From positions 3,906,001-3,970,000 of the forward strand of contig NZ_CP053707.1 in the NCBI RefSeq assembly GCF_013201035.1: DNA of 64,000 bases, in the 5' to 3' direction. Below are positions 1 to 64,000 of this stretch, in pieces; position 1 is the stretch's first letter; every line of letters begins with the position of its first letter. This stretch comes from Arthrobacter sp. NEB 688 (lineage in GTDB: Bacteria; Actinomycetota; Actinomycetes; Actinomycetales; Dermatophilaceae). The position numbers and the translations under genes are program-made. The notes under the pieces are model-generated. The model was not told the origin of the DNA. It saw only the letters and a list, made by a program, of their open reading frames with translations, and searched no databases.

Positions 1-1
1 G

Positions 2-256
2 CTCGCGCGCGCTCTGGTGGCCCGGCTCGTCGAGGGGCGGCTCGTCGTCACCGCCTCCGAGCACCGCCAGCAGCGGCGCAACCGGGCCGCCGCGCGGGAG
101 CGGATGGCGGCCCTGCTGCGCGAGGCGCTCGCCCCGCCACCCCCGGCCCGACGGGCGACCCGGCCGACCCGCGGCTCGGTCGAGCGCCGGCTCGACGCCA
201 AGCGCCGGCGGGCCCTGACAAAGGCCGCGCGGGGGCGGCAGCGACCCGAGGGCTGA
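2..256 (+). CDS. arfB: ArfB-like peptidyl-tRNA hydrolase, 3' part (5' end outside window)
   Basis: The reading frame is open from the first bases of the window and ends at 256, so the start lies upstream. The visible 84 residues are the basic C-terminal tail of the ArfB/ICT1 family, which rescues ribosomes stalled on non-stop mRNA by hydrolysing peptidyl-tRNA. The evidence is the segment after 'SEHRQQRRNR' followed by TRPTRGSVERRL and a lysine/arginine-rich end ending in RGRQRPEG, closely like the tail of E. coli YaeJ, which inserts into the empty mRNA channel. The catalytic GGQ domain is not in the window. Partial gene; family assignment rests on the tail only. Confidence 0.8.
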   Translation, partial: LARALVARLVEGRLVVTASEHRQQRRNRAAARERMAALLREALAPPPPARRATRPTRGSVERRLDAKRRRALTKAARGRQRPEG

Positions 257-325
257 CCTGCGCGATTCGGCCATCCGGCGGGGCCGGGGTTACGGTCGAC
301 GGGTTTGTCCAGAGGAAGGCACCCG

Positions 326-1822
<1,497 letters not shown>

Positions 1823-1850
1823 GGCACCGTCGTCGGGCGCGTCCGGCCGC

Positions 1851-2786
1851 TCAGCCGAGCGTGCCGACGAGCCCGACGACCTCCTCCGCGCAGCCCCACG
1901 ACAGCGTGACGCCGGCGCCCCCGTGCCCGACGTTGGTCACGACCGGGCGGCCGCCGACGACGTGGACGCGCAGGTCGACGGCCGGCGCGACCGGCCGCAG
2001 CCCGACCCGGGAGCCGAGCACCTCGGCGTCACGCAGGGCGGGGACCGCGCGCCGGCACCGCTCGACGATCTGCGCGTGCTCCTCGGGGTCGGGCTCGTCG
2101 AGGTCCCCCGGGGCGTCGGACCCGCCGCAGACGACCCAGCCGCGGTGCGGCAGGACGTAGGTCATCCCGCCCGGGGCGCCGTCGTCGACGAGCCACCGGT
2201 CGAGGCCCGGGTTGGCGAGCAGGGCCACCTGGCCGCGGGACGGGGTGACCTCCAGGCCGGGGAGCAGCTCGGGCGCGCGCAGGCCGGCGGCGAGGACGAC
2301 GACGTCGCCGGGTGCGTCGTCGAGGTTCTCCACGCGCCCGCTGTCGAGGCGCACACCGGCTGCGGCACAGGCTCGTTCGAGCCAGTCGAGGTGGACGACC
2401 ATCGCGACGAGCGGGACACGGGCCACGACGCCGGAGGGCGCCCCCTCGGGCAGCTCGGCGGCCGTGGCGTCGCGCCATCCGCGCAGGCCCTCGGTCCACC
2501 AGCGGTCAGGGCCGCCGCGCTCGACGAGCAGGCCCTCGCGCAGCGCCACCCCGGCCGCGGGGTCGGCGGCGAGCGCGGTGAAGTGCCGCAGCGACGCCAG
2601 GCCCCAGCCGACGACGCGGTCGCGCGGCTCGACGTGGTACGGGAACCACAGGCCGCCGGCGACCGCCGACACCGTGCCCGGCGACGGGACGTCGCGCACG
2701 CACCGGACGTCGTGGCCGGCGCGCGCGAGCAGCAGGGCGGACGTCAGGCCCACGACGCCGCCACCGACCACGCTCACGGATGCCAC
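1851..2786 (-). CDS. D-amino-acid oxidase (FAD-dependent)
   Basis: This 311-residue protein has the DAO fold throughout: an N-terminal Rossmann FAD motif ([19 protein letters not shown]) within the first 25 residues and the C-terminal family signature [14 protein letters not shown]. It oxidatively deaminates D-amino acids to 2-oxo acids, ammonia and H2O2. I chose GTG 2786 because it places the FAD motif immediately at the N-terminus, as usual; the open frame continues upstream to 3299 but the added sequence is antisense to the uracil-DNA glycosylase gene. Divergent from that gene with a 76-bp gap. Whether D-aspartate or neutral D-amino acids are preferred cannot be read from the sequence. Confidence 0.9.
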
Positions 2787-2862
2787 GACCCCATCGTCCC
2801 CCGTCCCGTGGCCGCGCGCAGGCAGCCCGCCACGATCCGGTCGCCGCCCGTACAGTCGCGGG

Positions 2863-3696
2863 ATGGAGCCCCTCGACCCGCACCCGGTCACCGGCGAGCT
2901 CCTCCCCTCGCCCGTCCCGCCGGGCGCCGGCTGGCCCGGCGACCCCGCCGACCCCGACACCCCGGTGGCGACGACCGCCGCACGCGTGCGCCGGCTGGCG
3001 ACCTCCGCCGAGGGCGTGGCGCAGCTCCAGGCGCGGGTCTCGGTGTGCCGCGCCTGCCCCCGCCTCGTGCGCTGGCGCGAGGACGTCGCGACCACGGGGC
3101 GGCGGGCGTCCTTCGCCGACCAGCCGTACTGGGGGCGCCCGGGCCCGTCGTTCGGCGACCCGCGGGCCGGCGTGCTGCTCGTCGGCCTCGCCCCGGCGGC
3201 CAACGGCACCAACCGTACCGGCCGGATGTTCACCGGCGACTCCTCGGGCGACTTCCTCTGGGCCGCCCTGCACCGCACGGGGTTCGCCGCGCAGCCCACC
3301 TCGGTGGCGGCCGGCGACGGTCAGGCCCTGACCGACCTGCGCATCGTCGCCGCCGTGCGCTGCGCCCCGCCGGCGAACAAGCCGACCCCGGCCGAGCGCG
3401 CCACCTGCTCGCCGTGGCTCGAGCGCGACCTCCAGCTGGCCGCGCCGCACCTGCGGACGATCCTCTGCCTCGGCTCGATCGGCTGGGACGCCGCCCTCGC
3501 CGGTGCGCGGGCCGTCGGGTGGGACGTGCCCACGCCGAAGCCGAGGTTCGGGCACGCGGCCGAGGCTGTGCTCGGGCTGCCCGACGGGCGGAGCATCCGG
3601 CTCGTCGGCAGCTACCACGTGAGCCCCCACAACACCTTCACCAAGCGCCTGACGCCGGCCATGCTCGACGACGTCCTGCTCGGCCTGCGCGCGTAA
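2863..3696 (+). CDS. udgB: Type-5 uracil-DNA glycosylase (UdgB-like)
   Basis: This 277-residue protein removes uracil (and probably other deaminated bases) from DNA in base excision repair. The active-site block [19 protein letters not shown] is characteristic of family-5 enzymes, which lack the polar catalytic residue of other UDGs. The iron-sulphur cluster ligands are visible: CRAC near residue 62, then a cysteine in VRCAPP and one in ATCSPW. A second active-site element is [11 protein letters not shown] near the C-terminus. ATG 2863 is supported by TACAGT (2851-2856) exactly 6 nt upstream, so the mRNA is probably leaderless. Confidence 0.92.
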
Positions 3697-3736
3697 CCCG
3701 TTGGCGCCGTGCGGTGCCGGTGGCTACCGTTCCGGG

Positions 3737-4309
3737 ATGATCGCCCTCGTCGCTCCCGATGCCCGCTTCCGTGAGTCCTACCTGGCCGCGCAGGACGAGT
3801 TCGACGCCGCCGGCGAGGGCACCCGCGACGGCGACGGCGTCTGGGTCGAGGCTCCCGAGGGCGACTTCGCCGGCGTCGCCTTCACCCGGGCGGAGCTCGA
3901 GACGCCGGAGGGGTTCGAGCGGTTCGTCGCGCACCGCCGCGGGCAGGCCCACGAGGACGCCCCGCGCACGCCGGGGCACGTCCCGTGCACGTTCCTCTGG
4001 GTCGTGGACGACGCCCGGCCCGACGAGCACCTCGGCTCGCTGGCCATCCGGCACCGGCTGACGCCGTTCCTCATCGAGATCGGTGGGCACATCGGCTACT
4101 CGGTGCGGCCCTCGGCGCGCGGGCGCGGGATCGCCACCGAGGCGCTCCGGCTCTCGCTGCCGTTCTGCCGCGACCTCGGGCTGGACGAGGTGCTCGTCAC
4201 GTGCTCCGAGGAGAACCTCGCGTCGGCACGGGTCATCGAGGCCAGCGGCGGCGTCCTCGAGGACGTCCGCCACCTCATGCGCCGCTACTGGATCGACCTC
4301 GACGCCTGA
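3737..4309 (+). CDS. GNAT-family N-acetyltransferase
   Basis: This 190-residue protein has the GNAT fold. The acetyl-CoA pyrophosphate-binding motif is seen as RPSARGRGIATEALR (about residues 118-132), followed by the beta5 region ENLASARVIEASGG. It resembles the predicted acetyltransferase group COG3981. The substrate is unknown. ATG 3737 lies 6 nt after TACCGT (3725-3730), again a leaderless arrangement; it follows the udgB stop by 40 bp and so probably has its own promoter. An upstream in-frame GTG at 3701 overlaps nothing but lacks a ribosome-binding site. Confidence 0.85.
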   Translation: MIALVAPDARFRESYLAAQDEFDAAGEGTRDGDGVWVEAPEGDFAGVAFTRAELETPEGFERFVAHRRGQAHEDAPRTPGHVPCTFLWVVDDARPDEHLGSLAIRHRLTPFLIEIGGHIGYSVRPSARGRGIATEALRLSLPFCRDLGLDEVLVTCSEENLASARVIEASGGVLEDVRHLMRRYWIDLDA

Positions 4310-4374
4310 CCGCGCCGGCGGGCCACGCGCCTCGCGCCGTGCCGCCCCCGGCGCCCCCTCCCCCGCTGCACAGC

Positions 4375-4426
4375 GGGCTACACCGCAGTAGGTGTCGCTC
4401 TGACGACACCTACTGCGGCGTAGCCC
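4375..4426. repeat. Long palindrome, family A copy 1 (CTACaCCGCAGT type)
   Basis: Two 23-base arms (4375-4397 and 4404-4426) are complementary except for one position and are separated by a 6-base loop. Core arm sequence is CTACACCGCAGTAGGTGTCG. It lies between the acetyltransferase and the quinone oxidoreductase genes. Two shorter relatives occur at 15005-15052 and 15084-15129. It could fold as a transcript hairpin (terminator-like) or act as a DNA site. Confidence 0.85.
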
Positions 4427-4482
4427 GGGATGCGGTGCGATGCGGACCCGGACGGGCGGTCACGCCGTCCTAGGGTGGCGTC

Positions 4483-5466
4483 ATGAGCGAGCTCCACGGA
4501 CCTGCCCTCGTCGTCACGCGCGCCGGGGGCTCCGACGTCCTCGCCGTCGAGGACCGCCCGGCGGCCGACCCTGCGCCCGGCGAGGTCGTCGTCGAGGTCG
4601 CGGCGGTGGGCGTCAACTTCATCGACGTCTACCAGCGCGAGGGCGTCTACCCGATGCAGACGCCGTACGTCCTCGGCAACGAGGGCGCCGGCACGGTCGT
4701 GACGGTCGGCGAGGGGGTCGAGGACCTCGCCGTCGGCGACCGCGTCGCCTGGGCGATGTCGGTCGGCAGCGCGGCCCGGTATGCGGTGCGCGACGCGTCG
4801 ACGCTCGTCCCGGTACCCGACGGCGTCGAGCTCGAGACCGCCGCCGCCGTGATGCTCCAAGGGATGACCGCGCACTACCTGACGACGAGCACCTTCCCCG
4901 TCGGCCACGGCACGACCACGCTGGTCCACGCGGCGGCGGGCGGCGTCGGGCAGCTCCTCGTCCAGATGGTCCGCGCCCGGGGCGGCGTCGTCGTGGCGAC
5001 CGCCGGCGGGGCCGAGAAGTGCGCGACCGCGGCGCGGCTCGGGGCGCAGCACGTCATCGACTACCGCGCGGTCGACGACCTCGCCGCGGCCGTGCGGGAG
5101 GTCGCGCCGCAGGGCGTCGACGTCGCCTACGACGGTGTCGGGCGCGACACCTTCGACGCCTCGCTCGCCTCGCTCCGGCCGCGTGGGGTGCTCGCGCTCT
5201 TCGGTGCGGCCAGCGGCCAGGTGCCGCCCTTCGACCTGCAGCGCCTCAACGCGGCGGGCTCGGTCTTCGTCACCCGACCCAGCCTCGGCCACTACCTCGC
5301 GAGCCGCGACGAGCTGGAGTGGCGGGCCGGCGAGGTGCTCGCCGCCGTGGCCGACGGCTCGCTCGACGTCGCCGTGGGCGGCCGCTACCCGCTGGAGGAC
5401 GCCGCGCAGGCCTACGACGACCTCGAGGGCCGGCGCACCCAGGGCAAGCTCCTGCTCACTCTCTGA
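4483..5466 (+). CDS. Zinc-independent quinone oxidoreductase (MDR family, QorA-like)
   Basis: A 327-residue medium-chain dehydrogenase/reductase that would reduce quinones with NADPH. Seen: substrate-domain motif GVNFIDVYQREGVYP near residue 47, conserved GNEGAGTV, and the nucleotide-binding motif HAAAGGVGQLLVQ (about 148-160). The structural and catalytic zinc-binding cysteines of alcohol dehydrogenases are absent, fitting the QOR subgroup. ATG 4483 follows TAGGGT (4471-4476) by 6 nt. Cytosolic, monocistronic. Confidence 0.9.
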   Translation: MSELHGPALVVTRAGGSDVLAVEDRPAADPAPGEVVVEVAAVGVNFIDVYQREGVYPMQTPYVLGNEGAGTVVTVGEGVEDLAVGDRVAWAMSVGSAARYAVRDASTLVPVPDGVELETAAAVMLQGMTAHYLTTSTFPVGHGTTTLVHAAAGGVGQLLVQMVRARGGVVVATAGGAEKCATAARLGAQHVIDYRAVDDLAAAVREVAPQGVDVAYDGVGRDTFDASLASLRPRGVLALFGAASGQVPPFDLQRLNAAGSVFVTRPSLGHYLASRDELEWRAGEVLAAVADGSLDVAVGGRYPLEDAAQAYDDLEGRRTQGKLLLTL

Positions 5467-5484
5467 CCCCACCCGGACCACATG

Positions 5485-5566
5485 CGTATCGGGTCACCCG
5501 ATACGACCGCGCTCCACCCGACAACGGTTCTCGGGTCAAGCGCACCGGTATCGGGTGACCCGATAC
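5485..5566. repeat. Palindrome pair, family B copies 1 and 2 (GTATCGGGT type)
   Basis: Two copies of the perfect palindrome GTATCGGGTSACCCGATAC lie at 5486-5504 and 5548-5566, in the space between the convergent quinone oxidoreductase gene and the membrane-protein gene. Copy 1, extended by one base each side (5485-5505), is identical to a third copy at 30638-30658. Both loci also carry GCGTGGGAC beside the palindrome. Bidirectional terminator or protein-binding site; function unknown. Confidence 0.85.
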
Positions 5567-5585
5567 GCGTGGGACTCGGCTGGGG

Positions 5586-5942
5586 TCAGGACGCGCTGGT
5601 CCAGAGGACGGCGACCGCCGCGTTGAGGACCGCGAGGAGGCCGGCGGCCTGCACGAGCTGCGGGCGCGAGCCCTGGCCCTTGCGCTCCTTCGCGGCGGCG
5701 ATCTCGGCGCACGCGGCGACGGCGATCGCGACGAGCAGCTTGACGCCGATCTTCGCGTGGTTGACCGGCTCGTCCCCCGCCTCGACGACACCGACGAGCA
5801 GCAGGCCGGTCACGAGCTGGGCCCGGGCGCCCCAGACGAGCGCGGGCGTCACCCGGCCCCGGGCGACGAACACGGCGCTGCCGATGATCGCGGCCATGCC
5901 GAGGAGGTGCAGCAGGACGAGGACGTGCTCGACGAACTCCAT
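5586..5942 (-). CDS. Small integral membrane protein, unknown function
   Basis: A 118-residue protein with four predicted membrane helices (about residues 4-26, 35-52, 65-88, 97-115) and no recognisable catalytic motif. The second half includes a charged stretch KERKGQGSR between the last two helices. ATG 5942 is 7 nt downstream of TACGCT (5955-5950), so a leaderless start is likely; the much longer open frame upstream is antisense to nothing but crosses the response-regulator gene and is not credible. Convergent with the quinone oxidoreductase gene. Confidence 0.75.
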   Translation of the reverse strand: MEFVEHVLVLLHLLGMAAIIGSAVFVARGRVTPALVWGARAQLVTGLLLVGVVEAGDEPVNHAKIGVKLLVAIAVAACAEIAAAKERKGQGSRPQLVQAAGLLAVLNAAVAVLWTSAS

Positions 5943-6058
5943 GGCCGCCAGCGTAGAGGGTGCCGCCGGAGCACCGACGTCGATGTCGACCCCCACCCCG
6001 TCGGCCCGGTCGTCGCGCCGACCGCGGCCCCCGACCGCAGCCGCCGCCGAGGTCCGGC

Positions 6059-6772
6059 TCAGACGAGCCGGCGCCCCATTGCCCAGGCCGTCAGCTCGTG
6101 GCGCGAGGACAGCTGGAGCTTGCGCAGCACCGACGACACGTGCGTCTCGACCGTCTTGACCGAGATGAACAGCTCCTTGGCGACCTCCTTGTACTGGAAG
6201 CCGCGCGCGATGAGACGCATCACCTCGCGCTCGCGCGCCGAGAGCCGGTCGAGCTCCTCGTCGACCTCGGCGATCTCGCCGGCGGCCGCCCCGAAGGCGT
6301 CGAGCACGAACCCGGCCAGTCGCGGCGAGAACACCGCGTCGCCGTCGGCCACGCGCCGCACCGCGGTCAGCAGGTCGCGCGCGCCGATCGTCTTCGTCAC
6401 GTAGCCCCGAGCGCCGGCGCGGATGACCGCGATGACGTCCTCGGCGGCGTCCGAGACCGACAGCGCGAGGAAGCGCACCGGCGCCCCGGAGGCCGTCTCG
6501 ACCCCGGCGCACCCGCGGATGACGTCGCCGCCGCCGTTGCCCGAGCCGCCGGGCAGGTGCACGTCGAGAAGGACGACGTCGGGGGTCTCGGCCCGGATGA
6601 CGGAGATGGCGCTGTCGACGTCCGGCGCCTCGCCGACGAACTCGCACACCGGCGTCCCCCCGGCCATCGCCTCGGTCAGCTCGGCGCGCACGCCGGTGCG
6701 GAACATCCGGTGGTCGTCGACGAGGACGACCCGGACGGGCGCGGTCGGGGCGGGGGTCCTGGCGGTGCTCAT
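6059..6772 (-). CDS. NarL/LuxR-family response regulator of PspC-type two-component system
   Basis: A 237-residue transcription regulator. The receiver domain (about residues 12-140) has the acidic pair in VLVDDH, the phospho-acceptor aspartate in VVLLDVHLPG, and the lysine in YVTKT. The C-terminal LuxR-type helix-turn-helix (about 170-232) shows LSAREREVMRLIARGFQYKEVA and VSVKTVETHVS-like spacing. ATG 6772 overlaps the sensor kinase stop by 4 bases (ATGA) and has an AAGGAG ribosome-binding site, so the pair is translationally coupled. It probably regulates the divergent PspC/LiaF-like gene at 8150. Confidence 0.92.
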   Translation of the reverse strand: MSTARTPAPTAPVRVVLVDDHRMFRTGVRAELTEAMAGGTPVCEFVGEAPDVDSAISVIRAETPDVVLLDVHLPGGSGNGGGDVIRGCAGVETASGAPVRFLALSVSDAAEDVIAVIRAGARGYVTKTIGARDLLTAVRRVADGDAVFSPRLAGFVLDAFGAAAGEIAEVDEELDRLSAREREVMRLIARGFQYKEVAKELFISVKTVETHVSSVLRKLQLSSRHELTAWAMGRRLV

Positions 6773-8034
6773 GTGTCGTCTCCTTCGATCGGTGGCAGCC
6801 GCAGCTCCACCTCGGTGCCGTCGTCGCGCCGGCGCACCCGCGCGCTGCCGCCGTGCCGTTCCATCCGCCCGAGGACGGACTGCCGCACCCCGAGCCGGTC
6901 CTCGGGCACGGCATCGAGGTCGAACCCCTCGCCACGGTCGCGGACGAACGCCTCGACCCCGCTCGGGCCGATCTCGACGTAGGCCGTGACCGGGGGCGCC
7001 CCGTGCCGCACGGCGTTGAGCAGCGCCTCGCGCAGCGCGCGCGAGAGGGCCACCCCGTGCTGCTCGAAGGGCCGGTCGCCCGTGACGACGAGGTCGACCG
7101 GAACGCCGTGGAGGTCCTCGACCTCGTGGGCGACCTCGGTGACCGCGGCCGCGAGCGAGGCCTGCGACCCCTGCGGGCCGTCGTACAGCCAGCTGCGCAG
7201 CTCGCGCTCCTGGGCGCGGGCGAGCCGGGTCACGGCGGCGGGGTCGGCGGACTGGCGCTGGATGAGCGCGAGGGTCTGGAGCACGGAGTCGTGCAGGTGC
7301 GCGGCGATGTCGGCCCGCTCGGTCGCGCGGACGGCGGCGTCCTGCTCGCGGCGCAGGTCGCCCCACAGCCGCAGCGCCCACGGCGCGGCGAGGATGAGCG
7401 CGCCGACGAGGACCGCGAGCGCCGCGAGCACGGCGTCCCAGAGGACGCTGACCGAGCTGCCGCGGGTGACGAGCACGAGGACGCCGACGAGGGCGAGCCC
7501 CGAGCCGAGCAGCACCCGGACCCAGCCCATCCCGTCGGGTCCACCGGTGAGCCAGCGCGAGCGCTGGGTCGCGTCGAGGTTGGACCAGGCGACGACCGCG
7601 CCGACACCGATGACGAACAGCGGCAGCAGGACCGAGCCCCGCGCCGACACCCCGACCCCGGGCACGAGCAGGGCCGCGCCGGCCGCGACGAGCACGACGC
7701 CGGCGACGAGGAGCACCGCCCAGCGACGGCGCTCGGACCACGCCCGGGCCTGGACCGGGCCGGCCCCTCCGGCCGGGCCGTCGGCCTCGGGGGTCAGCGC
7801 CCAGAGGAAGAGGTAGGCCGCGACCCCGGCGCCGCCGGAGAAGGCGAGGACGACCATCGCGACGCGCACGAGGCGCCGCGAGACGCCGAGGTGGCGCGCC
7901 ACGGCGTCGCACACCCCCGGCGTCCAGCCCGCCGAGCGGTCGCGCACGAGCGGCGGACGCGACGGCAGGGCCCCGGGGACGGGGCCGGCGTCGGTCCGCA
8001 CGCGGGTCGCGGCGGGCTCGTAGGGCGTGGGCAC
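6769..8034 (-). CDS. PspC-domain sensor histidine kinase
   Basis: A 421-residue membrane kinase. An N-terminal PspC domain (about residues 25-80, GWTPGVCDAVARHLGV...) is followed by several membrane helices, a HisKA_3 dimerisation box with the phospho-acceptor histidine in AAHLHDSVLQTLALIQ, and a C-terminal ATPase domain (DRGEGFDLDAV, then LGVRQSVLGRMERHGG). Fusion of PspC to a NarL-type kinase is known from Gram-positive envelope-stress systems. GTG 8034 is chosen because CAGGAT (8046-8041) lies exactly 6 nt upstream; an ATG six codons earlier lacks support. Divergent from the PspC gene at 8150. Confidence 0.9.
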   Translation of the reverse strand: MPTPYEPAATRVRTDAGPVPGALPSRPPLVRDRSAGWTPGVCDAVARHLGVSRRLVRVAMVVLAFSGGAGVAAYLFLWALTPEADGPAGGAGPVQARAWSERRRWAVLLVAGVVLVAAGAALLVPGVGVSARGSVLLPLFVIGVGAVVAWSNLDATQRSRWLTGGPDGMGWVRVLLGSGLALVGVLVLVTRGSSVSVLWDAVLAALAVLVGALILAAPWALRLWGDLRREQDAAVRATERADIAAHLHDSVLQTLALIQRQSADPAAVTRLARAQERELRSWLYDGPQGSQASLAAAVTEVAHEVEDLHGVPVDLVVTGDRPFEQHGVALSRALREALLNAVRHGAPPVTAYVEIGPSGVEAFVRDRGEGFDLDAVPEDRLGVRQSVLGRMERHGGSARVRRRDDGTEVELRLPPIEGDDT

Positions 8035-8149
8035 CCCTCCATCCTGACGCACGATGCGCGCCCGTGACCCGCCCGCCGGGGTCCGGTCAGGGGGTGCTCA
8101 GGGTCGACCCTCATGGCCGCCCCGGCCCTGCCGCGGCCACAGTGGTGCC

Positions 8150-9499
8150 ATGACCGAGAGCTCCACCTCCCAGATGCCGCCGACCGGCGCGCCGACCGCG
8201 CTCGACGACGGGCTCGCCCGGCTGCGGCGCTCGAGCGTCCGTCGCGACACCGAGCGCCGCTGGTTCGGCGGCGTGTGCGCCGGCGTCGCCGCGCGCTTCG
8301 ACGTCGACCCGCTCCTCATCCGCGCCGCGGCGATCGCGCTGACGATCGCCGGCGGCATCGGCATCCCCCTCTACCTCGTCCTGTGGCTCCTGCTGCCGGA
8401 CGTGCGGGGCGAGATCCTCGCCGAGCGCGCGGTCCGCGGCAGCGACGCGTGGGCCATCGTGCTGCTCGTCCTCACCGGCATCGTCCTGCTCGTCGGGGCC
8501 GTCTCGGTGCTCGGCGACGGCAACGCCTGGGGCGGCTCGCTCTGGCTGCTCGTCCCCGTCGGCCTCGTCGTGTGGTTCGTCGCCACGCGCAGCCGCACCA
8601 CCCCGACCCCGTGGGCCGGCCAGGCCCCGCCCCCTCCCCCCGCAGGAGCGACGATGACGTCACCGCCCCCCGCCGGAGCCCCGGCCGCCTACCGCTACCC
8701 GCCCGGCCCGCAGTCCGCCTACGGCACACCGCCGCCCCCGCCCGGCGCGACGTACCCGCCTCGGCCGCAGGGCCCCTCGGGTGGGATGCCGATGCCGCCC
8801 GCGCCCCCTCGCCCGCTCGGTCCGCCGCCTCCCCCGGCCCCGCGCCGTCGCCGTCCCAGCGGCTTCGTCGGGCTCGTGTCGCTCGGACTGGTCATCGCCG
8901 TCGTCGGCCTCGTCGCCGCCGTCGCGCAGCCGCTCGGCTTCACCGGCGAGCCGGTCGTCCTCGGCCTGGCCCTCGCCCTCGCCGCGGTCTCCGCGATCGT
9001 CCTCGGGCTCGGTGCGAGCGGCCGGGCGTCGGGCTTCAGCGGGTTCCTCGTCATCGTCCTCGGGCTCGTGACGGTCCTCGCCGTCGCGGCGGCGCACTCC
9101 ACCGCCCGCGGCGGGGTCGGCGACCGCGTGTGGACCCCGACCTCCTCCTCGCTGCCGGCGTCCTACTCGCTCGGCGCCGGGGACGCCACGCTCGACCTCG
9201 GGGGCCTGGTCGCCCTGCCGGCCGGGTCCGGCGACCCCTCGACGGTCGCCGTCTCCATGGGCGTCGGCGAGCTGACCGTCCGCGTCCCCGCCGGGATGGA
9301 CGTCCGCTTCGAGACCCGCATCGGCGTCGGCGAGCTGCGCCACGACCGCGAGACCTCCGACGGCGGGCTCGAGTCCGTCGAGACCCGCTCGGGCACCGAC
9401 CTGTCCCCGTCCCTCACCGTCGGCGACGCCGCGAGCCCCGGGCTCGTCGTGACGACCGACGTCGGCCTGGGCGACGTGACCATCATCGAGGAGAGCTGA
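8150..9499 (+). CDS. PspC-domain membrane protein with LiaF-like C-terminal domain
   Basis: A 449-residue protein. Residues about 20-85 form a PspC domain (RRWFGGVCAGVAARFDVDP, then a membrane helix), very similar to the N-terminus of the neighbouring kinase. More helices, a long proline/glycine-rich segment (about 160-235) and further helices follow. The C-terminal 130 residues resemble the extracytoplasmic cell-wall-antibiotic response domain of LiaF (repeated GVGELTVRVP, IGVGELRH, VGLGDVTI). I infer that it senses or modulates envelope stress together with the divergent kinase/regulator. ATG 8150 has CACAGT 6 nt upstream. The following gene starts 2 bases after its stop. Confidence 0.85.
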   Translation: MTESSTSQMPPTGAPTALDDGLARLRRSSVRRDTERRWFGGVCAGVAARFDVDPLLIRAAAIALTIAGGIGIPLYLVLWLLLPDVRGEILAERAVRGSDAWAIVLLVLTGIVLLVGAVSVLGDGNAWGGSLWLLVPVGLVVWFVATRSRTTPTPWAGQAPPPPPAGATMTSPPPAGAPAAYRYPPGPQSAYGTPPPPPGATYPPRPQGPSGGMPMPPAPPRPLGPPPPPAPRRRRPSGFVGLVSLGLVIAVVGLVAAVAQPLGFTGEPVVLGLALALAAVSAIVLGLGASGRASGFSGFLVIVLGLVTVLAVAAAHSTARGGVGDRVWTPTSSSLPASYSLGAGDATLDLGGLVALPAGSGDPSTVAVSMGVGELTVRVPAGMDVRFETRIGVGELRHDRETSDGGLESVETRSGTDLSPSLTVGDAASPGLVVTTDVGLGDVTIIEES

Positions 9500-9501
9500 C
9501 C

Positions 9502-9900
9502 ATGAGCGACGACACCACCCGCCCCCTGCGCACCGAGCTCGGGCTCGACGACGACCGGGCGAGCGCCAGCGTCCCCGGCCCGGAGCCCACCGGCCCCGCG
9601 ACCACCCCGGCCACCCCGACCGGCCCGACGGGCCCGGCTCTCGGCGCCGACGACGGCCGCACCCACCTCGAGACCACCCCGGCGCCGGTCGAGCAGCGTT
9701 GGCGTCGCGGCCCGGCGCCGTTCGCCCTCATCCTCGGCGTCCTCGGCCTCGTCACCGCCGGAGCCGTCATCGTCACCGAGGTCGCCGACGTGAGCATCCC
9801 GTGGTCCGACCTCGGGCCGTGGACCGTCGTCGCCGGCGGCGCGCTCGTCGTCCTCGTCGGGCTGCTCGGGCTGCGCGGCAGCCGGGACCCCCGGCCCTAG
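9502..9900 (+). CDS. Small two-helix membrane protein, unknown
   Basis: A 132-residue protein with a disordered, proline/threonine-rich N-terminal half (about residues 1-65) and two membrane helices (about 72-92 and 105-125). It starts 2 bp after the PspC/LiaF-like gene, with a GAGGAGAG-type ribosome-binding site inside that gene's end, so it belongs to the same envelope-stress operon. Its stop codon overlaps the convergent Nudix gene's stop (CTAG at 9897-9900). No family recognised. Confidence 0.75.
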
Positions 9901-10583
9901 CCCCGCCCCCGCGGCCGGCGTCGCGGGACCACCCCGGCGACGCGCAGCGCCCACGTCACCGTGGGCACGAGGTCGTAGCCGCCGAGCCGGTCGAGGTCGA
10001 CCCACGCGGCCTCGGACGTCGACCCGCCCACGTCGTGCACGACGGGGCGGGTCGGCCGCGTGCAGCGGGCGGTGTGCAGCAGCCGGACCGCGTGGTAGTC
10101 CTCGGCGCCGCGCTCCGAGCGCCCCACCCAGTGCTGCGTCATGACGTCGAGGAAGCGGACGTCGTCGACGTCCTGGCCGGTCTCCTCGTGCACCTCGCGG
10201 ACGACGGCCTCGCGCGGGCTCTCGCCCGGGTCGAGCCCGCCGCCGGGGAGGGTCCACCTGCCCTCGGCGCCGGTGAGCGGCGCGAGCCGGGTCAGCAGGA
10301 GCCGGTCGGCGTCGACGACGACGGCGTAGGCGGCGACGCGCTGGCGCGGCTCGGCGAGCGCCCGGTCCGCCTCCGAGAGACCGGGACCGCCGGGCGGCCC
10401 GGGCACGCGCGAGCTGACCGCCTCGACGCGGAAGGTGAGGACGATCGAGGGCAGCGCCCCCTCGACGCTCGACGCCAGCGGCTCCCAGCCGCGCGCGGCC
10501 AGCCCGGCCGCCGGGTCCTCCCCGTGCCCCAGCACGAACGAGACCACCTCGCGCCCCCCGCGCACCCCCCGGACGGTGATCAC
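9897..10583 (-). CDS. Nudix hydrolase
   Basis: A 228-residue protein whose central part (about residues 85-215) is a Nudix domain. The Nudix box is complete: [18 protein letters not shown] followed by HEETGQD, providing the metal-binding glutamates. The N-terminal 80 residues are an extra unassigned domain. The substrate (a nucleoside diphosphate linked to X) is unknown. GTG 10583 overlaps the upstream glycosyltransferase stop by 4 bases (GTGA), so the two form one transcription unit. Confidence 0.87.
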
Positions 10584-11707
10584 CGGGCGCCGGCCCGCCG
10601 GTACTCGTCGAGCGTCGCCGCCACGGTCGCGGGCCAGTCCTGGCGCGGCGGGTCCTGCCGCAGGTGCGCGCGCATCCGCCGGCGCAGCGCGTCGTCGCCG
10701 GCGAGCCGGGCGACGGCCTCCGCGACCCCGGCGTCGGAGGACACGAGGAGCCCGTCGACCCCGTCCTCGACGACGTCGTCGACCCCGGTGCCGGCCGGTG
10801 CGACGACGGGCAGGCCGGCCGCCCGGGCCTCGAGGGCCGCGATGCCGAACGCCTCCAGCCGGGCCGTCGTCACGTAGAGGTCGCCCGCGTGGTGCATCCG
10901 GCGCAGGCCCTCGCGGTCGAGCCGGCCGGGCATCGAGACCCAGTCGAGGTCGCGCGCCCGGACGTAGGCCTCCATCGCCCGGCGCTGCGGCCCCTCGCCG
11001 GCCACGGTGGCGCGCAGCGGGACCGACGGGTCGAGCTGCCGCCGTGCCTCGTGGAGGGCGCCGAGCAGGGCGAGCGGGCGCTTGCGGCTGACCAGGCGCA
11101 TCGCGGTGACGACGTGGATGCCGTCGGCGCCCGAGCGGTCGGCGGCACCGGCCTCGCCGGCTGCCCACCACGCGGCGTCGATCCCGTTGTTCAGCACCCC
11201 GACCCGCGCGCCGCCGGCCGCCTCACGCACCTGGGCGGCGGCCATCCGCGAGACCGCGCTGAGCGCCACGCCACGCCCGGCCCAGCGGCGCAGGTGACCG
11301 GCGGCGCGCATCACCGGCACCCACCGGCCGAGGACGCAGTGCACCGTCGCGGCCACCGGGAGACCGACACCGAGGGCGACGCGGACGAGGTCGGTCGCGA
11401 ACGGGCTGACGACGCCGAGGTGCGCGTGGGCCACGTCGAACCGGCCGGCGAGGAGCCGCCGGCGCACCTCGGGCGGCGCGAAGGGGTTGACGGGCAAGCC
11501 GTTCGGCAGCGGGATGGCGAGGCGGTGCACGGTCACGCCGTCCTCGATCTCGATGACGCCGCCGCGCTCGCCGGCCGGGCCGGTGGTCGCCGTGAAGACC
11601 TCGACCTCGTGCCCGGCCCGCACCAGCTCGTGGGCGAGGTCGTGCACCTGGCGCTCGATCCCGCCGAGCCGCGGCGGGTAGCAGTCCGACAGGAGGGCGA
11701 CCTTCAC
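10580..11707 (-). CDS. GT4-family glycosyltransferase (PimA/PimB-like)
   Basis: A 375-residue GT-B enzyme. The N-terminal domain begins [23 protein letters not shown], with the glycine-rich donor-site loop, and the C-terminal half carries the GT4 nucleotide-sugar signature ([20 protein letters not shown]). It would transfer a sugar from a nucleotide-activated donor to a lipid, glycan or small molecule; the acceptor is unknown. GTG 11707 puts the conserved strand at the N-terminus; an ATG six codons upstream (11725) is the alternative. It is divergent from the LmbE-family gene and coupled to the Nudix gene. Confidence 0.85.
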
Positions 11708-11742
11708 GAGGGTCCAGCCTGCCATGCGCGAGGATGGGCCCG

Positions 11743-12591
11743 ATGTCCCGCACGCTCGTGGCGTTCCACGCCCATCCCGACGACGAGGCCCTGCTGACGG
11801 CCGGCACCATGGCGAAGGCCGCCGCGCAGGGCCATCGCGTCGTGCTCGTGCTCGCCACCGACGGGGGCGCGGGCCTGGCCGCCGACGACCTGCGCCGCGA
11901 CGGCGGCCTCGGCACCCGTCGCCTGCGCGAGGCCGAGCGCTCGGCCGCGGCGCTCGGCGTGGCGCGCGTCGAGTGGCTCGGCTACGCCGACAGCGGCTCC
12001 GGTCCGGAGCCCGAGCCGGACGCCCCCGGCCTCACCCGCTTCTGCCGGGCGCCGCTCGAGGAGGCCGCCGAGCGGCTGGCGGCCGTCCTGCGCACCGAGC
12101 GCGCCGACGTCCTGCTCTCCTACGACGCCAACGGCGGCTACGGGCACCGCGACCACCGGCGCGTGCACGAGGTCGCGGCCCGGGCCGCGGTCGTCGCCGG
12201 CACCCCGCGGGTCCTCGAGGCGACCGTCCCGCGCGACACCATCGCCCGCGCCGTCCGGATGCTCGCCCGCGTCTACCGCTTCCCGGCCGAGTTCGACCCC
12301 ACGAGCTTCGAGCGGGCCTTCTCGGCCCGGCGCGACATCACCCACCGCGTCGACGTCCGCCGGCACGTCGCCGCCAAGCGCGCGTCGATGCGCGCGCACG
12401 CCTCGCAGGCGACCGGTGGCGGCGCGGCCGAGGTCGGCGAGGGGGGCCAGACCGGCGACCGCACCCTCCAGGCGTTCCTGCGCATCCCGCGCCCGCTCTA
12501 CGACCTCGTCTTCGGGCGGGAGTGGTTCCGCGACCCGTCGCGGCCGGCCGGCGGACCCGTGGTCACCGACGTCTTCGAGGGGCTGCCGTGA
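11743..12591 (+). CDS. LmbE/PIG-L family N-deacetylase
   Basis: A 282-residue zinc-dependent deacetylase of the PIG-L/MshB family. The metal site AHPDDE appears at residues 9-14 and the third ligand in GHRDHRRVH (about 140). Family members deacetylate GlcNAc conjugates, e.g. in mycothiol biosynthesis; here the position next to a GT4 glycosyltransferase and a flippase-like gene suggests a glycoconjugate rather than mycothiol, but this is inference. ATG 11743 is chosen because it places the metal site at the usual distance. Its stop overlaps the start of the next gene (GTGA). Confidence 0.85.
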   Translation: MSRTLVAFHAHPDDEALLTAGTMAKAAAQGHRVVLVLATDGGAGLAADDLRRDGGLGTRRLREAERSAAALGVARVEWLGYADSGSGPEPEPDAPGLTRFCRAPLEEAAERLAAVLRTERADVLLSYDANGGYGHRDHRRVHEVAARAAVVAGTPRVLEATVPRDTIARAVRMLARVYRFPAEFDPTSFERAFSARRDITHRVDVRRHVAAKRASMRAHASQATGGGAAEVGEGGQTGDRTLQAFLRIPRPLYDLVFGREWFRDPSRPAGGPVVTDVFEGLP

Positions 12592-13661
12592 GCGCGCCCG
12601 CGGTGAAGCCGCAGCGCCGCAGCCGCCAGCTGCTCCAGTTCGGGCTCGGGCTGGCCCTGGCCGTCGTCCTCCTCGTCTGGGGCCTGCCGCACTTCGCGAA
12701 GACCTCGTGGGGCGACATCTGGGGCGTCATCCGCACCGTGCCGCCGCTGCACGTCATCGGCTTCCAGGTGCTCATGCTCCTCGGGCTCTACTGCTACACG
12801 TTCACCTTCACGGGGTCGCTGCGCGGGCTGACGCACGGCAAGGCGCTCATCATCAACCTCTGCGGCTCGTCCGTCTCGAACCTGCTGCCCGGGGGCGGAG
12901 CGGTCGGGCTGGCCGCGACCTACGCGATGTGCCGCTCGTGGGGCTTCTCGCGCCGCGCGACGTCGACCTCGGCGATCGTCACCGGCGTCTGGAACGTCCT
13001 CGCCCGCATCGCGCTGCCCGTCGTCGCGATCCTCGTCCTCGTCATCGGCGGCGTCACGCTCCCCCAGGCGCTCTCCGACCTCGCCGTCGCGGGCTCGCTG
13101 ACCGGCCTCGGCGTCATCGGCGCCGTCGCGGGGATGCTCGCGAGCGAGCGGGTGGCGCAGCGGGCCGGGGCGCTGCTCGACCGCGCGCTGCGCCCGCTCG
13201 TGCGGCGGCGCCGGCCGGACTCGACGATGAGCGTCGAGGACCTCGTGAGCGACCTGCGCAGCCGGATCATCGACGTCGTCCGCTGGCGCTGGTGGTCGAT
13301 GACGCTCGGGATGGTCGGTTTCTTCGCCGCGTACTACGTCCTCTTCGTCCTCGTGATGCGCGAGACCGGCGTCATGCTGCCGCTCAACCTGCTCTTCGCG
13401 GCGTACGCCATCGGCCGGCTGCTCACCGCGGTCGGCATCACGCCGGGCGGGGTCGGGGTCACCGAGGCCGCGACGACGATCGTCCTCGTCGGCTGGGGCG
13501 CGGGCAACGCCGAGGCCACCGCCGGCGTCGTGCTCTTCTCGATCATCACCCACCTCATGGAGGTGCCCCTCGGCGGCCTCGGCTGGCTGCTGTGGTCGCT
13601 CAGCCCGAAGGCCGAGCCGCCGGCCGAGGGCGAGGAGCCGGTCTTCGCCCGGCCCGCCTGA
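12588..13661 (+). CDS. UPF0104/YbhN-type membrane protein (LPG synthase transmembrane domain family)
   Basis: A 357-residue membrane protein with about eight helices. Diagnostic features are NLLPGGGAVGLAATYAMCRSWG near residue 100 and GITPGGVGVTEAA near residue 285, shared with the membrane domain of lysyl-phosphatidylglycerol synthases and with YbhN proteins. The soluble aminoacyl-transferase domain is missing, so a lipid flippase role is more likely than synthesis. GTG 12588 overlaps the LmbE gene stop by 4 bases, indicating coupling. Confidence 0.85.
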   Translation: MSAPAVKPQRRSRQLLQFGLGLALAVVLLVWGLPHFAKTSWGDIWGVIRTVPPLHVIGFQVLMLLGLYCYTFTFTGSLRGLTHGKALIINLCGSSVSNLLPGGGAVGLAATYAMCRSWGFSRRATSTSAIVTGVWNVLARIALPVVAILVLVIGGVTLPQALSDLAVAGSLTGLGVIGAVAGMLASERVAQRAGALLDRALRPLVRRRRPDSTMSVEDLVSDLRSRIIDVVRWRWWSMTLGMVGFFAAYYVLFVLVMRETGVMLPLNLLFAAYAIGRLLTAVGITPGGVGVTEAATTIVLVGWGAGNAEATAGVVLFSIITHLMEVPLGGLGWLLWSLSPKAEPPAEGEEPVFARPA

Positions 13662-13668
13662 GCGCTCG

Positions 13669-14934
13669 TCAGCCGGCGAGGAACGCCGCGACCGCGCCGT
13701 GCAGCGCGGCGAGGTCGCCGAGGTGCACGAGCTCGCGCGTCGAGTGCATCGAGAGCAGGCCGACGCCGATGTCGACGGTCGGGATGCCGAGCCGGGTCGC
13801 CGCGATCGGGCCGATGGTCGAGCCGCCGGCGATCGTGTTCGGGTTGACGTAGTGCTGGAAGGGCACGCCGGCCCGCTCGCACGCCGCCGCGAAGAGCGCC
13901 TCGCCGCGGGCCTCGGTCGTGTAGCGCTGGCGCGCGTTGACCTTGAGCAGCGGGCCGCCGCCCGGGCGCGGCCGGTTGGTCGGGTCGTGCTTCTCCGGGT
14001 GGCCGGGGTGCACGAGGTGGCCGGCGTCGCTGGAGAGCAGCCACGAGGACCGGAAGGCGCGCGCCGCGTCGGAGCGGCCGGCCCCGAGGCCCTCGAGGAC
14101 CCGCCCCAGCACGTCCTCGAGGAACGGCCCGCCCGCGCCGGTCACCGAGGCCGAGCCGACCTCCTCGTGGTCGAAGGCGGCGAGGACGGGGATGTGCCCG
14201 CCGTCCTCGGGCGCCTCGAGGAGGCCGAGCAGCCCGGCGTGGACGCTCGTGAGGTTGTCCATCCGCCAGGAGGCGAGGAGGTCGCCGCGGACACCGATGC
14301 GCGCCGGCTCCTGGGTGTCGGCGAGGAAGAGGTCCCAGGCCACGGCGTCGCCGACGAGCTCGCGCAGCCAGTGGGCGGGGTCGGCGGAGCCGGGGCCGTC
14401 CGCCGCGCCGACGACCGGCAGCAGCTGGCGCTGCACGTCCGGGGCGAACCCGTCGTTGACCGCGCGGTCGAGGTGGATGGCCAGGTGCGGGATGCGGGCC
14501 ACCGGGCCCGAGCGCACGAGCCGGGTGGCGCCGTCGGCGTCGACGACCCGGCCGGCGATCGCGAGGTCGCGGTCGAACCACGAGGGGAGGGTCGGGCCGC
14601 CGTAGACCTCGACGTTGAGCCGCTCCCAGCCGTGCTCGCGCACCACGGGGTTCGGCTTGAGCCGGAAGGTCGGGCTGTCGGTGTGCGCGCCGAGGATGCG
14701 GAACGGCGTCGTCGGGCCGGCGCCCTGCGGGACCCGCCAGGCGATGACGGCGCCGTCGCGGACGACGACGTAGCCGCCCGGGGCGCTCGGCCAGGCCTGC
14801 GTCTCGTCGAGCTCGGTGAACCCGCCCGCCACGAGGTGGTCACGGGCGACGGCGGCGGCGTGGAAGGCCGTGGGCGACGCGGTGACGTACTCGGCGAAGG
14901 CGGTGGCGACGGCATCCGGGCTGGTCTGGCTCAC
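13669..14934 (-). CDS. M18-family aminopeptidase (ApeB-like)
   Basis: A 421-residue di-zinc aminopeptidase of the aspartyl/neutral M18 family, cytosolic, releasing N-terminal residues from peptides. Metal and catalytic motifs visible: GAHTDSPTFRLKPNP near residue 85, AFDHEEVGSAS near 245, SSDAGHLVHPGHPEKHDP near 300, and a C-terminal histidine in LLSMHSTREL. GTG 14934 is exactly 6 nt after CAGGAT (14946-14941), so the message is likely leaderless. Convergent with the YbhN-type gene, 7 bp apart. Confidence 0.93.
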   Translation of the reverse strand: MSQTSPDAVATAFAEYVTASPTAFHAAAVARDHLVAGGFTELDETQAWPSAPGGYVVVRDGAVIAWRVPQGAGPTTPFRILGAHTDSPTFRLKPNPVVREHGWERLNVEVYGGPTLPSWFDRDLAIAGRVVDADGATRLVRSGPVARIPHLAIHLDRAVNDGFAPDVQRQLLPVVGAADGPGSADPAHWLRELVGDAVAWDLFLADTQEPARIGVRGDLLASWRMDNLTSVHAGLLGLLEAPEDGGHIPVLAAFDHEEVGSASVTGAGGPFLEDVLGRVLEGLGAGRSDAARAFRSSWLLSSDAGHLVHPGHPEKHDPTNRPRPGGGPLLKVNARQRYTTEARGEALFAAACERAGVPFQHYVNPNTIAGGSTIGPIAATRLGIPTVDIGVGLLSMHSTRELVHLGDLAALHGAVAAFLAG

Positions 14935-15004
14935 CCGGCCATCCTGTCAGCCGGTCCCCGCCGGCGCCGTGCCCGGGGTGATCCCACGCCCCGGCCGATC
15001 GCGG

Positions 15005-15129
15005 GCTACACCGCAGTCAGCGTCGCCAGAACAGCGGTTACCGCGGTGTAGCGCGCACCGAGCCCGCAGGGGGGTGTCGCACGCTACGGCGCAGTAGGTG
15101 TCGCCAGGGCAGCGGTTACTGCGGTGTAG
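15005..15129. repeat. Two tandem palindromes, family A copies 2 and 3
   Basis: Two related inverted repeats fill the 217-bp gap between the M18 aminopeptidase start and the gatD stop. Copy 2: arms 15005-15017 and 15040-15052, one mismatch in 13. Copy 3: arms 15084-15096 and 15117-15129, two mismatches in 13. Both keep CTAC..CGCAGT, TGTCGCCAG or CGTCGCCAG, and CAGCGGTTAC in the loop, so they derive from one element related to 4375-4426. Confidence 0.8.
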
Positions 15130-15151
15130 GGCGCGCCGGGGTGCCGGACGG

Positions 15152-15916
15152 TCAGCGGGCACCGACGAGGCGGCGGACCTGGCGCTCCCGGGCCTGGGTC
15201 GCGAGGGGGTCGTCGAGGTCGGCCGGCTCGAAGGGCCGCCCGGTCGCGCGCTCGGCGGCGACGGCGATGAGGGCGTCGGAGACCATCGGGTTGGCCGGCA
15301 GCAGCGGCCCGTGGAGGTAGCTGCCGATGACGTTGAGCCGGCGCGCGCCCTCGGTGCCGTCCTCGCCGTTGTTGCCGTGGCCGGCCAGCACCCGCCCGAA
15401 CGGCTCCTGCCCGCTGCCGAGCACCGTCGAGCCCGAGTGGTTCTCGTAGCCGACGACCCGGCCGAACTCCGTCTCGAGGCAGACCGGCCCGATCATCCGC
15501 TTGTCGTTGCCGCGGGTCGTCACGTCGAGGATGCCCAGCCCCGGCAGCACCTGGCCGCCGACGGTGTGGAAGCTGTTGCCGAAGAGCTGGTACATCCCGC
15601 AGATCATGAGCATCGGGACGCCGTCGTCGGCGAGGGACTTCAGGGTCGGGCCGATGGCGACCAGGTCGGCCTCGACCCGCGCCTGGCCCGAGTCCTGGCC
15701 GCCGCCGCCGGTGAACAGGTGGGCGTCGCGCCGGAACTCGCTGCCCGGGTCGTGGAGCACGACCTCGGCGGTGTACCCGTGCCGGCGGATGCGCCCGGCG
15801 AGCGCGTGCGTGTTGCCGCGGTCGCCGTAGATGCTCATCTCGCGCGGGTAGAGGTGGACGACGGTGATCGTCCCCTTGCTCGTGCCCTCGGGCTCGTAGC
15901 GCTCGGTCGTGCTCAT
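15152..15916 (-). CDS. gatD: GatD, glutamine amidotransferase partner of MurT
   Basis: A 254-residue class I glutamine amidotransferase-like protein (CobB/CobQ type). It supplies ammonia to MurT, which converts the D-glutamate of lipid II to D-isoglutamine. The nucleophile is in MLMICGMYQLFG (about residue 105) and the catalytic histidine in SYLHGPLLPANP (about 205). The N-terminus HLYPREMSIYGDRGN is typical of GatD. ATG 15916 overlaps the murT stop (ATGA), so the pair is translationally coupled. Acts in the cytosol on peptidoglycan precursor. Confidence 0.95.
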   Translation of the reverse strand: MSTTERYEPEGTSKGTITVVHLYPREMSIYGDRGNTHALAGRIRRHGYTAEVVLHDPGSEFRRDAHLFTGGGGQDSGQARVEADLVAIGPTLKSLADDGVPMLMICGMYQLFGNSFHTVGGQVLPGLGILDVTTRGNDKRMIGPVCLETEFGRVVGYENHSGSTVLGSGQEPFGRVLAGHGNNGEDGTEGARRLNVIGSYLHGPLLPANPMVSDALIAVAAERATGRPFEPADLDDPLATQARERQVRRLVGAR

Positions 15917-17211
15917 GCGGGCGTCTCCTCCCCGAAGCGGTCGAGGCCGTGGCGGGCGGCGAGCGTGCGCCGCAGCGCCATCATCGCCGTGTAGGTGCAG
16001 AAGATGCGCTTGGGCTCGTCGGGGTGGGCGGCGACGAAGGCGTCGAGGGCCTCGTCGAGGTCGGGGACGACGCGGTCGGTGTGGACGTCGTCGTAGTGCA
16101 GCCGCAGGGCCATGTCGTAGGCGCGCACACCGCTCGTCAGGGCGACCCCGCGCTCGCGCAGGTTGGCGAAGCTGACGTCGTAGAGCCACGAGACGTCGCG
16201 GCCGTCGGCGTCGTTGTCGTTGATGGCGACCATCGTCGCGACCGGCGTCGTGCCGTAGGTGCTGAGGGCGACGCCGAAGCCCGCCGGGTTCTTGACGAGG
16301 ACGAGCTCGAGCGGCTGGCCGTCGACCATGACGACCTCGCCGCGGCCGAACGGCGGCCGGACCGCCGCGAGCGCCTCGGCGGCTATCGCGGCGTCGAAGG
16401 CCTCGCCGAGCAGCAGGCGGGCGGTCGTCGTGGCGGCGGTGGCGTTGATCATCGCCGCGAGGCCGCGCTGCTGGAGGGTGACCGGCCCGACGACGACGTC
16501 GTCGAAGACCACGTCGAACGAGCGCTCGTCGTGCGGGCGCAGGCGGGCGTCACCGGGGCCGGGCTCGTGCGTCGTCGGCTCGTCGTCGAAGCGGGCGTCG
16601 TGCTCGGTCAGCTCCGGCAGCCGGTCGGCGATGGACGCGTCGAGGCCGAACCACCGCACCGGCACGTCGACGGCGCCGGCCGCGCGGGAGATGAACGGGT
16701 CGTCGGCGTTGGCGACGACGCCCTGCGTGCTCGCGGCGCCGAGCCGGGCCAGGAGGTCGGCGGTGTGGTCGATCTCGGCGAACCGGTCGAGCTGGTCGCG
16801 CGCGACGTTGAGCAGCAGCGAGTGGGTCGGGGGGACCTCGGCGATGAAGCGCATCGCGTGGGCCTCGTCGAGCTCGACGACGGCGAGGTCGCTCCTCAGG
16901 CGGCCGCTGACCGGCAGCTGCGGGAGCATCTCGGAGAGCACGCCGCGGGTGAAGTTCGAGCCCGTCGGGTTGGTGAAGACGCTGCGGCCGTGGGCGCGCA
17001 GGAGGGCGACGAGCATCTTGGTCGTCGTCGTCTTGCCGTTGGTGCCGCTGACGACGACGATGCCGCCGCGCACGTCGGCCAGGGCGTGCCGCAGGATGCC
17101 CGGGTCGATGCGCTCGGCGACGAGGCCCGGGAAGGCCGACCCTCCGCCCCGGCGGCGGGCGAGGGCTCGCGCGGTCTTGCCCGCGACGACGGCGGCGGCC
17201 GTTCTCAACAC
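15913..17211 (-). CDS. murT: MurT, lipid II isoglutaminyl synthase ATP-binding subunit
   Basis: A 432-residue Mur-ligase homologue. It has the ATP motif VVSGTNGKTTTTKM (about residue 50-63), the second Mur motif in VVELDEAHAM, and the C-terminal domain with NDNDADGRDVSWLYDVSF, which carries the aspartate that communicates with GatD. It phosphorylates the alpha-carboxyl of D-Glu in lipid II for amidation. The four-cysteine zinc ribbon known from S. aureus MurT is absent: the only cysteine is near the C-terminus. GTG 17211 lies 7 nt after TAGGGT (17224-17219); a GTG or ATG at 17250 would sit upstream of that promoter. Confidence 0.93.
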   Translation of the reverse strand: MLRTAAAVVAGKTARALARRRGGGSAFPGLVAERIDPGILRHALADVRGGIVVVSGTNGKTTTTKMLVALLRAHGRSVFTNPTGSNFTRGVLSEMLPQLPVSGRLRSDLAVVELDEAHAMRFIAEVPPTHSLLLNVARDQLDRFAEIDHTADLLARLGAASTQGVVANADDPFISRAAGAVDVPVRWFGLDASIADRLPELTEHDARFDDEPTTHEPGPGDARLRPHDERSFDVVFDDVVVGPVTLQQRGLAAMINATAATTTARLLLGEAFDAAIAAEALAAVRPPFGRGEVVMVDGQPLELVLVKNPAGFGVALSTYGTTPVATMVAINDNDADGRDVSWLYDVSFANLRERGVALTSGVRAYDMALRLHYDDVHTDRVVPDLDEALDAFVAAHPDEPKRIFCTYTAMMALRRTLAARHGLDRFGEETPA

Positions 17212-17283
17212 GCGGCCAACCCTAGCCAGAGAGGGCGCTCGACCCCGCATCCGACCCCTCGCGCCCCTCCCTCCGCTCGTGCC

Positions 17284-17390
17284 TCCACCTTTCGGGGTGA
17301 CCCCGAGACGTCAGTCCCGAGCTCGTGGGGGCACGGACGCGAGGGCAGGCAACACGCCGACCGGATGCGCCCGGGCCCTGCGTGTTGCCT
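17284..17390. repeat. Composite palindromic element, copy 1 (families C and D)
   Basis: Between murT and the lipase gene lie a palindrome TCGGGGTGACCCCGA (17294-17308) preceded by CCTCCAC (17284-17290), a GAGCTCGT motif, and an inverted repeat with arms AGGCAACACGC (17347-17357) and GCGTGTTGCCT (17380-17390). The same parts recur in inverted orientation at 21331-21580. This suggests a dispersed composite repeat. Confidence 0.8.
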
Positions 17391-17454
17391 CCCCTCGAGG
17401 AGGTGAGGGGACTGCTCGGTCGGCGCCCGCCCGATGCCGGATGCCGCGCGCCGG

Positions 17455-18381
17455 TCAGGCCGGCAGGTGCGCGTCGAGCCAGCGCACGACGTCGGCGGTG
17501 ACCTCGTCGCGGTTGGTCTCGTTGAACAGCTCGTGCCGTGCCTCGGGGTACAGCGTGCAGGTGACGTCGGTCAGCCCGGCCTCGCGGTACTGCTGCGCGA
17601 CGGCGCGCGGCCCCTTGCCGCCGGCGCCCACCGGGTCGGCGTCGCCGCTGACCAGCAGCACCGGCAGGTCGCGGCGGACCCGGGCGACCTTCTTCGGGTC
17701 GTTGATGCCCCCGAGGCCGCCGAGCAGGTCGACGAAGAACCCGGAGGTGAAGGTGTTGCCGCACAGCGGGTCCGCGACGTAGGCGTCGACCTCGTCGGGG
17801 TCGCGCGAGAGCCAGTCGAAGTCCGTGCGGGTGGGCTTGAACGCCGCGTTGTACTGGCCGAAGGTCAGCTTGTCCATGAGCGCGCTCTGGTGCCGGCGGC
17901 CCCGCAGCCGGGCCTCGCCCGCGGCGACGGCCGCCCCGACCCTGCCGAGCAGGCCGGGGTCGCCCGCGGTCCCGGACAGGATCAGGCCGGCGAGCCCGCG
18001 CGAGTCCTCGACGACGAGCGAGCGGCTGAGGAAGGAGCCCATCGAGTGCCCGAGGAGGAAGACCGGCAGGCCGGGGTGCTCGGCGCGGGCGTCGGCGATG
18101 ACCGCACGCAGGTCGGCGACGACGGCCTCCCAGCCGGCCGTGTCGGCGAAGTAGCCGTGGTCGGCGGCCGACGCGGTGCGCCCGTGCCCGCGGTGGTCCG
18201 GGGCGTGGACGGCGTACCCCGCGGCGGTCAGCGTCTCGGCGAGCCGCGCGTAGCGGGCCGAGTGCTCGGCCATCCCGTGCGCGACGACGACGACCCCGCG
18301 CGGGTCGCCGTCCGGCAGCCAGCGGTGCACGAAGACGGCCGTGCCGTCGGTGGCGGTGACGCTCGTCGTCGAGCTCTCCAT
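17455..18381 (-). CDS. Alpha/beta-hydrolase, monoacylglycerol lipase / lysophospholipase family
   Basis: A 308-residue serine hydrolase. The nucleophile elbow GHSMGS is at about residue 110, the oxyanion/strand region HGMAEHSARYARLAE near 35, an acid in LLVSGDADPVG near 240 and a histidine in YPEARHELFNE near 285. These are the features of monoglyceride lipases/lysophospholipases (PldB type). No signal peptide; cytosolic. Start ATG 18381 gives the standard length. Monocistronic between palindromic repeat copy 1 and guaA. Confidence 0.88.
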   Translation of the reverse strand: MESSTTSVTATDGTAVFVHRWLPDGDPRGVVVVAHGMAEHSARYARLAETLTAAGYAVHAPDHRGHGRTASAADHGYFADTAGWEAVVADLRAVIADARAEHPGLPVFLLGHSMGSFLSRSLVVEDSRGLAGLILSGTAGDPGLLGRVGAAVAAGEARLRGRRHQSALMDKLTFGQYNAAFKPTRTDFDWLSRDPDEVDAYVADPLCGNTFTSGFFVDLLGGLGGINDPKKVARVRRDLPVLLVSGDADPVGAGGKGPRAVAQQYREAGLTDVTCTLYPEARHELFNETNRDEVTADVVRWLDAHLPA

Positions 18382-18470
18382 GGATGACCGTCCTCGGGGG
18401 GTGGGTTACCGGCGGGTACTGCGTCCCAGCCTGCCACGCCGCGGCCCGCTCGGGGAGCGCTCCTCGCGGG

Positions 18471-20117
18471 TCACTCCCACTCGATGGTGCCCGGCGGCTT
18501 GCTCGTGACGTCGAGGACGACCCGGTTGACCTCGCGCACCTCGTTCGTGATGCGCGTCGAGATCTTCGCGAGCACGTCGTAGGGGATGCGGGTCCAGTCG
18601 GCGGTCATCGCGTCCTCGGACGACACCGGCCGCAGCACGATCGGATGGCCGTAGGTGCGGCCGTCGCCCTGGACGCCGACCGAGCGGACGTCGGCGAGCA
18701 GCACGACCGGGCACTGCCAGATCTCGCGGTCGAGGCCGGCGGCCGAGAGCTCCTCGCGGGCGACCTGGTCGGCGGCGCGGAGGATGTCGAGGCGCTCGCG
18801 GGTCACCTCGCCGACGATGCGGATGCCCAGGCCGGGGCCCGGGAACGGCTGGCGCCAGACGATGCCCTCGGGCACACCGAGCTCGAGGCCGACCTGGCGC
18901 ACCTCGTCCTTGAAGAGCAGCCGCAGCGGCTCGACGAGGCTGAAGTGCAGGTCGTCCGGGAGGCCACCGACGTTGTGGTGGCTCTTGATGTTCGCCGTGC
19001 CGGTGCCGCCGCCGGACTCGACGACGTCCGGGTAGAGCGTGCCCTGGACGAGGAACTCGACGGGGTGCTCGCCCTCGTGGGAGCCGACGATGTCGCGCGC
19101 GGCCTGCTCGAAGACGCGGATGAACTCGCGGCCGATGATCTTGCGCTTCTCCTCGGGGTCGCTGACCCCGGCGAGCGCGGTGAGGAACTGCTCGGAGGCG
19201 TCGACGGTCACGAGGTCGACCCCGGTCGCGGCGACGAAGTCCTGCTGCACCTGCTCGGCCTCGCCCGCGCGCAGCAGGCCGTGGTCGACGAAGACGCAGG
19301 TCAGCTGGTCGCCGACGGCGCGCTGGACGAGCGCCGCGGCCACCGACGAGTCGACCCCGCCGGAGAGCCCGCAGATGGCCCGCTTGTCGCCGATCTGCTC
19401 GCGCACCGCGCCGACGAGCTCCTCGACGACGTTGGCCGCCGTCCACGAGCCCGAGAGGCCGGCGCCCTTGCTGAGGAAGTTCTCGAGCACGCGCTGCCCG
19501 AACGTCGAGTGCATGACCTCGGGGTGCCACTGGACGCCGTACAGCCGGCGCTCGTCGTCCTCGAAGCCGGCGACGGGGGCGCCGGCCGTCGTGGCCGTGA
19601 CGCGCATCCCGGCCGGGGGCTCCTCGACGGAGTCGCCGTGGCTCATCCACACCGACTGGTCGGAGGGCTGGCCGTTGAAGAGCGTCGAGCTCGTGTCGGT
19701 GATCGTCGCGGGCGTCGCGCCGAACTCCGAGAGGCCGGTGCGCGCGACGCTGCCGCCGAGCGCGAGGGCCATCGCCTGGAAGCCGTAGCACATGCCGAAC
19801 ACGGGGACCCCGGCCTGGAGGACGGCGGGGTCGAGGCGCGGGGCGCCCTCCTCGTAGACCGACGACGGGCCGCCGGAGAGGATGATCGCCGACGGCTGCT
19901 TCGCGAGCATCTCGTCGGCCGGCATCGAGCTCGGGACGACCTCGCTGAAGCAGCTGGCCTCGCGCACGCGGCGGGCGATCAGCTGCGCGTACTGCGCGCC
20001 GAAGTCGACGACGAGCACCGGCCGGTCGGCGAGGTGGATGGGCTCACCACCCTCGACCACGGCGTGGGAGGGGTCGACGGGCGAGGGGTCGGCGGGCAGC
20101 TCCGGGGCGTCGCTCAC
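18471..20117 (-). CDS. guaA: GMP synthase (glutamine-hydrolysing)
   Basis: A 548-residue two-domain enzyme that aminates XMP to GMP with glutamine and ATP. The N-terminal class I amidotransferase (about residues 30-220) has [10 protein letters not shown] with the nucleophile and HPEV with the histidine. The synthetase domain has the PP-loop [12 protein letters not shown] (about 255) and the C-terminal XMP-binding/dimerisation region ends KPPGTIEWE, as in all GuaA. GTG 20117 lies 7 nt downstream of TAGCCT (20130-20125), whose first three bases are the stop codon of the upstream gene. Confidence 0.98.
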
Positions 20118-20124
20118 GAGCGCA

Positions 20125-20130
20125 AGGCTA
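20125..20130 (-). promoter_or_regulatory. Predicted guaA -10 box containing the upstream stop codon
   Basis: The hexamer TAGCCT (read on the minus strand, 20130-20125) lies 7 nt before the guaA GTG. Its first three bases are the TAG stop codon of the DUF3817 gene, so termination codon and promoter share bases. Prediction from spacing and motif only. Confidence 0.5.
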
Positions 20131-20508
20131 TCGGCGCGCGGCGACGAGGCTCGCCTCGACCTCGCCGGCGACCTTCCGCTCCACCCAGAAGGAGAGGAAC
20201 GGGACGCAGCCGGCGAGCATGACGAGGACCATCTTGCCGAGCGGCCAGCCGACCTTGAAGCCGAGCAGCGCCGTCGCCACGAGGTAGACCATGTAGATGA
20301 AGCCGTGCGGCTGCGGCCACCAGTACAGGGGGTTGTCCTGGCCCTTCATCCCGAAGCCGTAGGACAGGACCATCTCGACGACGAGCACGAGCAGCCCGAT
20401 GCCGACGATGAAGGCCATCACCTTGAAGAAGGTGAGGCGGGGGCGGACGGCGTCGACGTCCTCGGGGGCGATCGCGGTGCCGGCGCGGCCGGCCTCAGGA
20501 GTGCTCAC
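20128..20508 (-). CDS. DUF3817 integral membrane protein
   Basis: A 126-residue protein with three membrane helices (about residues 27-47, 65-85, 92-112), matching the DUF3817 family, often found beside guaA in Actinobacteria. Typical residues [22 protein letters not shown] and [14 protein letters not shown] are present. Function unknown. Start choice: GTG 20508 has GACAAT 7 nt upstream; ATG 20517 is the alternative and would place the same hexamer inside the start region. Either start overlaps the SURF1 gene end by 14-23 bases. Confidence 0.85.
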
Positions 20509-21256
20509 GCGCTCCATTGTCACCCCGCGCCGGGACGAGCGGTGCAGCGGTCCGCTCGTGCGCCTCGCGGACCATCCGCCACCACAGCCACAGCGCGAAG
20601 GCGGCGAAGACCCACCACTGGACGGCATAGGCGGCGTTGCGCCAGGTGACGCCGGTCGGAGCGAGCGGGGTCGGGACCTTGGTCAGCTGAGGGCCGGTGC
20701 CCGGTCGCTCGGCGGCGAGGAAGACGAAGGCGTTGTAGAGGTCGCCGGACCACGTGTTGACGAGCACCGAGGTGTCGACCGAGGCGATCTCGCCGGGGCC
20801 GGGGGTCACGGCGTCGGTCGGCGACTCCGACGGGGCGAGGCCGCCCTCGAGGGTGAGGGTGCCCGTGGGGGGCGCGCCGGCCTGCGCGGGGTCGGTGACG
20901 AAGCCGCGCAGCACGGGCAGGGTCGCGCCGTTGGCGTCGACGCGGAACGGGGTGACGACCCAGGAGCCGGCCCGGCCCTCGAGGCGGCGGTCGGGGACGA
21001 GGACCTGGCCGTCGAGGTAGCGCCCGGTGACGGTGACCGGCCGCGACGACAGCTCGCCGGGGAAGGGCGCGTGCGGTCCGAGGACCTCGGTGAGGGCGGC
21101 CGGCTTCGCGGCGCGGGCCGCCTCGACCGCCTCGCGCGCGGCGTTGCCCTCGGCCACCCCGAGCTGCCACCGGCCGAGCTGGACGAACAGGGCGCCCACG
21201 ACGAGGACGAGCCCGAGCAGCCCGAGGAACCTCGGGGTCAGGGCCGTCCGCAGCAC
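20495..21256 (-). CDS. SURF1-family cytochrome oxidase assembly protein
   Basis: A 253-residue membrane protein with an N-terminal helix (residues about 9-29, then QLGRWQLGVAEGN) and a C-terminal helix (about 215-235, WWVFAAFALWLWWRMVREAHER), enclosing an extracytoplasmic domain. The family motifs RPVTVTGRYLDGQVLVPDR, a conserved RGFV element and WRNAAYAVQWWVF are present. It assists maturation of the aa3-type cytochrome c oxidase. GTG 21256 is 7 nt after TACCCT (21269-21264), so probably leaderless. Its end overlaps the DUF3817 gene. Confidence 0.9.
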   Translation of the reverse strand: MLRTALTPRFLGLLGLVLVVGALFVQLGRWQLGVAEGNAAREAVEAARAAKPAALTEVLGPHAPFPGELSSRPVTVTGRYLDGQVLVPDRRLEGRAGSWVVTPFRVDANGATLPVLRGFVTDPAQAGAPPTGTLTLEGGLAPSESPTDAVTPGPGEIASVDTSVLVNTWSGDLYNAFVFLAAERPGTGPQLTKVPTPLAPTGVTWRNAAYAVQWWVFAAFALWLWWRMVREAHERTAAPLVPARGDNGAREHS

Positions 21257-21605
21257 GCTCCCGAGGGTACGTGAGCGTGCTGGGGGCGCCGTCCGGCGGC
21301 CGGCCGGCGCCGGGGTTTGGCGTCGAGGGGAGGCGACACGCAGGCCGGCGGTCGCCATCCCCTGCGTGTTGCCTCCCTTCGATGGACATGGCCGGCGTCG
21401 GGGTTGCGCGAGAGGAGGCGACACGCAGGCCGGCGGTCGCCGTCCCCTGCGTGTTGCCTGCCCTCGATGCGCCCCGCCGTCCGGCGACGGGCCCCGGCGG
21501 CCCGAGGCACGAGCTCGTCCACGAGACCCCGGATCCGGACCCGGGTCTGGTGGCGTGTCGGGGTGACCCCGAAATGTGGAGGCGCGAGGGGACGTTGGGA
21601 CACGT
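21257..21605. other. 349-bp gene-free region between divergent SURF1 and MOSC genes
   Basis: Apart from the SURF1 -10 hexamer (21269-21264), this region is occupied by repeats: two tandem copies of inverted repeat C and a family D palindrome, described separately. No convincing coding sequence on either strand. The open frames that cross it have no start context and consist of low-complexity translations of the repeats. Confidence 0.7.
21331..21580. repeat. Composite palindromic element, copy 2 (inverted relative to 17284-17390)
   Basis: Inverted repeat C occurs twice in tandem with an 85-bp period: arms 21331-21344/21361-21374 and 21416-21429/21446-21459, each AGGCGACACGCAGG with CCTGCGTGTTGCCT. 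Then follow GAGCTCGT and TCGGGGTGACCCCGA (21558-21572) running into AATGTGGAGG. Reverse-complementing this block gives CCTCCACATTTCGGGGTG, matching 17284 onward with one difference, so the whole element is an inverted copy. Confidence 0.85.
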
Positions 21606-22136
21606 GTGAGCAGCAGCCCGCAGGTCCGCGTCGTCACCGCCCTGCACGTCGCCCCCGGGCGCCGCCTGCCGATGCGCCCGCTCGAGGCGGTCGAGGCCGA
21701 GGCGGGCGCGGGCCTCGTCGGCGACCGCTACCACGGCTCCCGCCACCGCCACGTGACGGTGCAGTCCGCCGAGCAGCTCGCCGAGGCCGCCGAGCGACTG
21801 GGCTCACCGGTCCCGCCGGAGGGCACCCGGCGCAACGTCACGGTCTCGGGCGGGCGCGTCGTGTCGGTGCCGGGCGCCCGCGCCCGGCTCGGCTCGACCC
21901 TCCTCGAGGTCGTGCGCGTCGCCGCCCCGTGCCGCATCCTCGACGACGAGGTGGCTCCCGGCGCCGCGGCCGCGCTGCACGACCGGGCCGGCACCGTCTT
22001 CCGCGTCGTGGAGGGCGGGCGCATCGCCGTCGGCGACCCCTACGAGGAGCTCCCCTTCGACCCGGCCGAGGCCGCCGAGCGCGCAGCCAGCTCGCGAGCC
22101 GCCGCCGCTCCCCCGCGCGCCGGCCGCCTGCCCTGA
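21606..22136 (+). CDS. MOSC-domain protein
   Basis: A 176-residue protein of the MOSC (molybdenum cofactor sulfurase C-terminal) superfamily. The conserved cysteine is in VAAPCRILDD (about residue 115), preceded by GLVGDRYHG and the RRNVTVSG element. Stand-alone MOSC proteins such as YiiM/YuaD bind molybdenum cofactor and reduce N-hydroxylated compounds; this one lacks extra domains. GTG 21606 is the best start (GTGAGC); an in-frame ATG 30 bases upstream lies in repeat DNA. Confidence 0.82.
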   Translation: MSSSPQVRVVTALHVAPGRRLPMRPLEAVEAEAGAGLVGDRYHGSRHRHVTVQSAEQLAEAAERLGSPVPPEGTRRNVTVSGGRVVSVPGARARLGSTLLEVVRVAAPCRILDDEVAPGAAAALHDRAGTVFRVVEGGRIAVGDPYEELPFDPAEAAERAASSRAAAAPPRAGRLP

Positions 22137-22187
22137 CCGAAACCCGTTGGCCCGGGGGCCGACCCGCCCTCTAGCGTGGACGTCACC

Positions 22188-23903
22188 ATGCCGACGCACC
22201 CCTCCCCCTGGTCGTACGGCGTGCGACCCGACGACCTGCCGCCCACCGGCCCCGACCGCCTCCTCGTCTGGCTCGCACGCCGCCAGTGGCGCACCCTCGT
22301 CGCCGGAGCCTGCTTCGGCATCCCGTGGATGCTCTCCGTCGCGCTCGTGCCGGCCGCGGTCGGCCGCGCCGTCGACGACGGCATCGTCGCGCGCGACGGG
22401 CGCGCACTCGTCCTGTGGTCGCTGGCCGTCGTCGGCCTCGGCCTGGTCTCCGCCGCGGCGGGCAACGGGCGCCACCTCTTCGCGGTCCGCAACTGGCTCA
22501 CCGCGGCGTTCCGCGCCGGCTCCGTCGCCGACCTCGCCGTCCGCCGCGCCGGGCCCGCGCTGACCCGCCGGATGCCGGCCGGCGAGGTGCTGGCCAGCTT
22601 CACGAGCGACTTCGGCCGGATGGGCCACAGCTTCGACGTCTTCGCCCGCTTCATGGGGGCCGTCGTGTCGTTCGTCGTCGTCGCGGTCATCCTCCTGCGC
22701 GGCTCCGTCCTGCTCGGGCTCGTCATGCTCGTGGGTGGCCCGCTGCTCGTCGCGTCGCTCGCCTTCGTCATGAAGCCGCTCCAGCGTCGCCAGACCGCCC
22801 AGCGCGAGGAGGCCGGGCGGCTGACCGCGCTCGGCGCCGACACCGTCTCGGGGCTGCGCGTGCTGCGCGGCATCGGCGGCGAGGACACCTTCCTCGACCG
22901 CTACCGCGCGCAGTCGCAGACCGTCCGTCGCGCCGGCGTCCGCGTCGCCGGCACCCAGGCGACCCTCGACGCCGCCCAGGTCCTCCTGCCGGGGATCTTC
23001 GTCCTCGTCGTCACCGGCGTCGGCGCGCACCTCGCCGTCGACGGCCGGATCAGCGCCGGCCAGCTCGTCGCGTACTACGGCTACACGGCCTTCCTCACCA
23101 TCCCGCTGCAGACCGCCGTCGAGATGGCCGACAAGCTCATCACCACCCGGGTCGCGGCGCGCCGCATCTCGCGCATCCTCGCCGTCGAGCCCGACCACCC
23201 TTCCGGGCCGGCCTCTGCCGCAACCGTTCCCGCCGGCCCCCTCGTCGACCCGGCCTCCGGTGTCGTCGTCGAGCCCGGCCGCCTGACGGCCCTCGTCGCC
23301 GCGCGGCCCGAGGACACCGCGGGGGTCGCCGCCCGCCTCGGCCGCACCGTCGCGGGGCGGCACGGCGTCACGTGGGGCGCGACCGCGCTCGACGACCTCC
23401 CGGTCGCCGACGTCCGCCGCCTGGTGCTCGTCTCGCAGCCCGACCCGCGCCTGTTCAGCGGACCGCTGCGCGAGGCCCTCGGCGGCCGGGACGACCACGC
23501 CCGCCGCACCGCGCTCGAGGTCGCCGACGCCGCGGATGCGCTCGCCGCCGTCGAGGAGGGGCTCGACGGCGAGCTCCAGGAGCGGGGCCGCTCGCTCTCC
23601 GGCGGTCAGCGCCAGCGACTGGCCCTCGCCCGGGCGCTCCTGCGCGACCCCGAGGTCCTCGTCCTCGTCGAGCCGACGAGCGCGGTCGACGCGCACACGG
23701 AGGCGCGCATCGCCGGACGCCTCGCGGCCCACCGCGCCGGCCGCACCACGGTGGTCGTCACGGCGAGCCCGCTGCTGCTCGACCGCGCCGACGTCGTGCA
23801 CCTCGTCGAGGACGGCGTCGTCGTCGCCACCGGCACCCACCGGCAGCTCTCGCGGGAGTGCCCGGCCTACCGGTCGGTCGTCGTCCGCGGGGAGGAGGAC
23901 TGA
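22188..23903 (+). CDS. ABC exporter half-transporter with degenerate ATPase domain
   Basis: A 571-residue ABCB-type half transporter: six membrane helices (about residues 30-320) and a nucleotide-binding domain. The NBD lost its ATP-handling residues: the Walker A position reads PGRLTALVAARPEDTAG with no GxxGxGK, Walker B reads VLVLVEPTSAVD with V in place of the magnesium aspartate, and the switch histidine is missing (VVVTASPLLL). The signature LSGGQRQRLALARALL and Q-loop (VSQPDPRLFSG) are intact. It must pair with the next gene. TAGCGT at 22172-22177 may be the -10; ATG 22188 chosen over GTG 22176, which overlaps that hexamer. Confidence 0.9.
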   Translation: MPTHPSPWSYGVRPDDLPPTGPDRLLVWLARRQWRTLVAGACFGIPWMLSVALVPAAVGRAVDDGIVARDGRALVLWSLAVVGLGLVSAAAGNGRHLFAVRNWLTAAFRAGSVADLAVRRAGPALTRRMPAGEVLASFTSDFGRMGHSFDVFARFMGAVVSFVVVAVILLRGSVLLGLVMLVGGPLLVASLAFVMKPLQRRQTAQREEAGRLTALGADTVSGLRVLRGIGGEDTFLDRYRAQSQTVRRAGVRVAGTQATLDAAQVLLPGIFVLVVTGVGAHLAVDGRISAGQLVAYYGYTAFLTIPLQTAVEMADKLITTRVAARRISRILAVEPDHPSGPASAATVPAGPLVDPASGVVVEPGRLTALVAARPEDTAGVAARLGRTVAGRHGVTWGATALDDLPVADVRRLVLVSQPDPRLFSGPLREALGGRDDHARRTALEVADAADALAAVEEGLDGELQERGRSLSGGQRQRLALARALLRDPEVLVLVEPTSAVDAHTEARIAGRLAAHRAGRTTVVVTASPLLLDRADVVHLVEDGVVVATGTHRQLSRECPAYRSVVVRGEED

Positions 23904-25678
23904 TGTCGCCGCTGCGCGAGCGCACCGACCACGCCCGCCGCACCCTGCCCATCGCGGCCGGGCCGGTGGTCCGCGCGCACGTCCGCGTCCTGCTGCGCGA
24001 GCACCGCGGCGCCCTCGGCCTCGTCCTCCTCTGGCACCTGCTGGCGGCCGTCGTCGGCCTCGCGGCGCCCTGGGTCGTCGGGCAGGTCGTCGGGCTCGTG
24101 ACGACGGGCCGCGCGAGCATCTCGAGCATCGACGTGCTCGTCGGCCTCCTCGCCGCCGCCCTCGTCGTCCAGACCGCGACGACCTGGGTCGCGCGGCGCA
24201 GCTCGTTCGTCCTCTCGGAGCAGGTCTTCGCCCGGCTGCGCGAGGACTTCGTCGCCTCCACCGTGCGCCTGCCGCTGTCGACCGTCGAGCGGGCGGGCAC
24301 CGGCGACCTCCTCGCGCGCACGACGAACGACGTCGACGCCATCAGCTACGTCATCCGCTTCGGCGTGCCGACGATGGTCGTCTCGGTGACGACGGTGCTC
24401 GTGACCGGGGTCGCGACCGTCGTGGCCTCGCCGCTCGCCGCGCTGCCGCTGCTGCTCACCCCCCTCGTCTGGTTCCTGCCGACGCGCCGCTACCTGCGCC
24501 TGGCCGGCCCCGGCTACCTCTGGGAGCACGCCTCGTACGCGCGCCTCAACGGGGTCGCCGCCGAGACCGTCGAGGGCGCCGAGACCGTCGACGCCCTCGG
24601 CCTCCAGGCGGAGCGCGGCGAGCGCTTCGACGAGGCCCTCGCCGAGGCCCACGACGCCGAGCGGTACACGATCGGCCTGCGGCTGCGCTGGTTCCCGTGG
24701 CTCGAGGTCGGCTTCTTCGCCCCCGTCGCCGGCGCGCTGCTCTGGGGCGGCTGGCTGGCGTGGGAGGGCGTCGTCCCGGTCGCCACCGCGACCGCGGTCG
24801 TCCTCTACGTCCAGCGGCTCCTCGACCCCCTCGGGGAGCTCATCGAGCTGCTCGACGAGATCCAGTTCGCGGCGACCTCGATGTCGCGCATCCTCGGCGT
24901 CGGCGAGGTCCCGGCCGACCGCGTCGCCACCGGCGCGACCCCGGCCGGCGAGGACCTGTCGGTCGAGCACGTCCGGTACGCCTACCGCGAGGGGCAGGAC
25001 GTGCTGCACGGCGTCTCGCTCGACCTGCGCCCCGGCGAGCGGCTGGCCGTCGTCGGCCCGTCCGGCGCCGGCAAGTCGACGCTCGGGCGGCTGCTCGCCG
25101 GCGTCGACGGTCCCCGGACAGGGCGCATCACGGTCGGCGGCGTGCCGCTCGTCGACCTCGAGCTGGACGCCCTGCGCGGCGAGGTCGCCCTCGTGACCCA
25201 GGAGCACCACGTCTTCGTCGGCACCCTGGCCGAGAACCTGCGCCTGCCCCGCCCCGCGGCGGACGACGCCGAGCTGTGCGCCGCGCTGGACGCCGTCGAC
25301 GCGCTCGACTGGGCGCGGGCCCTGCCCGAGGGGCTCGCCACGCGCGTCGGCTCCGGCGGCCACCCGCTGACCGAGGCCCAGGCCCAGCAGGTCGCGCTGG
25401 CCCGGCTGGTGCTCGCCGACCCGCACACGCTCGTGCTCGACGAGGCGACCTCGCTGCTCGACCCACGGGCCGCCCGCCACCTCGAGCGCTCGCTCGGGGC
25501 GGTGCTCACAGGCCGGACCGTCGTGGCCATCGCCCACCGGCTGCACACGGCGCACGACGCCGACCGGGTGGCCGTCGTCGACGGCGGGCGGGTGCGCGAG
25601 CTCGGCACGCACGACGAGCTGGTCGCCGCCGACGGCGATTACGCGGCCCTGTGGCGCTCCTGGCGCGACGAGGGCTGA
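23903..25678 (+). CDS. ABC exporter half-transporter with intact Walker motifs
   Basis: A 591-residue partner of the previous gene, with which it overlaps by one base (TGATG). Six membrane helices are followed by an NBD with a normal Walker A (GPSGAGKST), Q-loop (VTQEHH), Walker B (LVLDEATSLLD) and switch histidine (IAHRLHTAHD). The signature motif, however, is degenerate: LTEAQAQQVALARL instead of LSGGQ. Combined with the upstream protein, only one composite ATP site (this Walker A plus the partner's signature) is complete. Substrate unknown; members of this class export lipids or drugs. Confidence 0.9.
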   Translation: MSPLRERTDHARRTLPIAAGPVVRAHVRVLLREHRGALGLVLLWHLLAAVVGLAAPWVVGQVVGLVTTGRASISSIDVLVGLLAAALVVQTATTWVARRSSFVLSEQVFARLREDFVASTVRLPLSTVERAGTGDLLARTTNDVDAISYVIRFGVPTMVVSVTTVLVTGVATVVASPLAALPLLLTPLVWFLPTRRYLRLAGPGYLWEHASYARLNGVAAETVEGAETVDALGLQAERGERFDEALAEAHDAERYTIGLRLRWFPWLEVGFFAPVAGALLWGGWLAWEGVVPVATATAVVLYVQRLLDPLGELIELLDEIQFAATSMSRILGVGEVPADRVATGATPAGEDLSVEHVRYAYREGQDVLHGVSLDLRPGERLAVVGPSGAGKSTLGRLLAGVDGPRTGRITVGGVPLVDLELDALRGEVALVTQEHHVFVGTLAENLRLPRPAADDAELCAALDAVDALDWARALPEGLATRVGSGGHPLTEAQAQQVALARLVLADPHTLVLDEATSLLDPRAARHLERSLGAVLTGRTVVAIAHRLHTAHDADRVAVVDGGRVRELGTHDELVAADGDYAALWRSWRDEG

Positions 25679-25686
25679 GCGCGTCG

Positions 25687-26391
25687 TCAGTCGCGGGCGG
25701 GCGCGGGCTCCTGCGCGTCGTCGTCGTCGGTCGGCGGCTGGTAGGTCGGCCGGAAGTGCGCCGGCTCCTCGCCCGCCTCGACGGCTCGGCGCTGGCGCAC
25801 GCGCCGCACGACGAGCCACACGAGCACGAGCACGAGGACGGCGACGACCCCGCGGCTGACCGGCGAGACGTACTGCTCGACGACGTCGTAGTTCTCCTGG
25901 AGCCGGTACCCGAGGGCGATGAACGCGGCGTTCCAGATGCCGCTGCCCAGCGCCGTCAGCGCGAGGAAGCGCGGCAGGGGCATCCGGTCCATCCCGGCCG
26001 GGACGGACACGACCGAGCGGATGAACGGGACGAACCGCCCGACGAGGACGACGACCGAGCCGTGCCGGTCGAAGAACCGGAAGCCGCGGTCGAGGTCGCG
26101 CTGGCCGAAGAGGAGGAACCACCGCTTGCCGGCCAGCTGGTAGAGCCGCTCGTAGCTGAGGGCGTAGCCGACCCAGTAGAGGACGGCGGCGCCGAGGAGC
26201 GAGCCGATGGTCGCGCACACCCACGCCAGCGGCGCGTTGAGGCGCCCGTCGGCGGCAGCGAACCCCGCGAAGGGCAGGATCACCTCGGACGGGATCGGCG
26301 GCAGGACGGTCTCGAGGGCGATGAGCCCGCCGACCCCGACCTCGCCGACGGACCCGATGATGTCGACGACCGGACCGGTGATGCTCTCCAC
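25687..26391 (-). CDS. DedA-family membrane protein
   Basis: A 234-residue membrane protein of the DedA/VTT family, implicated in lipid (undecaprenyl phosphate or phospholipid) flipping and membrane homeostasis. Family hallmarks: ETVLPPIPSEVILPFAGFAA near residue 27, and the GRFVPFIRSVVSVPAGMDRMP element near 125 with conserved arginines and prolines. GTG 26391 has TAGCGT (26404-26399) 7 nt upstream; eleven extra codons to 26424 would cross that promoter. Cytoplasmic C-terminal tail is acidic and disordered. Confidence 0.92.
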   Translation of the reverse strand: MESITGPVVDIIGSVGEVGVGGLIALETVLPPIPSEVILPFAGFAAADGRLNAPLAWVCATIGSLLGAAVLYWVGYALSYERLYQLAGKRWFLLFGQRDLDRGFRFFDRHGSVVVLVGRFVPFIRSVVSVPAGMDRMPLPRFLALTALGSGIWNAAFIALGYRLQENYDVVEQYVSPVSRGVVAVLVLVLVWLVVRRVRQRRAVEAGEEPAHFRPTYQPPTDDDDAQEPAPARD

Positions 26392-26463
26392 GGGGACCAC
26401 GCTACGGGAGGTCGGCGCCCGCACCGGCCACGGTGACCTGCGGTGGGACCCGTCAGGACGTCG

Positions 26464-26775
26464 TCAGCGGCCCTCGAGCCGCAGCACGACGCGGACCGTG
26501 TCGCCCTCGTCGAGCGCCTCGGCGGCCCGCACGGCCTTCTTGACCGGGAGCACATAGGCGGCGTGCGCCGTGGACGGGAAGACGCTCGTGAGCCAGGTGG
26601 TCGCGCCCACCTGGACGCGCACCCGGACGGAGCCGAAGCCGCCCGTCGCGTCGCCGACCACCGCGTCGACCTCGTCGCTGGCCTGCGCCGGCACCGTGAC
26701 GAAGCGCCACCCGCCGTCGCGCCACAGCGTCGCCTCGAAGGTCCAGGCCCGGTCGGTCACCACGTCGGCCATCAT
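26464..26775 (-). CDS. DUF1905-domain protein
   Basis: A 103-residue beta-rich protein matching the DUF1905 family: AWTFEATLWRDGGWRFVTVPA at the N-terminus, GFGSVRVRVQVGATTWLTSVFP in the middle and a C-terminal LPVKKAVRAAEALDEGDTVRV stretch. Function unknown; homologues are often fused to or beside YdeI/OmpD-like domains. Two adjacent ATGs (26775, 26772) are possible starts, and no ribosome-binding site is evident. Confidence 0.75.
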   Translation of the reverse strand: MMADVVTDRAWTFEATLWRDGGWRFVTVPAQASDEVDAVVGDATGGFGSVRVRVQVGATTWLTSVFPSTAHAAYVLPVKKAVRAAEALDEGDTVRVVLRLEGR

Positions 26776-26853
26776 GGCGCGGCCCACCGACGACGGCAGG
26801 CCGGACAGCCCAGCAGCCCCGACGGACCCGGCAGGCCCGACGACCCCGGCGGC

Positions 26854-27045
26854 TCAGCGCGACGGGGCCTCGTGCACGACGAAGGGCCCGGCGGTCGGGA
26901 GGTCACCGGCCCCGGCGGGTGCCGCGACGAGCAGCACCGAGACCGCCGTGGTCGCGACGATCGCCACGACCAGGCGCGCACCGAGGGGTCCGAGACGACC
27001 GTGCGCACCGGGGGTGGTGGTGCGGCGCGGGGGCTGGACGGGCAC
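26854..27045 (-). CDS. Small secreted or membrane-anchored protein, unknown
   Basis: A 63-residue protein with a basic N-terminus, one hydrophobic segment (about residues 23-45) ending in APAGAG, a plausible signal-peptidase site, and a short mature tail of about 20 residues. I chose GTG 27045 because GGAAGAGG (27058-27051) lies 5 nt upstream and TACCGT (27089-27084) could be its promoter; a longer frame to an ATG at 27150 overlaps the GMC oxidoreductase end and lacks a ribosome-binding site. No family recognised. Confidence 0.5.
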   Translation of the reverse strand: MPVQPPRRTTTPGAHGRLGPLGARLVVAIVATTAVSVLLVAAPAGAGDLPTAGPFVVHEAPSR

Positions 27046-27137
27046 GGGGACCTCTTCCGACGACGGGGCAGCGGGGTCCTGCAACGGTAGGACCGCACGC
27101 CGGCGCGGGGCGCGACGTGGCGGTCGACGACGGACGA

Positions 27138-28919
27138 TCAGTCGCTGCATCCGGCCGTTCGGTCAGCCCCCGACCCGAACGGGCGCACCGGTCGTGGCGG
27201 AACGGTCACGGCGTGGCGCCTTGACCGCCCCGGGTCGGCCAGGAGCTCGGCCTGCGTCGGCCGCGCGTCCGGCTCGCCGCGACCGGGCCAGAAGGCCATC
27301 GCCCGCTCCGCCTGCGCGGTGATGGTCAGCGACGGGTTGACCCCGAGGTTGGCCGAGATCGCCGACCCGTCGAGCACGGAGACGCCCGGGTGGCCCCACA
27401 CGCGCTGGTAGCGGTCGAGCACACCGGAGTCGGGCGAGCCGCCGATCGGCACCCCGCCGAGGAAGTGGGCGGTCATCGGGACGTCGAGCACCTCGGGCCA
27501 CGACCCGCCGGCCACCGTGTACTCCCCTGTCGCCGAGGCGATCCGGCCGGCCAGCGCCTCCATCGCCCGCTGCCCCTGCGGGATGTACGTGGGGTTCGGC
27601 TCGCCGTGGCCCTGCTGCGAGGTGAGTCGGCGACGGCCGAGGCTGCGCCGCAGCGAGACGCGGATCGAGTTGTCGCGGCTCTGCATGACGAGCCCGACGA
27701 CGATGCGCTCGCTCCACCGTCGCGTCGTCGGCAGCATCCGCACGAGCGGGCGCGGGTCGCGCGCGACCATCGCCAGGAACTCTCGCCACCGCGGCCGCCC
27801 GGTGCCGCCGGGCACCCCGAGGGTGGCGAGCAGGCCCATCGCGTTGGAGCCGACGCCGTACCGGCAGTTCTCGACGTGGGTGTCGGCATCGACGTGGAAG
27901 CTCGTGGTGATGGCGACGCCCCGGGTGAGGTCGACGTCGCGCGGCGCGTGCTCGGTCATCGCGCCGACGAGCGCCTCGGAGTTGGTGCGCGTGAGGTGCC
28001 CCAACCGCGCTGAGAGGGAGGGCAGCTCGCCCTCGTCGCGCATCGCGTGCAGGAGCGTCTGGGTGCCCCACGTGCCGGCGGCGACGACGACGCGACGGGC
28101 CGTCACGACCTGCCGGTCCCGGCCGCCCACCGGCCCGGTGCGCTCGTGCAGGACGCGGTAGAGGGGCTCGCCGTCACCGGCGTCCGACCCCGGGACGGGC
28201 CCGAGCCGGGTGACGGTGCGCAGCGGGCGGATCTCCACGCCGAGCCGTTCGGCGAGGGCGAGGTAGTTCTTCATGAGCGTGTTCTTCGCGCCGACCCGGC
28301 AGCCCACCATGCAGTTGCCGCACTCGGTGCAGCCCGTGCGGCGCGGGCCCGCTCCGCCGAAGTAGGGGTCGTCGACGGTCTCGCCGGGCTTGCCGAAGAA
28401 GACGCCGACCGGGGTGCGCCGGAACGTGTCCGCGACGCCCAGGTCCTCCGCGGCCCCGAGCATCGCGCGCTCGACGGGGCCGTCGCAGCGGTTGGTGACG
28501 ACGCCGAGCATCCGGCTGGCGGTGTCGTAGTGCGGGGCGAGCTCGGCCTCCCAGTCGGCGAGGTCGCGCCACTGCGGGTCGCGGTAGAACGCCGACGGCG
28601 GCCGGTAGAGGGTGTTGGCGTAGTTGAGCGAGCCGCCCCCGACCCCGGCCCCCGCGAGGACGACGACGTCGGGCAGCCGGTGGATGCGCTGGACGCCGTA
28701 GCAGCCGAGCCGGGGTGCCCACAGGAAGCGGCGCAGGTCCCACGACGTCCGCGCGAAGTCCTCGTCCTCGAAGCGCCGGCCGGCCTCGAGCACGAGCACC
28801 CGGTGCCCCTTCTCGGCGGCCCGCAGCGCCGCGACGGAGCCACCGAAGCCGGACCCGATGACGACGAGGTCGACGTCCGGCTCGGTGTCCGTCGACGGCC
28901 GCGGTGCGTCGGCGCTCAC
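27138..28919 (-). CDS. GMC-family oxidoreductase (ChoD/cholesterol-oxidase-like)
   Basis: A 593-residue FAD enzyme. The N-terminal dinucleotide motif VVIGSGFGGSVAALRAAEKG (about residues 20-39) and the C-terminal GMC element (SVLDGSAISANLGVNPSLTITA) are clear. Between them is a four-cysteine cluster, CTECGNCMVGC, typical of actinobacterial ChoD-like proteins. The gene occupies the place of mycobacterial choD between guaB3 and guaA. True substrate is uncertain; despite the name, many relatives do not oxidise cholesterol. GTG 28919 overlaps the aldehyde dehydrogenase stop (GTGA), so the two are coupled. Confidence 0.88.
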   Translation of the reverse strand: MSADAPRPSTDTEPDVDLVVIGSGFGGSVAALRAAEKGHRVLVLEAGRRFEDEDFARTSWDLRRFLWAPRLGCYGVQRIHRLPDVVVLAGAGVGGGSLNYANTLYRPPSAFYRDPQWRDLADWEAELAPHYDTASRMLGVVTNRCDGPVERAMLGAAEDLGVADTFRRTPVGVFFGKPGETVDDPYFGGAGPRRTGCTECGNCMVGCRVGAKNTLMKNYLALAERLGVEIRPLRTVTRLGPVPGSDAGDGEPLYRVLHERTGPVGGRDRQVVTARRVVVAAGTWGTQTLLHAMRDEGELPSLSARLGHLTRTNSEALVGAMTEHAPRDVDLTRGVAITTSFHVDADTHVENCRYGVGSNAMGLLATLGVPGGTGRPRWREFLAMVARDPRPLVRMLPTTRRWSERIVVGLVMQSRDNSIRVSLRRSLGRRRLTSQQGHGEPNPTYIPQGQRAMEALAGRIASATGEYTVAGGSWPEVLDVPMTAHFLGGVPIGGSPDSGVLDRYQRVWGHPGVSVLDGSAISANLGVNPSLTITAQAERAMAFWPGRGEPDARPTQAELLADPGRSRRHAVTVPPRPVRPFGSGADRTAGCSD

Positions 28920-30496
28920 GGGAGCCTCGCGGCGCGCATCGCCCGCAGGGCCCCGGTCAGCGCCGAGGCGTAGCGGGCGCCGCGCAGCCCGGGCAGGTCC
29001 GCGACGTTGACCAGGCCCTGGACGGTGACGTTCTGCGCCTCGGTGTACTTGAGGATGCCCTCGCGCCCGTGCCGGCGCCCGAGCCCGGAGGCCTTCATCC
29101 CGCCCATCGGCGAGCCGATGCTCCCCCAGGCGGCGGCGTACCCCTCGTTGACGTTGACCGTGCCGGCCTGGATGCGGGCGGCGAGCGCCCGCCCCCGGCG
29201 CACGTCGCGCGTCCACACCGACGCGTTGAGGCCGTACTCGGTGTCGTTCGCGAGGGCGACCGCGGCGTCGTCGTCGGCGACCCGGTAGAGCGAGACCACC
29301 GGCCCGAAGGTCTCCTCGTCGCGGCAGGCCATCGCGGAGGTCACGCCGGCGAGCACGGTCGGCTCGACGACGTAGGGGCCGACGTCGGGGCGCGCCCGGC
29401 CGCCGGCGAGCACGGTGGCGCCCTTGGCGACGGCGTCGTCGACGTGGCCGAGCACCCGCTCGAGCTGGGCCGGCCCGACGAGGCTGCCCATGTCGGCGTC
29501 CCAGTCGAGGGCGGTCGAGAGGCGCAGCCCGGCGACGGCCTCGAGGAAGCGGCCGAGGAACTCGTCGGCGACCGCCTCGTGCAGGACGAGGCGCTCGGCG
29601 CTGACGCACAGCTGGCCGGCGGAGGCGAAGCAGGCCCGCAGGATGCCGGGGACGGCGCGGCGCAGGTCGGCGTCGTCGGCGACGTAGACGGCGTTCTTGC
29701 CGCCGAGCTCGAGGCTGGAGCCGACCAGCCGCCGGCCGGCCGCCGCGGCGACCTCGCGGCCGGTGGCCGTCGAGCCGGTGAAGCACACGTAGTCGGCCTG
29801 GGCGACGACGGCGCGGCCGGTCTCGCCGGGGCCGAGCACGACCTGGACGAGGTCGTCGGGGAAGCCGGCCTCGACCATGAGCGCGACGGCCGCGAGCGCG
29901 GTGAGCGTGCCCTGCGGGTCCGGCCGCAGCACGACCGCGTTGCCCGCGAGGAGGGCCGGCAGGGCGTCGGTCACCGCGAGGCTCAGCGGGTAGTTCCACG
30001 GCGAGACGATGCCGACGACGCCCTTGGCACGGTGGTGCTCGGTGCTGCGCGTCAGCAGCGGGAAGACGCCGAGGTGGCGCTCGGGGGCGAGGTGGCCGGG
30101 GCCGCGGCGCGCGTAGTGGCGGCAGACGATGGCGACGTCGGCGACCTCCTCGAAGGCGTGGCTGCGCGCCTTGCCGCTCTCGAGCTGGACGAGGTCGAGC
30201 AGCTCGGTGCGGCGCTCGAGGACGAGGTCGTGCAGGGCGAGGAGCAGGCGGGCCCGCTGCGCGACCGGCACCCCGGCCCAGCGGCGCTGGGCGGCCCGGG
30301 CGCGGGCGACCGCGACGGTGACGTCGGCGGCGGTCGACGTCGGGAAGGTCGCCAGGGGCGCACCCGTCATCGGGGTGTGCGTCGTCAGCGGCTCCCCCGA
30401 GGCGACGACGCGCGCGGCGAGGGCGCGCACCCGCGCCGGGTCGACCGCGTAGGTGGCGCGGGGGTCGGTCTCCGGGTCCACGATGACGTCGGGCAT
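28916..30496 (-). CDS. Aldehyde dehydrogenase, succinate-semialdehyde dehydrogenase type
   Basis: A 526-residue NAD(P)-dependent aldehyde dehydrogenase. Cofactor-binding segment PWNYPLSLAVTDALPALLAGN, catalytic glutamate in SLELGGKNA and catalytic cysteine in GQLCVSAERL are present in the expected order. The closest named type is NADP succinate-semialdehyde dehydrogenase (GabD2-like), but the substrate is not determined by sequence alone; as partner of a GMC alcohol oxidase it could oxidise the aldehyde that enzyme makes. ATG 30496 follows TACCCT (30508-30503) by 6 nt. Confidence 0.88.
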   Translation of the reverse strand: MPDVIVDPETDPRATYAVDPARVRALAARVVASGEPLTTHTPMTGAPLATFPTSTAADVTVAVARARAAQRRWAGVPVAQRARLLLALHDLVLERRTELLDLVQLESGKARSHAFEEVADVAIVCRHYARRGPGHLAPERHLGVFPLLTRSTEHHRAKGVVGIVSPWNYPLSLAVTDALPALLAGNAVVLRPDPQGTLTALAAVALMVEAGFPDDLVQVVLGPGETGRAVVAQADYVCFTGSTATGREVAAAAGRRLVGSSLELGGKNAVYVADDADLRRAVPGILRACFASAGQLCVSAERLVLHEAVADEFLGRFLEAVAGLRLSTALDWDADMGSLVGPAQLERVLGHVDDAVAKGATVLAGGRARPDVGPYVVEPTVLAGVTSAMACRDEETFGPVVSLYRVADDDAAVALANDTEYGLNASVWTRDVRRGRALAARIQAGTVNVNEGYAAAWGSIGSPMGGMKASGLGRRHGREGILKYTEAQNVTVQGLVNVADLPGLRGARYASALTGALRAMRAARLP

Positions 30497-30637
30497 TACC
30501 GCAGGGTAACCACCGGCGGGTCCGCCGTCACCTGCTCCGGCGAAGCCCCCGGTCAGCGCTCCGCGGCGACGGCCCCGGGGTGCTCCACCCGAGAACCACG
30601 CGCCTCGCCGGGGAACCGTTCCGGGGTGAGGCGCGCC

Positions 30638-30658
30638 CGTATCGGGTCACCCGATACG
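30638..30658. repeat. Palindrome, family B copy 3
   Basis: A 21-base palindrome with core GTATCGGGTCACCCGATAC, identical to the copy at 5485-5505, in the 251-bp gap between the aldehyde dehydrogenase start and the guaB3 stop. GCGTGGGAC follows, as at the first locus. A flanking imperfect inverted repeat (CGCCTCGCCGGGG ... GGGGTGAGGCG, 30601-30632) adjoins it. Confidence 0.85.
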
Positions 30659-30747
30659 CCGGTGGCGCGTGGGACGAGGGGCTGGGGGCGCGGGTGACGC
30701 GTGGGACGGACGGGACGAGCGGCGCGGACGTGGCCCGCCGAGCGGCG

Positions 30748-31869
30748 TCAGCTGCGCTGGTAGGGCGCGACGACGACCTCGACGCGCTGGAACTCCTTGA
30801 GCTCGAGGTAGCCCGACGTCGCCATCGCCCGGCGCAGCGCACCGACGAGGTTGGTCGTGCCGTCGGCGACGCGGCTGGGGCCGAAGAGGACCTCCTCGAG
30901 CGGCGCGACGGCGCCGACGTGCACGCGGTGGCCGCGCGGCAGCTCGGGGTGGTGGGCCTCGGCGCCCCAGTGGTAGCCGCGGCCGGGCGCGTCCGTGGCG
31001 CGGGCCAGCGCGGCCCCGAGCATCACGGCGTCCGCACCGCAGGCGACGGCCTTGACGACGTCGCCGCTCGTGCCGACGCCGCCGTCGGCGATGACGTGGA
31101 CGTAGCGGCCCCCGGACTCGTCGAGGTAGTCGCGGCGGGCGGCCGCGACGTCGGCGATGGCCGAGGCCATCGGGGCGTGGATGCCGAGCGTCACGCGGGT
31201 CGTGTGCGCCGCGCCGCCGCCGAAGCCGACAAGAACGCCGGCCGCGCCGGTGCGCATGAGGTGCAGGGCGGCCGAGTAGGAGGCTGCGCCGCCGACGATG
31301 ACCGGCACGTCGAGCTCGTAGATGAAGCGCTTGAGGTTGAGCGGCTCGGCGCGCCCGGAGACGTGCTCGGCCGAGACGGTCGTGCCGCGGATGACGAAGA
31401 GGTCGACCCCGGCGTCGACGACGGTCTTCCACAGCTGCTGGGTGCGCTGCGGGGTGAGGGCGCCGGCCACGGTGACGCCCGCCGCGCGGATCTCGCGCAG
31501 CCGTTCGGTGACGAGCTCGGGCTGGATCTCGGCGCGGTAGATCTCCTGCATCCGCTGCGTCGCGAGAGCCGGGTCGAGCGTCGCGATCTCGGCGAGGAGG
31601 GGCGCGGGGTCCTCGTAGCGGGTCCACAGGCCCTCGAGGTCGAGCACCGGCAGCCCGCCGTGCTGCCCGAAGGCGATGGCCGACTCGGGGGACATCACCG
31701 AGTCCATCGGGGCCGCGATGACGGGCAGGTCGAAGTGGTACGCGTCGATCTGCCAGCCGGTGGACACCTCCTGGGGGTCGCGCGTGCGCCGCGAGGGCAC
31801 GATGGCGATGTCGTCGAAGGAGTACGCACGGCGACCGCGCTTGCCACGGCCGATCTCGATCTCGGTCAC
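30748..31869 (-). CDS. guaB3: GuaB3, IMP dehydrogenase-related protein
   Basis: A 373-residue TIM-barrel protein of the IMPDH/GMP reductase family without CBS domains. Phosphate-binding glycines occur in VIVGGAASYSAAL and VIADGGVGTSGDVVKAVACGAD. The catalytic-cysteine loop of IMPDH (GSICTT) is replaced by RGTTVSAEHVS, so it is unlikely to be a classical IMP dehydrogenase; the GuaB3 subgroup's reaction is not firmly known in Actinobacteria. GTG 31869 follows TAGGCT (31881-31876) by 6 nt. Confidence 0.92.
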   Translation of the reverse strand: MTEIEIGRGKRGRRAYSFDDIAIVPSRRTRDPQEVSTGWQIDAYHFDLPVIAAPMDSVMSPESAIAFGQHGGLPVLDLEGLWTRYEDPAPLLAEIATLDPALATQRMQEIYRAEIQPELVTERLREIRAAGVTVAGALTPQRTQQLWKTVVDAGVDLFVIRGTTVSAEHVSGRAEPLNLKRFIYELDVPVIVGGAASYSAALHLMRTGAAGVLVGFGGGAAHTTRVTLGIHAPMASAIADVAAARRDYLDESGGRYVHVIADGGVGTSGDVVKAVACGADAVMLGAALARATDAPGRGYHWGAEAHHPELPRGHRVHVGAVAPLEEVLFGPSRVADGTTNLVGALRRAMATSGYLELKEFQRVEVVVAPYQRS

Positions 31870-32074
31870 CCGCGCAGCCTACCGACGTCCGCATCGGCCG
31901 TTCGGCCCGCTCCCCCCGGACCGGGAAGACGGGGGCCCCCGAATTGGTTACCCGCCTGTCGGTGGGCTGGGTCACACTGGTCCACGGCACCGTCGCCACC
32001 CGCCCGTGCGGGTCCGGCGACCTCTCGCCGCCCGGCGCGGCCATCCGCCTCTCGACCCCCGACATGGAGCCCAC

Positions 32075-33724
32075 GTGTCAGCAGCAGCACCCGCCCCCAC
32101 GGCGCCCCCGGAGTACCCCGAGAAGATCGACGCCGCGGTCCTCAAGATCGCCGGCGTCGTCGTCCTCGGGGCGATCATGTCCATCCTCGACATCACCGTC
32201 GTCAACGTCGCGCTGCGCACGCTGCAGCAGGACTTCGCCGTCGACGGCGTCCCGCTCGACTACTCCACCGTCGCGTGGACCGTCACCGGCTACACCCTCG
32301 CGCTCGCCACGGTCATCCCGCTCTCGGGCTGGGCCGCCGACCGGTTCGGCACCAAGCGCCTCTACATGACGGCCGTCGCGCTGTTCACCGCCGGCTCGGT
32401 GCTCTGCGCCGCCGCGACGAGCATCGAGATGCTCGTCGCCTTCCGCGTCCTCCAGGGCCTCGGCGGCGGCATGCTCATGCCGCTCGGCATGACGATCATG
32501 ACCCGCGCCGCGGGCCCGAAGCGGATGGGCCGGCTCATGGCGGTCCTCGGCATCCCGATGCTCCTCGGCCCGATCTTCGGCCCGATCCTCGGCGGCTGGC
32601 TCATCGACCACTTCAGCTGGCACTGGATCTTCCTCATCAACCTGCCGATCGGCCTCGTGGCCCTCGGGTACAGCTGGTTCGCGCTGCCGGCCGACCGTCC
32701 GCACCCCTCCGAGTCCCTCGACTGGCGCGGCGTGCTCATGATGTCGCCGGGCCTCGCGCTCTTCCTCTACGGCGTCTCCTCGATCCCCGAGCAGGGCGGC
32801 GTCGCCCACGCGAAGGTCCTCGGGCCCGGCATCGTCGGCGTCCTGCTCATCGTCGCGTTCGTCATCTACAGCTTCCGGCCGCAGCACCCGCTGCTCGACC
32901 TGCGGCTCTTCCGCAACCGCAACCTCACGGTCGCGATCATCACGATGTTCATCTTCGCCGCGTCCTTCTTCGGCGGGCTGCTGCTCATCCCCCAGTTCCT
33001 CCAGCAGGTGCAGGGCGAGACGCCGCTCTCGGCGGGCTGGATCCTCGCCCCGCAGGGCCTGGGCGCGATGCTGACGATGCCGATCGCCGGCGCCCTCGTC
33101 GACCGCTTCCCGGTCGGCCGGATCGTGCCGTTCGGGCTGCTGCTCATCACGGGCGGCATGTTCGCGCTGACCCAGATCGACGCCGACTCCTCGCACTGGG
33201 GCTTCATCATCCCGGTCCTGTTCGTCATGGGTCTCGGGATGGGCGGCACGATGATGCCGATCATGACCTCGGCGCTCAAGACGCTGAACCACCACGAGGT
33301 CGCGCGCGGCACGACGCTGCTCAACATCACCCAGCAGGTCGCCAGCTCCATCGGCGTCGCGATCTTCTCGGTCATCCTCACGAACGCGTTCAAGGACCGG
33401 CCGCTCGTCGGCCAGGGCGGTCTCTACCTCGAGACCCTCCAGACCAAGGGACCGGAGGCGGCGCAGGGCGTCCTGGCCCAGGTGCCGCTCGTCGGGGAGT
33501 TCCTCGCCCAGCAGGCGGGCGACCCGCAGGCCGCGGTCGCGGCCCTCGGGGCGCGGGTGGCCGACGTCGCCGCCGACGCCTACGCGCACACCTTCTGGTT
33601 CGCCGCGGGCTTCGTCACCCTGACGCTGGTCTCGGCCGCGTTCCTCCCGCGCAAGCACGAGGAGTCGCACCTCCTCGAGGGTGCCGACGCCGACGAGCTG
33701 GCGCCGCCGGTGGTCATCCACTGA
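32075..33724 (+). CDS. DHA2-family (EmrB/QacA) MFS drug exporter
   Basis: A 549-residue, 14-helix major facilitator. Motif D1 around ILDITVVNVALRTLQQDF (about residues 40-57), motif A GWAADRFGTKRLYM near 85 and the antiporter motif C region (LLGPIFGPILGGWLIDH) near 160 identify the DHA2 drug:H+ antiporters. GTG 32075 is preceded by a GGAG ribosome-binding site (32066-32069). Divergent from guaB3 with a 205-bp gap. Exported substrate unknown; no regulator adjoins it. Confidence 0.9.
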   Translation: MSAAAPAPTAPPEYPEKIDAAVLKIAGVVVLGAIMSILDITVVNVALRTLQQDFAVDGVPLDYSTVAWTVTGYTLALATVIPLSGWAADRFGTKRLYMTAVALFTAGSVLCAAATSIEMLVAFRVLQGLGGGMLMPLGMTIMTRAAGPKRMGRLMAVLGIPMLLGPIFGPILGGWLIDHFSWHWIFLINLPIGLVALGYSWFALPADRPHPSESLDWRGVLMMSPGLALFLYGVSSIPEQGGVAHAKVLGPGIVGVLLIVAFVIYSFRPQHPLLDLRLFRNRNLTVAIITMFIFAASFFGGLLLIPQFLQQVQGETPLSAGWILAPQGLGAMLTMPIAGALVDRFPVGRIVPFGLLLITGGMFALTQIDADSSHWGFIIPVLFVMGLGMGGTMMPIMTSALKTLNHHEVARGTTLLNITQQVASSIGVAIFSVILTNAFKDRPLVGQGGLYLETLQTKGPEAAQGVLAQVPLVGEFLAQQAGDPQAAVAALGARVADVAADAYAHTFWFAAGFVTLTLVSAAFLPRKHEESHLLEGADADELAPPVVIH

Positions 33725-33792
33725 GGGCTCTCCCTCCCCCCGACCGGTGCCGGTCCCGCTGACGCGGGGCCGGCATCGGCCATGCTGGGGGC

Positions 33793-34851
33793 GTGCGACC
33801 CGGGACCCACAACGCGATCACCGACGTCGAGGACGTCCTCGTCGGCCACGCCACCCGTGACGAGCCCGGCTGGCTGACCGGGGTGAGCGTCGTGCTGCCA
33901 CCGCCGGGGACGGTCGGCGGTGTCGACGTGCGCGGCGGAGGGCCGGGCACCCGAGAGACCGACCTGCTCGACCCCGCCAACGCCGTGGACGCGGTCGATG
34001 CCGTCGTCCTCGCCGGCGGCAGCGCGTTCGGCCTCGCGGCCGCCGACGGGGTGGCCGACGCCGTGTGGGCCGCGGGCCGCGGCTGGCCCGTGGGCCCAGG
34101 CCCCGACGAGCGCGTGCCGATCGTCCCCTCGGCGATCGTCTTCGACCTCGGTCGCGCCGGGGTCTGGCGCCACCACCCCGGCCCCGCCGACGGCGCGACG
34201 GCGCACGCGGCCGCATCGACCGGTCCGGTGGCCCAGGGGTCGGTCGGCGCGGGCACCGGCGCCAGGGCCGGCGGCCTGCGCGGCGGGGTCGGGACGGCGT
34301 CCGCGGTGCTGGACTCAGGAGTCACCGTCGGGGCGCTCGTCGTCGTCAACGCCGTGGGGTCGCCGCTGGCCCGCGACGGGTCGCTGCTCGGCGCCGCGTG
34401 GGGGCTGGGTGACGAGCTCGACGGCTTGCCGGACCCGTCCCCCACCGCGCTGGAGCGCCACCTGGCCGCCCGGCGCGCCGAGGTCGAGGCGCAGCGCGCC
34501 GGCCGGGCCGAGGCGTTGCGCCCCGGCCGCGCCACGACCCTCGCGGTCGTCGCCACGGACGCCGGGCTCACCAAGGCCGCGTGCCGCCGCCTCGCCACCG
34601 TCGCGCACGACGGGATGGCCCGCGCCCTCTCCCCGGTGCACACGGCCTTCGACGGCGACACCGTCTTCTCCCTCGCGACCGGGGCCCGCCCGGCGCCCGA
34701 GCCGCTCGACCTCGTCGAGCTGCACGACGCCGCCGCCGGGTGCGTGACCCGGGCGATCGTCCACGCGCTGCTCGCCGCGGACTCCGTCGACCGCAGCGCC
34801 GACGGCGGGCTGGCCGCCCTCTCGTGGCGGGACGCCCTGACGACCCCCTGA
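33793..34851 (+). CDS. P1 (S58) family peptidase, DmpA/L-aminopeptidase type
   Basis: A 352-residue protein of the self-processing Ntn-type P1 family (L-aminopeptidase/D-esterase). Recognised from AITDVEDVLVGHATRDE at the N-terminus, LAGGSAFGLAAADGV near residue 75, and the core strand VGALVVVNAVGS near 190, where the family cleaves itself into two chains; the exact cleavage residue is not obvious here. GTG 33793 follows CATGCT (33781-33786) by 6 nt. Cytosolic. Confidence 0.87.
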   Translation: MRPGTHNAITDVEDVLVGHATRDEPGWLTGVSVVLPPPGTVGGVDVRGGGPGTRETDLLDPANAVDAVDAVVLAGGSAFGLAAADGVADAVWAAGRGWPVGPGPDERVPIVPSAIVFDLGRAGVWRHHPGPADGATAHAAASTGPVAQGSVGAGTGARAGGLRGGVGTASAVLDSGVTVGALVVVNAVGSPLARDGSLLGAAWGLGDELDGLPDPSPTALERHLAARRAEVEAQRAGRAEALRPGRATTLAVVATDAGLTKAACRRLATVAHDGMARALSPVHTAFDGDTVFSLATGARPAPEPLDLVELHDAAAGCVTRAIVHALLAADSVDRSADGGLAALSWRDALTTP

Positions 34852-34859
34852 CCCCGAGC

Positions 34860-35022
34860 GTGCACCAATCGACGAAAGCGACGATTTGTGCACACCCCAG
34901 CGCCCCGAGCCCGAGTTCGACCGTGCACCAATCGACGAAAGCGACGATTTCTGCACACCCCAGCGCCCCGGGCCCGAGTCCGAGCGTGCACCAATCGTCG
35001 AAAGTGTCAGTTCGTGCACACC
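34860..35022. repeat. Three tandem 63-bp repeats, each with a hairpin (family G)
   Basis: Units begin at 34860, 34923 and 34986, each starting GTGCACCAATCG. In unit 1 the arms GTGCACCAATCG and CGATTTGTGCAC enclose ACGAAAGCGA, giving a 34-base stem-loop (34860-34893). Unit 2 is nearly identical; unit 3 is more diverged. Located between the convergent P1 peptidase and lipoprotein genes, so it may act as a bidirectional terminator array. Confidence 0.9.
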
Positions 35023-35053
35023 CCGCGGGCAGGCGGCCGGAGCGGGACTGCGG

Positions 35054-35980
35054 TCAGCGCAGGCGGGTCGCGAGGAGAGCGGCGAGCCGGTTCATCTGCT
35101 CGACGTGTGCCGCATCGCCGTCGGTCTGCACGACGGCCGGCCCCTGGCCCACGGTGATGATGGCGACGGCGTACCCGTCGACGATGCCCATCTGCCGGGT
35201 CTCGGACGCCGAGGTGAGCCAGCCACCCTTGAACGTCGACGCCCCGATCGTCCCGAGCCCCCAGCGGTGCTGCGGGATCGGCCGCATCTGCTCGAGGAGG
35301 AAGGCGCTGGCCTCGGGGCTGACGACCCGGCCGGCGGCGAGGGCGGCCATGAAGCGCACCTGCTCGCGCGGGGTCCACGACATCGCGCCCTGGCTGCGGT
35401 CGGGCGCGACCGTGCTCGTGTCCCCGATCGAGCGCAGCACGGCGGTGATGGCGGCGCCGGGGCTGCCCGGGATGCGCTCGCGGACGGCGACGACGGCGTC
35501 CCCGTCGCTCGCGGTCAGCGCGGCCCTGATCCATCCCCGCTCGGCGGACGGGATGCGCGAGGGGTCGCCGTCGACGGCGGTGTCGAGGTAGGCGGCGACG
35601 ACGAGGACCTTGGACGTCGACCACGCCTTCGTCGAGCCGACCGAGCCCTCCGAGCGCACCGCCGACGGGTCGGACAGCGGCGCCCAGACGACCTGGTTGC
35701 GGGTGTCGCCCTCGAGGCTCGCGCCGCCTCCCGACCCGGCCGTGGAGCTCGATCCCTCGCCGGCCGGCGGAACCGGCGCCGGAGCAGCCGGCGTCGGCCG
35801 GGGCACGGCGCTCACGACCCCGCCCTCGACGGGCACCGGCGAGGGGGTGGGGGCCCGCTGGGGCAGCGACGGGTCGGGCCGGCTCGCCGAGCGCGACGGC
35901 TCGACGGGGCCGGGAGCGCTGCCGCAGCCCCCGGCGAGCGCCGCGAGGAGCAGCGGCAGGAGGACGAGGAGTCGGCGCAT
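35054..35980 (-). CDS. Serine beta-lactamase-fold lipoprotein (LppW-like)
   Basis: A 308-residue putative lipoprotein: signal peptide MRRLLVLLPLLLAALAGGC with the lipobox cysteine at residue 19, then an 80-residue proline/serine-rich linker, then a class-A-beta-lactamase-like domain. The SxxK motif is STSK, and a KGG box (FKGGWLT) stands where KTG is expected; the SxN/SDN motif is not obvious. Hydrolytic activity on beta-lactams is therefore doubtful; a cell-wall peptidase-like or inactive homologue is as likely. ATG 35980 follows TAGGGT (35993-35988) by 7 nt. Confidence 0.82.
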   Translation of the reverse strand: MRRLLVLLPLLLAALAGGCGSAPGPVEPSRSASRPDPSLPQRAPTPSPVPVEGGVVSAVPRPTPAAPAPVPPAGEGSSSTAGSGGGASLEGDTRNQVVWAPLSDPSAVRSEGSVGSTKAWSTSKVLVVAAYLDTAVDGDPSRIPSAERGWIRAALTASDGDAVVAVRERIPGSPGAAITAVLRSIGDTSTVAPDRSQGAMSWTPREQVRFMAALAAGRVVSPEASAFLLEQMRPIPQHRWGLGTIGASTFKGGWLTSASETRQMGIVDGYAVAIITVGQGPAVVQTDGDAAHVEQMNRLAALLATRLR

Positions 35981-36031
35981 CCGCCGCACCCTACGTCGTC
36001 CGCCCCGGACCCACGACCCGGGGCGAGGCCG

Positions 36032-37633
<1,602 letters not shown>

Positions 37634-37768
37634 CGTCCCCCTCCGGTCGGTGCCGGACGGGCCGGGCGCCGGCCGGCGGTCGTCGCTCCGGTTGCGGACT
37701 TGAGGGACCCGCGCAACCCTTGACCAAAGCCTTACCCGGCGCTTGCCCGGAGATCGACAAAGCCCCCA

Positions 37769-37804
37769 TACGGTGAAACACGTGCCACCCGAGGGGGGCG
37801 GCAC
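37769..37804 (+). promoter_or_regulatory. Predicted whiB -10 box and leader hairpin
   Basis: TACGGT (37769-37774) is a plausible -10 box, placing the start site near 37781. Immediately downstream an inverted repeat (arms GTGCCACCC 37782-37790 and GGGCGGCAC 37796-37804, one mismatch) would fold at the extreme 5' end of the transcript. A ribosome-binding site GGAGGTGGAG lies at 37816-37825. The hairpin could stabilise the mRNA or be an operator. Confidence 0.45.
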
Positions 37805-37827
37805 ACGATCATCGTGGAGGTGGAGCA

Positions 37828-38118
37828 ATGGCCGAGATCACCCGGCTCCCGGGCCCTGTCGCGGACCTGTGGGAGTGGCAGCTCGAGGGCTCCTGCCGCC
37901 GGGTCGGTCCCGAGGTGTTCTTCCACCCGGAGGGCGAGCGGGGCAGCAAGCGCTCCCGCCGCGCCACCGCGGCCAAGGAGATCTGCCTGGCCTGCCCCGT
38001 CATCCAGCAGTGCCGTGAGCACGCCCTGGCCGTCCGCGAGCCCTACGGGGTCTGGGGCGGTCTGACCGAGGACGAGCGCGAGAGCGTCTACGCCCGCCAG
38101 CGTCACCTGGCGTCCTGA
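37828..38118 (+). CDS. WhiB-family iron-sulphur regulator (WhiB3/WhiD-like)
   Basis: A 96-residue actinobacteria-specific regulator that binds a [4Fe-4S] cluster sensitive to O2/NO. Cluster ligands are C23, C53, C56 and C62 (C-X29-C-X2-C-X5-C), followed by the G[VI]WGG turn GVWGG at 74-78 and a basic C-terminus. WhiB proteins act with the primary sigma factor. Position beside guaB and upstream of groESL matches mycobacterial whiB3, so I infer WhiB3/WhiD orthology. A strong GGAGGTGGAG ribosome-binding site precedes ATG 37828. Confidence 0.95.
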   Translation: MAEITRLPGPVADLWEWQLEGSCRRVGPEVFFHPEGERGSKRSRRATAAKEICLACPVIQQCREHALAVREPYGVWGGLTEDERESVYARQRHLAS

Positions 38119-38137
38119 CCGGACGCCACCGCAAGCC

Positions 38138-38160
38138 GGTTCCCGCCCCACGCGGGAACC
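38138..38160 (+). terminator. Hairpin after whiB
   Basis: Perfect 9-bp stem GGTTCCCGC (38138-38146) / GCGGGAACC (38152-38160) with a 5-base loop, 20 bp after the whiB stop. No T-run follows, as usual in this GC-rich genome; candidate terminator. Confidence 0.5.
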
Positions 38161-38194
38161 CGTCGGCCCTCCGGGGGCCGGCCGAGGAAGCGGT

Positions 38195-38270
38195 GGACCG
38201 TGGGGGCGAGAGCCCACGGTCCGCCGCTCCTCACCACCGCAGGACCCGTTCGTGGGGGCGAGAGCCCACG
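38195..38270. repeat. Hairpin pair, family E
   Basis: The 20-mer CGTGGGGGCGAGAGCCCACG occurs twice (38199-38218 and 38251-38270) between whiB and the S4 gene. In copy 1 the stem extends outward to 38195-38222 (GGACCGTGGG / CCCACGGTCC). The GAGA loop is of the GNRA type. Possible tandem terminators or a structured RNA; function unknown. Confidence 0.75.
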
Positions 38271-38352
38271 GCCAGTGGTCCGCGACCGTGGGATCGCGCC
38301 CGGACGGCACACGTGCTCGCCGTCCGGGCGCGGCCACGCGTAGCCTGAGCCG

Positions 38353-38580
38353 GTGCCCGACGACGCCCTCGAGGTCCCCATCCGTGACGAGTCCATCCGG
38401 CTCGGCCAGCTGCTCAAGCTGAGCGGTCTCGTCGACGACGGCGCCACCGCGCGCGAGGTCGTCGAGCGCGGGCTCGTCTACGTCAACGGCGAGGTCGACA
38501 CCCGCCGCGGCCGCCAGGTGCGCGTCGGCGACGTCGTCGCGCTCGACGGCGGCGGCAGCCTGCGGGTCACCTCCGCCTGA
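38353..38580 (+). CDS. S4-domain RNA-binding protein
   Basis: A 75-residue single S4 domain protein (RLGQLLKLSGLVDDGATAREVVERGLVYVNGEV, then RRGRQVRVGDVV). Such YaaA/RlbA-type proteins bind structured RNA such as rRNA or tRNA; the target here is unknown. GTG 38353 follows TAGCCT (38341-38346) by 6 nt, so it is probably leaderless and not part of the whiB transcript. Confidence 0.9.
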   Translation: MPDDALEVPIRDESIRLGQLLKLSGLVDDGATAREVVERGLVYVNGEVDTRRGRQVRVGDVVALDGGGSLRVTSA

Positions 38581-38599
38581 CCCCCTCAACCCACTGAGT

Positions 38600-38654
38600 G
38601 CCCGTCCGCCACCTCCGAGGGGCCCGGATGGGAGTCCGGAGGTGGCGGATGGGC
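38600..38654. terminator. Bidirectional hairpin between S4 and ABC permease genes (family F)
   Basis: Arms 38600-38617 (GCCCGTCCGCCACCTCCG) and 38637-38654 (CGGAGGTGGCGGATGGGC) pair over 18 bp with one mismatch and a 19-base loop. It sits exactly between the convergent S4 (ends 38580) and permease (ends 38668) genes, the position expected of a shared terminator. Confidence 0.65.
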
Positions 38655-38667
38655 AAGACGTCGAGGC

Positions 38668-40080
38668 TCAGGCGGGGACGCGGGCCTCGGAGACGTCGGT
38701 GCTCGCCGGCAGGGCCGCCGTCGCAGCCACCGCTGCCGCCGTGGCCGCGAGCGACACCACGAGGATGAACAGGGTGAGGGCGGCAGCCGGCAGCCCGGCG
38801 CCGTCCTGAGACACGGCGAGGGCGAAGAACCGGGCGAAGAGCGCACCGACGAGCGTCGTGACGACCACCGCCGGCACGACCGGCAGGACCGCCTCGACGA
38901 CGACCGCCCGGGCGATGACCGCCCGCGGCACCCCGGCGGCGACGGCCGTCGCCAGACTGCGACGCCGCTCGACGACACCCTCGACCTCGGCGACGAGCAG
39001 CCCCAGCGCGCTGGCCGCCGTCGCCAGCCCGAGCGCGACGAGCACGAGGGTGTAGGTCTGGGCGAAGAAGCCGCCGGTGTCGCCCTGTCGTTCCATCTGG
39101 GCGAGCGTGTCCGCACGGAGCACCAGCGCCGCTCCACCGACGAGGCACCCGAGCAGCAGGGTGAGCCGGGAGGCACCCCGTCGCTGCTGCGCCTCCATCC
39201 GGCGTCCGGCCAGCAACAGGTCCGCCCGACCTGCCCCGACGGCCAGTCGGGCGCCGATGAGGACCGCGAGCTCGCCGGCGAGGCCGGCGGCGCCGAGGGC
39301 CAGCAGGACGACCGCGGCCAGGAGCAGCAGCGGCCAGACGATGTTCGGCAGCGCGGGCGCGATGCGCAGCAGACCGATGATCAGCCCGCCGAGGGCCAGG
39401 CCCGACGCGGCGAGCGCTCCGGAGCGCGCCACCCGGCGGCGCGTCGACCCCTCGTGCAGGACGCGGCCCTCGCGGCGCGCGGCACCGACGGAGGCCGAGA
39501 CCGTCACGAGCAGGGGCAGCAGGACGAGGCCGGGCAGGGCGACCCACCAGGTCGGCACCCGGTCGGTCGGCAGGAGGAGGGCGTCCGCCATCCACTCGGT
39601 GCGGGTCGGTGCCGACACGCTGTCGGGCCCGACGGCGACCGGCGCCCCGATGGTCCCGACGACGAGGGCGAACAGCCCGTAGAGCGGCACCCCGAGGACC
39701 ACCCCGCCCACCGACGCCAGGCCACCCTCGATGGCGATGACCCGGCGCAGCTCCCGTCGCGTGGCCCCGAGCCGGGCGAGGTCCTCGAACCGGCGCTCGC
39801 GGGCGGGCGCCCCGATCCGCGAGCACTGCGCCGCGAAGGCGAGGAAGGGCAGGCAGAGCAGCGCCAGTGCGAACACCGTGCCACCCCGGAGCCCGGGCTC
39901 GGTCCACAGCCCGACGTTCGCGTACACCGTGCCGCTCATGGGGTCCGGCGAGGTGACGACGGCCCCGGCGAGCAGGACGAAGACGGCCGCGACCGCCGTC
40001 GAGGCCACCGTGAGGACGATGCGCAGCCGGTCCGACCGTCCGCCGCGGAACGCCAGCCAGGTGGCCCCCGCCCAGGTCAT
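38668..40080 (-). CDS. FtsX-like ABC transporter permease
   Basis: A 470-residue membrane protein with an N-terminal helix, a periplasmic segment, and two groups of helices separated by a loop, consistent with an FtsX/MacB-type permease (about 8 helices). The residues LARLGATRRELRRVIAIEGGLAS near 95 and GLATAASALGLLVAEVEGVVERRR near 345 are FtsX-type coupling segments. ATG 40080 overlaps the ATPase gene stop (ATGA). Probably exports or senses a peptide or envelope-active compound under PadR control. Confidence 0.87.
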   Translation of the reverse strand: MTWAGATWLAFRGGRSDRLRIVLTVASTAVAAVFVLLAGAVVTSPDPMSGTVYANVGLWTEPGLRGGTVFALALLCLPFLAFAAQCSRIGAPARERRFEDLARLGATRRELRRVIAIEGGLASVGGVVLGVPLYGLFALVVGTIGAPVAVGPDSVSAPTRTEWMADALLLPTDRVPTWWVALPGLVLLPLLVTVSASVGAARREGRVLHEGSTRRRVARSGALAASGLALGGLIIGLLRIAPALPNIVWPLLLLAAVVLLALGAAGLAGELAVLIGARLAVGAGRADLLLAGRRMEAQQRRGASRLTLLLGCLVGGAALVLRADTLAQMERQGDTGGFFAQTYTLVLVALGLATAASALGLLVAEVEGVVERRRSLATAVAAGVPRAVIARAVVVEAVLPVVPAVVVTTLVGALFARFFALAVSQDGAGLPAAALTLFILVVSLAATAAAVAATAALPASTDVSEARVPA

Positions 40081-40802
40081 CGCCCCTCCCCCGCCCCGAC
40101 GACGAGCCCGTCGCGCAACCGGACCTCGCGGTCGCAGTACGCGGCGACGGTCGCGTCGTGGGTGACGACGACGAGCGTCGCCCCCCGCTCGCGCACCGAG
40201 CCGAGCAGCGTCGCCATGACCCGCTCGCCGCCGACACTGTCGAGCGACCCGGTCGGCTCGTCGGCCAGCACGACGTCCGGGGCCGTCACGACGGCCCGGG
40301 CGATGGCCACCCGCTGCGACTGCCCGCCCGACATGTCGATGGGCCGGCGGTCGGCGACGTCGTCGACGCGCAGCTCGGCGAGGACGGCGCGCGCCGCCTC
40401 GAGCGCATCACGCCGCGAGCGGCCGAGGAGGAGCAGCGGCAGCGCGACGTTCTCGACCGCCGTGAGGTCGGGGACCAGCTGGCCGTACTGGAACACGATG
40501 CCGAAGCGGGTGCGCCGCAGCCGGGCCCGCTCGGCCTCGGCGAGGTGCGACACGGTCGCGCCGTCGAGGGCGACGTTGCCCTCCGTGGGGACGAGCACCC
40601 CGCCGAGGGCCAGCAGCAGCGTCGACTTGCCGGACCCCGATGCGCCCGTGATCGCGACCCGCTCCCCCGCGGCGACGTCGAGGTCGACGCCGGCCAGGGC
40701 TCGGGTGCGCCCCTGGTGCACGACGATCCCGCGGGCGGCGAGCCGGGGCACCGCCGGTCGGGGTGCCTCGACGTCGGTGGTGGCGTGGGGCTGCGGGGTC
40801 AT
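40077..40802 (-). CDS. ABC transporter ATP-binding protein (LolD/MacB type)
   Basis: A 241-residue ATPase with complete motifs: Walker A GASGSGKST (about residues 50-58), Q-loop FQYGQLVPDLT, signature MSGGQSQRVAIARA, Walker B VVLADEPTGSLD and switch histidine VTHD. The insertion pattern fits MacB/LolD ATPases that energise FtsX-type permeases. It overlaps the permease start downstream and the padR stop upstream by 4 bases each, so padR, ATPase and permease form one tightly coupled operon. Confidence 0.93.
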   Translation of the reverse strand: MTPQPHATTDVEAPRPAVPRLAARGIVVHQGRTRALAGVDLDVAAGERVAITGASGSGKSTLLLALGGVLVPTEGNVALDGATVSHLAEAERARLRRTRFGIVFQYGQLVPDLTAVENVALPLLLLGRSRRDALEAARAVLAELRVDDVADRRPIDMSGGQSQRVAIARAVVTAPDVVLADEPTGSLDSVGGERVMATLLGSVRERGATLVVVTHDATVAAYCDREVRLRDGLVVGAGEGR

Positions 40803-41332
40803 CGGATCTCCTCGGTGAGGTCGACGACGCGGTCGGCGGCGGCCTCGAGCCACCGCACGTCCGCGTCGAGGTGGGCGATGGCGTGGTCGGTGGCGAGGCG
40901 CTCGCCGAGGGTGAGCGCCGGGTCGGTCTTGGTGCGGGTCAGCTCGCGCATCCGGTCGACGACGGCGACGCGCTGCCGGTCGAGGAACGAGCGGGCGGCG
41001 TCGGGGCCGAGGGCCAGCATGGCGACGGTGGCGCGGGTCGCGAGCGGGTGCGAGAGCAGCGCGTCGGGCGGCTCGGTGGACCCGGCCCAGCGCTCGAGCT
41101 CCGCCCGGCCCGCCGCGGTCAGCGCGTAGACCCGGCGGTCCGGGCCGCCGTCGCGCTCGACCGCGGCGAGCTCGACCCATCCCCGGGCGGCCGCCCGGTC
41201 GAGGGCCGTGTACACCTGGCCTGCGGCGATGGGTCGCGCCGACGGGAAGGCGGCGTCGTACGCCCGCTTGAGGTCGTAGCCGTGCTGCTGCCCCCTCGAC
41301 AGCAGCCCCAGCAGCACGTGTCCCGTCGTCAT
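40799..41332 (-). CDS. PadR-family transcriptional repressor
   Basis: A 177-residue regulator with the PadR winged helix (LLSRGQQHGYDLKRAYDAAF, then GQVYTALDRAAARGWV, and YALTAAGRAEL) in residues 5-85 and a C-terminal coiled dimerisation domain. PadR-like proteins often repress adjacent ABC exporters and release DNA on ligand binding. ATG 41332 follows AATAGT (41344-41339) by 6 nt; that box lies inside an inverted repeat (41339-41359), so autorepression is likely. The long in-frame extension to 41347 would start within the operator. Confidence 0.9.
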   Translation of the reverse strand: MTTGHVLLGLLSRGQQHGYDLKRAYDAAFPSARPIAAGQVYTALDRAAARGWVELAAVERDGGPDRRVYALTAAGRAELERWAGSTEPPDALLSHPLATRATVAMLALGPDAARSFLDRQRVAVVDRMRELTRTKTDPALTLGERLATDHAIAHLDADVRWLEAAADRVVDLTEEIR

Positions 41333-41338
41333 GCGTCC

Positions 41339-41359
41339 ACTATTCACCGTGTGACTAGT
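41339..41359 (-). promoter_or_regulatory. Predicted PadR operator overlapping the padR -10 box
   Basis: Inverted repeat ACTATTCA (41339-41346) / TGACTAGT (41352-41359), 8-base arms with one mismatch and a 5-base spacer. The left arm read on the minus strand contains the AATAGT -10 box of padR. Position and symmetry fit a dimeric repressor site controlling the padR-ABC operon. Confidence 0.6.
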
Positions 41360-41398
41360 CAGGGCAAGGGCGGTTGCGAGAATCTGCAGAGGCGCAGG

Positions 41399-42094
41399 TC
41401 AGGGGGTCGCGCAGAGCCAGTCGACGCCCGCGGCGACGTGCAGGGCCGTCGTGTCGACGAGCGGGACGTCGGCGTCGCCGTCGTGCAGCAGCAGGCCGAT
41501 CTCGGTGCAGCCGAGGACGACGGCCTCGGCCCCCGCGTCGACGAGCCGCCCCACGACCTCGCGGTAGGCCGCGCGCGACCCCTCGCGGACGACGTCGCGG
41601 ACGAGCTCGTCGTAGATGACCCGGTGCACGAGCGCGCGGTCCTCGGCGCCGGGCACGAGCACCTCGAGGCCATGGGCGCGCAGGCGGTCGGCGTAGAAGG
41701 CCTGCTCCATCGTGAAGCGCGTCGCGAGGAGGCCGACCCGGCGGTGCCCGCCGGCGAGCAGGGCGTCGGCCGTGGGGTCGGCGATGTGCAGCAGCGGCAC
41801 CCCGGCGGCGTCCTCGATCTCGTCGGCCACCCGGTGCATCGTGTTCGTCGCGAGCAGCAGCGCCTGCGCCCCGCCGGCGGCCAGCCCTCGGGCGGCGTCG
41901 GCCAGCAGCCGCGCCGTGCCCGGCCAGTCGTCGGCGTGCTGGGCGGCCGCGACCGGCGCGAAGTCGACCGAGTGCAGCAGGAGGCGCGCCGAGTGCAGCC
42001 CGCCGAGCCGCGCCGCCACCCCCGCGTTGAGGCCGCGGTAGTAGGCCTCGGTCGAGGTCCAGCTCATCCCGCCGAGCACCCCGAGCAGCCGCAT
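41399..42094 (-). CDS. Aspartate/glutamate racemase-family protein (YgeA-like)
   Basis: A 231-residue PLP-independent racemase homologue. The N-terminal LGVLGGMSWTSTEAYYRGLN is characteristic. Of the two catalytic thiols, the second is present (LGCTEIGLLL), but the first is threonine (LLATNTMH), as in E. coli YgeA, a broad-specificity amino-acid racemase. It may make D-amino acids for cell wall or signalling; a D-amino-acid oxidase is encoded at 1.9-2.8 kb. ATG 42094 follows TAGGGT (42106-42101) by 6 nt. Confidence 0.88.
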   Translation of the reverse strand: MRLLGVLGGMSWTSTEAYYRGLNAGVAARLGGLHSARLLLHSVDFAPVAAAQHADDWPGTARLLADAARGLAAGGAQALLLATNTMHRVADEIEDAAGVPLLHIADPTADALLAGGHRRVGLLATRFTMEQAFYADRLRAHGLEVLVPGAEDRALVHRVIYDELVRDVVREGSRAAYREVVGRLVDAGAEAVVLGCTEIGLLLHDGDADVPLVDTTALHVAAGVDWLCATP

Positions 42095-42139
42095 GCGCCG
42101 ACCCTACGCCGGGGGCCCGACGACCCCCGGGACGCACGA

Positions 42140-42173
42140 CGCCGCCCGGCCCCCTGACGGGGACCGGGCGGCG
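42140..42173 (-). terminator. groEL terminator candidate
   Basis: Strong hairpin: outer stem CGCCGCCCGG (42140-42149) / CCGGGCGGCG (42164-42173) with an inner CCCC/GGGG stem and TGAC loop. It lies 24 bp downstream of the groEL stop on the minus strand. Confidence 0.65.
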
Positions 42174-42196
42174 TGCGGTGTCGCGAGAGGTGTGGC

Positions 42197-43927
<1,731 letters not shown>

Positions 43928-43939
43928 TCAGCGGGTTGC

Positions 43940-44233
43940 TCAGCCGACGACGGCGAGCACGTCGCGCGCCGAGAGGATGAGGTACTCCTCGCCGGCGTGC
44001 TTGATCTCGGTGCCGCCGTACTTGCTGTAGATGACCCGGTCGCCGACCTGGACGTCGAGCGGGACCCGGTTGCCCTTGTCGTCGATGCGACCGGGGCCGA
44101 CCGCGAGGACCTCGCCCTCCTGGGGCTTCTCCTTCGCGGTGTCCGGGATCACGAGGCCGGACGCGGTGGTCTGCTCGGCCTCGAGGCTCTTGATGACGAT
44201 GCGGTCCTCGAGCGGCTTGATGGAAACCGACAC
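43940..44233 (-). CDS. groES: Co-chaperonin GroES
   Basis: A 97-residue co-chaperonin, normal length. Signature residues: [20 protein letters not shown] at the N-terminus, the mobile loop [22 protein letters not shown], and the C-terminal [28 protein letters not shown]. It caps the GroEL ring. GTG 44233 has GGGGAGGAG 5-10 nt upstream. First gene of the heat-shock operon; repression by HrcA at two CIRCE elements is expected. Confidence 0.98.
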
Positions 44234-44333
44234 GGTGTGCTCCTCCCCTTGCTGGGATGAGTCGAAGTGGACGGGACGTGCGCGTCCGGGCCGTGCTCGC
44301 CGTCGCGGGGGTCGACCGCGGCCCGGGGGTGCG

Positions 44334-44360
44334 CTGGCACTCGCACGGGGCGAGTGCCAA
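44334..44360 (-). promoter_or_regulatory. CIRCE element 2 (HrcA operator) in the groES leader
   Basis: CTGGCACTC-N9-GAGTGCCAA, the CIRCE inverted repeat (consensus TTAGCACTC-N9-GAGTGCTAA) with three differences at the outer ends. It lies just downstream of the predicted transcription start, where bound HrcA would block initiation or elongation. Confidence 0.85.
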
Positions 44361-44367
44361 TGAGGCA

Positions 44368-44396
44368 AATCTAGGCCGCGCTTAGCACTCGGTCAA
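44368..44396 (-). promoter_or_regulatory. groESL sigma-70-type promoter
   Basis: On the minus strand TTGACC (44396-44391) and TAGATT (44373-44368) are separated by 17 bp, a near-ideal vegetative promoter. The -35 box lies in the spacer of CIRCE element 1, and the start site falls next to CIRCE element 2. Confidence 0.85.
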
Positions 44397-44408
44397 CTCG
44401 AGTGCCAG
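44382..44408 (-). promoter_or_regulatory. CIRCE element 1 (HrcA operator) over the groES -35 box
   Basis: TTAGCACTC-N9-GAGTGCCAG, matching the CIRCE consensus at all but two outer positions. The 9-base spacer contains the -35 hexamer, so repressor binding would exclude RNA polymerase. Confidence 0.9.
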
Positions 44409-44479
44409 CCGGGCGCGGCGGCCGGGCCCGCCGGGGTTCGCGCGGGGGCCGACAGCGGCGGGTGGCAGGATGTCCGGCC

Positions 44480-45742
44480 GTGGACGTCGGCATCGTGCGA
44501 GCGCTCGGGTCGCCCGACGGCAAGGAGCTCCTGCGCTCCCTCCCGGCCTACGACCCGGCCGCGGTCTTCGGGCTCCAGGACCGCCTGCGCCGGGAGGGCC
44601 ACGCCCCCGACTTCGTCGCCGCGGTGCTCACCCAGCAGCGCCTGCGCGCCCGGGCCGTCGCGAAGTTCGGCGAGTTCGCCGACGACCTGCTCTACACCCC
44701 CGACGGCCTCGAGCAGGCCTCGCGCCTGGAGGTCGCCGCGACCCACGCGGGGCGCTTCTACGAGGCCTCGCTCGCGACCGTGCACGACCTCGGCTGCGGC
44801 ATCGGCAGCGACGCCGTCGCGATGTCGGCGCTCGGCGTGACCGTGCAGGCCGTCGACATCGACCCGGTCACCGCGGCCGTCGCCGACACCAACCTGCGGC
44901 CGTGGCCGGACTCGCGCGCCCACGAGGGCTACGCCGAGGAGTTCGAGCCGCCGCGCGACCCGCTGCGCTCGCGGGTCGGCGTCTGGCTGGACCCGGCGCG
45001 TCGCATCCCGGGGCAGACCGGCCGGCACGGGCGCATCAAGCGGGTCTTCCGGCTCGACGAGATCCGCCCTTCGTGGCAGTTCGTCCTCCAGGTGGCGACG
45101 GCGGTGCCCGCCACCGGCGCGAAGCTCTCGCCGTCGATGCCGCACGACGCGATCCCGCTCGGCACCGAGGCGCAGTGGACGTCGTACGCCGGCGAGGTGC
45201 TCGAGTGCGCCGTCTGGTGGGGGCCGCTGGCGCACCGGCCGGGCCGCAGCGCGCGCATCCTCGCGCCGGGCCGCTCCCCCGTCGTCGTCGACGAGACGAT
45301 GGCCGAGCCGGAGCCGCCGACCGCCGAGGGCACGGGCTCGATCGGCGCCTGGCTCTACGAGCCCGACCGCGCCGTCACGCAGGCCGGGCTGCTCGGCGCC
45401 GTCACCGGGGCGACGCTCGGGGTCGAGGTCGACACCGGGCTCGGGTACGTCCTCTCGGACGCCGAGGTCGACCTGCCGTACGCGCGGCGGTACGCGGTGC
45501 TCGAGTCGATGCCCTTCACCGTCAAGACGCTGCGGGCCTGGATCAAGCAGCACGGCGTGACCGGGCTGACGATCAAGAAGCGCGGGGTCAGGCTGGACGA
45601 CGACGAGCTGCGGCGGCAGCTGCGCATCGGGCGCGGCGCCGGCGACGGGGCGCAGGCGACCGTCGTCCTCACGCGGGTCGCGGGACGGCAGACGGCGATC
45701 GTCGTCGAGCCAGCCGCCCCGCCCGCAGCGCCCGCCGGCTGA
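44480..45742 (+). CDS. Class I SAM-dependent methyltransferase with THUMP-like C-terminal domain
   Basis: A 420-residue protein. The SAM-binding motif VHDLGCGIGSDAVAMSALG is at about residue 100-118, followed by an acidic motif II residue in VQAVDIDPVTA. The C-terminal part (YAVLESMPFTVKTLRAWIKQHGVTGLTIKKRG) is a THUMP-like domain seen in an actinobacterial RNA-methylase-like family. The catalytic [DNS]PP[YF] motif is not clear (LDPARR stands near the expected place), so substrate is uncertain. GTG 44480 is chosen; divergent from groES. Confidence 0.82.
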   Translation: MDVGIVRALGSPDGKELLRSLPAYDPAAVFGLQDRLRREGHAPDFVAAVLTQQRLRARAVAKFGEFADDLLYTPDGLEQASRLEVAATHAGRFYEASLATVHDLGCGIGSDAVAMSALGVTVQAVDIDPVTAAVADTNLRPWPDSRAHEGYAEEFEPPRDPLRSRVGVWLDPARRIPGQTGRHGRIKRVFRLDEIRPSWQFVLQVATAVPATGAKLSPSMPHDAIPLGTEAQWTSYAGEVLECAVWWGPLAHRPGRSARILAPGRSPVVVDETMAEPEPPTAEGTGSIGAWLYEPDRAVTQAGLLGAVTGATLGVEVDTGLGYVLSDAEVDLPYARRYAVLESMPFTVKTLRAWIKQHGVTGLTIKKRGVRLDDDELRRQLRIGRGAGDGAQATVVLTRVAGRQTAIVVEPAAPPAAPAG

Positions 45743-45748
45743 GGCGGG

Positions 45749-47734
45749 TCAGGGGCCGACGAGGTCGCGCGCGCCGAGGACCTCCGGCGGGATGCCGAAC
45801 GCCTCGACGAGCTCGAGCGCGACCGGACGCAGGCGACGCAGCAGCCCCGTCACCTCGCGCGTGATGGCCTTCGAGCGCGGCGCCGAAAGCCGGCCGTGCT
45901 CGAGGAACCAGCCGCGGTCGGCCTCGATGGTCACGAGCGCGTGGAGGTCGCACAGCGCCCCGAGCACCTCGCGCGTCGGCCCGGGCGGCTGGGCCCGCAC
46001 CTGCGCGACGAAGGCCTCGACGACGAGCCGCTCGACGTGCGACCGGGCCGCGGCGATGACGTGGTCCTGGACGTCGTTGAAGACCTCGCCCGGAGGTCGG
46101 CCCGCGTCGACCCCGGCCTTGAGCCGCCGCGCGACCCCGGAGACCTGGTGCTCCTCGCGGAAGCGCAGCATCGCCAGGTGGTAGTCGGGGTCGAGCAGCC
46201 CGGCATCGGTGTCGGCACCCTCGCGGCTCCCGGGCAGCACGTCCCGGATGCGCTCGAGCAGCTGGTGCGCCGCGGTGCGCTCGACGACGGTGTCGACCGC
46301 CAGCCCGGCGACGAAGCGGACCATCCCGCGCTGGTCGAGGTCCTCGAAGGAGGAGGAGTAGTCGGTGAGCAGGCCCTTGGCGACGAGCTGGAGCAGGACG
46401 TGGTTGTCGCCCTCGAACGTCGTGAAGACGTCGGTGTCGGCCTTGAGCGCCGCGAACCGGTTGGCCGACAGGTAGCCGGCGCCACCGCAGGCCTCGCGGC
46501 ACTCCTGGATGGCGTCCGTCGCGTGCCAGGTGGCGAGCGCCTTCTGGCCGGCGGCGCGCGACTCGAGGGCGCGGACGTCGCGCTCGGGCGCCTCGGGGGT
46601 GTCCGGCGAGAAGACCTCGTGCAGCTGCCGCGCGACCTCCTGCTGCGCGGCGCTCAGCGCGTAGGCGCGGGCGACGAGCGGCAGCAGCCGGCGCTGGTGC
46701 ATCCCGTAGTCGAGGAGCAGCGTCTCCTCCTCGGTGCCGGGGGCCTCGAACTGGCGGCGGCGCAGCCCGTAGCGGACGGCGATCTCGAGGGCCACCTTGG
46801 ATGCCGCGAGCGCTCCCCCGCCGACGCTGACCCGGCCCTGGACGAGCGTGCCGAGCATCGTGAAGAAGCGCCGGTTCGGGTTCTCGATGCTCGAGCGGTA
46901 GGTGCCGTCGTCGTCGATCTGCGCGAACCGGTCGAGGAGGTTGGCGCGCGGGACGCGCACGTCGTCGAACCAGAGGCGCCCGTTGTCGACGCCCTCGAGC
47001 CCGAGCTTGGTGCCGCAGTCCTCGACCCGCACGCCGGGCAGGACCGCGCCGTCGCGGCGGATCGGGACGAGCACCGCGTGGACGCCGTGGGCCTCGCCGC
47101 CCACCTCGAGCTGCGCGAAGACGACCGCGAGCTCGCCGTCCTCCGCGGCGTTGCCGATGTAGTCCTTGCGCGAGGCGTCGTCGGGGGTGCGGACGACGAT
47201 CTCGTCGGCGGCGGGGTCGTAGGTGGCGGTGGTGCCGAGCGCCTGGACGTTGCTGCCGTGGCCGGTCTCGGTCATCGCGAAGCAGCCGAGCAGGCGGCCC
47301 GAGAGGATGTCGGGCAGGTAGCGCTCGTGGTGGGCGCGCGTACCGAGCTGGAGCACCGCGCCGCCGAAGAGGCCGAACTGCACCCCGGACTTCACGACGA
47401 CGGACAGGTCACCGTAGGCGAGGGTCTCGAAGGCGGCGATGGACGCGCCGATGTCGCCGCCGCCGCCCACCGAGCGGGGGAAGCCGTGGGCGGCCTGGCC
47501 GCGCTCGCCGATCTCGACGACGAGGTCGCGCACCCGGCGGCGCAGCTCGGCGCGGGGCAGGTCGCGCTGCTCGTCGAGCAGGTCGGTGTGCTCGGCCAGC
47601 GCGGCGCGCACCTCGTCGCGGACGGCCGCGTGCGGCCCGTCGAGGACGGCGCGCAGGGCGGCGGGGTCGGCGTCCAGGGCGGGCGGGACGCGACGGGTCG
47701 GGTCGGCGGTGCGGACGGCGTCGGTGGCGGCCAT
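45749..47734 (-). CDS. Acyl-CoA dehydrogenase / oxidase family protein (large form)
   Basis: A 661-residue flavoprotein, longer than typical 380-residue acyl-CoA dehydrogenases and similar to acyl-CoA oxidases in layout. FAD- and substrate-contacting segments are visible: GCFAMTETGHGSNVQALGTTATYDP near 150, GLEGVDNGRLWFDDVRVPRANLL near 245, ECREACGGAGYLSANRFAALK near 425, and ETFEGDNHVL-like TFEGDNHVLLQLVAKGLL. It would oxidise fatty acyl-CoA at the alpha-beta bond. ATG 47734 has CATGGT 6 nt upstream. Convergent with the methyltransferase, 6 bp apart. Confidence 0.88.
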   Translation of the reverse strand: MAATDAVRTADPTRRVPPALDADPAALRAVLDGPHAAVRDEVRAALAEHTDLLDEQRDLPRAELRRRVRDLVVEIGERGQAAHGFPRSVGGGGDIGASIAAFETLAYGDLSVVVKSGVQFGLFGGAVLQLGTRAHHERYLPDILSGRLLGCFAMTETGHGSNVQALGTTATYDPAADEIVVRTPDDASRKDYIGNAAEDGELAVVFAQLEVGGEAHGVHAVLVPIRRDGAVLPGVRVEDCGTKLGLEGVDNGRLWFDDVRVPRANLLDRFAQIDDDGTYRSSIENPNRRFFTMLGTLVQGRVSVGGGALAASKVALEIAVRYGLRRRQFEAPGTEEETLLLDYGMHQRRLLPLVARAYALSAAQQEVARQLHEVFSPDTPEAPERDVRALESRAAGQKALATWHATDAIQECREACGGAGYLSANRFAALKADTDVFTTFEGDNHVLLQLVAKGLLTDYSSSFEDLDQRGMVRFVAGLAVDTVVERTAAHQLLERIRDVLPGSREGADTDAGLLDPDYHLAMLRFREEHQVSGVARRLKAGVDAGRPPGEVFNDVQDHVIAAARSHVERLVVEAFVAQVRAQPPGPTREVLGALCDLHALVTIEADRGWFLEHGRLSAPRSKAITREVTGLLRRLRPVALELVEAFGIPPEVLGARDLVGP

Positions 47735-47792
47735 GGCGTCACCATGACACGGCGTCAGCAGCGTTCGGAGGCTCCGTGACGCGCGAGGTTAC

Positions 47793-48623
47793 TCACAGGT
47801 AGGGGTCGGGCTGGGCGCCCTCGCGGGCGACGGCGGCGGACCCTGCGGCGAGGGCCGCGTCGAGCGCCTCCTCGCGCGTGGCACCGCGCGCCAGGGCCGC
47901 GGCGAGGGCCCCGACGAACGCGTCGCCGGCGCCGGTCGTGTCGACGGCGCCGCCCTCGACCGGGTGGGCCGGCATCGTCACGCCGTCCCACGAGGCGCCG
48001 TTGGCCCCGAACGTGACGAGCAGCGAGGCCGGCTCGGCGCCGGCCTCGGCGAGCGCCTGCATCTCGAGCTCGTTGGCGACGACGGGGTCGCCGAGGGCGA
48101 TGACGTCGGCGGGGAGCGAGGACCACGGGGCGACGTTGAGCACGACCCGGGCGCCGCGGCCGGCGGCGACACGGGCGGCCTCGCAGACGACCGGCACCGG
48201 CACCTCGAGCTGGAGGACGAGGACGTCGCCCTCGCCGAGCGTGCGGATGGCGCCGACCTCGGCGGCGCCGACCTCGTCGTTGGCCCCGGGGACGACGACG
48301 ATGGAGTTCTCGCCGTCGTCGGAGACCTGGATCAGCGCGTGGCCGGAGGTCGCGCCCTCGACGACGCGCACGCCCTCGACGTCGACACCGAGGCGGGCGA
48401 GCCGCTCGCGGTAGGCGCGGCCGCCGTCGTCGTCGCCGACGCAGCCGACCATCGCGACGTCGGCGCCGGCTGCCGCAGCGGCGACGGCCTGGTTGGCGCC
48501 CTTGCCGCCGGCGAGCCGGCTCAGGCCCTCACCGAGGACGGTCTCGCCGGGGCGGGGGTGGGACTCGACCCGGGTCACGAGGTCGACGTTGAGCGAGCCG
48601 AGGACGAGCACGCGGCCGGTCAT
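47793..48623 (-). CDS. rbsK: Ribokinase (PfkB family)
   Basis: A 276-residue sugar kinase. N-terminal GSLNVDLVTRVESHPRPGET and GGKGANQAVAAAA are ribokinase signatures; the C-terminal catalytic motif is DTTGAGDAFVGALAAAL with the base aspartate. It phosphorylates ribose to ribose-5-phosphate. Its ATG overlaps the nucleoside hydrolase stop by 4 bases (ATGA), and the pairing makes sense: the hydrolase releases ribose from nucleosides and this kinase captures it. Confidence 0.92.
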   Translation of the reverse strand: MTGRVLVLGSLNVDLVTRVESHPRPGETVLGEGLSRLAGGKGANQAVAAAAAGADVAMVGCVGDDDGGRAYRERLARLGVDVEGVRVVEGATSGHALIQVSDDGENSIVVVPGANDEVGAAEVGAIRTLGEGDVLVLQLEVPVPVVCEAARVAAGRGARVVLNVAPWSSLPADVIALGDPVVANELEMQALAEAGAEPASLLVTFGANGASWDGVTMPAHPVEGGAVDTTGAGDAFVGALAAALARGATREEALDAALAAGSAAVAREGAQPDPYL

Positions 48624-49594
48624 CGGGCCTCCCCTCCCACGGTGTCGAGCCAGAGCTGGGCGACCCGCGGGCCGTCGATGGCCAGCGCGACGTCGACCAT
48701 CGCGGGCGAGACGCCGTGGGGGTCGTGCGCCATGTCGCCGCTCCAGTCGCGGGTGTCGACGATGGTCCGCCCGCGCGTCCACGTGCCCGACAGCTCGACG
48801 CGGACGGGCCGCCGCTCGGTGCGCACGGCGTCGGGGGCGAGGAGCATCGCCACCGCACCGGCGTCGCCGATCGTCGCGCCGTCGTTGGCGAAGCGCCGGT
48901 GGTGGAAGGAGACGAGGTCGGCGGCGAGCCGCGCCACCGGAGTGCCGACGGTGCGCAGCCGCTCGACGTCCGCGTCGGTGACCTTGGGGTCGTAGAAGAC
49001 GTCGAGGCCGTACATCGCGATGGGCACCTCGTGGGCGGCGCAGGCGTCGAGGACGACGGCGGCGGCCTCGGGGTCGTGGAAGACGTTGAACTCGGCGGCG
49101 GCCGTCGCGTTGCTGACGTTCGCGCCGCCGCCCATGAAGACGATGCGGCCGATCCGCGCGAAGGCCTCGGGATGCACGCGCGCCAGGAGGGCGATGTTCG
49201 TCATCGGGGCGAGCGGGACGAGGGTGACCGGCTCGCCGGCGTCGGCCGTTGCGGCGATGGTGTCGCGCAGGAGGTCGATGGCGATGCGGGCGTCCGGCTG
49301 CAGGGTCGGCGCCGGCATCCCGAGGTCGGCCATCCCGTCGGAGCCGTGGACGTGGCGGGCGTCGACCGGCTGCTCGAGCAGCGGCCGGGACGCGCCCACG
49401 CCGACCGGGACGTCGGTCCTGTTGGCGGTCTCGAGGACGAGCAGGGTGTTGCGCACGACGTCGGCCAGCGGCGCGTTGCCGCCGACGCACGTCACCGCCC
49501 GCACATCGAGCCCCGGATGGAGAGCCGCGAGGAGGAGGGCGCAGGCGTCATCGACGCCCGTGTCGACATCGAGCACCACCGGAATCCGCTGCAC
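48620..49594 (-). CDS. Inosine-uridine-preferring nucleoside hydrolase
   Basis: A 324-residue IUNH-family enzyme splitting ribonucleosides into base and ribose. The calcium site DVDTGVDDA is at residues 9-17, VPLAPMTNIALL near 125, MGGGANVSNATAAAEFNVFHDPEAA near 155-180, and the histidine/aspartate region GTIGDAG-like (ATIGDAGAVAMLL) near 245. GTG 49594 is preferred because GATGAT lies 7 nt upstream; ATG 49606, four codons earlier, is the alternative. First gene of the nucleoside-ribose salvage pair; last core gene before the low-GC island. Confidence 0.9.
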   Translation of the reverse strand: MQRIPVVLDVDTGVDDACALLLAALHPGLDVRAVTCVGGNAPLADVVRNTLLVLETANRTDVPVGVGASRPLLEQPVDARHVHGSDGMADLGMPAPTLQPDARIAIDLLRDTIAATADAGEPVTLVPLAPMTNIALLARVHPEAFARIGRIVFMGGGANVSNATAAAEFNVFHDPEAAAVVLDACAAHEVPIAMYGLDVFYDPKVTDADVERLRTVGTPVARLAADLVSFHHRRFANDGATIGDAGAVAMLLAPDAVRTERRPVRVELSGTWTRGRTIVDTRDWSGDMAHDPHGVSPAMVDVALAIDGPRVAQLWLDTVGGEAR

Positions 49595-49997
49595 GGGACA
49601 GATCATCCACGATCAGCCGCCCCAACCGTCAGGGCCCGCCCAGCTCATAGCGAGAACGGCCACGCGACGCTGGTCTTGCCTCTCCCCTGACGCACGCAGC
49701 CCGCGTCACACCGCCCAGAAGGGGCTCCTCCCCACGCAATATGCAAATGGTCGAGCGACCGACACGTGCGTGCTGGCCGCAAGGGGAAGCTGAGCTCGAT
49801 TCGAACGTTGGGAGGGGAGGGCATCGACGCTTCTCAGCGTCTGAAGTGCGGGCTCTGGCGGGAGTCCAGGTCAAGGCGCACTGACGGCCCGAGGTCGCAC
49901 ACGAGGTCGCACACGAAATCAATAGACTTGAGCGTGAGCTAGGCCGTGCACGTACGTCATCCGTGGACCGAGTTGCCTAGGTGGAGAGGAAGTTCCT
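49595..49997. other. 403-bp gene-free left boundary of the accessory island
   Basis: Composition changes here from very GC-rich core to lower-GC island DNA. I see no tRNA, integrase, inverted-terminal repeat or attachment duplication. The right end carries a tandem 12-mer repeat and a -10 box (described separately). Short open frames in it have no start context or family resemblance. Confidence 0.6.
49891..49928 (+). promoter_or_regulatory. Predicted island-operon promoter with tandem 12-bp repeat
   Basis: GAGGTCGCACAC is repeated exactly in tandem (49891-49902, 49903-49914), and TAGACT (49923-49928) lies 8 nt further on. The repeats cover where the -35 region would be, so they look like a binding site for a regulator replacing or contacting the -35. 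Start site would be near 49935. Confidence 0.45.
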
Positions 49998-50114
49998 ATG
50001 GCAACGTACGGAGGCAGTTCGCGCGGCCCTGGCGCCATAAGGGCCGGTCGAACCGGTAAGTGTCGTACCTCACTGCCAGACTTGCCTCAACGTTTCGAGC
50101 GGGAGGCATCTTGA
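49998..50114 (+). CDS. 38-codon leader ORF upstream of the GTPase
   Basis: ATG 49998 is preceded by a strong ribosome-binding site GAGAGGAAG (49984-49992). The peptide begins MATYGGSSRGPGAIRAGRTG and has 38 residues, glycine/arginine-rich at first. Its stop TGA (50112-50114) overlaps the TTG start of the GTPase (50111-50113) as TTGA, the overlap used for translational coupling. It may be a real small protein or a leader whose translation sets expression of the operon. Confidence 0.5.
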   Translation: MATYGGSSRGPGAIRAGRTGKCRTSLPDLPQRFEREAS

Positions 50115-52630
50115 GTACCAACAGCGAGCAGTTGCGCGTGCTCGTCGAGCGCGTCGACAGCATCTTGGCTACTCGCCGAGGGCTTCTCCCCGCCGTTCAA
50201 CGCGAGGTCGACCACGCCGCACGCCGCAAGGGCGATGTCGAGCACCTCCTCTCACTGCTCGCTGAGCTCAAGCAGATGGAGGCGGACCAGGACGCCCTCC
50301 AGCGCATCGAAGGCGCGATCGACGACCTGAACCGACTGCTCGCCTCGTTCGGTACTCGCGAAGAGGCCCTGGAAGCGCTCCGGGTGCGGTTCAGCAGGGA
50401 CACCGTCAACATAGGCGTGTCCGGTGAGGCTCGCGTAGGCAAGTCCACGACCCTCCAGAAGTTCTCTGGCCTGACGGACACGCAGATCCCCACCGGCAAG
50501 GGCCTCCCCGTGACAGCCGTGCGGTCGGAGATCTTCAACAGTGCCGACGAACGCGCCGAGGTGACGTTCCGCGACCAGAAGACATTCGTCACTGAGTACG
50601 TTCAGCCTCTGCTTGAGATCGTCAACAGGCACCTCGACACGCCGCTGGCGGTCGACACCCTGGCTGGCCTGCGGACGGCCAAATTCCCCGAGACGCTCGG
50701 GACAAACGTCGACTCGGTCAGCACCGACAGTTTGAGCAGACTGCTCGACGCGCAGAGGAGCCTCAGCACCTATGAGTCCCTCCTCACCGGCAGCATGAAG
50801 CAGGTCGCCCTTGGTGACCTCCGCAGCTACGTTGCATACCCGACCAAGGAGGACCTCGACGCGCAGAAGTCGACCGGCACTCCACCGAACCGCTCCTACA
50901 TCGCGGTCAAGTCGGTGAAGATCTTCTGCCCATTCCCCCGGATCGAAGGCCTAAAGATTGGTCTCGTCGACCTCCCCGGGCTTGGCGAGATCGGCGAGTC
51001 GGTTGCCGACATGCACCTGCATGGTCTTGAGGACGGCGTCGACCAGATCTTCCCCATCATGCGTCCCACAGACGCAGAGGGCTATGCAAAGCAAGGCATC
51101 GCGAGCAACATCGACCATCTCCGACGCATCCAGCCTGGCATCAAGCGACGCGGCGACCTGATCACCGCTGGCATCAATGTCACCGAGGGTCTGAGCGAGA
51201 CTGTCGAGACCCTCAAGGACGACTTCGAGCGCAAGATCAACAGCGCAAGCTCGGACCGCATCGAGGTGCTCGAATACACGGCCATCGACGACTTGTCTGT
51301 GGCAGACCTATTTGACTCCCTCTTGCAGCGCGTGAGCGATCGACTGCCGACGATGGACCAAGAGGTCTTCGCTTACGCGCTGGCCAGCGAAGCCAGCGAG
51401 GCCGACGTGACCGGAACGCTGGCGGAACTGAACCGCACACTGACACACCTCCTCCGCCTGATCCCGATTCCCGCGGCCGTAGTTCTAAAGCAGATCAACC
51501 GCATCGCTAGCGGCCTGATCCACGAATACAACATCTTCCAGAAGAAACTGGACGACCAAGCCGACGAGCACAGCGACTGGTACGTGGCCTTCGACGCGGA
51601 CGTCGCCAGGATCCACGATCAGTCAGACGCTTGGATCCAAGACGGATTCTTCATGGGGCAAGACGAGTGGGAGTCAGCAGCACGCGGCCAGAAGGACTAC
51701 TACAACTGGTACCGCAACGAGGCCCAGCGGCTTCGGCGGGAGATCATCGCCCAGTACAGCGGGCTGGACGTGTTCTACGACGATCAAGTCACGCAGTTCA
51801 AGAACGACATCATCCGCATCTTCTTCGACAACACCGGTGACCTAGATAGGAAACTCCAAGTCGCCCCCGATGATGATCCGGATGTCGTGATTGACCGCCT
51901 TTCCGTTGAGTTTGCCGGCACCGTTCAGGACGACGACTTGGACTCAGCACTTGCGCTTCTGAAGGACGTCAAGTTCAGCTTCCGCAACAACGTCTTCCTG
52001 CAGATTTCTAATCACCTCAAGGAACTCTCCAACCCGCGGGAAACCTTCTTGGTCAATCCCGGTGCGAAGAATCCGGAGCGGGAGAACATTCGCGAAGTGC
52101 TTGGCGTGGTCGGCAACTATGAGCACCAACTCGGCCGGCTCCGCGACTACCTGACTCGTATCGCCACCGAAGCGAACGACGCCATCCGAGGCTCGCTCCT
52201 GCAGCACGACGACAGGTTCCACGAATACCTTTCGGTCAGCATTGCCTTCTTCAACGACTTCCTGTATCGAAAGGACGAGGAGAACTTCAAGCACGTCGTC
52301 ATCAGGAGCCTGATCAAGGAGTACCGCGACTACATTCTCGGTGAGGACTCGGGCGTTGCCATCGACAGCAAGAAGAAGGACTTAATCGACCGGATCAAGA
52401 GTGCGATGCATGACGTCAGCGGGAACTCGGTGGAGCAACCGGAGATCGTCGTCACGCGGAACAAGCAGAAGCCTCGCCCGGGCGCCGCGGAGTCCGAGCA
52501 TGAGCCCGAGCCACCCCCAGTCGTGACGCCACCCCTCATCGACATTCCGCCCGAGTCCCCATTTGACGCAGGCGGCGCCGGGGCTCTGGATGAGCCGTGG
52601 GCAACTCCGCTGCCCGGAAACACGAACTGA
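50111..52630 (+). CDS. Large dynamin-like P-loop GTPase
   Basis: An 839-residue protein, not a close match to any named family I know. A 95-residue helical N-terminus is followed by a GTPase domain: G1 GEARVGKST (residues 105-113), a G2 threonine candidate, and G3 in IGLVDLPGLGEIGES (about 285-300). I see no canonical NKxD G4, though TAIDD near 405 is a candidate. The remaining 400 residues are mostly helical, as in bacterial dynamins, ending in a proline-rich tail. TTG 50111 is chosen because GGGAGG lies 5 nt upstream and the leader ORF stop overlaps it; GTG 50060 is the alternative. First large gene of the kinase/phosphatase operon. Confidence 0.8.
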   Translation: MSTNSEQLRVLVERVDSILATRRGLLPAVQREVDHAARRKGDVEHLLSLLAELKQMEADQDALQRIEGAIDDLNRLLASFGTREEALEALRVRFSRDTVNIGVSGEARVGKSTTLQKFSGLTDTQIPTGKGLPVTAVRSEIFNSADERAEVTFRDQKTFVTEYVQPLLEIVNRHLDTPLAVDTLAGLRTAKFPETLGTNVDSVSTDSLSRLLDAQRSLSTYESLLTGSMKQVALGDLRSYVAYPTKEDLDAQKSTGTPPNRSYIAVKSVKIFCPFPRIEGLKIGLVDLPGLGEIGESVADMHLHGLEDGVDQIFPIMRPTDAEGYAKQGIASNIDHLRRIQPGIKRRGDLITAGINVTEGLSETVETLKDDFERKINSASSDRIEVLEYTAIDDLSVADLFDSLLQRVSDRLPTMDQEVFAYALASEASEADVTGTLAELNRTLTHLLRLIPIPAAVVLKQINRIASGLIHEYNIFQKKLDDQADEHSDWYVAFDADVARIHDQSDAWIQDGFFMGQDEWESAARGQKDYYNWYRNEAQRLRREIIAQYSGLDVFYDDQVTQFKNDIIRIFFDNTGDLDRKLQVAPDDDPDVVIDRLSVEFAGTVQDDDLDSALALLKDVKFSFRNNVFLQISNHLKELSNPRETFLVNPGAKNPERENIREVLGVVGNYEHQLGRLRDYLTRIATEANDAIRGSLLQHDDRFHEYLSVSIAFFNDFLYRKDEENFKHVVIRSLIKEYRDYILGEDSGVAIDSKKKDLIDRIKSAMHDVSGNSVEQPEIVVTRNKQKPRPGAAESEHEPEPPPVVTPPLIDIPPESPFDAGGAGALDEPWATPLPGNTN

Positions 52631-52640
52631 GTCTTCAGGG

Positions 52641-54863
52641 ATGGCGGACGGCAGCGAAAGCACACTCGATGTACAAATGCTCGATCCGAGGGAGTACCTC
52701 ACGGGAAATCGCAGGATCGTCGTTGACACGTCGGCGCTCCTGGAGAGCCGGGAGGGCTACGCGGGCGGCGTTCCACAGTTGGTGATGAACTGCGCAGAGA
52801 AGCTCGAGAAGAATCCGCTGGTGATCCCGAAGGCAGTCCTCAACGAACTGACCAACCAAACCTCCCCTTGGCGTGTGCGGAAAGACCCTGAGTTGGCCAA
52901 GCGCGCGAAGCAAGCGAAAGACCTGGTTGAGGATCTCGTCAGCGATGGGTTCGCGACGACCGACTTCGGAGGCTTCAAAGACTTCGACGCTGACCCCGAG
53001 TTCACCACGATCGCCAGGGTCGCATCCGAGATGGGCTGGGAAGTCCTGTTCTTGACAGCTGACATCACCGTGAAGCTCGAAGTGCGACTTCTCGGCAAGA
53101 GAGAAGACAGTTCTCACGCTGCTGGTGCGGCAACCTCGGACGGACTGGTCGAAGTTGAGAACCCTGCATTCATGCTTGCCAAGGGCATGAGCAAGAAGAG
53201 GTTGCTTGCCGACAAGCCTGGCAAGGCCGATGAATACGACCGACTGTCTGGGGTGCTCAAAGAATGGCCGAGTGCCTTCGGCGTACACCCGAAGCCAAAG
53301 CGGACGGCCCAAGTCAGGAGGGCTTCCAGTCGCAGACGTGAAGCACCAGCAACGCCCTTCGCTCCATCCACTGCACTCAGGCCGCCGGATGAGGCCTTGG
53401 CGGTGCGGAGTTTCCCGGGCGAAGGTGATGAGGCAAGCTTCGAACGTCCCGGAGTGAGTGGTCACTTGGTGCTCGGCGAGCGCATCTCTCGCGGCAAGGA
53501 AGGAAGCGTTTACGAGATCGAGGAAGAGCCCCACCTCGTCGCAAAGATCTTCAAGAAGGGCAAGGTCACCACACACCGCAAGCAGAAGGTTGAACTCATG
53601 GTTCAACACAAGGTGTGGCTCGCTGGCATCTGCTTTCCTGAGTCCACAGTGAGTTTCGAGGGTGAGTTCGTCGGCTTCACGATGCGCCGCGCACAAGACG
53701 CACATGTGCTCAACGACACCATCTTCATCCCCCAAGAGCTCGACCGCCTGTACCCGGGCTGGACCCGCCGCGACCTCATAGACGTCTGCCTGTCCTTCCT
53801 CAAGAGGGTGAAGTCGCTGCACGACCTCAACATCCTCATTGGTGACATCAACCCGAACAACGTCATGCTGGGCAACCAGAAGGACGCCTGGATCATTGAC
53901 ATCGACTCAGTCCAGATTGAGGGCTACCCGTGCCCCGTGGGGTGGGACGAGTTCACGGCGCCGGAAATCCTCGGCGGCGTCCAAGGGCTACGGTCCATCG
54001 AGCACGAATACTTCGCGGTCGCGGTCATGCTGTTCATGATCATGATGACCGGCACGTTCCCCTACGAGAACAGCGGCTCGGACGACACGATCCAGAACAT
54101 CAAGTCTGGCCTCTTCCCGTATGGGTTTGAAGGCAAGTCCGAGAGAGATCTACAGCCACCCCTACGGTGGCTTTACGTGTGGAGCCACCTTTCGTACCAA
54201 CTCAAAGGGCTTTTCTGGAACTCCTTCCACCGCGATGGATCGCGGTATCAACCCGCCCAGCGTGTCACCGTTGAGGAATGGATCAGTGCGTTCGAAGACT
54301 TCAAGAAGAACCTCAACAATCGCTACGTCGATCCGCAGTCACTGGAGATCTTCCCCATCCGCCGCAAGGCGGAGGGCGGTGCGAAGCTGCTCGGCTGCCC
54401 TCAGTGCGGCCGGCAGAAGTCGATTGCTCAGTACAGCGTCGGCGACGGTCCCGACAAGGAGTTCCGCACCCCTTCGGCCTGCAATGAGTGTCTCCCGCAC
54501 TGCCAGAGCTGCGGCGAGGCACGAGAGCCAGAATCGCTAGAAGCCGGGCTCTGCTGGTCATGTCGTAGTGCGCGGCGGGAGTCACTAGACCCCACCCGAC
54601 TGTGCGAGCGCTGCGGAAAGCCGTTCATCACCCACGGCAATGTCGAGTGGCACGAGCGGAACCACATAAGCATCCCCACAACCCACAAGACGGGCCCTAG
54701 AGGAACCTACCCCGCGGAATGCGTTCCGAAGTCAGCGGCCAAAGCCTCCACGACCACTAGGCCAACGACCACGCCGAAGTCCACCGGCACCACCAGGCGG
54801 GCCCCAACCACGCCGTCGGAGACCCTTGGCCAGAGGATCGCGCGATGGTTCAAGAATCTGTAA
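52641..54863 (+). CDS. PIN domain - Ser/Thr kinase - zinc-finger fusion protein
   Basis: A 740-residue three-part protein. Residues about 24-165 form a PIN nuclease-like domain with acidic positions D29 (VVDTSALL), E69 (LNEL) and D141 (LTAD). After a basic, disordered linker, residues 274-555 are a Ser/Thr kinase: glycine loop GERISRGKEGSV, K302 in VAKIF, catalytic D402 in GDINPNN, D420/D422 in IIDIDS, and APE at 440-442. The C-terminal part has five CxxC pairs (C586/589, 614/617, 621/624, 638/641, 655/658) and histidines 665, 671, 675. A Thr/Pro-rich tail and an amphipathic end (QRIARWFKNL) follow. Kinase type resembles the TerY-P triad kinases. It starts 10 bp after the GTPase stop. Confidence 0.85.
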   Translation: MADGSESTLDVQMLDPREYLTGNRRIVVDTSALLESREGYAGGVPQLVMNCAEKLEKNPLVIPKAVLNELTNQTSPWRVRKDPELAKRAKQAKDLVEDLVSDGFATTDFGGFKDFDADPEFTTIARVASEMGWEVLFLTADITVKLEVRLLGKREDSSHAAGAATSDGLVEVENPAFMLAKGMSKKRLLADKPGKADEYDRLSGVLKEWPSAFGVHPKPKRTAQVRRASSRRREAPATPFAPSTALRPPDEALAVRSFPGEGDEASFERPGVSGHLVLGERISRGKEGSVYEIEEEPHLVAKIFKKGKVTTHRKQKVELMVQHKVWLAGICFPESTVSFEGEFVGFTMRRAQDAHVLNDTIFIPQELDRLYPGWTRRDLIDVCLSFLKRVKSLHDLNILIGDINPNNVMLGNQKDAWIIDIDSVQIEGYPCPVGWDEFTAPEILGGVQGLRSIEHEYFAVAVMLFMIMMTGTFPYENSGSDDTIQNIKSGLFPYGFEGKSERDLQPPLRWLYVWSHLSYQLKGLFWNSFHRDGSRYQPAQRVTVEEWISAFEDFKKNLNNRYVDPQSLEIFPIRRKAEGGAKLLGCPQCGRQKSIAQYSVGDGPDKEFRTPSACNECLPHCQSCGEAREPESLEAGLCWSCRSARRESLDPTRLCERCGKPFITHGNVEWHERNHISIPTTHKTGPRGTYPAECVPKSAAKASTTTRPTTTPKSTGTTRRAPTTPSETLGQRIARWFKNL

Positions 54864-54899
54864 CGAGCGCAGGAAGGCCTGCGAGAAAGGGGAACGCCC

Positions 54900-55682
54900 A
54901 TGGCGCGCACCAAGATCCTCGATGAGGACATGGCGAACAATCGCTCGAAGCTGATCCCCATCGCCATCTGCGTGGACCGCAGTGGGTCCATGGGCGAGGG
55001 CACCAAGAAGCCCGACCTTGAGACAGCTCTCAAGAAGTTCTACCGCGACATTGAGGCCGACCCGCGTACTCGATACGGGGCTGACTTGTGCCTGATCGCG
55101 TTCAGTGGCACGGCCGATGTGGTCCAGCCCTTCTCCAGCATTGATCGAGTCGATCGAGACTTTCGACTTGAGTTGACGGGAGACGGGACGAACATCAGCG
55201 GCGCGGTACGCGATGCCCTTGAGTTGCTGGCAAAGAGGCGCGAGTACTACAAGCAGGCAGCGGGGGGCCGCCGTGCTGCTCGCCCGACGCTTGTCCTGAT
55301 GACGGACGGCGATTCCAACGTCGGGGTTGAGGAGCAACCCGCCGTAATCAAGCAGGTCCAGGAGATGGCCCACCAGAAGAAGTTGACCGTCATCACTATC
55401 GCAATCGGCGACGGCGTTGACGGCGTACTTGACTGGGAAACCCTCGTCGACTTCAGCCCCGAGATTCCGCCACTCCAGTTGGAGAGCCTTTCGAGCTTCC
55501 GCGAGTTCTTCAAGGTTCTCTCGGACTCCATGTCGAGGTCGGCGTCCGAGGGGTCTGAGGCAGGTCCCGAGATTGAGCCCGAGGACATCGAGGAGCTGGT
55601 TCCTGTCGAGGCCCTCAAGCACACCGTTTCCCCTGGCAAGCTCGACAAGTACAGAAACTACAAAGAGATGTTTCAAGGCTGA
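54900..55682 (+). CDS. TerY-like von Willebrand factor A domain protein
   Basis: A 260-residue cytosolic vWA protein. The metal-ion-dependent adhesion site is complete: DRSGSM (residues 26-31), the threonine in GDGTNISGA near 99 and the aspartate in LMTDGDSN near 134. Such proteins act as metal-dependent protein-binding modules, and TerY-type members occur with a kinase and a PP2C phosphatase. An AAGGGGA ribosome-binding site precedes ATG 54900; the gene starts 36 bp after the kinase and ends 5 bp before the phosphatase. I infer that it scaffolds the kinase and phosphatase or is their substrate. Confidence 0.9.
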   Translation: MARTKILDEDMANNRSKLIPIAICVDRSGSMGEGTKKPDLETALKKFYRDIEADPRTRYGADLCLIAFSGTADVVQPFSSIDRVDRDFRLELTGDGTNISGAVRDALELLAKRREYYKQAAGGRRAARPTLVLMTDGDSNVGVEEQPAVIKQVQEMAHQKKLTVITIAIGDGVDGVLDWETLVDFSPEIPPLQLESLSSFREFFKVLSDSMSRSASEGSEAGPEIEPEDIEELVPVEALKHTVSPGKLDKYRNYKEMFQG

Positions 55683-55687
55683 TCTTG

Positions 55688-56443
55688 ATGCGAGGAAAGT
55701 GGCGCGAGTATGCCTACCAGGTGCGCGGCAAGAGCCATGTGCTGGACGGCAAGCCAGGTCAAGATCGGTTCCAGTATAAGTCCCGGAACGGCGTGAAGGT
55801 TCTATGCATCGCGGACGGCGCCGGGTCGGCCAAGTTCTCAGAGCATGGCGCACAGGTAGTCGTCAATGCGGGGTGCAACTTCGCGATCGAGCTTCTCAGC
55901 TCCGGACAGGCGTCGACTCCGAGTCTCGACGCAGGCGCGCTTCACGGATACCTCGTCGAGGAACTAACGAAGGCGGCGGCTCGACTGGGATGCGACATAA
56001 AGGATCTCGCATCCACGTTCCTCTGCGTGGCTGTCACCGAGCGCTTCTTCGTCGCGGTGCAGATTGGGGACGGAGTCATTGGAGCCGAGCGCAACATGGA
56101 ACTCGAAGTTGTCACCCTCCCCGACAATGGTGAGTTTGCCAATGTGACAACCTTCGTTACGTCGAGGGACGCGGCTTCCTCGATGCAGGTCGTTAGCGGC
56201 GAGATCGAGGACTACTCCGGCTTCATCCTGATGTCGGACGGCACAGCAGACAGCCTGTACAACTACGAGAGCCGTGCTTTAGCGAGAGCTTGCAGGACCC
56301 TCCTCCGAATCGTATCCGAAGCCCCCATCTACCCCGTCGCCAATCCTGCGCACAAGAAGGAACTCAAGCGAATCATGGACCTTCAGGTTCGCGAGGGAAC
56401 CGACGACGATTGCTCAATTGGCATCCTCGCCAGAACGGACTGA
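55688..56443 (+). CDS. PP2C-family protein phosphatase
   Basis: A 251-residue PPM/PP2C phosphatase. Metal-binding motifs are conserved: QD at residues 25-26 (GKPGQDRF), ADGAGSA with D43-G44, QIGDGVIG near 117, MSDGTAD near 175, and TDDDCSIGIL near the C-terminus. It should reverse phosphorylation by the operon's kinase, on the kinase itself, the vWA protein or the GTPase. ATG 55688 is used (TTG 55685 precedes it directly). Last gene of the operon. Confidence 0.9.
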   Translation: MRGKWREYAYQVRGKSHVLDGKPGQDRFQYKSRNGVKVLCIADGAGSAKFSEHGAQVVVNAGCNFAIELLSSGQASTPSLDAGALHGYLVEELTKAAARLGCDIKDLASTFLCVAVTERFFVAVQIGDGVIGAERNMELEVVTLPDNGEFANVTTFVTSRDAASSMQVVSGEIEDYSGFILMSDGTADSLYNYESRALARACRTLLRIVSEAPIYPVANPAHKKELKRIMDLQVREGTDDDCSIGILARTD

Positions 56444-56743
56444 CGCCAGAGTCACACCTAGCGAGCGCATCCGTCCTTCTGCACCTGTCGGCACGCAATC
56501 CTCGGGGACGGACTTCGCGACCGACCTGCACACCTCACGAGCCGACGAGGTCGCCCTCAACGCGGAGTGGATCGAAACGGAACGGCGTGTGTAGATGTGA
56601 CCCACACCGCCGCCTGCAGACGCAGTCGGCCGGTGGCTGTGACCACGCGCGTTCCCGCCCCTTTGGGAGCATCGGTCCGCCTGGGGCCCATATGGGAATC
56701 GCTCCGGGTCCCGCATTGGCTGTGTTTCCCACCCTATGTGTAC
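56444..56743. other. 300-bp gap between convergent PP2C and M23 genes
   Basis: No supportable gene on either strand; the short open frames show no start context and low-complexity translations. No strong hairpin was recognised. Confidence 0.5.
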
Positions 56744-57571
56744 TCAGAGCGTGCCCTTCCACGGCCTGACGCGAGAGGACTTGACGATCTTAAGTGGATC
56801 AAAACGGTCGGTGGCGAAGTGCAAGTGGTCAACGCCGTTGGCACGTCCCGAGTACCCGAGCACCTGCCCCCGTCGTACGGACTGCCCTGGCCGCACAATG
56901 ATCTTGCTTAAGTGGGCGTAGTAGGCGCTTCTGGCTAATCCGGTTCCGTAGTTGAGAGTGAGACGCTCGCCCTGAAAACGAGGGCCTCCTCCGTGCTCGC
57001 CAAACCCGCATCCAGAGCAGACCTTCCCATCGGCTACCGCGAGGATTGGAGTGCCTTCAGGCAGGCCGATGTCCACTGCATGATCACTTTGCCAGTTGTT
57101 GGGTGGAGCTGTGTAGGAGTGCGTTCCCTGACCTGGGCCACCGATGAGCGTGCCCTTCGCTGGCCCCCTCTTTGCCCGCATATAGAGCGTGAAGGCCTCC
57201 ATCCCGAGATCTATGTCGGGGATAGGTGAGTTGTTGTAGTCCTGAAGCGCTTCGAGCGGAAACGGGGTGGGCAAGAAGGTCGGTTCGAGGTCGACGTAAT
57301 GGCTAACGTTGTTCATCGCTTGCCAGGAGAAGTAGTCCAGTTTGGCTAGATAGTCGGCCGACGACTGTCCAATCAGCGGGCTCGCCTGAATGTGGAAGCC
57401 TGGCGCACCAAAGTTCCCCCAGGCTGGGATCTGTGTCATCGGCACTCCCAGATCGATCTCGAAACGGTTGATCTGAGGGAGGATCATCGAGTGGACGCGG
57501 ACGGCGGCAGCTTCTCGCGCTTGCCAGACCGCGCTGGCCTCGTCCTTCATCGCCGTCGTAAGGTTCGCCAT
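56744..57571 (-). CDS. M23-family (LytM-type) peptidase domain protein without signal peptide
   Basis: A 275-residue protein. The C-terminal 120 residues are an M23 domain: HxxxD in SDHAVDIGLPEG (about 163-174), GYSGRANGVDHLHF containing the HxH pair, and the typical ADGKV and YYAHLSK segments. The N-terminal 145 residues are unassigned and start MANLTTAMKDEASAVWQARE, with no signal sequence or membrane helix. M23 enzymes normally cut peptidoglycan outside the cell, so this one would need lysis or a specialised secretion path, as for phage endolysins or contractile-system effectors. Convergent with the PP2C gene. Confidence 0.8.
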   Translation of the reverse strand: MANLTTAMKDEASAVWQAREAAAVRVHSMILPQINRFEIDLGVPMTQIPAWGNFGAPGFHIQASPLIGQSSADYLAKLDYFSWQAMNNVSHYVDLEPTFLPTPFPLEALQDYNNSPIPDIDLGMEAFTLYMRAKRGPAKGTLIGGPGQGTHSYTAPPNNWQSDHAVDIGLPEGTPILAVADGKVCSGCGFGEHGGGPRFQGERLTLNYGTGLARSAYYAHLSKIIVRPGQSVRRGQVLGYSGRANGVDHLHFATDRFDPLKIVKSSRVRPWKGTL

Positions 57572-57712
57572 CCCCGTATCTAACCCCGACGACGTCCTCT
57601 AGCAACAGGGGTGCCTCGCGAAGCAGGTCAGTGCAGAGGTCGGGTCAGGGAGCCGTAGTGCAGGATCCCCATTCGGCAGTGGCGTCCGTGCTGCTTTTCG
57701 CCGCGAGCAGAG

Positions 57713-58225
57713 TTACCCGGGCCGAACGGTGCGACCGACCTTGCGGTTGGCGAACGGCCGGGTTCCCCACTCAGCGCCGAAGCTGGTTATGAGCTCTGAT
57801 TCAACATCTTCGGGGTCGACATTGGGAGTCTCGCGCCAGGCGACGAGGAGATCGTCGCTGTCCTGCAGCTGCCAGATGTACCGGCCGCCCCAGTGTCCCA
57901 CCGGCTCGCCCTCACCGTGGCGTCTGCACTCGCTGAGGCGCTTCGCGAGTCCGCGACGCCCGGAAGATCCGGCCGAGGCCTTCCCGATGTAGAGGATTGA
58001 GGCGCCCGACACCCAAGCGCGCTCGAGCGTCGTCACATCCACTGACGGGCCCTTCCCCTTGAAGCACCCGGCCCTGCTGGTGGCACGAAACCGCGGAGCG
58101 CCGACACTCTCGCGAATCACGACGTAGACCCCGGCGGACCTGGGCACTGCTGCCTGGGGAAGGGACTCTAAGGTCACGAAGCCCTCGAATCCCGCCGCCC
58201 TCAGCCCGGTTCTCGACCACTCCAT
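57713..58225 (-). CDS. GIY-YIG-like domain protein
   Basis: A 170-residue protein resembling the GIY-YIG nuclease superfamily: first strand GVYVVIRE (about 33-40), second ILYIGKA (about 75-81), a following arginine/lysine helix ([10 protein letters not shown]), a glutamate in [11 protein letters not shown] and asparagine in FANRKVGR. These are the positions of GIY, YIG, arginine, glutamate and asparagine in such nucleases, though spacing is loose. It may be a stand-alone DNA nuclease. ATG 58225 is chosen with GGAG 8 nt upstream; TTG 58282 is possible. Paired with the small gene upstream. Confidence 0.6.
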
Positions 58226-58288
58226 GAGGACAACTCCGTATGACGTCGCGGCCGCGCGTGGTGAGCCGCCCTCGCCGCGCAACAGGGC

Positions 58289-58567
58289 TCACCAGTCAGA
58301 CTGACGAATGCGTGGGTCCATGAGGATTGCACAGACGTAGGCGGATCCTTGTCGGCCCTTGAGCTGGCTCGGATTGCTCGCCGGCATGCTCGGCAGCGCC
58401 TTCGCGAAGTTGGTACGAGACAGGACGCGGTTGATCTCGCGCCCCTCGCGGGACACCCGGATGAACTGCCCTGGCGCCCGATAGGTGAACCGAAGCCCGG
58501 TCACGGTCTTGAACTCGCCACCAGCGTGCCGCTCGATCCTTGGCCAGACATCCTCAATGGTTGCCAC
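58289..58567 (-). CDS. Small unknown protein paired with the GIY-YIG-like gene
   Basis: A 92-residue mixed alpha/beta protein beginning with GTG as MATIEDVWPRIERHAGGEF. It has a basic central strand (RFTYRAPGQFIRVSREGRE) and a C-terminal region with ALPSMPASNPSQLKGRQGSAYVCAI. Codon use and amino-acid composition look coding, in contrast to the arginine-rich extension upstream of 58567, which I reject. No family recognised. It ends 63 bp before the GIY-YIG-like start, so the two are likely cotranscribed. Confidence 0.55.
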   Translation of the reverse strand: MATIEDVWPRIERHAGGEFKTVTGLRFTYRAPGQFIRVSREGREINRVLSRTNFAKALPSMPASNPSQLKGRQGSAYVCAILMDPRIRQSDW

Positions 58568-58786
58568 TCTTTCGCAGTCTGCCTTCAACGCCGAGCCGTC
58601 GCATCGATGCGGTCGCCGAGCCTGAGTCACACCGTCGCGTGACGACCGTCCTACTCGCGGCAGATCCGGACGTTTCAGTGCGGCCACTTGGCGATTCGCG
58701 GACGGCCGACCTCGGAGTATCCCCGCAGGGCAATGGCTCGATCGGGCCAGTGACCGCGCACTCCGGGGTTGAGGACGATTCTCGCC

Positions 58787-59649
58787 GTGGCTCACTCCCG
58801 CGCCGTCGCGGCGTGCACCGCTGCCGCTGTCGCCGCGGTGGTTGCGTCCGCCGGCTGCGGGGCCGGCTCGCCCCCGGCCACGGTGACGAGCGGCGCCCTC
58901 GCCTCGACGACCACGGCGGCAACTGCGGCATCCCCAAGTGCCACCGGTGCGCCGAGCGGTCCCTTCGTCCTGGGGCTGGGCGACTCCGTGCCCGGTGCCG
59001 GTGGCCCGTGCCAGCAGGACCCGAACTGTCGCAGCTACGTGCTGGTACTCGCCGACCTCGCCACCACCGCGCTCGGGCATCCCGTCGCGGCGGTCAACCG
59101 CGCCAGCAACGACAACGTGACCAGCGCCGACCTGCTGCGCGAGGTGCAGGGCATCCCACCACCCGCGACCTGGTCACCACGGCGAGCATGGTGGTCATCC
59201 AGGTCGGCAACAACGACTGGCAAGGCCCGTGCACCTTCGCTGACGCCGCCACGTGCCTCGAGGCGGGCCGAGGACGCGTCGAGGACAACCTCGGCTCCAT
59301 TCTTGACGAGGTGCTCACCCTCCGCGGCGGGTCTCCCAACGGGATCCGGGTCGTCACGTACGCCAACACCCTGCTCGAGGACTCACCCGCGGAGGCGTGG
59401 GGCTACGCCGACACCTCCGCCAACGAACAAGCAATGGTCAAGATCTACTCCAAGGCCATCCGGAAGCTCGATGCGACGATCTGCGTACTGGCCCAGGCCC
59501 GATCGGTGCGCTGCGTTGACCTCCTACCCTCGATCAACGGGCCTGACGGCACCCAACCATCGAGCATCGGTGGAATCCACCCAACCCGCGCCGGCCATGA
59601 GCGAATCGCGCAAGCCGTGGCCGCCGCCGGCTTCGACGACGCGTCCTGA
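58787..59649 (+). pseudogene. SGNH/GDSL-hydrolase lipoprotein, frameshifted
   Basis: Two frames together encode one SGNH esterase of about 287 residues. The first (58787 to about 59150) has a signal peptide with lipobox ASAGC and block I GLGDSVPGA. The second (about 59150-59649) has block III VGNNDW and the C-terminal histidine block GIHPTRAGHERIA. The switch to the frame one base earlier means one base is missing near 59150, after EVQG. Either a decayed gene or a sequencing/assembly error. GTG 58787 follows GACGAT by 7 nt. Confidence 0.75.
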
Positions 59650-60012
59650 CCGCACAGCGCAGGAACCACCCAACCGGATCCGTCGGCTGTGGCCACAACG
59701 CCGCCCGGCAATCCAAGTAAGGATGTACAGCGGGGGGGTGCGACAAGGCCGAGGTCGCTGCGGCCAGCGGCGACATCCTCGCGTTCACCGCCGCCCACCG
59801 GACACGTCCCGCCAGGCACCGGCTAGCTCCGACCTCTGCCCGACAAGGGTCTTCTGCTCGGCAGATGAGAACGACGTTGGTCCGCGTCCTACCGCCGCGA
59901 GAACCCGGCAACCTACTCGCTTGCCCTTGCCAGAGGCCTAAGCCCCTTCGGTCCTGAGCCGGCCCGGACCTAGGCTCGGCACTCAGTGCGGGCAAGTGAA
60001 GGGGGCGCGCAG
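59650..60012. other. 363-bp region without a supportable gene
   Basis: Between the SGNH pseudogene and the next gene. One short stretch (about 59740-59830) reads as DKAEVAAASGDILAFTAAHR and could be debris of a coding sequence, but has no start or stop context. At its end TAGGCT (59971-59976) is a plausible -10 box for the following gene. Confidence 0.5.
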
Positions 60013-60637
60013 ATGCAGGACGACGAGTTCTCATCTCGCTATCCGAGGTGCTACCACCTGGCCCACGGACCGGATGCTTGGCCGAGCATCAAGGAGCACG
60101 GGCTGCTCAGCGTCGCTGCCCTCCTCGAGCGATGGGGGGTTCCACTGGGCCAACGCCACCGCCTCCTGCGTGAGCGCCGCTCGGCGACCGTCCCCTTGTG
60201 GCACCCCGTGTACGGCGTCGCATACCTACGCGACCAACACCCCTTGAACGTCACGATGCTCGAGCGCGCCCTGACCGACATGACCGTCCCGGATTGGCTC
60301 GAGCAGCTCAACCGGCATGTCTTCTTTGCGCCGACGCCGAAGCGCTTGAAAGACCTGCACGCGGCCTATGCCGACCAACCACGGCTTGTGCTGACCCTCG
60401 ATACCCGGTCCCTGCTGACAGAGCACAGGTACCAAACGACTTGCCGCGATCAACACTGGCGCCGTGCGACACGTCAACCACACCCGCGGCAGCAACACGC
60501 TGCAGCGAGTCTCGGTATTCGACACGAAACGCGAGGTCGCCGAGATCGCTGTGATCAACGCTGTCCCCGATATCGCTCAACACACGAGACGAGTCGAGGT
60601 CTGGAATCCCGATGGGAGTCGGACGACTTTGGCTTAG
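60013..60637 (+). pseudogene. ADP-ribosyltransferase-like unknown gene, frameshifted
   Basis: ATG 60013 has GAAGGGGG (59998-60005) upstream. The N-terminal frame reads CYHLAHGPDAWPSIKEHGLLSV, a pattern like the first strand and helix of ADP-ribosyltransferase-fold families (DarT, Tpt1), then LWHPVYGVAYLRDQ and VFFAPTPKRLKDL. At about 60425-60435 the coding continues in the next frame (RLAAINTGAVRHVNH, then EIAVINAVPDIAQH) to a stop at 60635-60637. Intact length would be about 208 residues. One extra base, or two missing, explains it. Family similarity is my reading, not a search result. Confidence 0.6.
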
Positions 60638-60743
60638 GCGCACGGCGCCGACACGCCATAGGTGGCGGTCGGGAGGGCAGAGCCTCGCGGAGGACGCCGC
60701 GCCACCGAGCAACCTCACGGGCGTCCTTCCGCCGCGTTACCAG

Positions 60744-60941
60744 CTACTGCTCAACTTGCCCCAGGTACTCGTAGACCACCGACAGTTTGCCGTTGACGCG
60801 CTCGATCTTGTCGACCGTCCGCTTGTAGCGAAAGACGGCATCGGTGTCGAACGACAGGTCTTGGTACTCCGCAAGAGGGTCATTCAAGCTGGTCGTTCCA
60901 TCGTAGGCCGCCTCGAAAGACGGCATCTGTGATCGCGTCAT
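60744..60941 (-). CDS. Small unknown protein
   Basis: A 65-residue protein with balanced charge and aromatic content (VFRYKRTVDKIERVNGKLSV, then YEYLGQVEQ), which looks coding. No family recognised. It is convergent with the ADP-ribosyltransferase-like pseudogene. In-frame stops immediately upstream exclude a longer form. TAGCCT about 13 nt upstream could be a -10 box. Confidence 0.4.
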   Translation of the reverse strand: MTRSQMPSFEAAYDGTTSLNDPLAEYQDLSFDTDAVFRYKRTVDKIERVNGKLSVVYEYLGQVEQ

Positions 60942-61175
60942 CGGTCATCAAGGAAGGCTAATCCGAGGGGAACCGTGAGGTCGTTGTCGGACCGAGGTAA
61001 TGCGCGAAGGATTTGGCCAGGGCGCTCAGCCCGCAGCCGGCTCTGACGCGCGGAGCCGTGCCGCGGTGCGCGTCCTTTCGCCGCCAGCAGGTGTCGCCTC
61101 GGTGACGTGGCCGCGCCGAAGTCGAAGCTCTGGGGACCACACACCTGGATGCCCGGCTCGTCGTAGGGTCGGCCG

Positions 61176-61676
61176 ATGACGAGTGAGCACCTGAGTGATT
61201 CAGCAGTCCAGCGGAGTGCAGAAAGCGCAATTGTCGAAGCCCTGACGGCACAGCTCGGCCTCGAGGGCGCCCTGAAGCCAAAGCGAGTGACTGTGCTCGG
61301 GGGCAGCTTCGTCCGACTGGATGCTTGCTCAGACGACGAGAGCATCTTGGTTGAGGCGTACGCGAGGCAGGGCAAGCTCAGGGGTGCGCAGATCAAGAAG
61401 ATCAGCCAGGACATCCTCAAACTGGCTCTTCTCAAGCGTGACCCTCGATTGAGCAACTCACGAGCGATTGCTGTCTTCGCCAGCGAAGAGGCTCGCGGCT
61501 CGATCACCGGTTGGGTGCGTTCGGCGGCCGACCAGTTCGGCATCGAACTGGTCGTCGTCGACATCCCTGACACCCTGCGTGACGAGATCAAGTCGGCCCA
61601 AGCCCGACAGGTCATGGTGAACGTCGAGATTCCTATGGAAGACATTGCAGACGACGTGGCGCTCGAGAAGCCCTAG
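61176..61676 (+). CDS. Unknown protein, possible PD-(D/E)xK-like fold
   Basis: A 166-residue protein. A segment with an aspartate in SFVRLDAC, then ILVEAYARQGKLRGAQIKKISQDILKLALL, resembles the D...E-x-x layout and following helix of restriction-endonuclease-like proteins, but the usual lysine is not evident. The last 60 residues contain a Rossmann-like strand pair (RAIAVFASEEARG, IELVVVDIP). ATG 61176 follows TAGGGT (61164-61169) by exactly 6 nt. The opposite-strand frame 60938-61645 is a shadow. Confidence 0.65.
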   Translation: MTSEHLSDSAVQRSAESAIVEALTAQLGLEGALKPKRVTVLGGSFVRLDACSDDESILVEAYARQGKLRGAQIKKISQDILKLALLKRDPRLSNSRAIAVFASEEARGSITGWVRSAADQFGIELVVVDIPDTLRDEIKSAQARQVMVNVEIPMEDIADDVALEKP

Positions 61677-61791
61677 GTGCCTCTCTGCGGGTGCATGCCG
61701 ACAGCTGCAGTGGCTGCTTCCGCCTGCGTCACTGCGCCGCCTGCCGGACTGCCTTGACTACGACGTCTGCATCAAGACCAAACGGAAGGGG

Positions 61792-62019
61792 TCAGGTCGC
61801 GGTGGCCTTGAGCGCCGCGCACATCTTCGGGAAGAGATAACAGAACTCTCCGCCGCCCCACGAGTCGACCAAGCCGCCTGCATCTTCGAGAGCGTTCCAC
61901 ATCGGTTCCGAGGCCCGGACGATGTGTTCTGCCGCCTCGAGGTCCACCTCGAGCGCCGCACTCACGGCCGCGATCACTTCAGAACGGAACTCCTCGGGCA
62001 GGTCATCAAGAGGATCCAT
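61792..62019 (-). CDS. Small acidic unknown protein
   Basis: A 75-residue acidic, helical protein beginning MDPLDDLPEEFRSEVIAAVS, with WGGGEFCYLFPKMCAALKA at the C-terminus. ATG 62019 lies 6 nt after TACTCT (62031-62026), giving the same leaderless arrangement as the core genes. No family recognised. Convergent with the gene at 61176 and divergent from the methyltransferase. Confidence 0.6.
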   Translation of the reverse strand: MDPLDDLPEEFRSEVIAAVSAALEVDLEAAEHIVRASEPMWNALEDAGGLVDSWGGGEFCYLFPKMCAALKATAT

Positions 62020-62217
62020 GACCGGAGAGTAAGTCGTCTCGACTCCTCGCGGGAGTGGAAGTCGACGATGCGTCTCCCCGCCGCCTGAAGGCTAGGGGAT
62101 TGGCTGGATACCCGCGGGCGACTGCTCGTCAGAACCTCATGTTCACTTCTCGACACGCAAGTACTGGTGCCCGGCAGGTGCGCGCCCCCGCCACGTGGTT
62201 TGGCACAGTGGCGTGGC

Positions 62218-62946
62218 ATGACGCCCGAACCCCAGACCGTCGAACAGCAGCCCGACCATTACGACGCCTTCGCCGAGGCGTACGCGCGGGCGAACGACCA
62301 CGGACTGTTCAACCGGTGGTACGCCCGCCCTGCCGTGCTGGACCTGCTGGGCGACGTCGCAGGGCGGCGCATCCTCGATGCCGGGTGCGGTTCCGGGCCG
62401 CTGGTCGCCGACCTCCTGAAGCGCGGCGCGCGCGTGGCCGGCTTCGACGCGAGCCCGGCGATGATCGCGCTCGCTCGGCAACGGCTCGGGGCCGAGGCAG
62501 ACCTCCGGGTGGCAGACCTGACGCAGTCGCTCCCGTACGAGTCCGGGGCGTTCGACGACGCGCTGGCCGTCCTGGTGCTGCACTACCTCGAGGACTGGTC
62601 GCGGCCGCTGTCCGAGCTGGCCCGGGTGCTGACGCCCGGCGGTCGCCTGGTCGTGGTGGTCAACCACCCGACCATCCCGCCGGTGATGTACCCCGACGTC
62701 GACTACTTCGCGACCGTGCCGAACGCCGAGGAGTACGACTTCGACGGCGTCACGGCCACCCTGACCATCTGGTACCGGTCGCTGAGCGCGATGTCGGAGG
62801 CGTTCACCGCCGCCAGCTTCAGGATCGCAGCGATCAGCGAACCGCCGGTGGCCCCGGACACCCCGCGCGAGCTGCTGCCGGACTCCGAGACCGACCCGAC
62901 CCGCTTCATCGGCTTCATCTTCTTCACCCTCGAAAGGATCTCTTGA
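62218..62946 (+). CDS. Class I SAM-dependent methyltransferase
   Basis: A 242-residue methyltransferase of the Methyltransf_11/25 type. Motif [21 protein letters not shown] (about 50-69), motif II GFDASPAMIALA, and post-II DALAVLVLHYLEDWSRPLSEL with LTPGGRLVVVVNHP. No clue to the substrate; C-terminal half has extra hydrophobic strands. ATG 62218 is the best start, with CACAGT 8 nt upstream. High-GC codon use here marks the return from the island to core-like DNA. Confidence 0.87.
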   Translation: MTPEPQTVEQQPDHYDAFAEAYARANDHGLFNRWYARPAVLDLLGDVAGRRILDAGCGSGPLVADLLKRGARVAGFDASPAMIALARQRLGAEADLRVADLTQSLPYESGAFDDALAVLVLHYLEDWSRPLSELARVLTPGGRLVVVVNHPTIPPVMYPDVDYFATVPNAEEYDFDGVTATLTIWYRSLSAMSEAFTAASFRIAAISEPPVAPDTPRELLPDSETDPTRFIGFIFFTLERIS

Positions 62947-63000
62947 GGCTGCGGCCGTGACCTCAGCCCTGTGCGTCGATCCGCCGCGTAGAGCGCCCGG

Positions 63001-63267
63001 CTAGCGGGCTGGCAACGCCTTGTGATTCGCGCGATGTCGAAGAAGAGCAACGGGACCGACTGGGGTGAGGGCAAGCGCGACGACGCATCCGGCTGTACTG
63101 ACGCCGGGCAGTTGCATCGGGTCGACAGGAATCACGAGCAGCGCAAGGCCGAGCCCCCACATGAACCACCTGCCGACCACGCCTCGGCGCCAGGCCAGTA
63201 CCCCGAGACCGTTCAGGAGTACGGCCACCCCGACCAGTGCTGCAATCTCAGGCTCGGACATCCCCAT
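63001..63267 (-). CDS. Small membrane protein, unknown
   Basis: An 86-88 residue protein with two or three hydrophobic segments (IAALVGVAVLLNGLGVLAW, FMWGLGLALLVIPV and CVVALALTPVGPVALL) and a basic C-terminus. Starts at ATG 63267 or ATG 63261 are equally possible. The long open frame upstream (to 63930) runs antisense-like through the monooxygenase-like gene and is not credible. No family recognised. Confidence 0.45.
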   Translation of the reverse strand: MGMSEPEIAALVGVAVLLNGLGVLAWRRGVVGRWFMWGLGLALLVIPVDPMQLPGVSTAGCVVALALTPVGPVALLRHRANHKALPAR

Positions 63268-63377
63268 GGCCGAGTGTCCCAAGTCGCCAGCGCGATTGGA
63301 AGGGCCCCTTGCTACCTGCGGCATTCCGCCGCGAGCCGTCCGGGGATGCCGGTGGGGTGGATGTGACCGGCGGGCGC

Positions 63378-63689
63378 TCACGGGTGGGTGGTGAGTCGGT
63401 CGTCTCCGTAGGTGGCGGTGACGTTGCTGATGACGACCTGGTAGCCCTGGTACCAGCGGTGGACGTGGTCCTTGGCTTCTCGGTGGGCGGGGAAGCGGGC
63501 GAGCTCTCGGACCGAGGCCGTGTCGGTGAAGTAGTAGATGGCGTTGACCAGGCCGCGCTCGGGAGCGGTCCACGTCTGCGCGCTGACGAATCCGGGCAGG
63601 GCGCGGGCGTAGGCGTCGATCTCCTGGTCGAGGCGGTGGAACTCCTCGTCGTACCCGCCGGGAGCGAAGACGAACTGGCAGCAGATCAT
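63378..63689 (-). CDS. Antibiotic-biosynthesis-monooxygenase/dimeric barrel-like protein
   Basis: A 103-residue protein with the pattern of small dimeric alpha-beta barrel (ABM-type) proteins: MICCQFVFAPGGYDEEFHRLDQEI, then LPGFVSAQTWTAPERGLVNAIYYFTDTASVRELARFP and a C-terminal HREAKDHVHRWYQGYQVVISNV. Members are small oxygenases, haem-degrading or structural proteins. Monocistronic; ATG 63689 gives the standard length. Confidence 0.65.
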   Translation of the reverse strand: MICCQFVFAPGGYDEEFHRLDQEIDAYARALPGFVSAQTWTAPERGLVNAIYYFTDTASVRELARFPAHREAKDHVHRWYQGYQVVISNVTATYGDDRLTTHP

Positions 63690-63755
63690 TGGCCGGTGTC
63701 TTCGCTCGGGGGCTGCCGCGACGCCACCCGTGGATGCGCTGGAAAGCCGACCACG

Positions 63756-64000
63756 TCAGGCACCGGCTACGAGAGCGATCGCGATGCACGTCATGACCGC
63801 AGCGATGATGCCGTCGAGGATGCGCCACGCGCGTGGCCGCGCGAAGACCGGAGCCAGGACCCGTGCGGCGAGCCCAAGGCTGGAGAACCACAGCGTGCTC
63901 CCGGCGATGGCGCCGGCGGCGAACGCCCATCGCGCCTGCCCGTGGGTCGAGCCGACGGAGCCGAGCAGGACGACGGTGTCCAAGTAGACGTGCGGGTTGA
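63756..64000 (-). CDS. LysE/ArgO-type amino-acid exporter, C-terminal part (start outside window)
   Basis: The last 81 residues of a LysE-family exporter: NPHVYLDTVVLLGSVG, where the conserved NPxxxLDT motif of LysE/ArgO is visible, then two membrane helices (FAAGAIAGSTLWFSSLGLAARVLAP and IIAAVMTCIAIALVAGA). E. coli ArgO ends very similarly. The frame is open to the window end, so the gene is truncated by the window, not in nature. Exports arginine or lysine in characterised relatives. Confidence 0.85.
   Translation of the reverse strand, partial: NPHVYLDTVVLLGSVGSTHGQARWAFAAGAIAGSTLWFSSLGLAARVLAPVFARPRAWRILDGIIAAVMTCIAIALVAGA

Follow-up and report, generated by a model that had tools for sequence, protein, structure and literature searches.

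The kinase, vWA and PP2C genes of the operon described here are best read as a variant of the TerY-P triad that carries a PIN effector, and the large GTPase gene in front of them is a local addition. The interpretation favoured for the whole, at a probability of roughly 0.55, is a defence module of TerY-P type, gained by horizontal transfer, in which the effector is built into the kinase, so that a reversible phospho-switch would act on an RNase. TerY-P is already known to stop phages, and in this operon the PIN nuclease that is likely to be the effector is covalently linked to the kinase; thus, what the kinase controls can be tested within one polypeptide by means of point mutants. An OLD-family nuclease that alternates with the module at its integration site, together with a phage-borne copy beside a retron, points to defence cargo that is unnamed in standard catalogues.

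Operon anatomy and base composition

The four genes lie within a window of 64,000 nt, the whole stretch of DNA that was analysed, and their features are collected in Table 1. The co-directional arrangement and the spacing given in the original prediction are reproduced exactly by the ORF coordinates. Its description of lower-GC foreign DNA within a GC-rich core is equally accurate; the operon has a GC content of 60.3 % (0.603) against 75.3 % for the chromosome, and 87 equally long core stretches have a mean of 0.753 (sd 0.010) and a minimum of 0.735. Neither promoter-like signals (0 against 1.2 expected from shuffles) nor terminator-like signals (4 against 5.6) at the operon exceed shuffled sequence, and no transmembrane segments are evident by hydropathy in any of the four proteins.

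Table 1. Features of the operon and its surroundings (window numbering)
Feature	Coordinates	Strand	Details
Operon		+	Four genes; intergenic gaps 10, 36 and 5 bp
Large GTPase, P0001	50060..52630	+	856 aa if begun at GTG 50060; TTG 50111 likely the true start
PIN-Ser/Thr kinase-zinc-ribbon fusion, P0002	52641..54863	+	740 aa
PIN nuclease domain of P0002 (predicted)	52698..53135	+	D29, E69, D118, D141
Protein kinase domain of P0002	53466..54320	+	K302, D402, N407, D422; Pkinase 1.3e-9
Cysteine-pair (zinc-ribbon-like) region of P0002	54396..54665	+	DZR_2 0.0032, under cut-off
vWA protein, P0003	54900..55682	+	MIDAS DRSGS, T97, D136; VWA 8.4e-11
PP2C phosphatase, P0004	55688..56443	+	PP2C_2 1.8e-45
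Variable integration region	49718..64000	.	Extends past window; from GC profile and G398 synteny

Recurrence of the trio

The comparison set comprised 29 other PIN-bearing loci, three from records of a plasmid collection and 26 from the 47 loci of one genome scan. Kinase, vWA and PP2C genes are all present in 26 of the 29, and the remaining three loci stop at a contig edge. The kinase gene precedes the PP2C gene in 26/26, with the vWA gene placed between the two in 24 loci (23 by script and L019 by reading its frame) and upstream in L047 and L049. As judged from these sequences, the recurring unit is the PIN-kinase-zinc-ribbon protein, then the vWA protein, then the PP2C phosphatase, across several phyla. 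That the trio forms a functional unit is close to certain. The distances of the three proteins correlate with one another across 28 PIN-type loci (Mantel r 0.68–0.74, 2000 permutations, p 0.0005), a correlation also expected from shared species history. At L027 the kinase belongs to the same group, yet a vWA or PP2C gene was not found on the 8.7 kb contig.

The GTPase does not share this recurrence. Its profile was found in 0/29 of the other PIN-bearing loci, 23 of which offer more than 2.6 kb of upstream sequence and six too little, and elsewhere the slot 5′ of the trio is often occupied by a helix-turn-helix gene or a second PIN gene. The expectation that all four genes travel together, for which loci of this sort had been named at the outset as the refuting observation, has therefore been abandoned as regards the GTPase, and a four-gene unit is rejected as a general rule because the GTPase profile is missing from the other loci.

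The large GTPase

The start first assigned to the GTPase gene, 49891, is impossible because an in-frame TAA directly precedes the GTG at 50060; translation would begin at 50060 or at 50111, of which the TTG at 50111, behind GGGAGG, is the likely start. The protein contains a P-loop (GEARVGKS, residue 122) and a DLPG motif (residue 304), while no clear NKxD motif was found. It matched no Pfam family at E≤0.1 and is absent from the four PF00350 places detected in its own genome, and a single-sequence AlphaFold2 model was unusable (pLDDT 34.9). Two plasmid relatives do pass the Dynamin_N cut-off (L007, 3.6e-8; L012, 4.1e-10). The label 'dynamin-like' thus stands only by way of these relatives, through which P0001 may be placed in the dynamin superfamily.

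A second P-loop GTPase adjoins the P0001 relatives in five of the seven plasmid loci examined, and a DO-GTPase-like gene directly follows the relative in L011 (4e-11) and L007 (1.6e-5, under the cut-off). No adjoining kinase/vWA/PP2C trio was called at any of the seven. Among 396 genomes of the phylum the family occurs in one, its own, and viral contigs searched with the GTPase alignment gave no match. Even odds are given that the GTPase belongs functionally to the P0001–P0004 copy.

A broader interpretation, put forward tentatively, is that the operon combines two families of conflict system and that the triad is an uncatalogued defence type, which phages carry and which occurs in six bacterial phyla or more. 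The GTPase, whose relatives normally work with a DO-GTPase, would have been acquired upstream of a TerY-P triad with a PIN effector, and GTP-driven sensing, of a membrane or assembly kind, would lead through the phospho-switch to an unleashed RNase. It is unlikely that the operon is instead a four-component system, as originally proposed, in which kinase and phosphatase would switch the GTPase, an essential effector or sensor in membrane remodelling. The 10 bp gap, common strand and similar GC, the failure to find a terminator-like site between the genes, and the occurrence of the GTPase family elsewhere in multi-gene GTPase loci would all suit such a system; however, they are set against the missing profile at the other PIN-bearing loci, the plasmid relatives with no trio called alongside and the single genome of the phylum.

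The PIN-kinase fusion and a proposed switch

The domains originally called in the kinase, vWA and PP2C proteins are recovered by Pfam, and the PIN domain through its isolated segment. PIN_4 matches the whole of P0002 weakly (0.0028, under the cut-off) and the isolated PIN segment at 8.4e-5, over the cut-off; it also matches 23 of 26 aligned PIN segments at E≤0.01. The best solved relative of the domain by profile is the PIN-bearing MJ1533 (3i8o; 1.8e-6). The acidic PIN residues are kept in other copies (D29 and E69 in 25/25, D118 and D141 in 24/25), as are those of the kinase (K302 in 25/25; D402, N407 and D422 in 22/22 of the covering rows), the MIDAS residues of the vWA protein (26–27/27) and the metal-binding Asp of PP2C (21/21). 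The cysteine pairs of P0002 are invariant in alignments A1 and A3. On this conservation, an active PIN nuclease is predicted to be fused to an active kinase. With the AlphaFold2 model of P0002 (pLDDT 77.7, pTM 0.52), kinases made up all of the best 50 Foldseek matches listed, which do not address the PIN part.

The reversible phospho-switch on a nuclease that was originally proposed finds support as a model. In the resting cell, PP2C would keep phosphate off the complex, with the PIN domain inactive. The kinase would be activated by a signal from phage or stress, perhaps through nucleic acid or metal bound at the Cys-rich tail. The vWA protein would read the resulting phosphorylation, which would free the PIN nuclease for RNA cleavage, and the switch would be reset by PP2C. 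The GTPase, presumed to be co-transcribed in the P0001–P0004 copy only, occupies the upstream slot and is probably an added sensor. That phosphorylation switches the PIN domain on rather than off is slightly favoured; that the PIN domain is the effector is fairly probable.

In a Pseudomonas copy (L031) the acidic PIN residues seem by eye to be missing, and therefore some copies may do without cleavage by the PIN domain. A PIN domain acting as a nucleic-acid-binding sensor, with the kinase output directed at phage or host proteins, would be in keeping with this degenerate-looking copy and with classic TerY-P, which is described as protective without PIN in PMC10889362, but is improbable given the retention of the four acidic residues in 24–25 of 25 copies.

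Genomic context and defence

Synteny with the congener G398 ends at 49717, and core synteny resumes near 74715. A tyrosine recombinase lies at 68619–69623 in window numbering (L065:4619–5623; PF00589 5.7e-21), and in G398, the nearest congener, the equivalent site beside the same recombinase is instead occupied by a nuclease gene of the OLD family (PADLOC Old 2.2e-22, OLD TOPRIM 1.8e-6). No full-length match to the module was found in 38 other relatives searched, including 11 congeners. The island ends carry no tRNA and no att repeats, the longest left-versus-right direct match being 14 bp against 16 bp in a core control. PADLOC gave no match for the other tested genes of the island.

In viral contig L068 the trio is flanked by a CHAP (endolysin-like) gene on one side and by a type VI retron on the other (RT_VI 2.1e-76, HTH_VI 2e-34). 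Viral contigs yielded one match with the PIN-kinase alignment and nothing in single-protein scans, and phage records yielded one weak kinase match. Additionally, a CARF-HEPN gene adjoins L029, and near L024 there is a fragment of a type I methyltransferase. Four of ten singly inspected flanking ORFs matched at 1e-8 (the scan listed 141 of 167 flanking ORFs, without a control set), and many trio neighbours are ordinary genes, such as DUF4127, cytochrome c assembly and DnaJ. Because an OLD-family gene takes the site in G398 and the trio stands beside a retron in a viral contig, a role in defence, as first suggested, is probable from context.

TerY-P triads have also been linked to tellurite and xenobiotic stress (PMC11090510 and PMC4978471, in passages citing Anantharaman 2012), as would befit a module that answers stress in general, or metal or DNA damage, and not phages. 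The patchy distribution, the prophage-type cargo beside a retron and the OLD nuclease at the same site make that role unlikely for the trio. Less credible still is a toxin–antitoxin or addiction module that keeps the mobile island, with a PIN toxin restrained by kinase and phosphatase: PIN domains are common toxins, and the trio occurs on plasmids (L013, L015) and on a recombinase-bearing island, but no separate small antitoxin gene was found in the operon and large multi-enzyme regulation is unlike that of the known PIN toxin pairs.

Comparison with known systems

The preferred reading, a TerY-P-kind module with a built-in effector, agrees with the original prediction of a TerY-P-like set, which is supported by Pfam matches and gene adjacency. 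A vWA protein with MIDAS, a PP2C phosphatase and a kinase with a Cys-pair tail are encoded by three adjacent genes (36 and 5 bp apart), and the descriptions of TerY-P in PMC11090510 and PMC7699616 likewise give vWA, PP2C and a Ser/Thr kinase with a C-terminal Cys-pair (zinc-ribbon-like) tail. The C-terminal part of a TerY-P kinase is a zinc ribbon or an OB fold. Such triads are described as protecting against phages (PMC7699616, PMC10889362, PMC11090510). Abortive infection, as first suggested, may apply to the operon, although most carrier cells survive infection in the classic case (PMC10889362). However, the P0002 kinase bears an N-terminal PIN nuclease. The order here is kinase-vWA-PP2C, whereas loci with the kinase last (vWA-PP2C-kinase) are without a recognised PIN in 11/11, and 10 of these 11 form a separate kinase branch (support 100/97; midpoint root, long branches). 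That tree covers PIN-type and kinase-last loci, likeness to TerY-P being by description rather than by experimentally tested sequences. In PADLOC the vWA and PP2C proteins were unmatched at E≤1 and the kinase matched only kinases of other systems, in an output that does not show whether TerY-P models are included. No Ter families were listed among the Pfam-scanned island proteins, except for a sub-threshold TehB methyltransferase match.

MADS consists of eight mad genes (mad1–mad8), including a methyltransferase. The kinase weakly matches mad6 (6.5e-5 for P0002, 3.7e-8 for L068) and the upstream HTH gene of L013 is similar to mad1 (4.6e-5), but the operon is without a methyltransferase or other mad genes, and the other tested genes of the island are unmatched. 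The DO-GTPase/GAP1 conflict systems, as described by Kaur et al. 2020 (PMC7159879), are resembled by the P0001 relatives that precede DO-GTPase-like genes in L011 and L007; however, the window has no second GTPase or GAP1, and Pfam does not identify P0001 as a DO-GTPase. In CoCoNuT systems (type II, III-A), according to PMC11090510, a paper whose main text does not contain the word 'PIN', a kinase-ZnR, vWA and PP2C set supplements a nuclease system. McrB/McrC-like genes, by contrast, were not found among the scanned island proteins, and in P0002 the nuclease is fused to the kinase itself.

Operon anatomy and catalytic residues

The operon comprises genes for a GTPase, a PIN-kinase-zinc-ribbon protein (P0002), a vWA protein (P0003) and a PP2C phosphatase, and the originally predicted arrangement of four co-directional genes with gaps of 10, 36 and 5 bp was borne out by the ORF coordinates. 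The proposed GTPase start at 49891 was wrong by about 170–220 bp, as an in-frame stop directly precedes GTG 50060, where the frame opens; TTG 50111 has a better ribosome-binding site. GC content of the operon is 0.603 versus 0.753 in the first 49.7 kb of the window, where 87 control stretches of operon length had an sd of 0.010 and a minimum of 0.735.

Pkinase, VWA and PP2C_2 are clear Pfam matches, and PIN_4 and DZR_2 weak ones. PIN_4 was matched at E≤0.01 by 23 of 26 aligned PIN segments, and the PIN profile retrieved the MJ1533 PIN structure 3i8o (1.8e-6) among rows that, to E 0.1, also include unrelated proteins. Residue conservation was scored across 24 other loci, which contributed 25 PIN-kinase ORFs. 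PIN residues D29 and E69 are kept in 25/25 and D118 and D141 in 24/25, as are kinase K302 (25/25) and D402, N404, N407, D420 and D422 (22/22 ORFs covering them). The vWA MIDAS is kept in 27/27 (one gap, at P0003 D136) and the PP2C aspartates in 21/21. An AlphaFold2 model of the PIN-kinase, built with 17 sequences, had pLDDT 77.7 and pTM 0.52.

Recurrence of the PIN-kinase, vWA and PP2C genes

A four-sequence alignment was used to search 84,980 species genomes in a single scan, incomplete in being restricted to two peptide patterns; it yielded 47 loci. A profile recount placed a PIN domain in 31 loci, or 29 after removal of the window and L005, which overlaps it. Kinase, vWA and PP2C are complete in 26 of these 29, and the remaining three (L028, L043, L064) each end at a contig edge. 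The PIN-kinase ORF is fused in 24/29; an additional unfused PIN ORF, present in 13/29, is possibly a split frame in some loci, such as L036 and L037. These two are identical copies in one Campylobacter gastrosuis assembly, at two places on one contig with equal locus length and identical kinase rows; the trio region was duplicated either in the genome itself or in assembly. More divergent PIN domains occur on the kinases of L038 (PIN profile 6e-5) and L068 (PIN_4 8.8e-7) and, by eye only, of L027 and L031. Plasmid tblastn found the three-gene set in Paenarthrobacter (with an HTH gene upstream), Fusobacterium (on a 2.1 Mb replicon labelled a ‘plasmid’) and Lysinibacillus; these three records are among the 29 loci.

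In a midpoint-rooted tree of 48 kinase rows, in which many forks are weak and long branches meet, the window, Agromyces, Flavimobilis and Paenarthrobacter form one group (99/100), and 10 kinase-last loci separate (100/97). Mapped as a label on this tree, PIN needs three changes.

The slot upstream of the trio

The GTPase occupies the upstream slot in the window. Elsewhere this slot holds an HTH gene (L013, L018; HTH_17 1e-13), HTH-PIN genes (L014; HTH_3 0.00088) or genes unrelated to these (DUF4127, DnaJ, cytochrome c assembly). The original prediction treated GTPase and trio as one unit, which did not hold: among the loci examined, matches to the GTPase profile are confined to the window/L005 and seven plasmid relatives. 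The plasmid search that gave these relatives also had three further weak hits (H5, H9, H10). Six of the 29 PIN loci (L020, L021, L022, L026, L035, L043) begin <2.6 kb before the kinase, so GTPase absence is informative in 23. Among 396 phylum genomes, sequence and profile searches (the latter scoring two candidates per genome) found the GTPase in its own genome only. The seven relatives share 19–27 % identity. A P-loop-like motif occurs in the next gene in L006, L007, L009 and L011 and in three upstream genes on the other strand in L012; no such neighbour was found in L008 or L010. DO-GTPase2 exceeded the cut-off in L011 only. The GTPase is probably a local addition, predicted to be co-transcribed with the trio in the window.

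Viral copy and defence neighbours

On viral contig L068 the trio is preceded by Phage-tail_3 (4.7e-38), DUF2793 and CHAP genes. After it, on the opposite strand, come a gene of 446 aa together with RT_VI and HTH_VI, a type VI retron-like set. Across loci, 141 of 167 flanking ORFs listed were scanned; CARF-HEPN, type I methyltransferase, mad2/3/8-like and retron HTH families have 1–5 members each among the matches listed, and 4 of 10 single checks matched (L024, L029, L018, L047). As the scan had no control set, these serve as illustration, not enrichment.

Integration site

Among 39 genomes of relatives, own included, a full P0002 match occurs in the own genome only, with fragments at E 1e-4 in three others. 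The left flank gene is in 12/12 genus genomes, own included. Synteny with the nearest congener, G398, ends at 49717 and is followed there by 5.6 kb of different low-GC DNA, then by the same tyrosine recombinase as in the window (84 %); core synteny resumes at 74715. Because window 70176–74591 lies on another G398 contig, the region is composite. The recombinase region is present in G400, and G405 has the outer flanks only. One gene of the G398 cargo encodes an OLD-family protein of 592 aa (PADLOC Old 2.2e-22; OLD TOPRIM 1.8e-6), and the site is a congeneric integration hotspot. Other island genes encode an M23 peptidase, DUF7002, methyltransferases and a LysR regulator; PADLOC gave no match for the five of these other genes that were scanned.

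Coordinates of associated features
Location	Source	Observation
L068:9365-11944	viral contig	Phage-borne trio adjoined by reverse transcriptase and HTH genes resembling those of a type VI retron; 446 aa gene beside them has a weak Xre/MbcA/ParS match
L027:1055-3931	Rhodobacteraceae	PIN-group kinase with C-terminal trypsin-like peptidase domain (Trypsin_2 1.4e-21); no vWA/PP2C found nearby
L050:4557-7382; L051:4596-7355	Solobacterium	Kinases, 1075 aa, long non-PIN N-terminus, preceded by a Sel1-repeat gene; vWA and PP2C follow, making this a further effector/sensor variant
L073:3917-5695	G398	OLD-family ATPase/TOPRIM gene at the operon's chromosomal site, in low-GC DNA
58289-58600 (-); L073:8598-8876	window; G398	Small protein common to the window island and the G398 cargo (similar by eye)
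58540-59941 (+)	window	SGNH-hydrolase-like protein over two overlapping frames, as if broken (by eye); no Pfam match for the tested frame

Comparison with known systems

TerY-P has been defined, with its kinase-ZnR, and described as an add-on to CoCoNuTs (PMC11090510). It is active against T7-like phages (PMC7699616), most TerY-P cells survive infection (PMC10889362), and a TerY-P island occurs in Helicobacter (PMC4978471). DO-GTPase/GAP1 has also been described (PMC7159879), and nothing relevant was found in PMC12839542. No description of TerY/TerY-P or kinase/PP2C antiphage systems with a PIN domain was found in open-licence literature; as most subscription journals lie outside it, PIN fusions may have been described earlier elsewhere. 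Judged from its sequence, the operon would be a form of TerY-P, with a mechanism that we infer; compared with TerY-P as described, the window trio is a variant carrying a putative PIN effector.
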